DNA from: Rhizophagus irregularis
Lineage: Eukaryota; Glomeromycota; Glomeromycetes; Glomerales; Glomeraceae
NCBI RefSeq assembly: GCF_026210795.1
Contig: NC_089440.1
Span: 1,116,001-1,180,000, forward strand
Reading direction: 5' to 3'
Length of the DNA: 64,000 bases
Below the pieces are notes generated by a model, which saw only the letters and a program-made list of their open reading frames with translations, ran no database searches and had not been told where the DNA came from. Shown one piece after another: positions 1-64,000 of this stretch; within the stretch, counting starts at the first letter, position 1; every line of letters starts with the position of its first letter. Made by a program: the position numbers and the translations under genes.

Positions 1-1314
1 TGTGGTTTATAAACCTTGATATTTAAGTTTAATAGGTAATTATATTTATCAATCATTACTTCAGTAATTCTTATAATGTTAATTGATTTTGAATAAATTA
101 CTATATTTAAGTATCATTTTGATATTTTCAGAATTTTTATCTTTTTTTGGTTAATATTGAAATGTTTTGATATACTTATAAATGCGTTTTTAGATAATAA
201 TAATATTATTATATTTAACACTTTTTTTTTGATATTCAAATCCATTCTGTCCAGTATTCACAATATTAAGTTAAAAAATCTTTTACTTTTTTAAAGTTTC
301 AAAAGTTTGTCTTTTTTGAGTAATAAGTTACCATTTTTTATTTTTTTGTAATATCAACAACATATTTAAGTTTAAATATATTAGGTTTATATAATTCATC
401 AAGTTTATTATATTCAAAAAATACAGTAAAATTTGGAAAAAATATTATAATGAATATATTAATGAATATATTAGTGCAAGAGAAAAGAGAAAAATTTTAA
501 TATAAAAGTGGTAAGAAGAAGAAAATGTATTATATTGATTGAAGCTTATAAAATAATTTATTGTATTAGATAATCTTAAATTTATATCTGATAATTATAT
601 ACTATGTATGATAACTGGAAGATTAAAAATTTACTTATTTTAAAAGTAGATTATATAACTTATATTTAGTTTTTATCAAAATTTAATTAGATTAAAGATT
701 AATTTGCTTAGTAATTTTAAGATTAAAATAATAATGCTTAGCAATTATAATAAAATCTTTACTTAAAACTATAAGAATTTTTTTAGAAATTTTATAAATT
801 GTATAGTTATATACTTATATTTTAAAAAACTAGGCATTTATTTTTATTAATTATAAAAATTAAGAATTTTTTAAAGAAAAAATTTAATAAATAATACTTT
901 TTATAATTAAACAGAATTATTTTAAAAATATAAATTAAATTAAAAATATTAAATTAATTAAAATAAATAATATTATATTTATTTTAAATATATTATTACC
1001 AGCTATAATTTTAATCTGAAATTACTTTAAAAATATAAATTATTATTTTAATATTTAATAGTTATTATTAATAATATTTATACTAAAAAACAGTTTATAT
1101 AAATATTTAATTAAAAACAATTTCTGGTTAAATAGAATTATAATATTATTTAAATTAAATAACTACTAGTAGTAAATAATTTTAATAAACCTTATAGTAA
1201 AAAAAAAAAATACCGTATATATATATATATAATTAAAACAAATATACATATATAAATATAATTTTATTATAATTATTTTCATTTACAATTTTATTTACTA
1301 ATTCAAATAACAAA
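1..1314. other. AT-rich intergenic DNA, no gene seen
   Basis: Very AT-rich sequence with many stops in all frames. It holds homopolymer runs and a short TA dinucleotide run near 1217-1232. I see no coding segment, terminal inverted repeat or RNA gene. Confidence 0.6.
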
Positions 1315-3501
1315 TTAACTCAAGATAGGCAAAAACTATATAAAAATACAAAAAAAAGACAGTTAATAAAATATTCTTCTATTAATTTCAAAAGACCTTT
1401 TTTTACTTACATTTCCAACTATTGCTAAAGGAATATCAAAAATATCTCTTTTGATAGTGAAACAAAAGGTACATGGCACTGGCATATCTGTGGCACTTTT
1501 TAAAATGCAAGTTGTCATAACTGATTGTCTAGAATTATCAAATGCATGAGCTGCAAACTTTTCCCAATATTCTACTGCTGATTGCTTATCCATAACCTTT
1601 AACCAATAATATAAAATTTATTTATTATTAATAATATAATAATTAAAAAGTAAATTCTTACAATACAATGATCAAAAATTATTAATAAAGCTATACCTCA
1701 TATATATAAGTTGTTTTTCCAAGTAACTGGTCTTTTGACCATTGAGTCAACAAAGAAAATTCTTTTCCTACTAAAGCAATTTCTCCAGTTCTACGCCAAA
1801 CCACCGTTGGTGTACCAGAAAAGCTTATTAATTTCTCAAATTCCTAATATAATGTATTATAATGAGAACAGATTATAGAAAGCAAAACTTTCAGTCTAAT
1901 TAAGATAAAAATTACACACTAATATTGTTCTTTGAAAACATTTTTCCACTAAAATTAAATCTTCTTCGGTAAGATTCATTATAAGTGCAATAAATGATGG
2001 CCTGAAAGTAGCCAATGCTCTAACAATGCGTTCAATATGTTCTTTATCCATTCTGTTTCACAAAAAAAGCAATTAGTTAATTTTTCTACAAATATTTGCA
2101 ATTAATATCACTCAATTCACATACCTTTCCCTTACCCACTTTACTAGATAATGGAAGCCTTCCTTATAAGGAAAAGGTTCCTTAACATTTGCATAAACAT
2201 TCTCAGGCGTGTTTGAATATAATTTTCTTTTTCCAGTACTTTCTCTTTTATGGCCGGTTCCTATTGTAGAACTGCCACCATTAATATTAGCCGGCGCTGT
2301 AGCCGTAATAGGACTTGTACGCTGTTGCTGGTGTTGTTGTTGATGCTGTTGATGTAAATGTGGAGTTTGTTGTTGCAATGGATCAATCATTCCCATATCC
2401 GCAAAACTGGGATGTGAACCTATAGATTCCGAAGAAGCCGTTGATAACATATTGCTTAGGATAGAATATTCAAGATTAACTGCTTCAGAACCAAAGCCGT
2501 AATTAGCTGTCGAGAGAGGGTAACCTCCAGGAAATATTGAACTAGGGTCTACTAGGTTGCCTAAAAAGAACAAACCGAATAAATAACCGTTGAAAAAGAA
2601 ACAATAAAAGATAAAATATATAAAAAAGAAATTTATGAACTGTATGATTAAGTTTTCTATAGATGGTCCATATTAATAATCTTCACGCGTTATACCCTCA
2701 ACACAAATCGCGCGAAATGAACCGAAAGTTTATAAATATGCTGAACTCGTAAAATCCTTTCTATAATCTATATTGATGTTTAAAATTTCAGAAAAATTTC
2801 GAAATACTTGAGTATTTCGAAATTGATACTCACTAGCACCTGGTTGAAATCCGTTATGCATAAATACTGTTTGGTTTGGTTGTGGGCCAACTATCAGATT
2901 AATTCGCTTTAAAAATTTTTTTTTTAAAAAAAAAGTATTAGAACGGAATCAAATTATTAACAATTTAAAAAAAATTAAAAAATTTAAAAATCATATCTAC
3001 CACAATCATTTATTGTTATAGGTATATGTTGTATAATGTTGCGATTTGTTGAATGATGATCGAATCAGGTTCATTGCAAACGAAATTTGGAATCAAATGT
3101 TTTAGTTGAAATATCCATCAAGTTTATAATAACTAAACAGTAAAAATAAACTAATAAACTTCACCGGTAATTTGCGCACCATCATAATTTGAATCCTGTA
3201 GATACTTTGCCTTCTTGCGAATTCCATCAGTACATGTATTTGCTAAATCTCTTTTAATGCATCGCTGACATGGTCTAGCTAAGGAAAATAGTCAAATAAA
3301 ATGTTAATAAAAAGTTAAAAAAAATAATTAATCAGAAAATTTTTTCTTTAGCTCTCAAGCCTGTTTATAACTATACTCACAATCATCACAAGTCAAATGA
3401 GCCTTTTGACAATGAAAACAAGCTCTCGTTGCTTTTTTCCTTCGTATTGAAGGGCCAGTGTCATTATGTTCCGAACTTGAATGTTGTGCACTTTCAGACA
3501 T
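1315..3501 (-). CDS. ERT1: ERT1/AcuK-type Zn2Cys6 transcription factor with PAS-like C-terminus
   Basis: Fungal binuclear-zinc-cluster regulator of the ERT1/RDS2/AcuK family, known to control gluconeogenesis and the switch between fermentation and respiration. Eight exons join in phase: 3501-3381, 3278-3165, 2890-2834, 2560-2125, 2052-1920, 1843-1697, 1596-1411, 1335-1315, giving about 404 aa. The six cluster cysteines are at residues 29, 32, 39, 45, 48 and 57 (core [13 protein letters not shown]), followed by the family-typical [13 protein letters not shown] stretch. A His/Gln-rich low-complexity segment lies in exon 4. The C-terminal third has the conserved family block, including [16 protein letters not shown] and [16 protein letters not shown]. 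The last exon codes only FLPILS, the conserved family terminus, which confirms the 21-nt exon 8. It is divergent from the FNIP gene. Confidence 0.93.
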
Positions 3502-3848
3502 TTGAAATACAAATAGTTAAGAAAAATGTAGCTTATGTAAGTAAAAAATTTTGATTTAAGACTTGTAATGAAGGCACAAATTAATTTTTTTATTTTTCAT
3601 GTTTTTAGATAAGCAGCAGGTGATTGTCAGAAATTTTCCGACATTTAATAAAAAATGGGGGACGAGCCCTAAAAACATCTAAAATTGTTAAATTAAGCTA
3701 ATTAAGCCGTTAAAGGTAAGTGAGGATAATCTATTAAATTCCAGCTTCCCGGTAATTTTTGTGAACCCCTGAAAAAGTTTATTTTATAAAAAATACACGG
3801 CATATCACGAAATCATTTTGTCTTCTTTATTTCTTTGAAGGCACAACA
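3502..3848. promoter_or_regulatory. Shared divergent promoter region, ERT1-like / FNIP
   Basis: A 347-bp gap between two divergent start codons must hold both promoters and 5' UTRs. I see no clear TATA box or named operator. A few moderately GC-richer stretches stand out from the AT-rich surroundings. Confidence 0.45.
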
Positions 3849-6800
3849 ATGTTGCAAAAGTTATTTGGTTCAAAACCTACTAAGGATATAGATGATCAGA
3901 GGCATACTCGAGCATTACTGGAACCTGGCTCGTATGTATTTTGCCTAAAGGGCGATAAAATTAGTGTAAAATGTTTTTCACTGGAAACTTCTAACATAAG
4001 ATTGCTGTGAAAGGATGACATTATTATTATGATAAATACTATTGGGCTATAAATAATTTTAAATAAAACATACATATCATTTTTTTTTTTAAAACGAAAT
4101 AAACAGCTGGTCTCCACCAGCCCTCAATTCCAATCAAATCCGCGTCATCTTATGCCAGGATACGGGAGATAAAGCAAAATTAACATTATATGATTCGGCA
4201 TATTCAATGGCTTCAAATTCTTCAGATGATCGTGATCGACTAACATCTGAACTTTCCTCTTCCTGGAGTGGAGTTGGTTTTTTTAGTGGAAATTTTCTCC
4301 AAAAGTCTAGTAGTGCAATAAATATCAAATCTAATGATCCTGTCGTTAATATGACTGGTCATCCCCCTCATCATCGCCATCATAATTTAGATAATGATAA
4401 TAAAAGAAAAAGTTTTGACTCTATTAATAAATCCAGTATAAAAACTTTACCTCCTTCTATGAATCGTAGTAGTCATGCGCTTTTTTCACAAAGAAAGGTA
4501 AAATTTTGTCTAAAATACAGTTACAATTTTATATTTTATTTTATATATATGCTTATTATAATTTATAATCAGATAGCTCATAATATTGACTTAATCGGAG
4601 AAATGATGTTTGGAGCTGTTCCTTTATCTTACAAAGGGATGACAACCAAGATTCATTTTATTAAATCTCCTAAACCTCAAATATTGTTAACAAAATTATT
4701 TTCAATAAATCCTACCGATTTTGAATCAAATTCTCCTGGAAGACGTAGCTCTTTTTCCTCTATAAGTAGTGATACTTCTTTGTCATCTTCTACACAAGGT
4801 AGTATAGCTATTAATAATGAGTCACATAATTTCATAAAACAAAAGTGTGGTTCAAATCCAATATATTCTGATGATTATTCGGAATCGAGTGACGATGAAT
4901 CGTTTCGTATTATTCCTACATATCCTTCTTCACTTTTTCATCATGGACCTCCAATTCTTGGTTTGAGAACGAGTGGTATTTCCATATCCTCTACATCTTC
5001 TCTCTCAACTTCGCCACGTAATAATTTTACTAACAGAAGAATGCGAAGATACAGCCAAACTAGTATGGAAAATGGCATATTTAATCCAACCCCTTTACCA
5101 GGAAGTGTTACGCGACTTGAATCATTAACTGCTCGATTAGATCCTCTAAATACTAATAGCGTACGTCACCCATCATTATAATTGAAACGTAGGTGTGTTC
5201 TACATTCTTTTTAAATTAACAATAAAATATTTTATTTTATAAATCGATTTCTAGTTAAGTTTGAAGCATCCTACGCGTTCTATGATGTACGCCATTGGAG
5301 TTGTTATAACATTAGAAGATAATGCGATATTAGAAGAATTTATTTTTTCACATTTCGCTTTATTAGAAAACAGATTACACCAACTTCATTCTACAGCTTT
5401 TAGATTACTTTGTCATCTATTAAAAAAATCACCAACATCATCTTCTATTAATGGGCCCAATTCGGTAAATCAATTTACAATATTCCTTTTTATTATTAAA
5501 ATATACCGTAATAATCTTGTATTAAATTAATTTTTATAATTTTTTCTTCTCACTTAACATTACTAGATATTTAATCCGTCGAATAAAAGATTTTCGGCAA
5601 CATCTCTTCCTTCGTTAATGCTCCAAAACGAATCAATCTGGTTGGAAGCTGTTATGCGATTTAAGACGTCACTGTGCCAATTGTATGGTACTCCGCGAAT
5701 TCAGGTATCAATGACATAAGAAAAGAATTCACCAACCACTACGAAATAACTCCTTGGAAAATGTTGCTTCACTTACCTAAAATGTGCACGCTTTGCTAAA
5801 AAATTTTGCGTCGCACAAGTAAAGGTGGCAACAACTAACTCCTTAATCATCCCTTACAAAAACTTTGCGCAAGGAGCCTTTGTGGTTAAACATGTCGACA
5901 TTTCCGCAACAAAGGAGTAAACTTGCGAAAAGCCTGTTGAATGAACTGACTTTTTTGTTGGAAAATTTTGACAATAAGAAATCGAATTTGTATCCTTTTT
6001 TTTTTAGAAATATTAATTTATTCATTCCTCTTTATATTTAAGTATTCTTAATTTTAGAATTATTTCATAAAAATTTAGTTTTATTTCTACACTGATATCC
6101 AGCGTTTTAATGTACCATCTTGCATGGGTTCCTACTGTAGCTCCAACTTCGGATTTCGAGGAACGGGTAACTTTATATATTTTATTAATGGGTTTGTTTC
6201 TTTTTTTTTAAAAAAAAAAAACTTTAGATAATTGCTTCTTTATTAATAGAATGGGAAGAATTTATTTTATGATCCGCTTTGGGCACAATTAGGGTATTTT
6301 TTTCTTTGAAAGTCCCTATATAATGGTTTAAAGTAATTAATACAAGATGCTACGCTGAATATTATTATTTTCTTTACATTTAGGGACTTGTATGGTTGTA
6401 TAGGTACACCTTCAATAATGAGCCGGACCATCATTGTTGGTAAAGATGTAAATACAGTCCGTCGTATCTTATTTGTATTAAGTTACTTTATTCGGTGTAA
6501 TGAAGTATATGAAAGGATGGAACATATGACTCCTATAGAAAGCCAATTTGAAGAACGAAAGAAAGCTTGGATGAAATGTGAAAATAACTTACAAGATAAT
6601 GTTAGTTCACACATTTCTTCTCTCGAAGACACGACACAAAAATTATCATCATCTTCAGAGAAAGTGGTCAAAATTGTCGACAATTTATCTAAAAATGCTG
6701 AGAATAGTTATAAAACCAAACTTTTGAATGTGAGTAATACTCAGCAGGTTACGGATTTCACTGAAAACTTCTTAGAAGTTCCGATGCCAAGGTAAATATA

Positions 6801-7748
6801 TTTCTAATGCATTTATTTTGACTTATATTCAAAAATTTCATCGCGTATTATATATCAGATCACAAGATTCTTCTATAATACCGGACGTATTACCTGAAGA
6901 TACTCATAATGAGAGTGATGACCCATCCAGTAAAAAACTTCCATATCGAGCGGATGAACTATTTGTAAAATCATATGGAAGGTCACTTATGGCTGGTTAT
7001 TGTGACACATACATGTCTGATTTTGTATTGATGGGTCTTCCTAGTCTTGACGAATCTCAGGAATCCTTGGACATTGACTTAAAGAATTCTCTACTGGTAA
7101 AGCCTTTATCCTCTATAGACAAAAGAATCAAGAAGAATTAATATATGCATATATATCTTTTAGATGCAACCATTATCTTCTCAAGACACAATTTCAAAAT
7201 CTGTATGTATTTTAGGAGAATTGGACAGATTGTAAGTAATATTACATAATTCTTTGGTTGCGCACATATTGGAAAATTTTTAACAACATACACTTAATAC
7301 AATTAAGGAATTGTGCAATTTTGGGCTATAGAACAGTTACAGTCGATGATCATATTTTTGCTCCACTTCATACATCAGATTACATATGCTCTATGTTACA
7401 CCGCTGTAAAGACTTGTATATAACTATTGGAATGCCTGCAGAATCCGTAAGTAAATGTTTTAATGAATTCCCAATACTTATAGTTTGCTGACACTATCAT
7501 ATTTCTAGTGTCTTGAATATATAGAAGATCATTTGAGAATTTTATATTATAAGGCTGTGATGTACAAGAAATTATTTGCGTCTTCAATTCCGACATCAAC
7601 CGCTACAGGAACTTCTCCTTCAATAGCATCACCATCAATTTATACACCACCTTCATCAGATGACAACGTTCCGTTGGATATGTTAGACACTATAGGTTTA
7701 CAAGAATCGGACATCCCTTTGGTGAAAGCCATTAATTCAACTTTCTGA
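3849..7748 (+). CDS. Folliculin-interacting protein (FNIP/LST4 family)
   Basis: Partner of folliculin in the FLCN-FNIP (Lst7-Lst4) complex, which acts as a GAP on Rag GTPases at the lysosome or vacuole and links amino acids to TORC1. Thirteen exons join in phase: 3849-3931, 4107-4497, 4573-5160, 5255-5464, 5567-5704, 5874-5989, 6103-6166, 6250-6293, 6384-6791, 6859-7096, 7164-7231, 7308-7446, 7509-7748 (about 908 aa). Family landmarks appear in order: the N-terminal longin-like start (IRVILCQDTGDKAKLTLYDS), LIGEMMFGAVPLSYKG, AIGVVITLEDN with EEFIFSHFALLENRL, the middle-domain block YHLAWVPTVAP then DPLWAQLGDLYG, TRILF-like VRRILFVLSYFIRCNE, and the C-terminal DENN part with GRSLMAGYCDTYMSDFVLMG. 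Ser/Thr-rich linkers separate the domains and could be phosphorylated. Exon 6 start (after GCGCAAG) is the least certain junction. Confidence 0.9.
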
Positions 7749-8246
7749 TTTTGTACCTTTTTTTCATTTCATTTTCTTTCATTTATATTTGATCGCATTA
7801 CACGTGATTACATAATTTAAGTTTGATCATATTTTTGTACGTCATCTTGATACGAGTCCATGAGTGGCAACATTATCTATGGGAAAATTCATGCAAAAAA
7901 CAATATTATCCAAATTATACTACTAATGGTTAATATATCGTAAATATATCGTAATCAGTATAATGAAAATTATGCGAAAGTTAAATTTGATATGAGCGAT
8001 CAAATTGAATTTTCTTATCATACAAAATAAATTAATACAAGAACTTAATCATATATATTCATTTAAATAAATTTTTTTTCCGTTCGTCATAGTGAAAATC
8101 AAATAAAAAAAATTTAATTTATTCTCTTTTTTTAAGGTATTTACGTTATTTTTCTTAAAAACGCGTCGATTTAAGGGCGCAGCTGATACAAAGGCACAAA
8201 CTCAACTTTCGTTTTTCTTTTAGTAAAAGTTCGCTGAATACTTATA
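7749..8246. other. Intergenic: FNIP 3' end and homeobox gene promoter
   Basis: About 500 bp between two genes on the same strand. A CACGTG E-box-like hexamer starts near 7801. Homopolymer T and A runs lie near 8080-8160. Nothing coding is seen. Confidence 0.5.
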
Positions 8247-9497
8247 ATGATAAGTGCACTTTCTTTTCACCCAGATCAAAACTTTGACCCAGCTTCCACG
8301 GATGTAATGATGAATATAAACAGTAATGGTCCAAGTTTTACTGAAGAAAACCACCATTATTTTTCATTATATCAAAATCAACATGAATTTGTAAATCAAG
8401 ACATAAAAAGTAGTATTGGTTTAAACGCAACTTCATCTGAACAATCGCCCATCGTCTTGAACGGTCATCTTTATCACTATCCGCCTCTTTATCGTCAAGT
8501 GAAACGTCGCCGTCGCCTCACCGAAGAAGAGACAAATGTATTGAATAGTATTTTTGAGAATATACAAAAACCTGATGCAACAACACGTGCTCAATTAGCT
8601 CAAAAACTAAATATGTCCTCACGTGCAATTCAAGTTTGGTTTCAAAATCGTAGAGCGAAAGTCAAAAGAGATGCGTTGGAATCAAAAAATGCCGCAAAAA
8701 ATAATATATCAAAAAAATTAACTTTGGTTGCAGATTATTGCACAGAAAATATGAGTCAGCATCTTTCTTCTTTAACACTTTCACCTCTTCTAAATACTTC
8801 GACATCACTCCATAATTCAACTCCAAAGCACTTTGTTAGCAATTGTGCAAATTTGTTCAGGACATCAGAAACTGCGCCAAGTTTGGCTGTTGCATTAACT
8901 ACTGATCTTTGCACTTCACTTGAAGAACGAAAATTTTCAAACAGAAATTTCGTTAATCCTTATGTTTCGCAATTTATTCATTTAAACAAAAATGAAAATG
9001 ATAATAACGAATTAATTCAATGCGAAAAAAGTGGTTGCTATTGGAATACTTCTAATTTGAAAACTGTAGAAATTGACGATCCATCTGCTTGCGATCCCGG
9101 TTGTGGGCAAAGTAAATTTTTATCTTTGTTAACTATTTTTATTTACTTTAATTAATTTAATTTAATTTATTTTTATTATTTTTTTTTTTTAAAAAAAGAA
9201 TTTGAAGTTCTACCTTTACTAGCATCACCGTATTTTCCCGAACAATCCCTTAATAACTTTTTTCAAATTGCACAAGATGATTCCTTCCGTTATAATTTCT
9301 CAGGGCCTTTGGGAATTGTAACTCCCTCACCAAATAGTAATATGGTTAATCTTTTAAACATGTCAAACACTTTAAACACTGGTTATCCAATGAATATTAA
9401 ACAAATTTCTACATGGCTTTTGGACACTTCACAAAAGGTTACTTCTAATATATTCGAATCTAATACACAGGCCCAAAATGATCGGCATTTACCTTAG
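8247..9497 (+). CDS. Homeodomain transcription factor
   Basis: Non-TALE homeodomain protein, presumably a nuclear DNA-binding regulator. Two exons, 8247-9111 and 9199-9497, join in phase (codon K split A/AA) to give about 387 aa. The homeodomain spans roughly residues 86-145: a basic arm KRRRR, helix 1 around EEETNVLNSIFEN, and recognition helix WFQNRRAKVKR with W131, F132 and N134. It has 60 residues without a three-residue TALE insertion. The rest is Ser/Asn-rich and poorly conserved, apart from a Cys/Pro patch (DPSACDPGCG) just before the intron. The fold resembles ascomycete Phx1-like and other single-homeodomain fungal factors; I do not claim orthology. No second homeodomain gene lies nearby, so a mating-type (HD1/HD2) locus is not supported. 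Confidence 0.85.
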
Positions 9498-10213
9498 TCT
9501 ATAATATCCAACCTGAAAATGGGCAGCAGTACTGTCTTTAAACGATTATCTCAACAAAGTTCCTTCCATGAAATGTTAATAATGCAACTAATGGTTATAA
9601 CTCTTTCTCTTTCCTTGTCTAAAAATGTTCAAAATGATGAAAAATGAGTGAGAATTGATTAATGGAACGATATAGAAAATGGTTCAAAGAGGTGGTTTAT
9701 GAATGATAAAATCAAATTTTTCCTATCAGGCCGTCTACTGAATACTTCGAAACTAACCTGGATTAATTCATGTCATGTATATTTTATGTTATGATTATCT
9801 TAATCTTTCGTACATTTTTAATATTATATTTGAAAACTACGGACATTACTTTATATCTTTTTATATTATGTTATAATCAACCTTTTTTAGCTTTAATAAA
9901 GCCACTTTATCGTATGCCGTGAAAGAAAAATATCGGCGATATATTTTATAATTAAATATTGACGTTTTAATGACTATACAAATTGACAAAACCTATCTCC
10001 GTTCCAATCGAGATGAACAAATATTCCGAGCTAAAATTCGGTTTCGCGTTTTTCAGAAGGTTACACAATCAATATTTTAGTCACGTGAATATGTAACTAA
10101 GTTCAGGCGTTCAGCACAATACAAAAAATTTCATAATAATAAGCGAAATCATTAATTCGTTAGTCAACTGTCTACTAATCCACCTTTTTTGTCTCTTCTA
10201 TACAAACTAAAAA
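9498..10213. other. Intergenic: homeobox 3' region and DEAD-box promoter
   Basis: About 715 bp. Non-coding on both strands. A CACGTG hexamer at 10082-10087 lies about 130 bp upstream of the helicase start codon and could be a regulatory site. No repeats seen. Confidence 0.5.
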
Positions 10214-13357
<3,144 letters not shown>

Positions 13358-13626
13358 TAATTCTTGATTTCTGCGAATTGTAATAAGCTTGAAAGGAAGA
13401 TGTAATACGAAAATTTGATTAAGTGGTTACATAGTAATGTTTATAACAAATGCACATGAGTTTAACTATATTATATAATTAGAAGTAATCATACAAAATC
13501 AATAAATAAAAAATTAAATCCAAATGAGATAAATTTGTATAATTAATTAATAATATCAAAATTCAGGCTTTTAATAGTACTTAGTAGGTTTATTTTATTA
13601 TAAAAATTACAAAAAATAAATTAAAC

Positions 13627-14428
13627 CTATTCTTCGAACGGTTCACCATTTGCAGTTTTCCAGGCCTTTTTCAATATATATAAACCCTCAATATTTTCTA
13701 AAGTAAACCCTTTCCTCTTGACCCACCCATGGTCAACAGTAACAATAATACATAAGTCATGCCCTTTCCATCTTCCTAGATCTTTTGCCCACTATATCAA
13801 AAATGAAGGAATTAGGTTGGTTAATAAATTTAAACTATTAAAACGTGTGTATATAATATATATATATTTACCCAAAGATCTATTGAACCGGCTCCCCTTC
13901 ATAAGGTGTTGGTGTTATATGTAAATTAGATGACTTGATGTAAGAAAATTAATTATTTTGTTAAATTATAATTGCTTACCATTTTTGATACGACATATCG
14001 GACAAATTTGCTTCTTTATCAGTTTGAATGTTTTTAATACTAGTCATTGGAATAGATTTATCTTTCCCGTCAGGAATATAATAGTTAAAAATATATAGAT
14101 AAGTCTTCGTGATAGCAATGTATTTATCTCTATATAAGAGAGGTTCGTCATCCATTTTACGCCATTTAACTTTAACATCTGCATAATGGTCTACAAACTC
14201 TGGAGGAATGGGAAGTTCTTCTTCTTGTGTATCATTAGCCACTTCATTTTGTTCATTCCTATGATCACTTTCGAGTTGAGTTTCAGCAGTTTTGTTTTCG
14301 TCTAATGTTACAGGTTCTGAAAGAGGATTTTTCCGTGCGAATCCAGGACTATCAGGTGGGGAAGATGTATCAATGGATCCTGTTGTTGAGCTCGAATCAT
14401 TGCGTTTAGGTTTGAAACCAAATGGCAT
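13627..14428 (-). CDS. Small protein with PH-like domain, function unknown
   Basis: Three exons join in phase: 14428-13980, 13896-13872 (25 nt), 13791-13627, giving about 212 aa. Residues 1-80 are Ser/Thr/Pro/Glu-rich and look disordered. The remainder reads like a PH/GRAM-type beta-sandwich: alternating strands around YADVKVKWRKM, a RDKYIAITKTYLYIFNYY strand pair, IPMTSIKNIQT, then WWAKDLGRWKG, and a C-terminal amphipathic helix (ENIEGLYILKKAWKTANGE). PH-like domains usually bind lipids or proteins, but no specific partner is evident. The microexon is inferred from phase and a usable AG; an alternative splice junction is possible. It is convergent with the DEAD-box gene, about 270 bp away. 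Confidence 0.65.
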
Positions 14429-14979
14429 TTTTTAAAGTTCATTTTGCTGTAATAATAAATTTTAGTATGTAAGTTGGATTGAATTAACTGAAAATAACGT
14501 GATCGACTGATCAGATATCAAAAATTTTATTAATTAAAAATTTCATTAAAACCTATATATATTATTCCTTTTTTTTTAATTGGCTTGTCACCTGCCAAAC
14601 CAAAATAATAATTATTCCAAACAATATACACTATATACTAAATAATTTTTTTGCTTATATCTACAATTAAATTTCGGTTTATAATTTATATTTAACCGAA
14701 AAAAAAATTATGAATAAAATATACAAAGGCGGCTTAAATTACCACCATAAATTTTTATATTTCTACTATTTGCTATCTACTTTTTTTTACATTACATTTC
14801 AACAGAATTAATCTTGATTCACCACCGATTGTTTATTCCATTGTCCTTTTCTACTAATTATTTGCAAAATTTTTAATTTCTACTTTAAAAACTTTTCCCC
14901 TCTTTTTAAAAAAGAAAATTTTAATAATAATATTTTTTTGCCCACCGCCCTCCCTTCATCTGCTTTACTGCGAAACTGC
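14429..14979. other. Intergenic: PH-like gene promoter and CHD1 3' region
   Basis: About 550 bp of AT-rich DNA downstream of CHD1 and upstream of the small PH-like gene, both on the minus strand. Several T/A homopolymers; nothing coding. Confidence 0.5.
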
Positions 14980-17900
14980 TTAAGACGATCCAGCTGAGGC
15001 ATCTGCAGCTTCCATCTTGCGATACAAGTCGATTAATTTTTCTGCTCCGATTTCTCGAGGCCAAAAATACGTCACAAATTGCCACAAATTAAATTGCCAT
15101 CGAGGTTTCTCAGCAGCTAGCTTAGTGGAGAGGATTTCTCCAATTCTCGCACCAATAACTTTTAGCGACTCCCTGATAAGTCGAGCCTTCTCTTTTCCAG
15201 TATATTGACTCGACTCCTATAAGTATATAAAAAATCCAAGTTAATTTAGTTATTAAAAACGATGAATGAAAGAGAAAATTTACCTTCTTAAGCCACTGAA
15301 GATTATCCTTGACTGGGCGCAGAAGCTCTTTGCACTCTCTGTCATTTGGTGCTTGAGTGTCCTCTTCCCCCAAATTGACAGTCGGTTTTGCCACCTTCTT
15401 TCCCTTAGTGGGAGCGACATCACGAGAAGTGGACGGTCCTGCCTCATCCCCGCGAGAGCCAGAACGAATTCGAAGTCGTCTCTATTAAGTAAAACAATTC
15501 TTATAGTTAATTTTTTTATTAAGCTAAAATTCTTAAAACTTTTAAAATTACCCGCTCCTCTTCATCATCATCTATTTCCCGAACTACTTTCAGTAAATAT
15601 TCAGCCCTTCGGACGACCTTTGCCGTTAGAGCTGTCCGTTGGGCTCCTTCACCCTCGTCAATGGGGAGCTTATCCGTCAGACCCAAGTCCTTGTCTCCAC
15701 GAATAGCTTTCCAATTACCAAAACCGTGTTTATAAATTCCAGCTACAAGAGAATTATCCTCAGTTTGGTTCCAATCGGAAAACCAATTTGTGACAGGTTT
15801 CGTAGGTATTGTAATCCTAAATCTCACGGGATCTGCTATACCTTTTTTTTTTTAAAAAAAAAAGTGAATTACTAATTAAGATCCGACGAATGAATAAAAT
15901 ATTACCGGTATTTACCTCTCATTTTTTCGTGCAAACTTCTGAGGTCAGCAACGCGTTGAATTAGTGCACCTGCGTTAATTTTATCTACGTCGCGATATGT
16001 GGCTTGTATTGCTTTGCCACGAGGATTGGCAAGGTTAGCATCATTTGATCCCTCGTGGTCTTCAACAGCTTTTTTACACGTTAGATATAAATCATCATAG
16101 GCTGCAAGTAGCAGTTGCTGATCCTTTTCTTGTAAGCTAGCTTCGTCTACTACTTCTTCATAACGTTGATGGATATCACCAAACTTCATAATGCCTTTTA
16201 TCAAGGCTCGTATATCCTTCGGTGTCATTTCACGTGAGGAACTTGATGATGACACAGCAGTCTTTTGTCTTTTTGATGTTTTTATTAGCTCGTCATCGTC
16301 GTCTGAATCTTTATGTTTCCGGCTCGATTTTGATCTCTTTTGAATATTACGGTCGTCATCATGTTCAGATGATGAATGTTTGTAACGTTTACCGTTTGAT
16401 CTCTTTCCGTTCGTGTTATCACCTTTTTTTTTACGTGAACGTGATTTCTTCTTCACACGACCATCATCGGAGTCTGAGTTGGAATCACCTATGGCTTCAT
16501 CTCCTGAATGTTCATCACCTGAATCTACCTTTCGCTTATGCTTAGACTTTTTGGGACGAACTTCGTCGTCGTCATTCACCTTTTTCTTCTTTCGATTTTT
16601 TTGCTTCTTCTTACGATTAGCTTTTTTCTTTTGATGTTCCTCGTCATCTGAATCGATTAAATTAGTTCCATCTTGAATTATAGTTTTGCGCTTCGGTCCT
16701 TTATTGTCATACCCATCTAGCTCTTCGGATTGAGCAAGTTCTGCAGCGGCCTGTGCCATACGTTCTCTCTCTTCTTGAGGAATGATATCTTCCCAACTCA
16801 TATCACCATCACCAAAGTCAGCCACTTGGAATTGTTTTAAAAATTCTTCACCACCAAGACTACTGCTTGACTGATCTCCAACGGTATCGTGAGTTTCAGC
16901 TCGAGCCAATATATCATCTAAGTCAAGATCATCAAGTTTTTTAGCGCCCTCATCTTTGAACATATTTTGAGCACCAAACTTGAGAATTACTGACAATTCT
17001 TCCCGACTGAAATTATCTGAAGGTTTTGAACTCTTCGGATTCTTTTGTAAAATACTCTTCCCAGAAGTATCCATCTGTTTAATTATACAGTATTCGAGGA
17101 CCATCTTACGTTTGGCACGGTCGAGTACGCTTTCTTCAATTGTGTCCTTTGATACGAATCGATAGACATTCACGTGATTCTTTTGTCCAATACGATGTGC
17201 TCTGGCCATCGCTTGAAGATCGTTTTGTGGATTCCAGTCAGAATCGAAAATAATAACGGTATCTGCTGTATTAAGATTGATACCTAAACCACCAGCACGT
17301 GTCGACAGCAAAAAAACAAAATCTAGTGAATTTGGAGCGTTAAATTGTTCAATAGCCTTTTTACGAGCTTCTGATGGAACGCTTCCATCTAACCGTTGAT
17401 GCTGATAACCACGTAATTTAAGATAGTCTGTTAGAATATCCAACATTCGAACCATTTGAGAGAAAATCAGAACTCGGTGATTGGATTCTCTCAATCTTGT
17501 TAATAATTTATCCAAAAGTACCATCTTTCCACTGTTTGTAACAAGACCACGTAATTGATCTTCGTTACGGATTGTACGAGGTTCAGCATTTGGGAATAAG
17601 AATGGATGGTTACTTGCCTTCTTCAATTCGACTGCAATGTTCAAAAGACTCATTTGAGAAGAGCCAGTGACACCTTCATTCAAAACATCAAAATTTTTCG
17701 TAAGGATGTTCTTATAATAGTGCATTTGTAAGGGGGATAAACCAACTCTGAGGATCCTTTCAGTTTTCTGCGGTAATGACTTTTCAACATCCTTTTTAAG
17801 ACGTCTAAGCATATATGGTTCAAGACTTTTATGTAGTCTGCGGATCTTGGATTCTTGTTCTGCATCAGGTGCTTCAATATCAATTTCAGCAATAATCTCA

Positions 17901-20069
17901 TCAAAATCTGGCATCAAAAAATTTACTAACGAGCACAACTCTTTGACTGAATTTTGCAAAGGTGTTCCCGTTATTAATAAACGATTTGCAGTATTAAATG
18001 TTGATAATACTTCATGAAGCTGGGATTCACTATTTTTTAAGCGATGAGCTTCATCCACCGCCAAGTACTGCCATTTTATACTTCCGAGCTCTTGACGATC
18101 CTTTAAAATGAATTCGTATGTTGTCACTAGAGCGTTAAACTTTGGTCGTTTTATCCCTGAGGTTGAAGGACAAGAGAATTCATGCTCGCGGATAACTTCT
18201 CGACTCTGTGAATTTCCAGTATATATGATAACATTAAGGTCAGGTGCCCATGTCTGAAATTCATTTTGCCAAGATCCAATTGTTGATAAAGGTACAACAA
18301 CCAAAAAAGGTCCATATTGTTCCATTGAATGGTAGAGATATGAAAGGAACGAAATCGTTTGGACTGTTTTACCGAGACCCATCTGCGATCATAATATTAA
18401 ATGATTAAAAAAAATTACAATAATAGAAGTATGAAACAAATAAAAATTGATACCAAAAACCTATATGCACCTCATCAGCAAGTATACCGTTACAATTTTT
18501 AGACCATAAATGAGCAAGCCAATTCAATCCAGTAAGCTGAAAATCTCGAAGCTCACCCCCCACCAGATAACTAGGTTGTGATGTTAAAGGTTTAAATGAC
18601 GGTCGGTTCTTGCATATTCTGCTTTTGTGAGGAACCCGTGTGTTATTATTTCGATTATTGAAAGCAATGATGTCAGATTGAAAATCGTTCTTTATAATTT
18701 CATTTTCAGCTGATTCCCAAGTACAATCTTGGTAGGGAAGACGTTTGAACTTGCATAAATATTCGGTGGTTGAATTCTCGGGCGAGGTTTTCACTGCTAT
18801 GATTCGTTCGACAGTCTTATAATCTTTTAATATATCTCTGGCCATTTCCATCTTGACGTCAATTGTTTCTTTATCTTCTGGGCTTTCCAGCAATGCTCGC
18901 TGTTCAGCTAAGTAATTCTTGATATAGTTTTCCAATTTCTTAAATCCTTTTAAACCACGAAGATTTTCGTAAGTTTCCCACGTATTATGCAAATGACTCC
19001 AACCTTTCCATTTGATATAGAATTCCATATTTGTTTTTGGATCCGGTTGTTCATCATTTCCTTATTTTTTAAAAAAAATATTATAAATAAATTAACATGA
19101 AATTGTTACTAATTTATTATAACGATGGTAACATACCTATTCCTTCTATCTTCCTAACATCATGAATGCTTTCGATTACATTTTCGTCTAAATAACAATA
19201 AAGCACAAAGATATAAAACAAAACTATGTTAACATGGTTGAAAAATATAATCGTCTTCACCTTCTTCTAGTTGGGCGTATTCATCAATTTGTATATCATC
19301 CTCATAAGCTTCGAACCCAAGTCGTTTATCAATTTCGTCTTCGTTATAACTCGTGATTGTTCGGGCACGTCTGGAATATCGTTTTTCCATAACAAAGTCA
19401 TTAGCATCAAGGAATGTATTCTTTTTTTGTCTTGATGATGTTGATGTTGAAGTCTTCTTTGAGGAATGCCATTCTGGATCATCTGTGTCATTTGCGGACG
19501 AAGTGTCTTTATTCGTCTGAGATGATGAAGCGAAGATACTATCTTCATCGTTTGTATTAGAGGCAGAATTGTCCCAATCTATTAATAGAAAGATAAGAAG
19601 TTATGACTTGAAAAGAACGATCAAAGTTTATGACTAGCAAACAAAGAATGTGACTTGATTAATATGCGATATCTGAAATGCTTACTTTGAGATTTTGAAG
19701 TTTTTGATTTTTTCTTTGGTACAACTTTCTTGCCGGCCATTCCGATCTTCTTACGTTTTCTTGAAGTAGTAGAAGATCCAAGCTCATCACCATCAGTATC
19801 TTCTTCTGAGGAAGAAGGTAACTAAAATATATAATATGTAAGAATAAAGAACATTAATGAATGTTCTAAATAACAATAAACACATAAATAACATAAGTAT
19901 TCATCGCACTTTGTAACTGACGGCACGAGTAGTAGTAGCCGTGCGCCGAGATCTACGCAGGCCGTATAACTCAGGGTCGAGTCCCGCGAGTCCCATAAAT
20001 TCTGAACCTAAAGGAGAAATATTATAAAGAAATATGAAGAAATATAAGTTAGTAAAGAAACCAACTCAT
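14980..20069 (-). CDS. CHD1: Chromatin remodeller CHD1 (chromodomain helicase)
   Basis: ATP-dependent nucleosome-spacing enzyme acting in the nucleus during transcription elongation. Exons: tentative 20069-20066 (ATG A), 20007-19910, 19821-19686, 19578-19261, 19187-19137, 19060-18471, 18382-15916, 15835-15552, 15481-15284, 15216-14980; about 1460 aa. Domains in order: acidic/basic N-terminus with [10 protein letters not shown]; chromodomain 1 ([15 protein letters not shown]); chromodomain 2 ([10 protein letters not shown] to YQDCTWES); SNF2 ATPase with Walker A split by an intron (ILADE/MGLGKT, about residues 397-405) and DEAH about 509-512; C-terminal helicase lobe ending ARAHRIGQ; a Lys/Ser/Asp-rich linker ([17 protein letters not shown]); the SANT-SLIDE-like DNA-binding part ([14 protein letters not shown]); and the CHD1 helical C-terminal domain ([17 protein letters not shown]). 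The 5' end is uncertain: the ATG may instead be at 19996, and the second exon may end at 19922. Confidence 0.93.
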
Positions 20070-21696
20070 TTTGTCGACCGTTTTAAAAGATTCTAAATTT
20101 CTAACGTTCTAACAAAATGTTAGGTAAAGCAAAATATTGGAGATAAAAACAAGGGTATTTGCGCGCTTTAAAGAAAAAGAAGATGAAGCACACGTGTAAA
20201 ATCTTTAAAAGGGTCAAAATATAGATTTATAGAAGCAAATAATAGTAAAAAACACGATAAAAACAAAATTTTGAAGAGGTTGTGTCACATTTAGATCAGT
20301 AATCTTGAAGATGGTGACGAAGATGATCGAACAGGAAAAGAGGTAAGTGTTGAAAAGAAAGAAATATAAAATGTAATAAATAAAAACTAGTCACCATAGT
20401 GTGTAAAAAAAATTGTGGAAATTAAAAATATTCTCAAAAAAAAAATTCGAAAAATAGTTGTTTTGAAGTGGCATGATTAGAAAAAGGTAAAGTTAAAAAT
20501 AGATTAACGATTTTTGAAAAAAAAAATAAGGAAAAAGAAATGGATGAAAGGGATATAAAAAGAAAGGTATGGGTGGGATATAACTGGGTTATGTTTATTG
20601 AAGCTTATTACAGTAAACTACTTTACGTGGTATAATATTAATAATAAAACAAGTATAGAACAAAATTTTTGATCTCTCAGTGTATAAGTTTTTAATGAAT
20701 GAAACAGTAGGTCCAGAGTAGTGAGGCTTTATTCAGTCGTTTATATAGTTTCTTGATACATACCTGCCATCTTTGACGAGATTCAGAAGACAAAGAGTAT
20801 ATAAAGACTTTTAATTAAGCTTTTTGAGAGTTTAATTACTTTGTAATATATAGAGAGGTATTATTTGAGAACACTATGACGGTTGTGTGGTGATAACTGT
20901 CACGGTAAAAGAAATCTAAGGAAATCCTATTAGAATTTCAGATTGACAACCTATTTATTCAGGTTTCAAATTTCTGATTTTTTATCGGGTATGTTTTTTC
21001 ACTGGTATGATCCGCAGTGAATAATTTTCAATTTATTTTATTATGTTTTAAATGCCTCGAAGCACCTGCTGAAGTTATACTTTTTTCTTGCGAGCATGTC
21101 TTGTCTAATTGTTTATTATTTGTAATTTTTTCAAATAATTTTTCTCGAATCATTAACGACTATATTTTCGAATCTTCAATATAGCGAGTATATTAATTAA
21201 ACTCTTGTAATAATGAAGTTAAAACAACTTCTCTATTGCGCTTTACTAAAGATGAGCCAGGATGTGTACATGAGTGATAATCTATTAAACAGGATTATGA
21301 TTATGTATTTCATAATGTAGCCCAAAACATTCGGCCAAAGTTACGTTCGATTACTTTAAGGGTTGATAAAATGTTATTGGTTAAGTTTTACTAGTAAGTC
21401 TGACCGAAATATTTTTTTTTTGGATTTCAAACTTTCCCAGAACATTAGTTAGCCAACCCTTTTCAAATAATTGTTGGTTTGATTTATTACCTTTACTCTT
21501 ACAAAATTTCTTTCTTGAATAGCTGAACCCTTTCAAAAAACCATTTATCGTTATATTTCTGACTCTAAGTTGTCTCAACATATATTTCATTATACAGATA
21601 TTGTTACTGCTTATTACTTTCGCTTCAAGGTTACTGCTTTCTAGTAACCTATATTATCGTTAAAATAAAGATTTTCAACGAAAGTCCTTAACAGCA
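20070..21696. other. Divergent intergenic region, CHD1 / helical-domain gene
   Basis: About 1.6 kb separating two divergent nuclear-protein genes; it should hold both promoters and 5' UTRs. No convincing coding sequence. A plus-strand ATG at 20311 followed by a short open stretch and GTAAGT (20342) looks exon-like but has no supported continuation. No repeats recognised. Confidence 0.45.
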
Positions 21697-23904
21697 ATGT
21701 CAGGATTTTCAAAAAACCCAAATTCCATACACCAAAATAATCTAAAGTTCTTAGCAGATCTCAACAAACTAACTTCTAATAGGGTCAAAGAACTGAAAAA
21801 TCGATTTCCAAATGGCCCTAATAAACATCTTTCTCGCGGAAGGTATTGTTTACGTTCAGATTACATACCTCAATTTGACGAGTGGACTTCGTTCACAGAA
21901 AGTCCACCATCACCACAGCCTTCACCACCTCCACAATATTGGACTAATCAGCAGTCGGCACAGCAACTTCGAGGGATCACACAACAACCGATAAATCACT
22001 CGCAAGGTTTCAACCAGCAGCCAGGACATTATCAGCGAGGGAACTCACAAATGCCGTCACATTCCCAAAGATTACCAGTAAATTCGCAGCAAAAAAGTAC
22101 CATACAAGCTACACGACAACAGACTGCTCCCAATACGAGTAATACTGGAGCAAACGGTCAAACCCCCGCACCACCAGAGAAGAAAGTCAATTTATCAGTT
22201 GCTAATATGCTTTTAAGCTTAGGATTAACCAATTCTTTCAATGACAAAGAGCTAAAGGTGCTTAAAGAACAAGGTCGATTACCAAAAGAGGAAGAACAAG
22301 GTCGCTTATCAAAAAAGAATGGTGAAACAAGCTCAGTTGCAAGGTAGTAGTAGTACTTATTTTTCGAACTATATATCACAAAGATGAATCAATATCATAC
22401 GTTTAAATAGTTTATAAATCATTTACGATTAGCAGTTGATTAATTAATATCTCAATTGCGTGAATCATTATTATAGGAGGAGTCAGTCGCAAGCAAACCA
22501 ACAACAACGACGACAAGAAGGAAAACAACCGGCAATAAAAAAACCCGTTCAAGAGAATATTACACTCTCAACCTTGACTAAATGTCAAAATTTACTTGAA
22601 GTAATTATTATTGGAAACATCGGTTTTCTATTTGAATGTATTGAATTTATTATGTAAATAAATCATTTTTATTTAAAAAAAAAATTATTAAAATAGACGT
22701 ACGAAAATATCAGGAAGAGCAGGAAAAGGCTCATCCTCCCTAAGGAGGAAGATATTAAGGTCCTCCACAAAAGAAACAAGGAAAAAGAAGTCGCTATGAA
22801 ACGACCACAAAAACGCCCGGCACTTAAGGGCAAAAGCAAAGAAAAAGCTGCGGATTTGGACGAGAATGTCGAAATCGCTAGCGTTAAAAAACAAGCACGA
22901 CCAGAACAATTTATAGTTGCTTTAAAGCATAGTGCAAAACGCAGCCGTGAAAATGATGACGTGATGGCATCTTCAAAATCAATGGCGTCAAAGAAAAGGA
23001 AGACAGAACATAACTCGGCCGTTCAAACAGTGTCTCGAACCGTGCAGGTTGAAGCAGAAACGAATACTCAAGAAGTCCAAACTGATCCATCTAATGTTGT
23101 ATCAGTCGCAGTGCAAACCGATTCTGATTTACCGTCTGCAAACGTTTCTTACTCTAACTCGTCCACAGAATCAACCTTGGCAAATGATGAAGTAATGAAA
23201 ATGGCTAATGAAGCTCACAAACGTTACGAAGATCTATTTACAAAAGCGACTAACTTAAAACGTCAAGGAGATCATAACGAAAATCCAAGTGATTACGCCG
23301 AGGCAGCATGTTATTATGCTGATGCATTCTATGAACAATTAATCGCTGCATCACTCGGACATAATGAAAATGTTGTAAATCCCGCTGGATTTATGAGTCA
23401 CGTCATTAATAGGTTCGATAAAGACAAGAAAATCCAAGCGGCTTTCTGGGGCTTAAGGGCCCTAATAACAAGAAGATATTTCATTTTTGAAGATAAAAGA
23501 GTTCGTCCAATATTTAAAGATACCATTATACGTTATAATGAACTGATCGAGAAAACCGGAAGATTATCCGAACAAACTCTCGCATATAAACGTGAACATT
23601 ATAATAAGTAAGCTTTAAATTTTTACGGTTTTTTGATATTAAATTATTATTTATGCTTTTTCTTTTCTTTGTTAGGGCTCTTAGCGATTCACATAAAGTT
23701 GAAGACTTAGTAAATGAATTTACTAAGTATTGGGAAAAAACAAATATGTATAAGCAACTTGGATTCAATTTAGAATCCGATATTAGAGTTGCTGTTGATT
23801 ACATCAGAAATTTGCTAAAAGAATGGCGCAGAGATAATGACTCCAAAAATAAAGATATAAAGAAAAGTGCGTCTCAGCCAAAATCGAGATCGAACAGACA
23901 TTAA
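21697..23904 (+). CDS. Unrecognised protein: Q/P-rich N-terminus, basic linker, helical C-terminal domain
   Basis: Four exons join in phase: 21697-22343, 22477-22600, 22697-23607, 23676-23904, about 636 aa. Residues about 60-165 are Gln/Pro/Ser-rich. A short motif NLSVANMLLSLGLTNSFND precedes two near-repeats of KEQGRLPK/EEQGRLSK. A Lys/Arg-rich stretch (KRPQKRPALKGKSKEKAAD, SKKRKTEH) suggests nuclear localisation. Three VQTVS/VQTDP/VQTDS repeats follow. The last about 210 residues are predicted all-helical (AHKRYEDLFTKATNLKRQGD, YAEAACYYADAFYEQLIAA, WGLRALITRRYFIFEDKRV, YWEKTNMYKQLG). The order of helices and a YWE motif loosely recall the C-terminal homology domain of AF4/FMR2 (AFF) elongation factors; an MIT/TPR-like helical hairpin is an alternative. 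I cannot assign a function. Confidence 0.7.
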
Positions 23905-24829
23905 TTATGAAAATTTTGGTCATAATAATGAGATAATTCTTTAATGAGATTGTACATATATGTAAGAAATATTAGTTGGAATAAACAATTAATATTTTTT
24001 TTTTACCATTATTGGTATTATCTGCAAATTTAGGAATGTTTTTGGTGTTTGGGTGGGTAACACCTTATTGCATTTTTTTTATGCAATGAAAACAGATTTA
24101 TTTAATTGTAATTAATATTTTGTAGCATCAAAATGAAATTTTATTTGTTTATGTAAATATTTATTCTCTAGAGATTTATTATCAAACAAACAAAAAAAAA
24201 TTAAGCATTCAAGAAGTAGTGCTTAAATACATATTTTTTTTATTATAGCATAAAAATTTAAATTAATTATTCTTTTATATAAATAATTTGTAAATAGTCT
24301 TTTCCTGTTTAATAAAAAGTTACAGAGCATACAAAGCAAATTATATAGCATTAAAGCTATTTTTTATTTTGTAAATTATACAAATAATTTTTTCACTTTT
24401 AATGATAAGTATAATGTTTATTCCATATAAAGTAATGGATAATAAATTATAAATTAATTTATCAGTTATTATTTTTATATTATATTATTAGTAATAATCT
24501 AATTAAACTAATATTATTAATATAATAATTATATTTTATATTACAATACTAAATGTTGAAGCATATACTTTATATATAAAAAAATAAGAATAATACTAAT
24601 TAAATATTTTTTCTATTTATTTTTGAAAGTATTAAGCAATTTTAATTAGAAAAACTTCTATAATTTAAGCCATAATATTTATAAAAATATATATTATAAT
24701 AATAAATATATTAAGATTAAACTAATTTAATTATCTATTTTACATATTTTTTTTTCTAAAGAAGTATACTTATAGTAAAACTTCACATGTATAGTTATAT
24801 CAGAGAACAAAAACCATACAAAAAAAAAC
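23905..24829. other. AT-rich intergenic DNA, no feature seen
   Basis: 3' flank of the helical-domain gene followed by very AT-rich sequence. No open frame, terminal repeat or RNA gene can be supported. Confidence 0.5.
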
Positions 24830-25760
24830 AATCAAAACATTGATATAAAACATTTTATAATTAAAAGTAACAAAAAAAAAATGTGAAGAATTTCAAAGTT
24901 TTACCTTCAAAATTCTTTTTAGAAAGTATTTAAAATCTACAAAAAAAAAATGTTAGAAAATGTTTTGCTAAATAAAAAAAAATATGAACGAATTTTAAAG
25001 GAATTTTACCTTCAAAATTCCATTTAAAAAGCCATAAAGCCAAAACCTATAAAAAATAAAAATTAAACATTAGTAAATATTTCATTAAATAAAAAAAAAA
25101 ATTTTTTAAAGTTTACTTTTAAAATGCTATCAAAAAATTAAATTAAAGTGTTAATCAATATTTTATTTAAATAAAAATAAAAAATAAATAGATTTATTAC
25201 TAAAATAAAATGAAAAACAATAAAGATAAAAAAAATTGAAATTTATCTTCAAAAATTGGTATCCTGAACCTATAAAAAAAAAGATAAAAATAAACATTAA
25301 TAAATGTTAAAATTTTCTACCTTCAATATGAAAGTCTGAAATTTGTTTTTCAGCTTTCTTTATCTAAAAAAAGAAGTACAAACAATAGTGAATATTTATT
25401 AAATAAAAAAAGAAAACTAAAAATTTGAAAGTTTTACTTTTAAAATTTCATTTTAAAGATATTTAAAAAGCCAAAAATCTATAAAAAATAAAACTGAAAT
25501 ATTAGCTAATATATATTGTTTAAACAGTATTTAAACAAAATATAAAAAAAAAATAGAATTTTGAAGTATTACCTTTAAAATTTTGTTTATTAGCTAAAAA
25601 CTTAAAAGAAGAATAAAAGAATATTAAATATAAAAATAAAAAAAATATAAATTTTATAACAAAAAGTTTGTTATGAAACTTATCACATTAAAATTTTAAG
25701 AATCTTAAAGTATCAAAACTTATAAATAAAAATAAAAAAATGGTAAAGACATTTTTTGAA
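24830..25760. repeat. A-rich tandem array with imperfect palindromes (array 1)
   Basis: Degenerate units of roughly 100-130 bp. Each has a palindrome such as AAAGTTTTACCTTCAAAATT, an A-rich spacer with a CTATAAAAAATAAAA-type word, and a second palindrome around AAACATTAGTAAATATTT. The same unit types recur at 53.2-53.6, 55.1-58.3, 59.5 and 62.5-62.9 kb. Confidence 0.7.
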
Positions 25761-25863
25761 AAATAAAAAAACATTAAAATTTCATAATGAAAATCATTAT
25801 ATTTGTAATAAGAAATTATATATTTCTTAATTGCTATAAATATTTTAAAATATTCATCCAATT

Positions 25864-27218
25864 AGTACTCTAAATGAGTCGATTTGAGTCAAGTTAAAAT
25901 TAAACTTAGTTTGACTTAGAAAAAATGAGTTAATTTGAGTCAAGTTTTAATATAAATCACACGATCATACCAAAGTATCATAGTAAATTTTATTTTTTAT
26001 TAATAAATTACAATTGAACTAAAATTCTAATAATTATCTAAATACAATATTAATTTCTTTCACTAAGAATCTTACTTTTACAATTACGTAAATCATGACT
26101 TTCTTGTTATTTCCATTATTATTATTTTCTGAAATATATTGTAACTCCAAATCAATAGTCATTTTTTGCTTCTTATTTTTACTTGCAATTTTACCTTCAC
26201 TCAAATATCGATTTGAAGGACGTCCACGCCTTCTTGAAGTTACTGGATTAGAACAAACAATATTAGATTCATCATTTCTTTAATGATTGTTACTATTCTC
26301 TTTATCAATAGTTTGGTCCTTTTGAAGTAATTCTTGCTGTTTTTCGTCTATAAACGTTTGAAATTTTAATAAACATTTCATTTTTTACATTTCTAATCAT
26401 GAGTTAGAATAAAGTTTGTAATTCTTATAATTATCTACACGAAAACTCTCCTTATGATCATTATAATCTGTATTATAAAACTGTGAAAAGCAAGAAAGTA
26501 TTAGTGATATTTAACAAAGAAATCCATACAATAATCTATATCCTAATTTACACCTTAATTCTTACCCTAATCCACACCCTAATCCACACCCTAATCCATA
26601 TTCTAATCCACACCCTAATCCATACCCTAATTCTTACCCTAATCCACACCCTAATCCATACCCTAATCCTTACCCTAATCCACACCCTAATCCATACCCT
26701 AATCCTTACCCTAATAATCCACATCTAATCCATACCCTAATCTATACTCTAATCCATACCCTAATCCACATCCTAATTCACATCCTAATTCTTATCCTAA
26801 TCCTTATCCTAATCTATACCCTGATCCTTACCCTAATCCTTACCTAAGTTTTCCGTTTAATTTTATGCTTTTTTTGCTCTATTGTTAAACCTTTCATTTC
26901 ATTTGGACTTAAATGATACTCAACTCTTGTTTTTTATAGGAAAATCCTTCTTGCAAAGCATATCATTTCAGATGACCTTCTAGTACTTCCCATGTCTGAA
27001 ACTTTGCACTTAAAACCAATATAATATGAAGTTCATTTTTCTCATCACTAGTAGTGGAATTTTCATTAACATATTCACAACAGTCTATTATTAAATATAT
27101 AACAAAAGAAAAGGAGGTAGGTTGACGAAAAGAAAAAAAATTAAAAAAGGCAATATAAAAAATTATCAAATCAATTCAGATCGACTCGAATTGGTCAAGT
27201 CAAATCAAATTAAGTACC
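25864..27218. mobile_element. Possible hAT-like non-autonomous element with subterminal GAGTCAAG repeats
   Basis: Left end TAGTACTCTAAATGAGTC and right end (reverse complement) GGTACTTAATTTGATTTGAC are related, with several GAGTCAAGTT-type words just inside each end. Similar ends recur near 32560-32690. No target duplication could be matched, so the boundaries are tentative. The interior holds the 12-bp minisatellite. Confidence 0.35.
26540..26850. repeat. 12-bp telomere-like minisatellite
   Basis: About 25 units of the 12-mer CCATACCCTAAT with variants CCACACCCTAAT and CCTTACCCTAAT, often in that order, giving a 36-bp higher-order period. Each unit contains CCCTAA. Because 12 is a multiple of 3, the array gives open frames (LIHT repeats) that are not genes. 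Units become more diverged towards the right edge. Confidence 0.93.
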
Positions 27219-29368
27219 TGAATTGTATTTAACTGGATAATATATTGTATTTTATAATATCTGAGAGAAATGTGTCAAAACAATTCTCTTTTAATTGAAA
27301 CTTAAAGTTCAGTTATAACTTATAAGTTATAACATTTAATAGAATTATAGAAATACTCAGTAAGTACACTGTACATGTATTGAAAATGTATTGTTTTACA
27401 CTTTTACTTGACCTAATATATTCTTTATTAATATTAACGTTTTGATAATACTCAAGGTGTGTATACTTTGAATTATAGCATATTATACATATAAAGAAAT
27501 TAGTGGTAGTCTGGTAGATAATAATAAATAAATAATAAATGCGGAAAGAACTATGAACAGCTTAATTCTTAAATTGTTAGATATTGACAAACTTTTTAAA
27601 TAAAGTTAACAAACCATAAATTGAGAAAAATACGCATTAACGATATATCAGATAAAAAAGAACAAGAAAGTCAACATATTGAAACTTCAGTTAGTTTCGT
27701 TTAATGTTCAACTTCAAATCAACGTAGTATTTTTTTATTTATAGAAAAAATACTAGTTTAATTGTTTGATTTATGGATATGTTATGTAGATTAGTTAGAT
27801 AATTATTATTTATCAACATAAAAATAACAATGGAATGCTTAAACCCAATTACATTAATATATTTTTCAATTATAAAATTTAAACAGTTAATCACATATGC
27901 ACACCTGTTATTTGATAAATCACATTTTTAAAAAAATTACATTAATTATTCAATCCTAATTTTTTCACTATAATTTTAGACACATGCACGCTCTTATAGT
28001 TTCAGATGAAAGGCTGCATTTTTTTGCGTTATAAGATCAGTACGTCTAGAAAAAGCTTTTTCGATTGGTATACTAGTTGCTAATTCAAACAATTAAACAT
28101 TAAATCAGTAAATTAAAGTTTTGATCAATAATATATTTTTAAAGAATTTACCAAGAATGGCAAGATAATTACGCGCCATTGATTGCCGCTATTAAAGTGA
28201 GGATATTGGGGTTTATTCAACTATAAATAAATAATTTAAATTTAATAAATTATAAATTTTCTAATAAAATTATATTTTATTGGCCATACCTTCCACCATT
28301 CCAGTAAATTTATTCTATTTGTACCTCCAGCTACAATTGAACATTCAAGATATAAATCCAATTCATTTTCATTTGATAATCATCATTTTTTGTATATATG
28401 TTGATAGAAATTATCATCAGAAGATAATATATCATTGTCTTGAACTACATTTAGATCTAATGTTGGTACATATTATGTTTCATATAAATTGTAAATATGT
28501 TGTCATACCTTTAATATATATTCATCCTCCTAATTATTATTTTTATAGTAGGTAAGTTTCAACCGGAGATCAAAAACTAAAAAAAAAATATAAACGTTAA
28601 AAATAAGTAAATAAAATTAAAATATAAATATTAAAAATAAGTAAATAAAATTAAAATAAATAAATAACAAAAAAAAACATACTGGTAGAAATGCTATATA
28701 CTAAAGTATACTTTTTCGCTAATTAATTACATTTCATTTTGGCAAACAGACTAATTTACTATTTATTATAAAATTATTATGAATTAATTACATCTGTCAA
28801 AATACATTACGTCTGTTAAAATAAATTTAATTAGTATTTTATCATTTTGACGAAAAGTATATACTAAAGCATCTGTATACTGATAGTATTTTTTAAGTTT
28901 GTTTATAGCCTTTATTGCCGCTGTCTTTATAACATTTTTTATATCACTATTTTAAAAATCCTTAATTTTGTCCATTAGCTAATTAAAAACAGGAACAGAG
29001 TTTCAATTGTTGGAAAATGATTATAAGAAACATGTTTTGTAGTACGATTAAAAGAACCTGGAAATATATATATAGAGGTCAGATGGCGAAAAATTTTTTT
29101 ACTATGAGCTGTATGCAAAGACTTTTTATATGAATAGTACGCATAATTGACATCAGATATTGAAAATCCTGCAAAAATACGCAAATAAAATTTCAGACAT
29201 TAAAGTTATTAATTATTTTATCATGGCTTCTATATTATTTATAAACCAAATACTAATGTGAAAAAATAGAATTTACCATTTTTTTAATAATATTTTTCTA
29301 AAATTTCACTTTTTAACCTTTAGAAATTTCTTTTAATTTATACTAAATATTACAATGCGGTTAGTACG

Positions 29369-29540
29369 TACTATACTTATCAGTGGAATTGAATTTTTGA
29401 ATTATGACAGACGTAATTAAAATGCCGTATTTCGCCGTAATTATATGTTTTATTAGTAAACATTTGTACTGACGTAATTGTTTTTGGCTATGCCATAATA
29501 TTTTGACATTGACTTTTTAATTCTACTGAGAAGTATAGTA
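29369..29540. mobile_element. MITE, TACTATACTT family (copy 1), Tc1/mariner-like
   Basis: Terminal inverted repeats CTATACTTATCAGTGGAATT and (reverse complement of the right end) CTATACTTCTCAGTAGAATT, bounded by TA on both sides. About 170 bp, non-coding. A second copy lies at 54864-55036. TA flanks suggest mobilisation by a Tc1/mariner-type transposase, which is inference. Confidence 0.8.
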
Positions 29541-29755
29541 TGTACAGTAAATATATTATATATATAAGATTAGCCAAATTTAGACCAAAAATACGCAAAT
29601 TAATTTTTTAAATATAAAAATTTTGATAAAAAACACGCAATCTCGATGACCTAATTATAAATGAAAAATTCTAAAATTATACGTAAATTAAAATTTTACT
29701 TTGTCTAATTTCACTATAATGACAACGTATCTGTGTACTCTACCAGGACCCGCTT
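29541..29755. repeat. Dispersed repeat with TGTACAGTAAATATATT start (copy 1)
   Basis: About 215 bp nearly identical to 48872-49085: both run through AAGATTAGCCAAATTTAG, AAAAATACGC and ATGACCTAA, and end in a CTGTGTAC stretch. It directly abuts a MITE end at 29540. Confidence 0.75.
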
Positions 29756-30058
29756 ACTTATAATAAAGGTCACTGTAGAAAATTGGCCTTTTACTAATAC
29801 TGTATATTGCAGGCTATAGTACCCTCCTATGCATAGTACCCTCCTTGAAAAATTTCATAGAACTGTATAGTACCTGGGGGGATATTTTACAATTATCTTG
29901 TGATCCAGTGATCAGATTTGAGCCATCTTTTTTTTTTGTTTGATAGCTCTCATTGAGCACATCAAAATAAAAAAAATATCGTTCAAATTGGATCAGTAGA
30001 TCGTGAGATATTTGCAAAAAACAGAATTTTTAGACTTTGTTTAGTACCCAGACGTATA

Positions 30059-30336
30059 AGGACCTGGAAAACTATATATAAAGGTTACCGCCAAAAAATC
30101 AAAAAAAAATAGGAGTGCGAACCATAATATGATTGGTTGTTTTGCTGTTTACTCACATGTTTCTATTTCAAATATAGTAATAGGGCCAAGAAAGGAAAGA
30201 TTTTCACAAAAAAATTCTTATTGTTGCGAACCAACACGTGACTTTACTAATTAATTTGGCGGTGACCTTTTTGAAAATTAATTATAGCCTCGAATCATGT
30301 TTGGCGGTAACCCCTATTAGAAGTTTTCCAGGTCCT
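30059..30336. mobile_element. hAT-type MITE, AGGACCTGG family, with 8-bp target duplication
   Basis: Left terminal repeat AGGACCTGGAAAACT continues to GGTTACCGCCAAA; the right end is its inverted copy (TTTGGCGGTAACC to TTTTCCAGGTCCT). Both flanks carry the perfect 8-bp duplication GACGTATA (30051-30058 and 30337-30344). 278 bp, non-coding. An 8-bp duplication is the hAT signature. Related ends (GGATCCAGAAATATATATA type) occur near 29050, 30830-30855, 49080-49105 and 49590. Confidence 0.9.
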
Positions 30337-30543
30337 GACGTATAGGGTCAAACTCCCGATTTTTGCAAGATACCTGAGATACTGTAGCCCGCTATATACG
30401 GTAGCTTTTACCTTACTTTTTTCTTAAATTTAATTGGTTAATTAGCTAAAAAGAAAAAAAATCATAACAATATAATATAAAATTTCCTTTTATAGTAGGA
30501 TCTATAAAAAATTTTATATATGATTTTTTACCTTAGGCCTGGG

Positions 30544-30786
30544 TAAAATTGCTTGTCGAAACCTAGGGTTTAGGCAAGATGGCGTTTCACCGAAAAGTGA
30601 AATTCTGCTAAAACTATATTAAAGTTATATTAAAAAACTGGTGAAACTTTGGAGAAAGACGAAACTGCCGAAACTTATTATAAATGCCAAAACTGCCAAA
30701 ACTCTGCCAAAACTATAATAAATCTATAGTAAAATTTTGACGAAACTAATCGTAGGATTTTGAAGAGGTTTAGACAAGTAACCTTA
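30544..30786. mobile_element. hAT-type MITE, TAAGGTTGCTTG family (copy 1)
   Basis: 243 bp, minus orientation relative to copies 3 and 4. Ends TAAAATTGCTTG and CAAGTAACCTTA. Perfect 8-bp target duplication GGCCTGGG at 30536-30543 and 30787-30794. The interior has repeated GAAACTGCCGAAACTT-like words. Other copies: 34248-34491, 52589-52832, 53836-54079. Confidence 0.93.
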
Positions 30787-33132
30787 GGCCTGGGAGTGAT
30801 CTATTTTATAAGTAAGTGGGGTTCTACCCTACCCCTGTATATATATTTCTAGGTCCTATCAAATATCTATAATATAAAAAATATTGTAATTTGTAAATCA
30901 ATAAAAAATAATTATTTTATAATTCATAAATCATAATATTCTTACATGTAATAACTGGTTTATTTCGTCAAATAGCTTCCATTCAATATCTTCTAACTCC
31001 TATCAGTGTAAATCTTTATCTGCTGTTGTGGTGTTATTTAAAGTCTAAAGTGATTAATTAATTAATAAATAATTATAAATAAAATTTTATTAATGATGGC
31101 AAATATTACTTTACACAATTCACAGCTTTGTTTAATCATGCTGTAGGTCGAATTCCATCTTGTCTTTACATCAAGAATAAGTTTTTCATCGGGTAAATTA
31201 GCTACTTCACATTGGTATGCAAATTTTTCTCATCTTTGTGAAGATGCGAGAATTTTTATGACAAGTTTACAGAGCTTAGAAATAACATCAACTATTTCTT
31301 TATTTTGGTTTAAAATCTCATCTTTACTCTCAATATATCCAACTTTCAAATTAGATAGTGCATCTTGTACAGTAAGATTGATTATATAGGCCATACACCT
31401 AATATGATTATTGTATACAGTAAAATTAATACCTTTTTCCTGACAAGTTTTTTCTAATGCACTCATTAGGGTATCATTGTTTGTAGTATTATCTGTAATA
31501 CACGCTATAATCTAAATTTTATATAATAAGAAATAATTAATAAATTATAATTTATGCCAACTAATAATGAACAAATTACTTTATCTTTGTAAGTATTTTC
31601 ATGTCATCACAATTCACAAACATATCGTACAAAAGATTCGTATAGTAGGTTTTGCCAAAATGTGGTCCAGATAATTTAACAAAATAAAGTAAAAGTTCTT
31701 TTAATTTCCAATCTTGGAATATCCAATGTACAGTAATTCCAAAAAATGGAATACAACTTGGTGAGATTTATGCATCAAGTGTGAATGAAAGACGTCCTGA
31801 AGTATTCTAATAATCATAATAATTAATATAATTATTAATTAATAATATTATTATTACTTATTAGTTAAATAAATAAAAGTAATAAAAAAATTTACCTGTA
31901 AAGTATCCTGTATTTTATTTCTTTCCTCTTTAAATGCATTCATGATATCATTGTGGATTGTGCCTACAGATGGTACTTTAACATTAGGATTAAGTAAACG
32001 AAATAATCTTCAAAGTTGATCATATTCTACAACTACAAAGGGTTAGTTATTACAAATGACTCATTTAAAAATAAATTTTTAAATAATTCTGCAGTAAAAT
32101 GCTAAATATATTTATTAAAACTCAAACATATTAGTTTTATTGTTAAATATTAAATATATTAATACAAAAAAAAATTAAAAACTTACGAAAAATTCTTTTA
32201 TGACAAACTTATCAATCTTATCGGTATTTTCTATGTCTGACTCAATTTTATTAAGATGCTTATTTTTTAAGTGTTTATGAAGATTAGACGTATTTACACC
32301 AGTCCATTTATACACTTTACTTTTTATTTTAAATTATTTATTAATAAATTTACTTATAAAACTTAATAATAATAATTTTTGAATAATATACTTACAAACA
32401 GTAATTACATTGTGCCTTTTCCTCAACTATTGTAAAGTGTGTTTATACTGAACTATAAGTTCTTGATGAACTCTCATTTATTTTGGAGTTCGGGTTTATA
32501 GTTAAAATAAAAAAAAAGTATTAATCATTGATTCCAAACCAGATTAGTCGAATTTAATAGAGGTTTGGATTTGATTTGACTCGTAATCAACTCGTGACTC
32601 AACTTGATATCACGAGTATAAAAATTATTTGATTCGTAATTGACTCGATTCAACTCAAGACCCAGTTTGGCTTGACTTGTTTAGAGTACTACTTTGGTGC
32701 AATACCTAAGAATAAGAGGTTTCAGAAGAATATCAAATAAAGAATTTAATAAATCCAATAAATCTAATGAATCTGATGAAATTGTGGAACCAGAAACAAT
32801 AAAAATATTTAAGAAGATAATAAAAGCAGATATAAAAAAGTTGAAATATGATGTAAAAATAGCAAAAATTGAAAGGATAAGAAAATTTGGGATAACTACA
32901 AGAATAATAACAACATATAAATTTATAAAAAAATATTTAGGAATATGGAATCTTAAAGATAAAGAACTAGATAAACAACTTTTACAGTAAAAAATTGAAA
33001 ACATAAAAGAATATGAAAAATGTAAATAAAAAAATTGAAAAAAGAATTTGGAATTGAAAAAGAAATTTGTATAGATTATTGCAAAGAAATAGATGAAAAA
33101 GAAAGATTATCAGGTGATACAGATAAAGAGGA

Positions 33133-33678
33133 CACAGGTCGAAAAGTGAAAATCAGGCATCAATCAGTCACCAATCGGTCACCAATCAGGTAGCTGATTG
33201 GTGACTGATTGGTGACTGATTGATGCCTGATTGGCATTTTTGCCAAATATCATCACCAATCAGGCAGTTTGCTAACTTTTGATCCAGTGATCAGAAAAAG
33301 ATGAAATATAGCTCATTGGAATCATCTCAACAAGACGAATCTAATGGTAGTAAAATTACATTTCTAGGATTAATAGTTAATAAAAAATTAAATAAAATAT
33401 AAATGATTTATTTTTATTTTTATATTTTAATTAATTTCTCATCAAGTATTAATCCTAGAAATGTAATTTTATTACCATTAGATTCGTTTTGTTGAGACGA
33501 TTCCAATGAGTTATATTTCATCTTTTTCTGATCACTGGATCAAAGTTAACAAACTGCCTGATTGGTGACGGTATTTGGCAAAAATGCCAATCAGTCACTA
33601 ATCAGTCACCAATCAGCTACCTGATTGGTGACCGATTGGTAACTGATTGATGCCCGACTTTTTACTTTTCAACCTGTG
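33133..33678. mobile_element. Long-palindrome MITE, CACAGGTCG family (copy 1)
   Basis: 546 bp that is almost entirely an inverted repeat: arms of roughly 220 bp begin CACAGGTCGAAAAG and end CTTTTCAACCTGTG. Inside the arms the word CACCAATCAG and its complement CTGATTGGTG recur, followed by GATCCAGTGATCAGAAAAAG, a CATTGGAATC/GACGAATCTAATGG block and AATTACATTTCTAGGATTAA. A second copy lies at 38366-38867. Target duplication is unclear (GGA and AGA flanks). Confidence 0.88.
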
Positions 33679-34247
33679 AGAAAAAGATATAAAAAGGACT
33701 GGAATTGACTCAAATAAAAAATCAAAAAATTTTGAAGAAAAAGGAAAAGGTAAAAAATCAAAAGAAATACTAAAAATACCAATAATACCAAAGAAAAATA
33801 TAGCAAATAGAAATAAAATTAGAAAAAATTTAAGGGCTTATACAAATGCAATATATGAACATGATATTGGAACAGATTGGAATAACTTAGCATTACTACT
33901 AATAACATTAACAGGATTACAAGAGGAAGTACAAGTAAATATTAATGCAATAGGAAATTTGTATGCAAATAGAGGAACTATTATGGAAATACCAGTATTT
34001 TATAGAACTAGAGAAAAAGATCCAGAAGAATGGATAAATAAATTTGAGAAAACGTTTACAGCAAATGGTTTAGAAAATGATGATGTACAAAGATTCAGAA
34101 TTGCAAAAGCAAGGCTAATAAGAGAAGTTTCAGATTAATTAAAAATCAAAGGAGTAAATATAGTTAATAGGAATAATAATTTGAAATTAAGATACAGAAT
34201 AATCCAAAAATATACAAGTGATAAAATTAAGAATAGATGGTTAGAAC

Positions 34248-34491
34248 TAAGGTTGCTGGAGAAACTAGGGGTTTTGGCAAGTTGGCGAAATGCTGAAATG
34301 GTGAAATTTTGCTGAAACTATATGAAAGTCTTATTAAAAAGTTCGCAAAATTCTGGAGAAAAGCAAAACCTGACAAAACTTATTATAAATTCTGAAACTG
34401 CCAAAACTTTGCTGAAACTATAATAAAACTATAGTAAAATTTTGGAGAAACTAATCGTAGAATTTTGGAGAGGTTTAGGCAGGCAACCTTA
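34248..34491. mobile_element. hAT-type MITE, TAAGGTTGCTTG family (copy 2), inside gag
   Basis: 244 bp with ends TAAGGTTGCTGG and AGGCAACCTTA, flanked by the perfect 8-bp duplication GTTAGAAC (34240-34247 and 34492-34499). The insertion splits the gag-like sequence between LEL and QLERINQ. Confidence 0.95.
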
Positions 34492-34699
34492 GTTAGAACA
34501 ATTAGAAAGAATTAATCAAGAAAATGAGGATGTAACATAATATTTTATAAGATTTAGATATATTTTAAAAAGGGCAGGAGAAAATGTCACAATAGCAGCA
34601 AATTAACAAAAAAGGATTTTTACTAAAGGATTAAAACCAGAGTTTATTAAATAAGTAGTGGTAGGAAATCCAGCAGATTTGAATGCAGCATTAGCCAAT

Positions 34700-34930
34700 T
34701 AATAAGTTATAACTAAATAATATTTAGTCATAATCATTTTAGATTAGATTATTTAGTAATATAATAACCTAAATATAACTAAATGATTTAAATATAACTA
34801 AATAATCTAAATATGACTAAATAACTTAAACATAATTAAATAATCTAGATATAACTAAATAATTTAAATATAACTAAACAATCTAAAGTTAATAACTTAA
34901 ATAATCTAATTAAATAACTTATGTGTAATA
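34700..34930. repeat. Short-period repeat, TAACTAAATAATCTAAATA type
   Basis: About a dozen degenerate copies of a 16-20-bp AT-rich word, alternating between ATAATCTAAATA and ATAATTTAAATA forms. Confidence 0.75.
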
Positions 34931-35289
34931 ATTTTTTATATCACCTTATTTTTCTACTATATTCCTTGCCTTTGAAATCACTTTTCTTTACCTTTTCTTA
35001 TATTAGGAAATTTAATCAGGCATAATATTATGTAAAATTACAAGTATCTGTAAATTTATGAATTATTATAACATAAACTTACATAAGTTTATAATATCCG
35101 TAAACTTGTGAAATATTATAGCATAAACTTTTGCAAGTTTTACATGCTATAATCCTTGTGAAATTTTACGCCTAAAATCCTTTGCAAGTTTATACTCACA
35201 AAAAATTTCAGGCAGGTTATAATTGCTTCAACTAATATAAAATGATCCTGCCAAATTGCAGGAATTTGAAAACTTCTATATTTCTAAAG

Positions 35290-36480
35290 ACAATATGATT
35301 TTTAATGTATTGTACATCAAAATAAAGATACCTCAGTGTGATGGTCAAATGCACCAAAGCTCATTAGATCTTTATTATCCAATATTCCATCTCTAAGATG
35401 AAGAATAATTCTCTGATTGAGTACATTTCTTATGATCCAAACTAACTTGTAATCATAAATAAAAAGTTGAGTAATATCATCAAAATCTGGTGGTCACATC
35501 TGTTCATATATGAATACTTCCTTATTACTTTGCCAGAGATAGACAAGACCATCTGCATATTTTGATTTCAAGACTCTATCAATAATTGGATTTATATTAG
35601 CATTACATTGGTGCTTGCTACTTTCAACAGGAACTTCAAGGCTATAATAGTGTAATATCATAATATTAATTAATCACTGCTGATGAATATTTTCAGAAAG
35701 GATAATTAAATTCACTTACATTCTCCAGTTGATATCAAGGATAGCTTTGAGTATATTATTTAGTATTGGACTTACAAGTTGTAAGTTATACTGATTTCTT
35801 CAAATTCGCCTGATTTTAATATATTATATGATACTTTGAAAGCTTCAATACTAAAAAGAATAAAATTGAAATATTAATACAATGGACTAAAAGCATAAAA
35901 GGATTATAAAGTTTAAACATACTATGGGGCAAAAATATTATATATTGTATTCTTTATCATTAGTATTATTGGATCTCTGCTTTCATTTTTATCAGAAATT
36001 ATATAAAGTCTGTGACAGGTCTCTATCCATTCTGCCAATAATTCTCTTTGCTACTTGGACATCAATGAATAATAAAAATTAGCTCAAAAATAATTCATCT
36101 TTTTCCAGATTTTGCAACACATCTTGAAAGTATCTTGTATTAATTTTTTCCATATTTCAGATATTTTGTATTCCAGATATGTATTTGTCACGAATTTCTC
36201 CCAGATTACTTCAGGAATTATTTCTGTAAATTTTGAAGTAGGTCAAAGATCTATTATGTTACTATAACACAAGCTAATAAAAGGTAATAATAACAAATAA
36301 GTCTACCTAGTTTTAAGTTTATATAAATCACAGATGCAACTCTACTTACTCAAAGATATTATCGCATTCATTACAGTAATCTTCGAAAGTTTCCTTTAAA
36401 TTGACATCATCTACTATCAGTGCTGTTCTATCTACTTTTCCAATAATTGATTCAATCATTTTATCATTCAAATCTAGGTT
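35290..36480 (-). pseudogene. Degenerate coding sequence, family not recognised
   Basis: The minus strand carries several protein-like open stretches with splice-like borders, interrupted by stops: DKMIESIIGKVDRTALIVDD then YCNECDNIFE (36480-36350), EIIPEVIWEKFVTNTYLEYK (about 36220-36150), LLAEWIETCHRLYIISDKNE and DPIILMIKNTIYNIF (36060-35940), and KSKYADGLVYLWQSNKEVFI then DDITQLFIYDYKLVWIIRN (35620-35420). The composition is clearly coding-derived. A TGA interrupts the last block. It could be a multi-exon member of an expanded fungal family, or part of a mobile element. Confidence 0.5.
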
Positions 36481-36949
36481 AATTCAAACGATATGTATTG
36501 GCCATGTAGCGAACGTATACATAAACAATTTATTTGCAATATACAACTATTAGATATAGTATCATTTTCATCTTGGGGTTAGACGGTTAATGTCCAACTT
36601 CTCAATTTTTCTCATTCATGTTTTCATAATGTTTTATATTAGCTTGCTTCACTCTCTTCTTCGATAGGCGATATGTTAAATACAGAGAAACATTTAATCT
36701 GCATCATCAACAAGATAGAAAAAGTAAGAAGATATTATATTATTACATAATTAAATGACATTTGCGATTTTCATACTGACTTTTTTGATGTCTTTGGAAA
36801 CTGTGTCATTATTTACATGCTTTCTTGGGTTAATAATATATAAGTGTAAACAATTGCCATTTTAATTTAATCCTTCTACTAATTTTATGATTACAACAAT
36901 ATATTCATACCAGTTTAATATTGACATTTTCAATAGTGGAATAAGCATT

Positions 36950-38330
36950 TTCGATTCAGTGCTTTCCTACATGAAAGGCCAAAGCTAAAGCGAAAGGCTA
37001 CAGTCTGCAGCTCGGCCTTGAAGATCTGCGCCAAGCCAAGCCTGAAATGAGCTGAGCGACAAAAATCTTGGCTCAGCTCAGCTTCGAGCGGTCGAAACAC
37101 GAAAATCCTGGCTTCGGTTTCAAGCGCCTCAACAATGGCTCGAGCTTTATCATAAAAACGTTTTCGCAACATTTTTACTTTAAATTATTAAAAAAAAACG
37201 TTGCAAAACGTTTTTTACTTTTATATTTATATAAAACGCCGAAACTATTTGTTTCGGCATTTTTCCTTTTGATTTTACATGTAAAAACGCTAAAACTGAT
37301 AGTTTTGGCATTTTTTTTTTTCGATTTTACATGTAAAAGCGCCGGAATAATTAGTTCTGGCGTATTTCCTTTTGGTTTTACATGTAAAAACGCTAAAACT
37401 GATAGTTTTGGCATTTTTTTTCAATTTTACATGTAAAAGCGCTGGAATAATTGGTTCCGGCATATTTCTTTTTGGTTTTACATGTAAAAACGCCGAAACT
37501 GATAGTTTTGGCGTATTTCTTTTAATTTTACATGTAAAAATGCCAAAACGGATAGTTTCGGCATTTTTTTTTCAATTGTACATGTAAAAACGCCGGAATA
37601 ATTAGTTCTGGCATTTTTCTTTTTGATTTTACATGTAAAAACGCCGAAACTATTAGTTTCGGCATTTTTTTTTCAATTTTACATGTAAAAATGCCGGAAT
37701 CATTAGTTTCGGCATTTTTTTTCGATTTTACATGTAAAAACGCTGGAATTATCGATTCGGCAGTTTCTTTTGATTTTACATGAAAAATGCCGAAACTATT
37801 AGTTCCGGTGTTTTTTTTTCAATTTTACATGTAAAAATGCTGGAATCATTAGTTCTGGCGTTTTTTTTTAATTTTACATGTAAAAATGCCAAAACTATTA
37901 GTTCTGGCATTTTTTTTTCAATTTTACATTAAAAACGCGGTTTTTTTTTCAATCAGTTAAAAAGAATTCTTCGGCATTTTTTTTTTCAATTTTACATGTA
38001 AAAACTTAAATAAACGTTTTCGCAATATTTTTTAATAAACAATGAAAAAAAGTTGCGAAAACGTTTCATTTATGCATGCATTATTATATAAAAACATTTC
38101 GCAACGTTTTTTGTATAATAGCTCATTTGGCCTGTTCTTGCCTGTTTTTTGAGCTGTTTCCGTTACAGGCTCGAGCTTTTTGAGCTGAGCCTAATAACTG
38201 GCTCAAGCTCTTCCAAGCTGACTCGTGAGCCGAACCAAACCCGATTTAATCGTAAGCTTAGGCAGTACCGACTTGAAAAAACAGAAGCATTCACTGAAGC
38301 CGCTTGGCTCGTGTAGAGCACTATTTCTGA
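36950..38330. mobile_element. Compound repeat unit with GAGCTGAGC-rich flanks around a palindrome array
   Basis: Both flanks of the array (36960-37150 and 38110-38330) are GC-richer than the surroundings and dense in GAGCTGAGC/GCTCAGCTC and AAGCCAAGCC words. Just inside lie GTTTTCGCAAC/GTTGCGAAAAC segments (37160-37215, 38010-38110). This suggests one element whose core has expanded into a tandem array. Precise ends and a target duplication were not found. Confidence 0.5.
37235..38010. repeat. Palindrome array, ~50-bp period
   Basis: About 14 units of roughly 50 bp. Each unit has the palindrome TTTTACATGTAAAA and a 21-nt hairpin such as GCCGAAACTATTAGTTTCGGC, separated by T-rich spacers. The ACATGT centres lie at 37277, 37329, 37380, 37429, 37480, 37530, 37580, 37631, 37681, 37730, 37827, 37875 and 37994, with degenerate centres at 37778 and 37926. 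Hairpin arms alternate between GAAAC/GTTTC and GGAAT/GTTCT types while remaining mostly paired when G-T pairs are allowed. Confidence 0.93.
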
Positions 38331-38365
38331 TGGCAGTATTAACAACTTTTACAGTATCATGCATA

Positions 38366-38867
38366 CACAGGTTGAAAAGTAAAAAATCAGACATCAATCA
38401 GTCACCAATCGGTTACCAATCAGATAGCTGATTGGTAACTGATCGGTGACTGATTGGCATTTTCGCCAAATATCGTCACCAATCAGGCAGTTTGTTAACT
38501 TTGATCCAGTGATCAGAAAAAGATGAAATATAGCTCATTGGAATTGTCTCAACAAGACGAATCTAATGGTAGTAAAATCACATTTCTAGGATTAATAGTT
38601 AATAAAAAATTAAATAAAATATAAATAATTTATTTTTATTTTTATATTTTACTTAATTTCTCATCAAGTATTAATCCTAGAAATGCGATTTTACTACCAT
38701 TAGATTAGTCTTGTTAAGACGATTCCAATGAGTTATATTTCATCCTTTTCTGATTACTGGATCAAAAGTTAGCAAACTGCCTGATTGGTGACGATATTTG
38801 ACAAAAATGCCAATCAGTCACCAATTGGTGACTGATTAATGCCTGATTTTTTACTTTTCGACCTGTG
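38366..38867. mobile_element. Long-palindrome MITE, CACAGGTCG family (copy 2)
   Basis: 502 bp, with ends CACAGGTTGAAAAG and CTTTTCGACCTGTG. Same internal order as copy 1. ATA lies on both sides, a possible 3-bp duplication. Slightly shorter because one arm lacks CACCAATC-type repeats. Confidence 0.88.
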
Positions 38868-39189
38868 ATAATTGATTTAAAAGCTTTTTCCTGCAGTCAT
38901 GAAAAAAAATACAGTCAATATGGGCAAGTTTGATTAGACATATCAGAAAATTAGTTAATAAAAAACCTCAATGACATGCCTCCAAAATGCGCCAATATCA
39001 CTAAAGTATTTCTGATGTCCCTATAATTCTCATAAAACTAGTATTGTATAAATAAGCATGATTAAAGGCATAGCTAGAGGCAGGCATAACAGACAAGGTA
39101 GATAGCAAGCAGTTGTCCACCTTAATTGTAAGGGTTTTCCTTTTTTCACAGCAAACAATCAAACCATAAGGCAGACTGCAAGCAGTTGT

Positions 39190-39700
39190 CCACCGCTATG
39201 GAAGCCTCCCTCTGTCAGCTAGCCATGCAGAAAATGATAAAAAAAACTTTGCCTTAAAACTTTTGTTTAGTAGACTAGCACCCTCCTTCATTTTGTCTGA
39301 ACTATTTGTTATTAGACTACCAAAATCCTTTTTCAGTTTGTCAGATTCTTTCTGAAAAGAAAAGGTGAAGTCTGATTGTTGTAATCGATATTCATAAAAG
39401 TCCAGAAAATGATAATCTTTGGGATGTGTTTCATCAAAATAGGCACTCCAAGTACATGACATGTTTTATAGTTTTGATCTCTCTGACTTTACAGTCCCAA
39501 TTTGGACATGTGAGATAGGCTCTATTTTTCACCATATTCAAGAGATATCCTTTTGGTGATAAAGACAGCCACAAGTGCCGTGGCCATGATAAATTCTTTG
39601 ATTGGCTCATCCGGATGTGAGATGAACTTTTCTTTACATAAAATGCATTGTTTCATCTCCAGAATACAAACACCAGAAGCTATTTGTGCTGAGGAGATTT
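39190..39700 (-). pseudogene. Short degenerate coding remnant, unrecognised
   Basis: The minus strand has an open stretch with balanced composition (FDETHPKDYHFLDFYEYRL, KKDFGSLITNSSDKMKEG). Upstream (39600-39660) lies a CILCKEKFISHPDEPIKEF fragment in another frame, possibly a former zinc-binding exon. Stops and shifts separate them, and no family can be named. Confidence 0.35.
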
Positions 39701-39989
39701 AGTGCTTGACATCTGCCCATACTGTCTAGTTTCACTTAGATTTGAAAAAAAAGATATACATTTCCAAATATTATCAAATTGTTAGGAATTATATATATTC
39801 TATTCCATTTTCATCAGTTGATTGTGAGAGTGGATTTTCAAAGCAAAATTTGATAAAAACTATTTGAGATAATGAAACATTACATTTTTGGATGGTGGTT
39901 GGTTTGAAGAAAAAGATTTATCGCATTACAAATTGTAATAGTGAGTAAAAGAAGAATTGATAAAAAATAATGAAAGTTTTTTTTTTGTT

Positions 39990-40085
39990 TTAACCGGTAA
40001 ATTTAAAATCCGGTAAAATAACTTTATTCGGATTCGTGGCCGGTAAGATAATTTTAATCCGGATTCCTGACCGGTAAAATTCAAT
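39990..40085. repeat. CCGGTAA direct repeats
   Basis: Four CCGGTAA words within about 90 bp, two of them preceded by ATTCGGATTC/ATCCGGATTC. This is a small local repeat with no recognised function. Confidence 0.6.
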
Positions 40086-40444
40086 TTCTATTTTAAGCAC
40101 TGCGTTAATTTTCTTTTACGCGTGTAGTAAAAGAGGAAATATTCAAACATGAGTCAAATGATTTTTTTCACTTAAACTCTCATCACCTATTATTAATTCA
40201 GCAAAAAATGAAAAAGATTTGTCTTCCAAGGTCTTTTCTTCGCTCAGAAATATTGCAAAATTTATATACCTCAAGTTTATTTACAATAATATTTTTTTTT
40301 TTAGGAAGAATGAAAGTTTGGAAACACAATCGGGTCAAAAAATAAGATCGGAAATAGGGATATATGATTTTTTTTTTATTCGACCTTATGTATCTTTTAG
40401 ACTATTAATGCTTAATGAGCCTTATTTTTAACTTTATTTTCAGA

Positions 40445-41370
40445 TTATGATTGTCCTTTCTTGGGAGCATACTTACCAGCGTAACCACCACCTTGACTTT
40501 TTCCAATATTATACAACTTTGGATTTCCAATTGCGGATTCGACTGCAGAACAAAGTCGCAACCAGGGAGCATTATACGATTTCAAATTAGCGAAAAATAA
40601 ATAATCATGTCCTAATTTCCGATTCAACCATAAGACAAAAATAGGTAATTAACACATCATTTCCTTTTAATTATTATATATCACAATACTTAACTTTCTC
40701 TCCCTACGACAGGTAAAGCAAGTCTCGCCGATTCGCGAATTCTTCTTCGAATACGAGCCCTTACCACAGCCAGTTTAGAAACGTTTTTTTTAGACACCAC
40801 AATTTGTAATCGAAAATTTTTAATTGGTTCTTTGGTTTTCTTTGCTTTAGTAACCGTTAAAAAATTTTTTTTAAAAAAAAATAATCCGGGACAATTTGAT
40901 TGGAAAAATGAAAAGAAAATTTACTAAAATACGCGTCATTTTCACGCCATTTCCGTGCGGCCAATTTAAAATAATCAGTATAAGTGATTCCAGTTATATT
41001 GTTTTTTTTATCTGTGATCATCTTCTGGATCGTATCAGTGTCTATCGAATGCGTCTAAAAATCAATAAAATTAATTAAAAAATTATAAGAAGTTATTTGG
41101 GTAAGATGGTTTTTTCGTACATCTTTCTTTGGCAGCAGAGGTGGTAGGTTTAGGTTCCTTTCTAAAAATTGGTAGAGGATAATGTAATAAGTAATTATTA
41201 TTTTACTTTGTTTTCGTACCTTTTCAATTACCAGCTTTTTTCATATTAAATGCCTTTTTTTTATTTTCGTTTGTTATAATTTCATTTGTATCGGAAGCAA
41301 AACACCTTTGTATTTGAATTATACGAAAATTATCAAATGGTATTCTCTTTAGTATTTTAACATTATACAT
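40445..41370 (-). CDS. Mitochondrial RnpA-like protein (bacterial RNase P protein fold)
   Basis: Five exons join in phase: 41370-41232, 41161-41121, 41054-40925, 40844-40695, 40611-40445, about 208 aa. The N-terminus (MYNVKILKRIPFDNFRIIQI, then QRCFAS) is basic and amphipathic with no acidic residue until D13, like a mitochondrial targeting peptide. From about residue 108 it matches the order of the bacterial RNase P protein RnpA: a beta strand FRLQIVVSKKNVSKLAVV, the RNA-binding helix RARIRRRIRESARLAL (RnpA 'RNR' box like), then HDYLFFANLKSYNAPWL and a closing helix LRLCSAVESAI. A short Gly/Lys tail (GGGYAGKYAPKKGQS) is extra. RnpA binds the RNase P RNA in bacteria. Here the role could be mitochondrial RNase P or a mitoribosomal or RNA-binding role. 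The exon 4/5 junction (GTTAAG donor) is the weakest. Divergent from the EI24-like gene with 243 bp between. Confidence 0.72.
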
Positions 41371-41613
41371 AATTATTGCGCATGTACGGAAATTATTTTG
41401 AAATTTCCGAAAAGAAAACTTCACCGGATTTTCAACTGCGGGCGCAGTAAATATATTCGGAATAACAAATTCGGGATTGTTGTACTTAAAAAATTACTGT
41501 ACATTGAAAATCCCGATGACTTGTACTTAAAACGTTTTCAAAGGGCTTTATGATATAGTGAAATAGTTTCTGTTGGATATGTATAATAAAATAGTAAATT
41601 CTCTTTTCAAGCG

Positions 41614-42809
41614 ATGCCATACTATATACAATCAAAACTTGGGATTAAAGAAACTACAAAATTGTGCGTTCAATACTTTTGGTGTGGATTTAAAGATGCT
41701 TTTGCTTGGCCTTCAAGTCTGATCACTATATACGGGTATATACAGTTATTACGGATCTGCTTCGTTTTACCTTGTATTCAATAACAATATTTTTATTATT
41801 TGATAAAGGTCAGAAACGATCCGAAATCGCACACGAAATTGTTTTATTTTAAATGGACTTATCTTTTTAGGCAGCATATTTTTTTTTAACCACATTACAA
41901 TACCTACTTTACACTTCTTTTTTGGAAAAACTTTTTTTATCTCGTTAAACCAAAGAAACAACAGCGGCGATGTTATACATTCACCATTTCTAACAAATAT
42001 ATTAGATACTATTATAGCATTAACATATCAACTTTTTTGGGTATATCCGATTTTTCTACTTAGTTTCGTGTTAAACGCTGTATGGTATCAAGAAATAGCG
42101 GATCGTGCTTATCAACTACAATTCGGACAACCAGTAAATTCACATTTTACATATAATCGAATGCTTCGGCTTATGGCTGATGAAATATATCGAGCGATTT
42201 TATTTATGAATTATTTGGTTTTTGCTACAATAATACATATTATACCTTTTATTGGACCAATTATTTCTTTCATATCCTTTTGCTGGATCTACGCTTATTA
42301 TAGCTTTGAGTAAGTAACATTTAATATTCGAAGAAAAAATCGAAATATTATTAAATGACTTTAATATTTATACATAGATACAAATGGATAAATAAGGGGT
42401 GGAAGTTGGAAAAACGAATCGAATATTTTGAAGAAAGGTGGGCTTACTTTGCTGGATTCGGGTTCACTTTTACGGTGATAACATTTTTTGTTGATCAATT
42501 TTTAAGTGCAGGCGTATTTGCACTCTTTTTTCCACTTGTAAGTTTTATTTTTGATTTGCTTTTTTTTTTATTATTTTTCCGACATTTTTCTTAATTTATA
42601 AAATATAATTTTTTGGGCAAAAGTACATAATCATGGCTAACAATGCACTTCCAATGCCGAGACAAAATGAACGAACGCGATTTTCGTCATTCATTCCTTA
42701 TAGATTACCAGTGTTTTGGGTGGCAAGAAAATTTAACGATAAAATAATAACTAGTTTTACTGCTAGTAAATTATCACGAGAAAAAAAGAATAAAAACATT
42801 AATGAATAG
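41614..42809 (+). CDS. EI24-family (etoposide-induced 2.4) multi-pass membrane protein
   Basis: ER multi-pass membrane protein family linked in animals to autophagy and ER quality control. Four exons join in phase: 41614-41773, 41871-42309, 42378-42537, 42624-42809, about 314 aa. Family landmarks: GFKDAFAWPSS near the N-terminus; LFWVYPIFLLSFVLNAVWYQ followed by EIADRAY (the EI24 'NALWFQDIAD' block); a hydrophobic segment IIHIIPFIGPIISFISF; the signature SFEYKWINKGW; ERWAYFAGFGFTFTVITFF; and the last membrane segment FALFFPLYIIMANNALPMP. The C-terminal about 40 residues are basic and cytosolic-looking. The junction between exons 1 and 2 lies in poorly conserved sequence and is the least certain. 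Convergent with ARPC4, only 68 bp between stop codons. Confidence 0.88.
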
Positions 42810-42877
42810 GGAATATCTTTTATCATTAGACTTTTATCAATTTGTATTAAAATTAATATATAATTTGTGACTTTACA

Positions 42878-43762
42878 TTAGTCAAACTACAATGATGAGA
42901 AAAAAAAGATAGTTTAGATTAGATTAATAATGATAAAGTGAATAAAACATTTCGAATTTTTTCTCTTACTTGAGATAAATATGATTCAGCAACTATACGA
43001 GCACGAGCATTTAAACTTAATTTCATTTCACTAATCTCTTTATCAACTTCTTCCATAAATTGAATAATAAAATCAACCAACTTGTGTTTGTACATTTGTT
43101 CCGTGTGAGAATTGGTAATTAAAAAGCTAATACTATATCCCTAAAAAAAAAAAAGTTTTTTTTTAAAAAAAAAAAGAAATCATGAAGAAATAAAGTTAAT
43201 CTTTTAATTTTTATTCTTACATCAATTGGCTTTCTTCTTAGAATTATGAAATTTTCTGCTCTAAGCATCATAAATCTAGTAAATTTCTTACATAGAATTG
43301 TTTCAATTTCATCGGCTTGCTTAATCCTGATACTAATACGAATTGAATTAACAGAAGGCTCTATCATAACTTTCTCATTTTCATTTCTACTAATTATTAA
43401 AGGATTCATTACTACTTCCGATGATGATCTATGAAGTAAAAAAAAAGTGAATTAGATTAACAAAAAAAATTTCTTATAACATATATTTTTATAAATACCT
43501 TGCTTCAACTTCGGGCTTATTATGCCTTTCTACAACTTGGGAAGAAAAATTTTCTAAACAAAGTGCAGCTGTCAAAGTAGATCTGACTGCTGCTAAATAT
43601 GGACGTAAAGTGTTCGACTACATATCGTAAATGACAAAAAAAGTTTTTGAATAAAAAATATAAATTTGACCATTCACAGTAGGTGGACTCAGGAAGAGTC
43701 ACAACTTCACATAAACATTCTGGAATTAAAAGCGATTCTAAATATCAAAAAAAACATACCAT
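42878..43762 (-). CDS. ARPC4: ARPC4, Arp2/3 complex 20-kDa subunit
   Basis: Core subunit of the Arp2/3 complex, which nucleates branched actin filaments; with ARPC2 it forms the scaffold. Five exons: 43762-43760 (ATG only), 43617-43499, 43428-43221, 43140-42970, 42886-42878 (FD and stop), 169 aa in total, against about 168 in animals. Conservation is near-continuous: [114 protein letters not shown]. The two extreme mini-exons are inferred from splice signals and from the known protein ends. The ATG at 43762 is directly followed by GTATGT. Confidence 0.96.
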
Positions 43763-44146
43763 AATGTACTATAAAAAAAAAAAGTTTTAGGGTGATACTA
43801 TGTTGACGGGTTCATAAGACGATATCAATTTCGGGTGGTAATATTAGGGATGCAGTAGATACCAAATCGGTAAAAAAAGCGCGTGAATTTAATACTTCTT
43901 TCTACTATATAAATTATCTAATTTTAATTTTTTGTTAAAAACAGAGGAAGTTTTAAAGAGTAAAAAAAAAATATTGCAACGTAACATCATTGGTGACAAG
44001 GTTGTCAATCAGGCACAAATATTGTTAGTAATTTTTTCTAATAGATGGCCTAAATACGTCATTTAATCATCGGGTGGCTGATAGATCTTAAGTTGCGAAA
44101 TTGTGAACAAAAATTAAGTTGTTTTTAAATTCTGAATATAGAGATA
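43763..44146. promoter_or_regulatory. Divergent promoter region, ARPC4 / ATP10
   Basis: 384 bp between two divergent start codons. It includes A and T homopolymers and moderately GC-richer stretches. No named binding site recognised. Confidence 0.4.
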
Positions 44147-45327
44147 ATGTTAACGCGTCTTTTATCTTATTCAATATCCATATTCTCGAGACCTAGCCTG
44201 CGATACTTTACAAACCATGTTTCTTTACACCGACAAATTACTCATAATGTAAAGGAAAATAATCCTCTAACCAAAGGAAATAATACGAATTGCAACCCAA
44301 ACCCAAATTCTATTAAATCAAAAAAACCTTATTTATTAGGGGTAAATGAACCACCAAACATTGCGCATAAAATGGATACGAGAACTTTGTCAGAAAAACT
44401 AAAGTATTTTTTCAGTATAGAATCAAACGTAAAGACGAGAGAATATTTGTATGTATCCTGCAATTGAAAGTCGATCGTTTTTATTTGATTTTTTAAGTTG
44501 CTTTTTATGTAATTTACTTTTTAGAATAAAAGAATATCAAACATCTTACTGGAAAGGCTTTAATGAACTGAGAATCCGGGGTGAAAAGTTATGGGAAGCT
44601 AATGAGGAAGCTATCAAAGCAGATGTACGTTTGTTCACGTTATTTAGGTCGATATTTTCAAAAATCGATACTTTTATTGACGCATTTTCTTTTACAAATA
44701 GAAAGCATTATATATGCCTAATATTAACGCTCGTTCTTTATTAAAAACGAATATTGACACCACGAATTTATTAAGAGACAATACGACTTTATTAACAGTA
44801 TTCTTTAATCGATTTGGAGAGATTCAAGTAAAAAGTTTCATTGAACCTTTTCTTGCAGAATTCTCTAATAGACCAAAAATACAATTAATGCAAGTACGTA
44901 TCTTATAACGAGTATGATAGAAGTCAAATTTTACTAACATGATAACAATTAATCTTATGAAAGATAAGTTGAACATTGAAACGAATATTTTAAAGTCTTT
45001 TATTATTAAATTATTCATTCCAAACATTCGAAGAATAACTCCTCAATCCCTTCATGTATGTAATATAATACTTATATGTATATGTAAATATTAGTAATAT
45101 TTTAACACTATTTTTTTTTTTAACAGAAAACTTATATTCTTCTCTGCCAAAACGATCGATTTTTACGCGAAGCATTAAATATATATAATGCTTATAGAGG
45201 ATATGTTTTTGTGATAGACGCAGATTGTAAAATAAGGTGGTTTGCACACGGTTACGCTACTCCAAAAGAAATTGAAACAATGTTAAAAATAATCAAGGAT
45301 CTTGATAGATATAAAAATAATATCTGA
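44147..45327 (+). CDS. ATP10: ATP10-type mitochondrial ATP synthase assembly factor (one splice junction unresolved)
   Basis: Inner-membrane chaperone for Fo subunit 6 of mitochondrial ATP synthase. Resolved exons: 44147-44448, 44525-44624, 44702-44893, then a block ending 45055, and 45127-45327. Landmarks: a basic N-terminal presequence (MLTRLLSYSISIFSRPSLR), YWKGFNELRIRGEKLWEAN, MPNINARSLLKTNIDT, TLLTVFFNRFGEIQVKSF, INLMKDKLNIETNILKSF, and the C-terminal signature AYRGYVFVIDADCKIRW followed by HGYATPKEIE. After CAA/GTACGT (44893/44894) a branch-point-like TTACTAAC occurs near 44932, but there is no AG before the conserved INLMKD block (about 44950). The only upstream AG (about 44923) would leave a 30-nt intron and add unconserved residues. 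Intron retention gives a stop. Either an unusual acceptor, a sequencing error or a recent splice-site loss. Confidence 0.85.
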
Positions 45328-45636
45328 TATTTATAACATTATCAATGCGTATAAAACATGAGTGAAAATGACGGGAACATAACAATGATAAATAAAAAAA
45401 GGAATAACAGAAAGAGTAATGAAAAAAAACATGATATTAAATTTTTGTGGAATTTTTTTTTTTAAAATTGAGTGTTATAGCAAGATGTTAAAATTTAATA
45501 CGGTTTGTTAAATGTATTATCAAGATTCAATTGAATTTATATTATTTGTAGTCTATGTGTATATTAATTATATCATTTACTTGCCATAATCATCAATGCA
45601 TCATAATGGGTAAGTTTCATTAATGTCTACTTGATT
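45328..45636. other. Convergent 3' intergenic region, ATP10 / NAP1
   Basis: About 310 bp between two converging genes, AT-rich, holding both 3' UTRs. Nothing else seen. Confidence 0.5.
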
Positions 45637-45845
45637 TTAATGTTGCTTGCATTCTGGTTGTTCTAATTAAAAATAATAATTAGATATAAATAAACGAATT
45701 GTACATTTTTTATAAACAGAATGGTATAGTGATAAGATATTTACCTACCTTTCCATTGGCCTACATTAATGAAAAAGAAAAAATTAGAGAATTGAAGAAT
45801 CAAATGTTAAATTAAATAAATTTATTATTTACCCCGTCCTCATCG

Positions 45846-45877
<32 letters not shown>

Positions 45878-46928
45878 ATCATCATCATCGTCATCATCAT
45901 CTTCGCCAACGAGGAAAGGGTCATCATATTCATCAATAATATCTTCATATTTCAATGCTTTGCCAGTGTACCAATCTACAGCACGAGGAATAAGTTTTTC
46001 TTTTATGTCTTCTCCAATTTGATAATCCATTTCAAGTCGTTCATCCAGATTATCATCATCGTCGTCAATAACATCATCATCTGGCTCAGTAGGCGGGCTG
46101 AAAAATTGAAAGAATGACTCGGCTGGTACTGTAGTTTTTACTACACGAGTCTTGTTAGTACCTAAAAATATTAAGGATAAAAATTTAAATTGATTTAAAA
46201 TTATTAAGAATTAGAGATTCATTTATTAAATTACCTTTGTGTTTTTGTTTTTTCGTTTCCACTGTAACAGTAAGATCTTTTCCATCTTTCCAATCGATTT
46301 GTGTACCCTCAGCATGATCATAAACGAAGTCACCTCCATAACCTGGTTCCTCTTGATAGTAATATGTTTTTGTTAAGAGAGTATTCGTAAAATATGGATT
46401 CTCTTCAAATTCGAAATCGAGTCGGAATCCCGGTTTTTCAAGATATGACATTCGTATGTCAACCAAATGCTTTAATGCATCTTCATCACGATCAGTAATA
46501 ATTTCTGCAATTGAAATTAAATTTTTCATTGCAGTAAGCCAGAATTCTGGAATGCCTTTATCTTGCTCATTAATTTCCTGTACTTTATTTTCTTCGCTAA
46601 CCATATGCTCCTCTTTTGCTTGTTCTTCCTCATCAAGTTTTGCTCCAGCCTGAATTTCCTCTTCAGTTGGTTCACGCTCCCCACGAACAATTTTGGAACG
46701 TACTTCATATAAAGGTCTGTATAATTCTAAATATTTCTTTTCTAGTGCCAAGATCTCTTCTTGAAATTTTGCTTCCAGCTTTGCATGTTCAGCTTGATAG
46801 TACTTTAAGCTATTGATCCGAGCTTTTACGTCTTCCGGCAAGTTTTCAATATAGCCTGAAGATTTTCCTATTAACTGTCCAAGTTTGCCTTGTAGAAGAG
46901 TAACCAACTGAGGGGAAGGCTGATCCAT
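45637..46928 (-). CDS. NAP1: NAP1-type histone chaperone (nucleosome assembly protein)
   Basis: Histone H2A-H2B chaperone and shuttle between cytoplasm and nucleus. Four exons: 46928-46235, 46161-45833, 45760-45745 (16 nt), 45662-45637, about 354 aa. The N-terminal dimerisation helix runs through [20 protein letters not shown] and [19 protein letters not shown]. The earmuff/core beta region includes [36 protein letters not shown] and [14 protein letters not shown] long poly-Asp tail follows (DNA 45840-45905, GAT/GAC repeats). The final exon restores EQPECKQH, close to the CKQQ CaaX prenylation box of NAP1 orthologues. Reading through the donor at 45832 instead gives VNNKFI and stop, a possible unprenylated isoform. 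With CHD1, the second chromatin factor of the window. Confidence 0.95.
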
Positions 46929-48239
46929 TTTTTTTTTAGTTCTCGAGGAGAAAAAATTTTTTTTTGTTTATTTCGCTGATATTGCATATCTATAAAGGTA
47001 AACAGGCTACCACAATTTGATTGGCTAGAATTAGTCCACGCAGAGACAAAAATAAAGATATAATATTATTCATAAATACATAACGATTTTATTTGAAATC
47101 ACGTGTATCCTGCTAATTTTTATATAATAAGTATAAATAAGAGTGTCCTTAAAATAGACCAGTTCTTATCCTAGATATCCTAGACTTCAGGATAAATTTA
47201 TCCTATAAATATTAAATTTTATACAAAGGTATAGCGCATCCTTTATAATATCTCATATATAAAAGTCAAAAACATCATTCTAAACAATACTTTGGTCTTT
47301 AAGTAAAGTTGTAGAGCAAGCAAAAATACACATAGTACATGTCTTTTAAAAAGTTCTATAATATGTCATTTATTAAAAAATCACAATGTCACATTAAGGT
47401 GTACCATCAAATAATCAAATAATTAAATTAAAACATAGGTAAAGTACTATATAAAAAATTACTATTAGAGATTTTTTTGACAATCACTATAATTTATAAA
47501 ACTTCAAATTAAAATAATACTTCCATAACTCTAACTCATTCCCACTATTTACGTTTCAAATTCTTTATTTTTCAAGAAGGCCATCCACATTTAAAACCAG
47601 CCTTCTTAGTTAATCCTTAATAATAAAACTTTTTTCTTTATTTATTTTTTAAAAAAATGGAGGTATTACATTATTCTTTAAGTTATTGTATATTTTTTTA
47701 GTCTTTTGGTATTGCATAAAAACTAATAATACATAATTTATCAAGTTTTTGAGATTTCTGATTTTTTCATGGAAAAATGCCTTTCAAATATAAATCAAAA
47801 AATTACAATAATTAAAACTAAAAAAACAACCATTGTATGGGTTATATAATTTCACAAGATGCCAGACAATTTGATACAGAGCAAGTTAGAGCAGCAGACC
47901 TATTATTTGACGAGTATTTTTCTAAAAAAAAAAATAATTTTGCTGTATTTTATTTACTATAAATTACGTATTTGTATTTACAATAATAATGATAATAATG
48001 ATAATAAGTTAATAACAATAATGGCATTTTAAAATATCTGACAAAAATTCCATTTGACCCATTAACTGGCAGAATTATCAAAAAATCTCTGATAATAATT
48101 TTTTATATGATACTTTACACATATTTTGATTTAATTATGTGATAATACACCTAATATCACGTGATAAGAAATGATCGATTGATATATTTACTATGAGAAT
48201 ATTACCAAAAAAGGGGGATTGTTTGCTATGTTTGTTAGG
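46929..48239. other. AT-rich intergenic DNA, no gene seen
   Basis: NAP1 promoter side followed by about 1.2 kb without open frames of note. Short CCTAGA/ATCCTA words near 47160-47210 and homopolymers are present. I could not delimit any element. Confidence 0.45.
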
Positions 48240-48242
48240 ACT

Positions 48243-48330
48243 ACAGTCAACTCTCTTTATAGTCACACATTTGGGACAATCCATATTTGGTGATTATAAA
48301 GAGATGTGACTATATAAAAAATTTCTTATA
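48243..48330. mobile_element. Possible pogo/Tc1-like transposon end
   Basis: TACAGTCAACTCTCTTTATA followed by GTCACACATTTGGGACA and, further on, the partial inverse GATGTGACTATATAA. This resembles pogo-superfamily ends (CAGTCAAC followed by repeats of TATAA-type words). Only one terminus could be found. Confidence 0.35.
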
Positions 48331-48416
48331 TTTGTATATCATAATTCTGGCCAAAAATTAACATAATTTTAGCCAAAATTATACTTAAAACTTTATTGTA
48401 TCGTAACTTCACTAAT

Positions 48417-48800
48417 ATTAATTGTGGAGAGATGATCTTACTGCCATTCGATTCGTCTTGATGAGACGGTTCTAATAATATAAAATACATCGAAATCCAA
48501 TCACTAGATTAATTTCTGAAATTAAAAAAATATTAATGGTTTTTATGTAACAACTCTGCCAATATTGATCCTTAAAGGACGATCTTACTACCATTCGATT
48601 CGTCTTGATGAGACGAATCTAATGGTATAAAATACATCGAAATCCAATCACTAGATTAATTTCTGAAATTAAAAAATATTAAATGGTTTTTAAGTAATAA
48701 CTCCGTCAATATTGATCACAGAGAGATGTACATACTACCATTCGATTCGTCTTGATAAGGCGATTCCAATGAGCTATAAATCGTCTTTTTATAATCACTA
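48417..48800. repeat. Three tandem ~145-bp units with a GTCTTGATGAGAC hairpin
   Basis: Three copies of a unit running AATATTGATC / GATCTTACTACCATTCGATT / CGTCTTGATGAGACG / AATACATCGAAATCCAATCA / CTAGATTAATTTCTGAAATT. Hairpin words start near 48445, 48595 and 48742. The ATTCGATTCGTCT core is shared with the CACAGGTCG MITEs and with the nested palindrome at 58.3-59.5 kb. Confidence 0.85.
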
Positions 48801-48871
48801 GATACTGAAATATTTAGCAAAATGTTAAATAGCGTAGTAAACGTAAATCATATAATGCAGTTAATTAAATA

Positions 48872-49108
48872 AGTATGTACAGTAAATATATTATATATAT
48901 AAGATTAGCCAAATTTAGGCCAAAAATACGTAAACTAATTTTTTACATATAAAAATTTTGATAAAAAATACGCAATCTTGATGACCTAACTATAAATGAA
49001 AAATTCTAAAATTGTATGCAAATCAAAACTTTACTCTATTTAATTCCACTATAATGGTGACGCATCTGTGTACCCTACCCCTGTATATATATTTCTGGAT
49101 CCTACTGG
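48872..49108. repeat. Dispersed repeat with TGTACAGTAAATATATT start (copy 2)
   Basis: Near-identical to 29541-29755 over about 200 bp. Beyond that it continues to CCCCTGTATATATATTTC and GGATCC, the end type of the AGGACCTGG element group. Confidence 0.75.
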
Positions 49109-49374
49109 TATGATTGCAGCCAGGGTTGGGAATTGTACTAGTACAGTACTTGTACTTGAAAATTTAGTACAAATACAATTTTAGTACATATTACTAATAA
49201 ATTTTATTGGTTAATTTTATAAATATAAACAATATTAATCACATGATATTTACCTAAAATGGTTAAATTATATCCTAAAAAGTAATAATTGTATTAGTAC
49301 AGTATACTTAGTACTTATACGAAATTTTTTGCTAGTATAGTATGTACTAGAATTTTACTAGTACAGGAAAATTC

Positions 49375-49601
49375 AGAAATATATATATAGGGGTCAGGCA
49401 ATGAAAAAAATTTTTTACTATAAGCTGTATGCATTTTTTCAGTGCTGGAATTATGATAATATCAGTCAGTTACTATAATAGAAAATAAAATTCTGACTGG
49501 TATTATCAAAAATTATCTAAAAAAGGAAAGTTCTTCATGATTTTTTTAGTTAAAAATACGTAAACTCAAACCTTACTCTTTTATATACAGTATATTTCTG
49601 G
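49375..49601. mobile_element. Probable hAT-type MITE related to the AGGACCTGG group
   Basis: Left end AGGAAAATTCAGAAATATAT and right end ATATTTCTGGAT are roughly inverted. Flanks ACTAGTAC and CCTAGTAC match at 7 of 8 positions, consistent with an 8-bp target duplication. The insertion lies in an older repeat rich in ACTAGTAC words (about 49130-49620). Confidence 0.6.
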
Positions 49602-50275
49602 ATCCTAGTACAGGTGTACTACTACAACTAAAGCTGCTGCCTGAAATTAAGGAATTTTACCATTTGCCAAAACCAAAATGGTAAGCCAAAACTATTCTGA
49701 AATTCTGATTGGTTGTTATAATATTACATTACCAAAATTAAAATTTTTACCAAAATTATAACTGTATTCTAATACCATAATTCTAGCTTTGTAGCGATCT
49801 TCCTGACACTGACGTGTAGCTTCAATTTAAGCCTATGTTCGCTTTGGATAACATATATATTATATAAGGAAATTATGTGTCTTTATACGCTAATATTACA
49901 CAAAATGAACATATACTTAAAACAAAGCTACACATAGGGATGGTATTGGTTCAGTTCAGCTCAGTTCGGTTTATAAACCAGCAATTTAGACAGCAAACTG
50001 AACCGACCACATTTTATTATTTAGTGCAAATCACAGTTCAAACTGCAGTTTAAGTTACGATTCAAACTGCAGTTTACATATTTAATCATTAAATTATTAT
50101 ATCATTTATAATTTATATTATTATATAATAATTAGTAATAGCATTCACAATTATTTTATTTTATTTATTTCATAATTTGTTAACATCAAAAATAAAATTT
50201 TTCACTTAAAATTTAAACCTATTCATTTGTTTCATTTTCTTTCTCACTATCATCACTATTATCATCGCTATCAGG

Positions 50276-52267
50276 TTAATCATCCTCATTATTATCTTTA
50301 CCAATTTTTTCAGTAATCCAACTTTTTAAACATAATAAGGCACGAGCTGTTTCTGGATTTAAACGATTTCGCACCTTAGAAATAGTTAAACCAGCAATAG
50401 AAAATGCTTGTTCACAGGATACTGAAGTTGCTTGAATAGTAAGGTGATCTTTAGCCATGGCTGAAAGAATTGGAAAATTTTTTTTATAAGAATTCCACCA
50501 TATTAAAGGATCACAATTATCATCTTGGAGCAAAGATAAATATCTTTCTAATTCATGATTACTTGAAACGGATTGTGTTATTGGACAAAATTTATCTATT
50601 AGGCTTTTTAAGTGAGCACAGGCATCAAGTCTATTAAACGTTTGTGATTGAGGTAATCTACATTGTTGTGCACTTGTGCTACATTTACAACATTATCATT
50701 ATTATTTTGAGCATAATTATTCATTTTTCTTTTAATAATTTCAATCGCTCTTGTATTTTCTTCTAATGTAAAAGTGGAGCATTTACAATATTGTTGTTAC
50801 GATTGTTGTATTATCAATGATCTCCCAATATTCATTTAATTTTTGAAGTATAGAATCTGCTAATAAATATTGTATCTGATTAACCGAAATTTCATATTGT
50901 AAATGTTGAATTAAAGTCTAAAAAGTCAGGCAGAGATCTCCAATTGTTGGATATATAGATGAAAAAAGTGTCAAAGTAGTAGAGTAAAACTGAAAGGTGA
51001 CAAAACAGATACAAGTTTCTAGTAATAAAAAAAAAATTTTTAAATAATTAATACTTATTTATTAATAATTACATTTAATCCAACTTATGTTTAAATTTTT
51101 CCAATCATTATTATCAAAATGAATATTTGTAAATTCATTTGAATGTTGTGCTATAAGTATATTTGCTTGAACTTTTATTTGAATATTTTTATTAATTATT
51201 AAAAATGTTGAATTCTAGCGTGTGTTAATATCAAGCTGTGGCAATAGAAATTCAATAGATTGAGACTCAAATATGTGCCATAAATCTTCTAAAAGTTTAT
51301 TAGAATTGCGAACCTTAATCATAAATTTTCTAACTTTGTCAACAGACGCATCATGTACCTGCAACCCATGTTGCACAACAAGATTGAGAATATGTACACC
51401 ACACCGAAAATGAGAAAAATTAATATTATTAAATGTATTTTTCAATTCATTTTTCATTTCTCTTCTACACACAAGCATTGCTGCGGCATTATCTGTTGTA
51501 ATTGCAAATGCTTTAGAGGATAGATTCAATTCTGATAATAAATTTGTTAAAGTTTGTGCCATATTTTTACCAGTGTGTGATTCGTGAAATGGTATAATAT
51601 CAAGTAAAAAATGTCTAAGTGTCCAATTATCATCAATATAATGACAGGTTACTCCAAAAAATGCAGTATGACTATTGTCAGACGTCCACATGTCAGTAGT
51701 TAAAGATATTCCACTTTTAATTTTTTCAATGTCATACTTTAATATTTTACGCCAATTTTCAAATCTATTAATTACATACTTTTTAATATATTTATGATTT
51801 GGTACACGATAACGTGGATCAAATTTTTTGATCATTTCAATGAAATAATCCTCCTCTATTACAGAAAATGGCTGCAAACTTGTTACTATCCAATCAATTA
51901 AATTTTTACTTTTTTCAAAATTTTCTTTACAACTATATGGATGTGTATGTTGAAAATTTAAGGTTGTTTGAGTAAATTTACGTTGGTATTCAGTTGGATG
52001 CTTCTTTTCTAAATGTTTCTTCAAAGTTCCAGTTGAAATAGAACTACTATATACAGTTGCACATATTCGACATTTTTGAGAGTCCTTTGTCCTGATAAAA
52101 AATTCATTTATCTCAGATGAAGATGATGAAGTTTTATTATTTCTAATTGGCCCTCCATTAGATTTTTGATTTCTGTCATCGGTAATGTCTATAACTGATT
52201 GATCACTAATATCACTAATAGCTGTATCATCAAAAGTATATTCACTAGACATTTTTGCAATTTTCAA
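50276..52267 (-). pseudogene. hAT transposase with BED zinc finger, broken
   Basis: Reads from M at 52267 (a second ATG follows six codons later). BED finger: CRICATVYSSSISTGTLKKH followed by LEKKHP. DDE-core regions: GISLTTDMWTSDNSHTAFFG, AITTDNAAAML, HFRCGVHILNLVVQHGL. The long frame ends at LPQLDINTR followed by TAG where the family has Trp (TRWNST), so a TGG-to-TAG change truncates it at 51215. Between about 50640 and 51210 the frame is scrambled. The C-terminal dimerisation domain is intact from about 50620 to 50276: ATSVSCEQAFSIAGLTISKV then RNRLNPETARALLCLKSW. As it stands it cannot make a full transposase. Confidence 0.88.
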
Positions 52268-52588
52268 AAAAAAGGGGTCAGGAAGAACGAAAATCGGAAA
52301 GTAGAAATTTAATTATTATTAACTCCTTGATTAACGTACCTTATATAGTTATATTGTAATTAAAAAAGTAAAAATTAAAGATTCTCTAATTATAAACTTA
52401 CAAAAATTCAAAGAATCCATCAGAAAGTTGGATAAAAAATAGGAAAGAAAGATTTATTATAGAGCTCCGAACTGACCCGAAATTTTTTGTATAAAAAATG
52501 CCAAAACATTTTTTTATTAAAAAAACAGTTCAGAGTTTTACTTTATTCAGTTAGGCTCTGATCATTTTTGATATCAATCATATATCAT

Positions 52589-52832
52589 TAAGGTTGCTTG
52601 TCTAAACCTCTTCAAAATCCTACGATTAGTTTCGTCAAAATTTTACTATAGATTTATTATAGTTTCGGCAGAGTTTCGGCAGTTTCGGCATTTATAATAA
52701 GTTTCGGCAGTTTCGCCATTCTCCAAAGTTTCGCCAGTTTTTTAATATAACTTTAATATAGTTTCGGCAGAATTTCACTTTTCGGTGAAACGCCATCTTG
52801 CCTAAACCCCTAGGTTTCGGCAAGCAACCTTA
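52589..52832. mobile_element. hAT-type MITE, TAAGGTTGCTTG family (copy 3)
   Basis: 244 bp, ends TAAGGTTGCTTGTC and GGCAAGCAACCTTA, with the perfect 8-bp duplication TATATCAT at 52581-52588 and 52833-52840. Very similar to copy 4. Inserted in the hAT element upstream of its transposase start. Confidence 0.96.
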
Positions 52833-53209
52833 TATATCATATACCATTTATTAAAAAAAAAATTAATTTTTTTTAATTTTTTTTAACAAAACGTTCCTTC
52901 AAATCGTTATTTTATTTTATTTTATTAAAAAAACGCATTTTATCATTTTTTTTTAAAAAAACTAGTCCTTAAATTCAACTAAAAAGGAATTTGATTATTA
53001 TTATTTTTTTTTAAGGAACTAAATAATTACAAGGAAGATGACGTAATTAATTTATTGATTTCACAATATTATGGATTCTGTGATCATGTAATATATATAT
53101 TGTGATTCACTCCTACAAGAAATTATTCCTTAAAAGGTTTTATTTTGGAATTTATGAAAACTTATATAAAAAAAACCTTCACCCCTTTAGAACACTTAAT
53201 TATCTCCAA

Positions 53210-53650
53210 AATTGAAAGTTAAAGAACATTAATAAACGTTCTTACATATAAAGAGCAAACATTATTCTCTCTCCCTACCTATCTGTCTTCAATTTCAGGT
53301 TCCAGTCCAAAATCTACATAAAAAAAGTTAAAGAACGCTAGTAAACATTCTTATATATATAAAAAGCAAACCACTGTTGGCTGTTTCCTCTTCCTACCTT
53401 TGAAGTTCGTACTTATAAAAATAAAAAAAAATGATTTTTTTTTAAATAATAAAAAAGATTAAATAATAGAAAGAACGATTTTTTAAAAGTAATAAGAAAT
53501 AAAAGTTTTGGCAATAAAACTGAAAACAACTATTTTAAAGTGATAAGAAATAAATGTTTCAGTAATAAAACTGAAAATAACTTTTTTTTAAAAAAAATAA
53601 AAAAAATCTATAAAAAAATTCGTACAAAAAGGATTTTTTTTTTTAAAAAA
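53210..53650. repeat. A-rich palindrome repeats inside the hAT element (array 2)
   Basis: Units with GAACATTAATAAACGTTC and GAACGCTAGTAAACATTC palindromes followed by TTAYATATAWAAAGCAAAC and CT-rich spacers, then A-rich sequence. Same class as arrays at 24.8, 55.1-58.3 and 62.5 kb. Confidence 0.65.
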
Positions 53651-53835
53651 AATTAGATTATCAATTTATTATCTCAATGAAATGATTGGTAGATCAGTCC
53701 TATGTTTTATGTTTAATACTGAAACTCTGATCAAAAGCTAATTCATCTTAAACCATAGTTTGAACCACAAGTTGAACCGCAGTTTGAACAAGTTGAATCA
53801 AACCGCAATTTGAAATGTTCAAACCGCTTCATATC

Positions 53836-54079
53836 TAAGGTTGCTTGTCTAAACCTCTTCAAAATCCTACGATTAGTTTCGTCAAAATTTTACTATAGAT
53901 TTATTATAGTTTCGGCAGAATTTCGGCAGTTTCGGCATTTATAATAAGTTTCGGCAGTTTCGCCTTTCTCCAAAGTTTCGCCAGTTTTTTAATATAACTT
54001 TAATATAGTTTCGGCAGAATTTCGCTTTTCGGCAAAACGCCATCTTGCCTAAACCCCTAGGTTTCGGCAAGCAACCTTA
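53836..54079. mobile_element. hAT-type MITE, TAAGGTTGCTTG family (copy 4)
   Basis: 244 bp, ends TAAGGTTGCTTGTC and GGCAAGCAACCTTA, with the perfect 8-bp duplication TTCATATC at 53828-53835 and 54080-54087. Same orientation as copy 3, about 1.0 kb away. Confidence 0.96.
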
Positions 54080-54863
54080 TTCATATCAGTTCAGTTTCAA
54101 ACTGTGGCTAAACCGGTTTCACTTAAACTGATACCATCCCTAGCTAGTACACATATCATGAAGATTGCTATAGAGTCAGAATTATGGAATTAGAATACTG
54201 ACAGATAAAATTTTAGCAAATTTATAAAGTCATGTAATTTTATAATAGGCCAATCAGAAATTTCGGACAATTTTAAGAGTTTCAGAAATATTTTGGGATT
54301 TCAGAATTAGTTTCAGAAATAAAATTCTAGCCGAAATTATTTTAAAATTAGAAAATAATTTTAGGTGGCAACTTTAGCATATATGTAAGAACATTGAGAA
54401 GAATTTAAAAGGAAAGCTTTACAGCAAGTATTTTAATTTTGTGAAAGAGTGGAATAAATGCTGAAACAGTTTTTCTGAAACTGAATTTAAAAATTGATGG
54501 CATGATCTCCTCACAAATTATTCTGAAGCAAAAAATTATCTTGAATGTACTTTTGGAGTTGATGTAACTAGTTGGGTATTATGCTATACCTATTAATCAT
54601 TTAATGGTAAAATCCAATCAATACAACATCAGGGAGTTTTGGGCAGACGTAAAATATGTTGAACAACGCCATGTATTGCTCAACGCCAAAAAGTGTTAAG
54701 CAACAAACCTTTTGTAAACTGACGCCATTTAAAAATATGTAAAACAACACAAATTTAAGCATAGAGCAACATATACAGTAAAATAACGCCATTTAACAAT
54801 ATGTAATACAACATATTTTGAGTATAGAAAAACACATAAATTAATGATTTTTAATTAATGTAT

Positions 54864-55036
54864 TATTTATACTTATCAGTGGAATTGAATTTTTGAATTA
54901 TGACAGACGTAATTAAAATGCTGTAATTCACCGTAATTATATGTTTTATTAGTAAACATTTGTACTGACGTAATTATTTTGGCTATGCCGTAATATTTTG
55001 ACATTAACTTTTTAATTCTACTGAGAAGTATAGTAT
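54864..55036. mobile_element. MITE, TACTATACTT family (copy 2)
   Basis: Matches 29369-29540 throughout (ATTATGACAGACGTAATTAA, TAGTAAACATTTGTACTGAC). Left end is TTTATACTTATCAGTGG, right end CTGAGAAGTATAG, with TA flanks. Confidence 0.8.
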
Positions 55037-55099
55037 TATTATTACTTTATAAATTGTATACTATTACTGTAACTATCTAATGTAAATTCTATATAAAAT

Positions 55100-58000
55100 C
55101 AATAAAATAAAATAAAAAATTTATCTAATAAAATTTCACGTAAAGAGCCATCCAAAAACATACAAAATAAAAATGAATTATTAATAAATGTTTTGTTATA
55201 TGCATCGAATTCTTTTTGGCCATATTATTTGAAGGAGAATTCCTATAAAAAATAACCAAAAAAAAAATGTTAATAATAAACGTTTTTAAAATCAAAAAAG
55301 GTAAGTTTGTATAAACAAAATTTACCAATTCAAGTTTTCAGCCAACTTGAAACTTCTGGAATCTACAAGAAAGAAAAAGGAAATGTCAGTAGCATTACCT
55401 AATTTAAAAAAATAAAAAAAGAAGTTTTATAACAAAATGTACGAAACTTACCATTTTTCCAATATTTTAAATCCCAGAAGTTAACCAAATCTACAAAAAA
55501 AAAAGGAAACGTTGGTAAATATTTCTTAGAAAAAAATCAAAAATAAAGTTTCGCAATAGATGTTGCGAAACTCACCATTATACTTAAAGTTCAACTGAAT
55601 ATTTACAAAAAGAAGAAAAGAAAGAAATGTTGGTCATATATATTTCTTTAACAATAAAAAAAATTAAAGTTTTACAATAGATGTTGCGAAATTTGCCATT
55701 TTACTAGAACCCTGGACATCACATATATAACTCATAACTGATCTGCATGAATTTAAGTACTTTTTGCTCCTGCTAAAATAGACCTAATTTGCTAAAAATC
55801 AAATTATCACATTTCAAATCTATACTAATTTGCTAAAACTCAAAATATGAGTTAATAATTTTTTTTTTTATTATCAATAAAAAAATAAATGATTAATATA
55901 AATTAAACTGCCAATTTTTATAATTAAAATATGTAGATTATAGATAAAATAATAATTAATAAAAATAATAAATTAAATAAATAATTATTAAAAAATAAAA
56001 TGTTGCGAAACTAAACAGACAGTTTTTGGCCTGCATTATGCTTAATTTTGGCCAAAATATAACCTGGCGTCACCCACGTCTGCCACCCGTAAGTAAACAC
56101 AATTTCTTATGTTTCACTTTATTACGCTTGATTTAGATTTTCTATTATACTTTTAACTTCTCGCTTCCTTTCATTTACCTCTTTTATAATCTCATCAATT
56201 TCATTTACAGACTGCGAGAGTTCTCCTTACATTAAACAAACTTCATACAATAATTTTAATTTCATTCTGGACTGATATTTTCATGTTAGAATCATTAATT
56301 ATTAATCGTTGTTCATAGTGAAACCACTATGATAACTCTTTATTAATATTAATTTCATCCTGAGTCAAGATACAAATTCGAGACTGCAGAATTCCTACAG
56401 AATTTCACCCTTATTTATATTTTTAAGAAAAATCATTTCTAATATTATCTTTAATCTATGACTCAACTTGAATAATTATGACTTATAGATTACTAATTCC
56501 ATCTATTTCCATCTAATCTTTGAGTCACGTTAAACTATTTATAACCAAACTAATAATAATTAAACTAAATATAACTAATCTAAATATAAATAACTATAAA
56601 TAACTATAAATAAATACTTATAAATAAATATTATATAATTATAACATCATATTCTCTAATTATCTCAGTTAAATATTCTTCCATCGGCTAAATGTTTATC
56701 CATATTCCGTTCAGTCCTTTATTTATCCGATCACGTGGTTATCTTGATTTCATGAGTTACACCAGACCCCGAAACTAATATTTTTAAAAATATTATTTAT
56801 AAAGTTAAAAACAAAGGATAAGTTAAATTTAAAAAAAAGTACCAAATTGCTCAAATATAAAATATGACTTTGTAAAATCAATACAATTTGCTAAAACTCA
56901 TAATTATGACTATTAATTAATTTTCAATCAATTTGCTCTTTCTAAAATTATGAGTTTAACATAATTTTGATTGAATTTGCTAAAACTCAAATGTGAGTTA
57001 TATATGTGATGTCCGGGGTTTTATTTTACTTATAAACCTACAAAAATAAGAAAAGAAACATTAGTAAAAAAATATTATAAAATAAAGTTTCACAACATTT
57101 TGTTGCAAAACTCACCATTTTATCTACCCAAAAAACCCATAGATCTACAAAAATAAGAAAAGAAACATTAGTAAACGTTTTTTAAAAAAAAATTAAAAAA
57201 TAAAGTTTTGCAACATTTTGTTGTAAAACTTACCATTTTGTCTACCTATAGACCTACAAAAATAAGAAAAGAAACATTAATAAACGTTTCTTAAAAAAAA
57301 TTAAAAAAATGAAGATTCGCAACAAACATTGCGAAACTCCTACAAAAAAAAAGAGAAAAAAACATTAGCATCATTTCTTTTAAAATAAAAAAATAAAGAT
57401 TTTAAAGTTTTACCTTTAAAATTCCGTTCAGAAAATATTCAGAAATTCGCGAACTTAAAAAAGAAAGAAAAATGAAATATTAGTCACATTTCGTTAAAAA
57501 AATAAAATCAAAAAATTTTGAAGATTTACTTTCAAAATTCCTGTTCATAAACCATCCAAAAAGCCATAATCCTAAAAAAATAAAAATTGAAATGTTAAAT
57601 ACGTTTCATAAAAAAATAAACAATTGAAAAAATTTAAAAAAAAATGAAAAAAAATATTTTTGAAATGTTTTTTAACATTTTGTTAAAAAATGAAAAAATC
57701 AGAACATTAGTCAACGTTCTGATTAAAAAAATTAAAAAAAAAATTATTTTGGAATGTTAGCTAATATTCTAATTAAAAAAATGAAAAAATATTTTTGAAA
57801 TGTTAAAAAACATTTTGTTAAAAATGAAAAAATTGAAATGTTAACTAACATTCTGATTAAAAAAAAATAGAAAAAATTATATTTTGAAATGTTTTTTGAT
57901 ATTTTGTTAAAAAAGTGAAATAAAAAAACAAATCAGATGGTTAGCCAACGTTCTGATTATAAAGATTTAAAAAAAAAACTTTTTTGAAACATTTTTTAAT

Positions 58001-58345
58001 ATTTCATTAAAAAAATGAAATAAAAAAGTAGTCAGAACATTAGCCAACGTTCTGATTAAAAAATTAAAAAAAACAAGAATATTCAAAACGTTAATAAACA
58101 TTTTGTTAAAAAAATAAAAAATAATCAGAACATTAGCCAACGTTCTGATTAAAGAAATTAAAAAAAACAAGAATATTTGAAATATTTTTCAATGTTTTGT
58201 TAAAAAATAAAATAAAAAAGTAATTGGAATATTAGCCAACGTTCTGATTAAAAAAAGACAAAAAAAAGAATATTTCAAAACATTAATAAATGTTTCGTTA
58301 AAAAATGAAATAAAAAAAATCAGAATGTTAGCTAACATTCTGATT
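55100..58345. repeat. Long A-rich palindrome array (array 3), interrupted by a 1.3-kb insertion
   Basis: Left part (55100-55705 and 57023-57560): units of about 100 bp with a GCAACA-loop-TGTTGC palindrome, CTCACCATTTT, a CTACAAAAATAAG word and a GAAACATTAGTAAACGTTTC palindrome. Right part (57600-58345): units of about 60 bp, each with a 24-nt palindrome such as TCAGAACATTAGCC followed by AACGTTCTGA, alternating with GAAATGTT/ACATTTTG palindromes in A-rich spacers. Array remnants continue after 59534. The short open frames in it are repeat artefacts. Confidence 0.85.
55706..57022. mobile_element. 1.3-kb hAT-like non-autonomous element with 8-bp target duplication
   Basis: Ends AGAACCCTGGACATCACATA and (reverse complement) AAAACCCCGGACATCACATA, continuing inward as TATAACTCA. 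Perfect duplication ATTTTACT at 55698-55705 and 57023-57030, lying in the palindrome array it interrupted. Subterminal AATTTGCTAAAACTCA words recur at both ends. No transposase frame. A GC-richer core (GGCGTCACCCACGTCTGCCA) lies near 56065. Confidence 0.93.
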
Positions 58346-59534
58346 AAAACTCCTAACGGTTCAGGCTAAACCAGGAACTAATCCAAAACTGGCTCAAAAT
58401 TCAGTTCGGTTCAGTTCGGGTATTAGAACTGAAAAACCGGCGGTTCAGTTCAGTTTAATCTGATTTTTTATAAAAATGCTAAAAATCAAATAGACGCCCA
58501 TCTAGTAATCGTACAAAGTCGAGCCATATATCATTGGATTCCTCTCGATGAGACGCGTCGAATGGTGGTAAGATCATGTCTCTAGCATCGATATATTACA
58601 CGTTAACCCACGCTAAATGATTTATCAATAATTGGAATTATTAAGCTATCTATCGATGCTAGAGACATGATCTTCAACGCGTCTCAGTGAGACGAATCCA
58701 ATGAATATAAATTCATCAGTGTACGACCACTGGATGGCAAATAATGTCAAGTTTCGCATTTTTTTAAAATTTTTGAGCGTTAAAAATTAAAAATTCCGAT
58801 ATATGAATTTATTCGTCGTCCAATGGTCTTACACATATGAATTAGGACTCATTTGATTCGTCTCGATGAGACGAGTCGAATGGTGGTGAGATCATATCTC
58901 TAGCATCAATAGATCGTAAGTTAATTTACACTAAATGATTTATTAAAAATTGGCATTAGCAAGCTATCTATCGATGCTAGAGACGTAATCTTACCACCAT
59001 TCGACTCGTTTCATCGAGACGAATCCAATGAGTCCTAATTCATATTTGTACGACCATTGGATGATGAATAATTTCATGTATCAGAATTTTTAATTTTTAA
59101 CGCTCAAAAATTTTAAAAAAATGCAAAGCTTGACATTATTCGCCATCCAGTGGTTGTATACAGACAAATTTATATTCATTAGATTCGTCTCACTGGGACG
59201 CGTCGAATGACGCTAAGATCATGTCTCTAGCATTGATAGATAGCTTAATAATTCCAATTATTGATAAATCATTTAGCGTAGGTATACGTGCAATCTATCG
59301 ATGCTAGAGACATGATCTTACCACCATTCAACGCGTCTCGTCAAGATGAATCCAATGATATATGGCTTGACTTTGTACGATCACTAGATAGACGGCTATT
59401 CAATTTTTCGCAATTTTATAAAAATTGGATTAAACTGAATTGAACTGCTGGTTTTTCAGTTCAGTTCTTACGGATTTTGGCTCTAATCTGAACCGTCTAT
59501 AATCTGGACCAAACCAACCCGTTCGGAGCTTTAA
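58346..59534. mobile_element. 1.2-kb nested-palindrome element
   Basis: Outer arms start AAAACTCCTAACGGTTCAGG and end with the inverse (CCCGTTCGGAGCTTT). The interior contains three successive palindromes built from one block: CATTGGATTC-type word, TCTCGATGAGAC hairpin, GTCGAATGGTGGTAAGATCA, TGTCTCTAGCATCGATAGAT. The block appears six times, alternating in orientation (near 58535, 58650, 58855, 58970, 59180 and 59295). Flanks TTCTGATT and TTCTAATT differ by one base, a likely 8-9-bp target duplication within array 3. Non-coding. Confidence 0.88.
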
Positions 59535-59589
59535 TTCTAATTAAAAAAATATGAAAAAAAATAATTTTTGAAATGTTTTTTGACATTTC

Positions 59590-60000
59590 ATTAAAGAAAG
59601 TAAAAAGGAAAAGTAAAAGGGGAAAATAGGATGAAAGGATAATGGAAAAATGAAAGGGAAGGGGAAAATGAAAGGGAAAGTTAATATTTCATCTTTTTCT
59701 GTAAAAGGCTCATATTTCCAGAATTAATAACTTTATATTACAGAATTTATCAAATTCTTTACATTTTCTATAAATGGATCTGTGAAAAGCTTATTTTTAC
59801 GAAGTTTTTACAGAGATAACGGATAAAACTTTTTATAGGCAAGAAAGAGAAATGAAATAAAAAGGAAGGGAAGAATAAAAGGAAGGGAAGAGGGAACAGA
59901 ACGGAAAACAAAAAGGAGAATGAAGAGGAGAACGAAAAGTAATAGGAAAACGAAAGAAAAGAAAAGAACGAAAAAGAAAAAAGCAAAAAAAAAATTAAGC
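59590..60000. repeat. Purine-rich (GGAAAG/GGGAAGA) tract
   Basis: Strongly purine-biased plus strand with repeated AAAGGAAGGGAAGA-like words, ending in the inverted pair TTAAGCTTTGCC / AAAGCTTAA near 59995-60020. The long Phe/Ser-rich and Lys-rich open frames here reflect composition, not genes. Confidence 0.7.
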
Positions 60001-60399
60001 TTTGCCAAAAAAAAGCTTAATTTTTTTTTGCTATATTACAGTTCAATATTACGTGATATACATGATATAGAGACATCCAAAATAATTTTTTTTAAATATT
60101 AATTTTAATATATTTATATATCTACTTAGATTAAATAGTATAGTGGTTAGACCGTGAGATACAATATATTAATATTAAAGTATTTAGTTTAGTTTCTTAC
60201 ATATAACTGAATAAAAATAAATACTATGTGTTAATATATAGTGTTGAACAACAATGCATAATATATTGAACTACAAATTAGAGTTGAACGACATATATAT
60301 TAATAATATGCATTAATATATTTGGTATACGGATGTTAATTAATATTGTAAATCATGTTGAATAACTAGCTAGTGTTGATCAATGTGTATATTGGTGTA

Positions 60400-61890
60400 A
60401 ATTAACACTTACTGAACTTCCTGATAAATGTGCAGAAATTTATAATTCATTAATTATACGATCACTTAAAGTTACTACAACATTATACGAATTAGATACA
60501 TAAATTCAACTGCAACTTGATAGGAAAGAAAAATTTGAATGAGAAAAACAAAAATCTAAAAATCTGACCGTTGAATTACTTAATGTAATTGATAGATTTT
60601 TAAACTGATTAATTTAGTTATTAAAAAATATCTTATATCACAAGTATTAAAAATGCAGTACTGTCAAATGAATAAATGTTTATTTTATTGTATTAAAAAA
60701 ATTGAAAATTGGAAAGATTTGCTTGGTGATGAAGTATGAAATCACTAATAAGTTAATGATTATGGTCAAAATTTAATTTTTATTTAATTAATAGGTAAAT
60801 GATGAGAAAATAGATATTCAGGAAATATATAGCGAAAAGCTGAAGACCAAGAAGAAAAATCTTATAATGAAAAGAAAAATCATAATACAGATCCAATAGG
60901 AATGACGGAAGTGACTGGTAACATTGAATTTACTGAAGATAACTATGAATCTATAATATTAAACCCAGATTCCTTAATCAAATGTATTAATCAGACCAGT
61001 ATTTATGAGGTTTGAAGAGTCACAACTATTGAGAAAAATAAAGAACATTTCGTAATGGTTTTTGGAAATACCAATTACTTATGCACATGTATACATCTCA
61101 TAATAAAAGGATTGGTTTGCCATCATTTTTTCTCAGTAATGCTCAATTCTGATAAGACTATATTTTATATTAGTCTTATTCCAGCTTGATGGTACAATAG
61201 TAAAATAATAAATAATCCACAAAAAGAAACTGCAGTTACTATTTTCAGTAAAAAATCTTCATTAGATAATAGAGAATTTATATATGAACATCCAATTAAA
61301 CCAAATTTTGACATTCTAAATGAAATCCGCAATGTACAAATATTTTCAGAAATTGTTAAATAAAATTTGTCCTGTAAAGTGAAATATAATCAAGACATGG
61401 GATATGTGAAGAAGGAAGTTAATTTGGCTCTTGAAATGGGTTGTAAAGATGAACTGAACAAGCTTTTACAAGATTGAATTAAGGTAAAGGAAAGAATAAT
61501 TCATAATAATTTAAGCAAGTCCAACAAGAAGAATCTTTCAAATATTAGTTATCCTTGTCAGGTTTGTATAAAGAGTGCTTTTAAAAAACGTGTAAAAAGT
61601 GTATTAGAAAATACTACTATAAAATATCACAATAAAAGTAAAGAAAAGATTTGTGTCACTGCAAATTATATTTTATTAATTTTTCTAATCTTATTAATTT
61701 TCATACACAGTAAATAAATCAAAGGTAATCTTGCGCCCAATACTACAAAATAACAATCAAGGCTTTAAATATAATTCATATATAGAAATACAAGCAAAAA
61801 AAATATATATATAGTCACTGCAAAGGTGTTGGTCATAATGCTCAAAACTGTAAGCAAAAAAATTTCAATTAGCTAAAGGATAGTGAATGA
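60400..61890 (+). pseudogene. Decayed MULE/FAR1-type transposase C-terminus with SWIM finger
   Basis: Plus-strand fragments in order: EVTGNIEFTEDNYESIIL and KEHFVMVFGNTNYL, then the SWIM-type finger CTCIHLIIKGLVCHHFFSVM (C-x-C-x9-C-x-H), ISLIPA with a stop where Trp is usual and WYN next, NREFIYEHPIKPNFDILNEI, MGYVKKEVNLALEMGCKDEL, a former Arg/Lys-rich region, and a terminal zinc-knuckle-like CKGVGHNAQNC near 61815-61850. Stops and frameshifts are frequent. The upstream catalytic DDE region was not recognised. Fungal FAR1/Mutator-like transposases share this SWIM plus knuckle end. Confidence 0.75.
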
Positions 61891-62317
61891 TGCAAGATGA
61901 ATTTTCCATTGATTTTGAAAAGGTAAATGAATTTATTATAGGCAAGTTGAATTTATTAATAAAATTTTAAACTTTTAAAAATACTTTATTTGATTTTTGT
62001 TACTTATTGTAAAGTAGATGAATAAAAAATATAATAATTGTAACATGTGTAATGTGTAATAACTATAACGTGTTCAATTCAGTGATCAGATTTAGCTTTT
62101 TTGTTCTTTATATAATTCTATAAATATTACAACTACGTTAAAAAATGTGAAAAAAACTCTTTTTAACTCTGGTCAAAATTATAATTCAGCCAAAATTAAA
62201 TGGTGAAAATCACCTACAGTGAGATTTAGCAACGCCCTTTAAAAAAACCCTCACCTAGTTAAGTATTCTAAAATATTGATTATTTACAAAAAAGAAAATA
62301 AACGAAATAATTAATAA

Positions 62318-62479
62318 AGGTACTGTCAGATATTACCTAATATTTTAGGGAAAGGGGGTAACTAAAGATCTTAGATTACAAATAATATTATATAAGGAAT
62401 TATATATATAACATACCTTACCTAGAGGTGGGGTAAGCTCTTATATTAAAATGATATTAGGTAATATCTGACAGTGACC
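62318..62479. mobile_element. Short MITE with ACTGTCAGATATTACC ends
   Basis: Inverted ends ACTGTCAGATATTACCTAAT and ATTAGGTAATATCTGACAGT, extended outward by AGG-T / GACCT. About 160 bp, with a GGGGGTAA patch and a TACCTTACCTAGAGG stretch inside. No clear target duplication. Confidence 0.75.
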
Positions 62480-62499
62480 TAATCATTTCATTAACAAAG

Positions 62500-62960
62500 A
62501 ATTCTTTAAAAAAAACTTATATCTGTTCATATTCTTATCTAAAAACTCAAAAATTTGGCTTTCTAAAAAAAGAAATATCAGAACTTAGTAAATGTTCTAT
62601 TAAAATGAATACTAAGGTAAAATAATAAATACCCTTACCTATATAAATCATTAAAAAAAAAATAAATAAATAAATAAATAAATAAATACCCTTATCGAAA
62701 TTTTTTGCACCTAAACAAATTATCTAAAAATGGAAGAAAACGAATATTAGTGACCTTTGCTAAAAGAAACAAATTAAATTAAAAAAATACTTACAAATCC
62801 GCATCCAAGAAGTTTGAAAAAACCAACTAAAAAAAAATAAAATGTCAATAAATGTTTTATTAATATTTCATTAAAAATTATAAAAATTTGAAGTTTTATC
62901 TTCAAAAACTTATATAACCAATCAGCCTTGAAACTAGTATAACAAAATTTTCAAAATTTA
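62500..62960. repeat. A-rich palindrome repeats (array 4) with an (AAAT)n run
   Basis: Degenerate units of the same class as array 1 (GAACTTAGTAAATGTTC, AATGTCAATAAATGTTT, TTTGAAGTTTTATCTTCAAA palindromes). A run of about eight AAAT units lies at 62650-62690 between two AATACCCTTA words. Confidence 0.65.
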
Positions 62961-62974
62961 AAATAGGTTCTGAG

Positions 62975-63241
62975 TAGTGTTGCGATCCATTAATTCATCA
63001 ATTCATCAATCTGCAGATTTATCTAATTTGAAACTCATCCGGATCATCCATGAATCTGTTTTTTGCTTATCCAGATCAATCTGTCATCTGTTACTTCTAT
63101 GTTTTAACAGATTAGATCTGAATCATCCGAATTGTATATATAACTTTCTCATCCGAATTAAATCCAGATTTTCATCCAGATCATCCGTTTATTTTTGAAC
63201 TAGATTAAATGGATGACGGATTCATTCAGATCATAACACTA
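62975..63241. mobile_element. hAT-like MITE with TAGTGTT ends
   Basis: 267 bp, ends TAGTGTTGCGATCC and (reverse complement) TAGTGTTATGATCTG. Interior dense in ATCCGGATCATCC / CAGATCTG-type words. Flanks GTTCTGAG and GTTCTGGA agree at six of eight positions, a slightly eroded 8-bp duplication. Confidence 0.8.
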
Positions 63242-63319
63242 GTTCTGGACTTGTTTTAAAAGCCATTTAATTCATGAAATCATAATGTACGTTTTGATAA
63301 TATTGAAAGCTGTGACAAA

Positions 63320-63734
63320 CTTTACAGAAACTTACCATTTTTAATCAATATAGAATCAATATCGTTAAGTTTATCTTAACGGTATCATTTCGATATCATT
63401 ATAATATCATTTCAATATCGATTTAATATCGATACAATATCGAAATAAAGTATTATCACTTCGATATCATTTCGATATTAAATTGATATTGAAATGATAT
63501 CGAAATGATAATCAAAATGATATCGAAATGACATCTTTAAATTAAACTTAAAAATGTTGTTTTGATATCATTTCTATTATTATTTTAATATCATTTCAAT
63601 ATCAATTTAATATCGAAATGATATCGAAGTGATAATACTTTATTTCGATATCGTATCGATATTAAATCGATATTGAAATGATATCAAAATGATATCAAAA
63701 TGATATCACTTGAAAACTTAAAGTTTCTGTAAAG
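63320..63734. repeat. 415-bp GATATC-rich palindrome
   Basis: Near-perfect inverted repeat with arms of about 200 bp, from CTTTACAGAAACTT to AAGTTTCTGTAAAG. Each arm is made of GATATCATTTCGATATC- and AATATCGATTTAATATCG-type words, themselves short palindromes. The centre is near 63545-63560. Likely a palindromic mobile element, but no target duplication was found. Confidence 0.88.
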
Positions 63735-64000
63735 AATGGAGATTTAGAAATTTATTGATAAAAAAAACATTGTGTGATTTTAATCAATAAGCAATATAAA
63801 TAAATTTATAGCAAAATCAGTTGATTTTCAAATGTAATATTGTGATTATTAGTGTTTCCAATTATCAATCTTGTAGTATCATACAAGTTGACTATTGGTT
63901 TACCTGTATAAGTAAGTAAAACTACTATGTAAAATTTGTAATTAATTACGTATTTCTGTAATTATTTACATATTTTTATAATTAATTATGTATTTCCACA
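63735..64000. other. AT-rich end of window, nothing seen
   Basis: No coding sequence or repeat recognised. The last 80 bp contain several TAATTA/ATTTAC words. Confidence 0.4.

Follow-up and report, generated by a model that had tools for sequence, protein, structure and literature searches.

A split nuclear gene for an RnpA-family protein in a fungus

Bacterial-type RnpA in eukaryotes

Nuclear genes for bacterial-type RnpA have been described in Ostreococcus and other prasinophytes, where the protein is proposed to be an organellar RNase P subunit (PMC4919922, PMC4264200, and PMC7050145, excerpts, citing Lai 2011). A diverged nuclear RnpA that is predicted to be mitochondrial is also described in Andalucia godoyi (PMC7050145, excerpt). 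Fungal mitochondrial RNase P is RNA-based, with Rpm2 as its protein in yeast (PMC4919922, excerpt), and fungi apparently lack PRORP (PMC10941002 and PMC9181182, excerpts). Several fungal mtDNAs, from a few zygomycetes, ascomycetes, and basidiomycetes, carry rnpB (PMC3942027; also PMC3630166, excerpts), and three Glomus and one Gigaspora mtDNA records are listed without it in the excerpt of PMC3630166. In the literature searched, which left most subscription papers outside its coverage, we found no report of RnpA in fungi. As far as this search extends, RnpA is new to fungi, and database entries may already carry the label because Pfam matches the protein that we describe here.

The gene lies within a 64-kb window, by which we mean the whole stretch of DNA that was analyzed. 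Its predicted product has the domain order of bacterial alpha-type RnpA, and the likeness extends to the VSKK strand, the Arg-rich helix 2, the length of the loop before the DY strand, and a C-terminal region with PW..L. The fungal protein differs from bacterial RnpA in being encoded by a split nuclear gene, in having roughly 70-75 extra N-terminal residues, in the replacement of the RNR Asn by Ala, and in a longer crossover loop and a Gly/Lys C-terminal tail. By description, not by sequence comparison, it resembles prasinophyte RnpA as a bacterial RnpA in a eukaryotic nucleus, the prasinophytes being green algae, and it likewise resembles the Andalucia protein as a diverged nuclear RnpA predicted for mitochondria. 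The mtDNA of Andalucia, a jakobid, has a bacterial-type P RNA (PMC7050145, excerpt). Like yeast Rpm2, the protein would be made from a nuclear gene and serve an RNA-based RNase P in fungal mitochondria (PMC4919922, excerpt).

Gene model and family membership

The first-pass annotation had proposed five exons that join in phase to a product of 208 amino acids, and this structure was recovered on the minus strand (41370-40445), with introns of 70, 66, 80, and 83 bases that are all of the GT-AG type. The whole coding region (40445..41370) is marked by the in-phase joins and by a match to Pfam PF00825 (Ribonuclease_P). Exon 1 (41232..41370, minus), the end of which is uncertain, encodes a presequence-like N-terminus that is recognized by its basic residues and by an RCF/AS motif at residues 22-26; exon 2 (41121..41161, minus) has 41 bases, joins in phase, and is of uncertain frame. 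Exon 3 (40925..41054, minus) aligns to RnpA helix 1 (TYTDYFKLAA, with Tyr88 at the F13 position) and to the first strand. Exon 4 (40695..40844, minus) carries the VSKK strand, the crossover loop, and an RNR-type helix (R132-R140, RARIRRRIR), and is supported by kept contact residues and by the PF00825 match of its unspliced frame. Exon 5 (40445..40611, minus) encodes the HDYLFFA strand, a C-terminal helix region (PWLRLCSAVESAI), the Gly/Lys tail, and the stop, and tblastn matches extend across its join to exon 4.

Coding scores separate the two ends of the gene. Exons 3, 4, and 5 score positively in frame and lower in the two other frames, exon 5 having the top score among the five, and exon 3 is assigned on its positive in-frame score as well as on the alignment. 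Homology gives no support to exons 1 and 2, and both score negatively as coding sequence: exon 1 reaches -3.0, yet this is the best of its three frames, and exon 2 scores -1.7 in frame versus +4.5 in another frame (KEPKPTTSAAKER). The exon 4 acceptor (CGGTTACTAAAG) is without a pyrimidine tract. The locus has a low G+C content, and that of the window overall is 28.5%. Retention of intron 3 was rejected, as read-through from exon 3 runs into a stop.

Alternative splice models were enumerated from the ATG at 41370, with up to five GT-AG introns of 45-200 bases, which gave 35,605 models and 33,131 distinct products of at least 80 amino acids that were scored with two profiles, one built from 80 alphaproteobacterial RnpAs (the alpha profile) and one from 30 RnpAs of other bacteria (the non-alpha profile). 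With the alpha profile, the best 12 of the 33,131 products all contain the joins 40925/40844 and 40695/40611; the five-exon model scores 39.1 bits versus a top score of 40.2 and ranks 94th among 3039 hits, the models that outrank it being shorter at both ends. With the non-alpha profile, it scores 26.6 versus a top score of 30.5 bits and ranks 1111th among 2550, and the best 12 products end exon 4 at other sites. Exons 3-5 are thus well supported by the alpha profile and less so by the non-alpha profile. An alternative N-terminal model, in which exon 1 ends at 41306 and exon 3 starts at 41041, uses the better-scoring frame of exon 2; it leaves the RnpA domain unchanged, loses the RCF/AS motif, and reaches 39.9 bits in a version with a shortened C-terminus.

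The identification of the product as RnpA, made in the first-pass annotation from the order of its motifs, held when the spliced product was compared with PF00825 (43.3 bits, E = 4.1e-11, curated cut-off 22.3). The match covers protein residues 95-181 and profile positions 20-105 of 109, spanning the exon 3/4 and exon 4/5 joins, and the unspliced stop-to-stop frame at 40690-40920, which contains exon 4 together with part of intron 3, matches the same family by itself (38 bits, E = 1.9e-9). The NCBIfam equivalog TIGR00188 was matched at E = 1.7e-7 with 31.4 bits, under its curated cut-off of 38.35. A chance match was rejected because, with the alpha profile, the reversed sequence scores 0.9 bits and the best of 200 shuffles scores 7.2 bits. 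The same profile gives 71.6 to Bacillus subtilis RnpA, so we regard the fungal protein as a diverged member of the family. From these results, we conclude that the locus is almost certainly a real RnpA-family gene.

Other matches were set aside: in Pfam, the full product hits AAA_15 (E = 0.0046) and AsqO_C (E = 0.18) below cut-off, and the frame of exon 3 has a weak match to S6 (E = 0.15). A PDB sequence search with the product at E <= 10 found no ribosomal protein and missed the RnpA chains too. A profile search with seven rows does find RnpA chains; it adds nothing independent, since six of those rows are themselves RnpAs from bacteria.

Relationship to bacterial RnpA proteins

When the fungal RnpA domain was searched by tblastn against 299 Pseudomonadota genomes, 56 matched at E <= 0.01. 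The best match (8.4e-9, 49% identity over 53 residues) is in the Phenylobacterium genome (locus L004) that had been chosen as the center of the draw, and the second (2.1e-8, 48% identity) is in a drawn genome. Matches to alphaproteobacterial RnpAs run through the exon 4/5 join, one example being query residues 52-104 at 49% identity. By profile, 28 of the best 30 loci are alpha-type and two are non-alpha (L106 and L110). One of these two, L110, from a genome of 1.5 Mb, carries VSKKVSKKAVIRN, which is close to the fungal VSKKNVSKLAVVRA. None of the 215 stretches matched by the fungal domain in an earlier genome scan was confirmed, nor was any of five matching stretches in viral contigs confirmed as a relative.

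Base rates were taken from a sample of 150 Pseudomonadota genomes that overlaps the tblastn draw; 147 have RnpA (30 taken as loci and 117 retrieved separately), and 146 of these sequences were readable, with 38 being alpha-type, 107 not, and 1 unsure. When this set was ranked by BLAST score against the fungal domain, alpha-type sequences took the first nine places, and an alpha and a non-alpha tied for the tenth; the alphas have a median score of 33.9 bits and the non-alphas one of 19.2 (Mann-Whitney p = 2e-13). Between the RNR helix and the DY strand, the fungal protein has a spacing of 18, a length shared by 28 of the 38 alphas (2 uncalled), 53 of the 80 named alphas (17 uncalled), and 1 of the 107 non-alphas (18 uncalled). 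The KK-to-Arg spacing, which reflects the crossover loop, is 10 in the fungal protein but 8 in every one of the 38 alphas; of the 107 non-alphas, 90 have a spacing of 8 or 9.

Phylogenetic analysis was less decided. A quick tree of 87 rows, four of which lie outside Pseudomonadota (two Bacillaceae, one Staphylococcus, and one Thermotoga, with no Mollicutes), places the fungal row inside the alphaproteobacteria on a branch of length 4.77, and its best identity to any row is 30% over 106 columns. When the alphas were held apart from the fungal row, the AU p value was 0.86, and this constrained tree surpassed the quick free tree by 21 log units. When the fungal row was tried on all 169 branches of a bacterial tree, 98.8% of the likelihood weight fell inside the alphas and 1.2% on the alpha stem, the best single placement being beside one alpha-type genome (L183). 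Among branches outside the alphas, the best trails by 10.97 log units, with an AU p value of 0.167 from too few replicates for that test. The alphaproteobacterial affinity that had been proposed from the sequence is thus borne out by BLAST ranks, profile scores, placement weight, and loop length, and the data lean toward alphaproteobacterial descent, short of proof, as the AU test rejects no non-alpha place.

Predicted function and genomic setting

Residues through which bacterial RnpA meets its RNA ligands were compared by alignment. In the Geobacillus holoenzyme, the P RNA backbone is bound by K53, K61, R62, and R65 of helix 2 and the leader phosphates are held by K49, K50, and R57, while F13 stacks on both P RNA and the leader and F17 on the leader (PMC13193133, preprint, excerpt). 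Six of these nine positions are identical in the fungal protein (K49, K50, K53, R57, R62, and R65 correspond to K122, K123, K127, R132, R137, and R140), two are conservative, and one is Ala. The assignment of K127 hinges on the alignment of the longer crossover loop, and 38 of the 49 aligned alphas have Asn there. The conservative changes are F13 to Y88 and K61 to R136; in the aligned set, Tyr occupies the first of these positions in 4 of 49 alphas and in 7 of 33 non-alphas, and Arg the second in 23 of 49 alphas. A92, at the F17 position, is the commonest alpha residue (30 of 49). The RNR motif reads R-A-R in the fungal protein, which keeps both Arg residues and has Ala133 in place of Asn. Among 226 bacterial sequences (146 plus 80, with one genome common to both sets), this position is Asn in 201, another letter in 13, Ala in none, and uncalled in 12. 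Judged by these residues, the evidence favors a protein that still binds a P RNA and the pre-tRNA leader through a changed interface.

The first 24 amino acids include five Lys or Arg residues and one Asp or Glu, and an R-x-[FY]-[AS] motif lies at residue 22. The presequence-like character noted in the first-pass annotation stood as to these basic residues and the RCF/AS motif; it did not extend to the hydrophobic moment, which is unremarkable (reached by 381 of 2000 shuffles), and exons 1 and 2 are themselves uncertain. Mitochondrial import is plausible from such an N-terminus.

On balance, the gene probably encodes an RnpA-derived subunit of an RNA-based mitochondrial RNase P that was inherited from the mitochondrial ancestor, the import and the function being predicted. 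The gene would have come from the alphaproteobacterial ancestor of mitochondria and have been relocated to the nucleus, and the protein would be imported through its basic N-terminus with the processing-like RCF/AS motif. Its Arg-rich helix and helix 1 would bind a mitochondrial RNase P RNA, the 5' leader of pre-tRNA would be held in a cleft lined by VSKK and Arg132, and the affinity and cleavage rate of the ribozyme would thereby rise. In this fungus, such a protein would fill the role that Rpm2 has in yeast, and among fungi it would correspond to the nuclear RnpA described from Ostreococcus and Andalucia. Several points weigh against this reading: the Ala in the RNR motif, the longer crossover loop, the TIGR00188 score below cut-off, the long branch, and the AU tests, which reject no non-alpha place.

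If the host is an arbuscular mycorrhizal fungus, as we suspect, a further point against it is that the mtDNAs given for that group in the excerpt of PMC3630166 lack rnpB. The window itself contains no match to P RNA or other Rfam families at gathering score, and no tRNA genes were found in it. A bolder proposal, which we offer tentatively, is that a working bacterial-type mitochondrial RNase P pairs the nuclear RnpA with a P RNA that has gone unrecognized by being very divergent or encoded outside the mtDNA, that the altered RNR motif and longer crossover loop are co-adapted to it, and that RnpA is the ancestral fungal subunit replaced by Rpm2 in yeasts. Survival of RnpA in a fungus would point to retention of the bacterial subunit into the evolution of fungi, would add to the scattered eukaryotes known to have RnpA, and would offer direct access to the 5' processing of mitochondrial tRNAs in a lineage apparently without PRORP. 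For a glomeromycete host, it would also imply a P RNA that is yet to be discovered.

Other origins and fates of the gene were weighed against the preferred reading of an inherited RNase P subunit. An RnpA descendant could have lost P RNA binding and been recruited to another mitochondrial task, such as binding mitoribosomal rRNA or another structured RNA. The Ala in the RNR motif, the longer crossover loop, and the long branch would fit this history, as would the Glomus and Gigaspora mtDNAs listed with no rnpB in the excerpt of PMC3630166, which count only if the host belongs to that group. Recruitment is nonetheless unlikely, given the same or similar residues at eight of nine contact positions and, at the ninth, the commonest alpha residue. 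In addition, no mitoribosomal PDB chain resembles the product at E <= 10, in a sequence search that missed RnpA chains too; the suggestion in the first-pass annotation that the RnpA fold might be reused, for example in the mitoribosome, found no support there, as that search returned neither a ribosomal protein nor an RnpA chain.

Inheritance with the mitochondrion also has to be set against later horizontal transfer from another bacterium, either an alphaproteobacterium or an endosymbiont. The trees fail to fix a place inside or outside the alphas, and the best single placement is beside one alpha-type genome (L183), both of which would allow such a transfer. We consider it distinctly unlikely, as the long branch, the four introns, and the low G+C content of the locus suggest long residence and no donor group stands out in a tree that had only four rows outside Pseudomonadota. 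A decayed or misjoined gene, of which the RnpA match is a relic, would account for the negative coding scores of exons 1 and 2, the preference of exon 2 for another frame, and the missing pyrimidine tract at the exon 4 acceptor. This is very improbable for a gene in which exons 3-5 code in frame with lower scores in the other two frames, the domain is unbroken in the spliced product, and the contact residues are largely kept.

The surroundings of the gene are eukaryotic, the window containing genes for ARPC4, a CHD1-type remodeller, NAP, a homeodomain protein, FNIP, and a DEAD helicase. Its gene content and the style of its introns make a fungal host likely, and the AT-rich DNA would suit a glomeromycete such as Rhizophagus. 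Bacterial contamination was rejected, as the RnpA domain is split by introns and set among eukaryotic genes; the nuclear location proposed at the outset is confirmed by the introns and by neighbors such as ARPC4, the CHD1-type remodeller, NAP, and the homeodomain gene. Beyond the 5' end of the RnpA gene, the next gene is a plus-strand member of the EI24 family, recognized by a Pfam match of the frame 41807-42313 and with a likely start codon at 41614; the ARPC4 gene follows on the minus strand (42919-43451). The short intergenic stretch at 41371-41613, between the RnpA gene and the likely EI24-family start, is a possible two-way promoter, and a short upstream ATG frame begins at 41384, between the two genes. 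Farther away, a BED zinc finger frame lies within 50276-52312 on the minus strand, together with another minus-strand frame that may be the C-terminal part of a hAT-type transposase.
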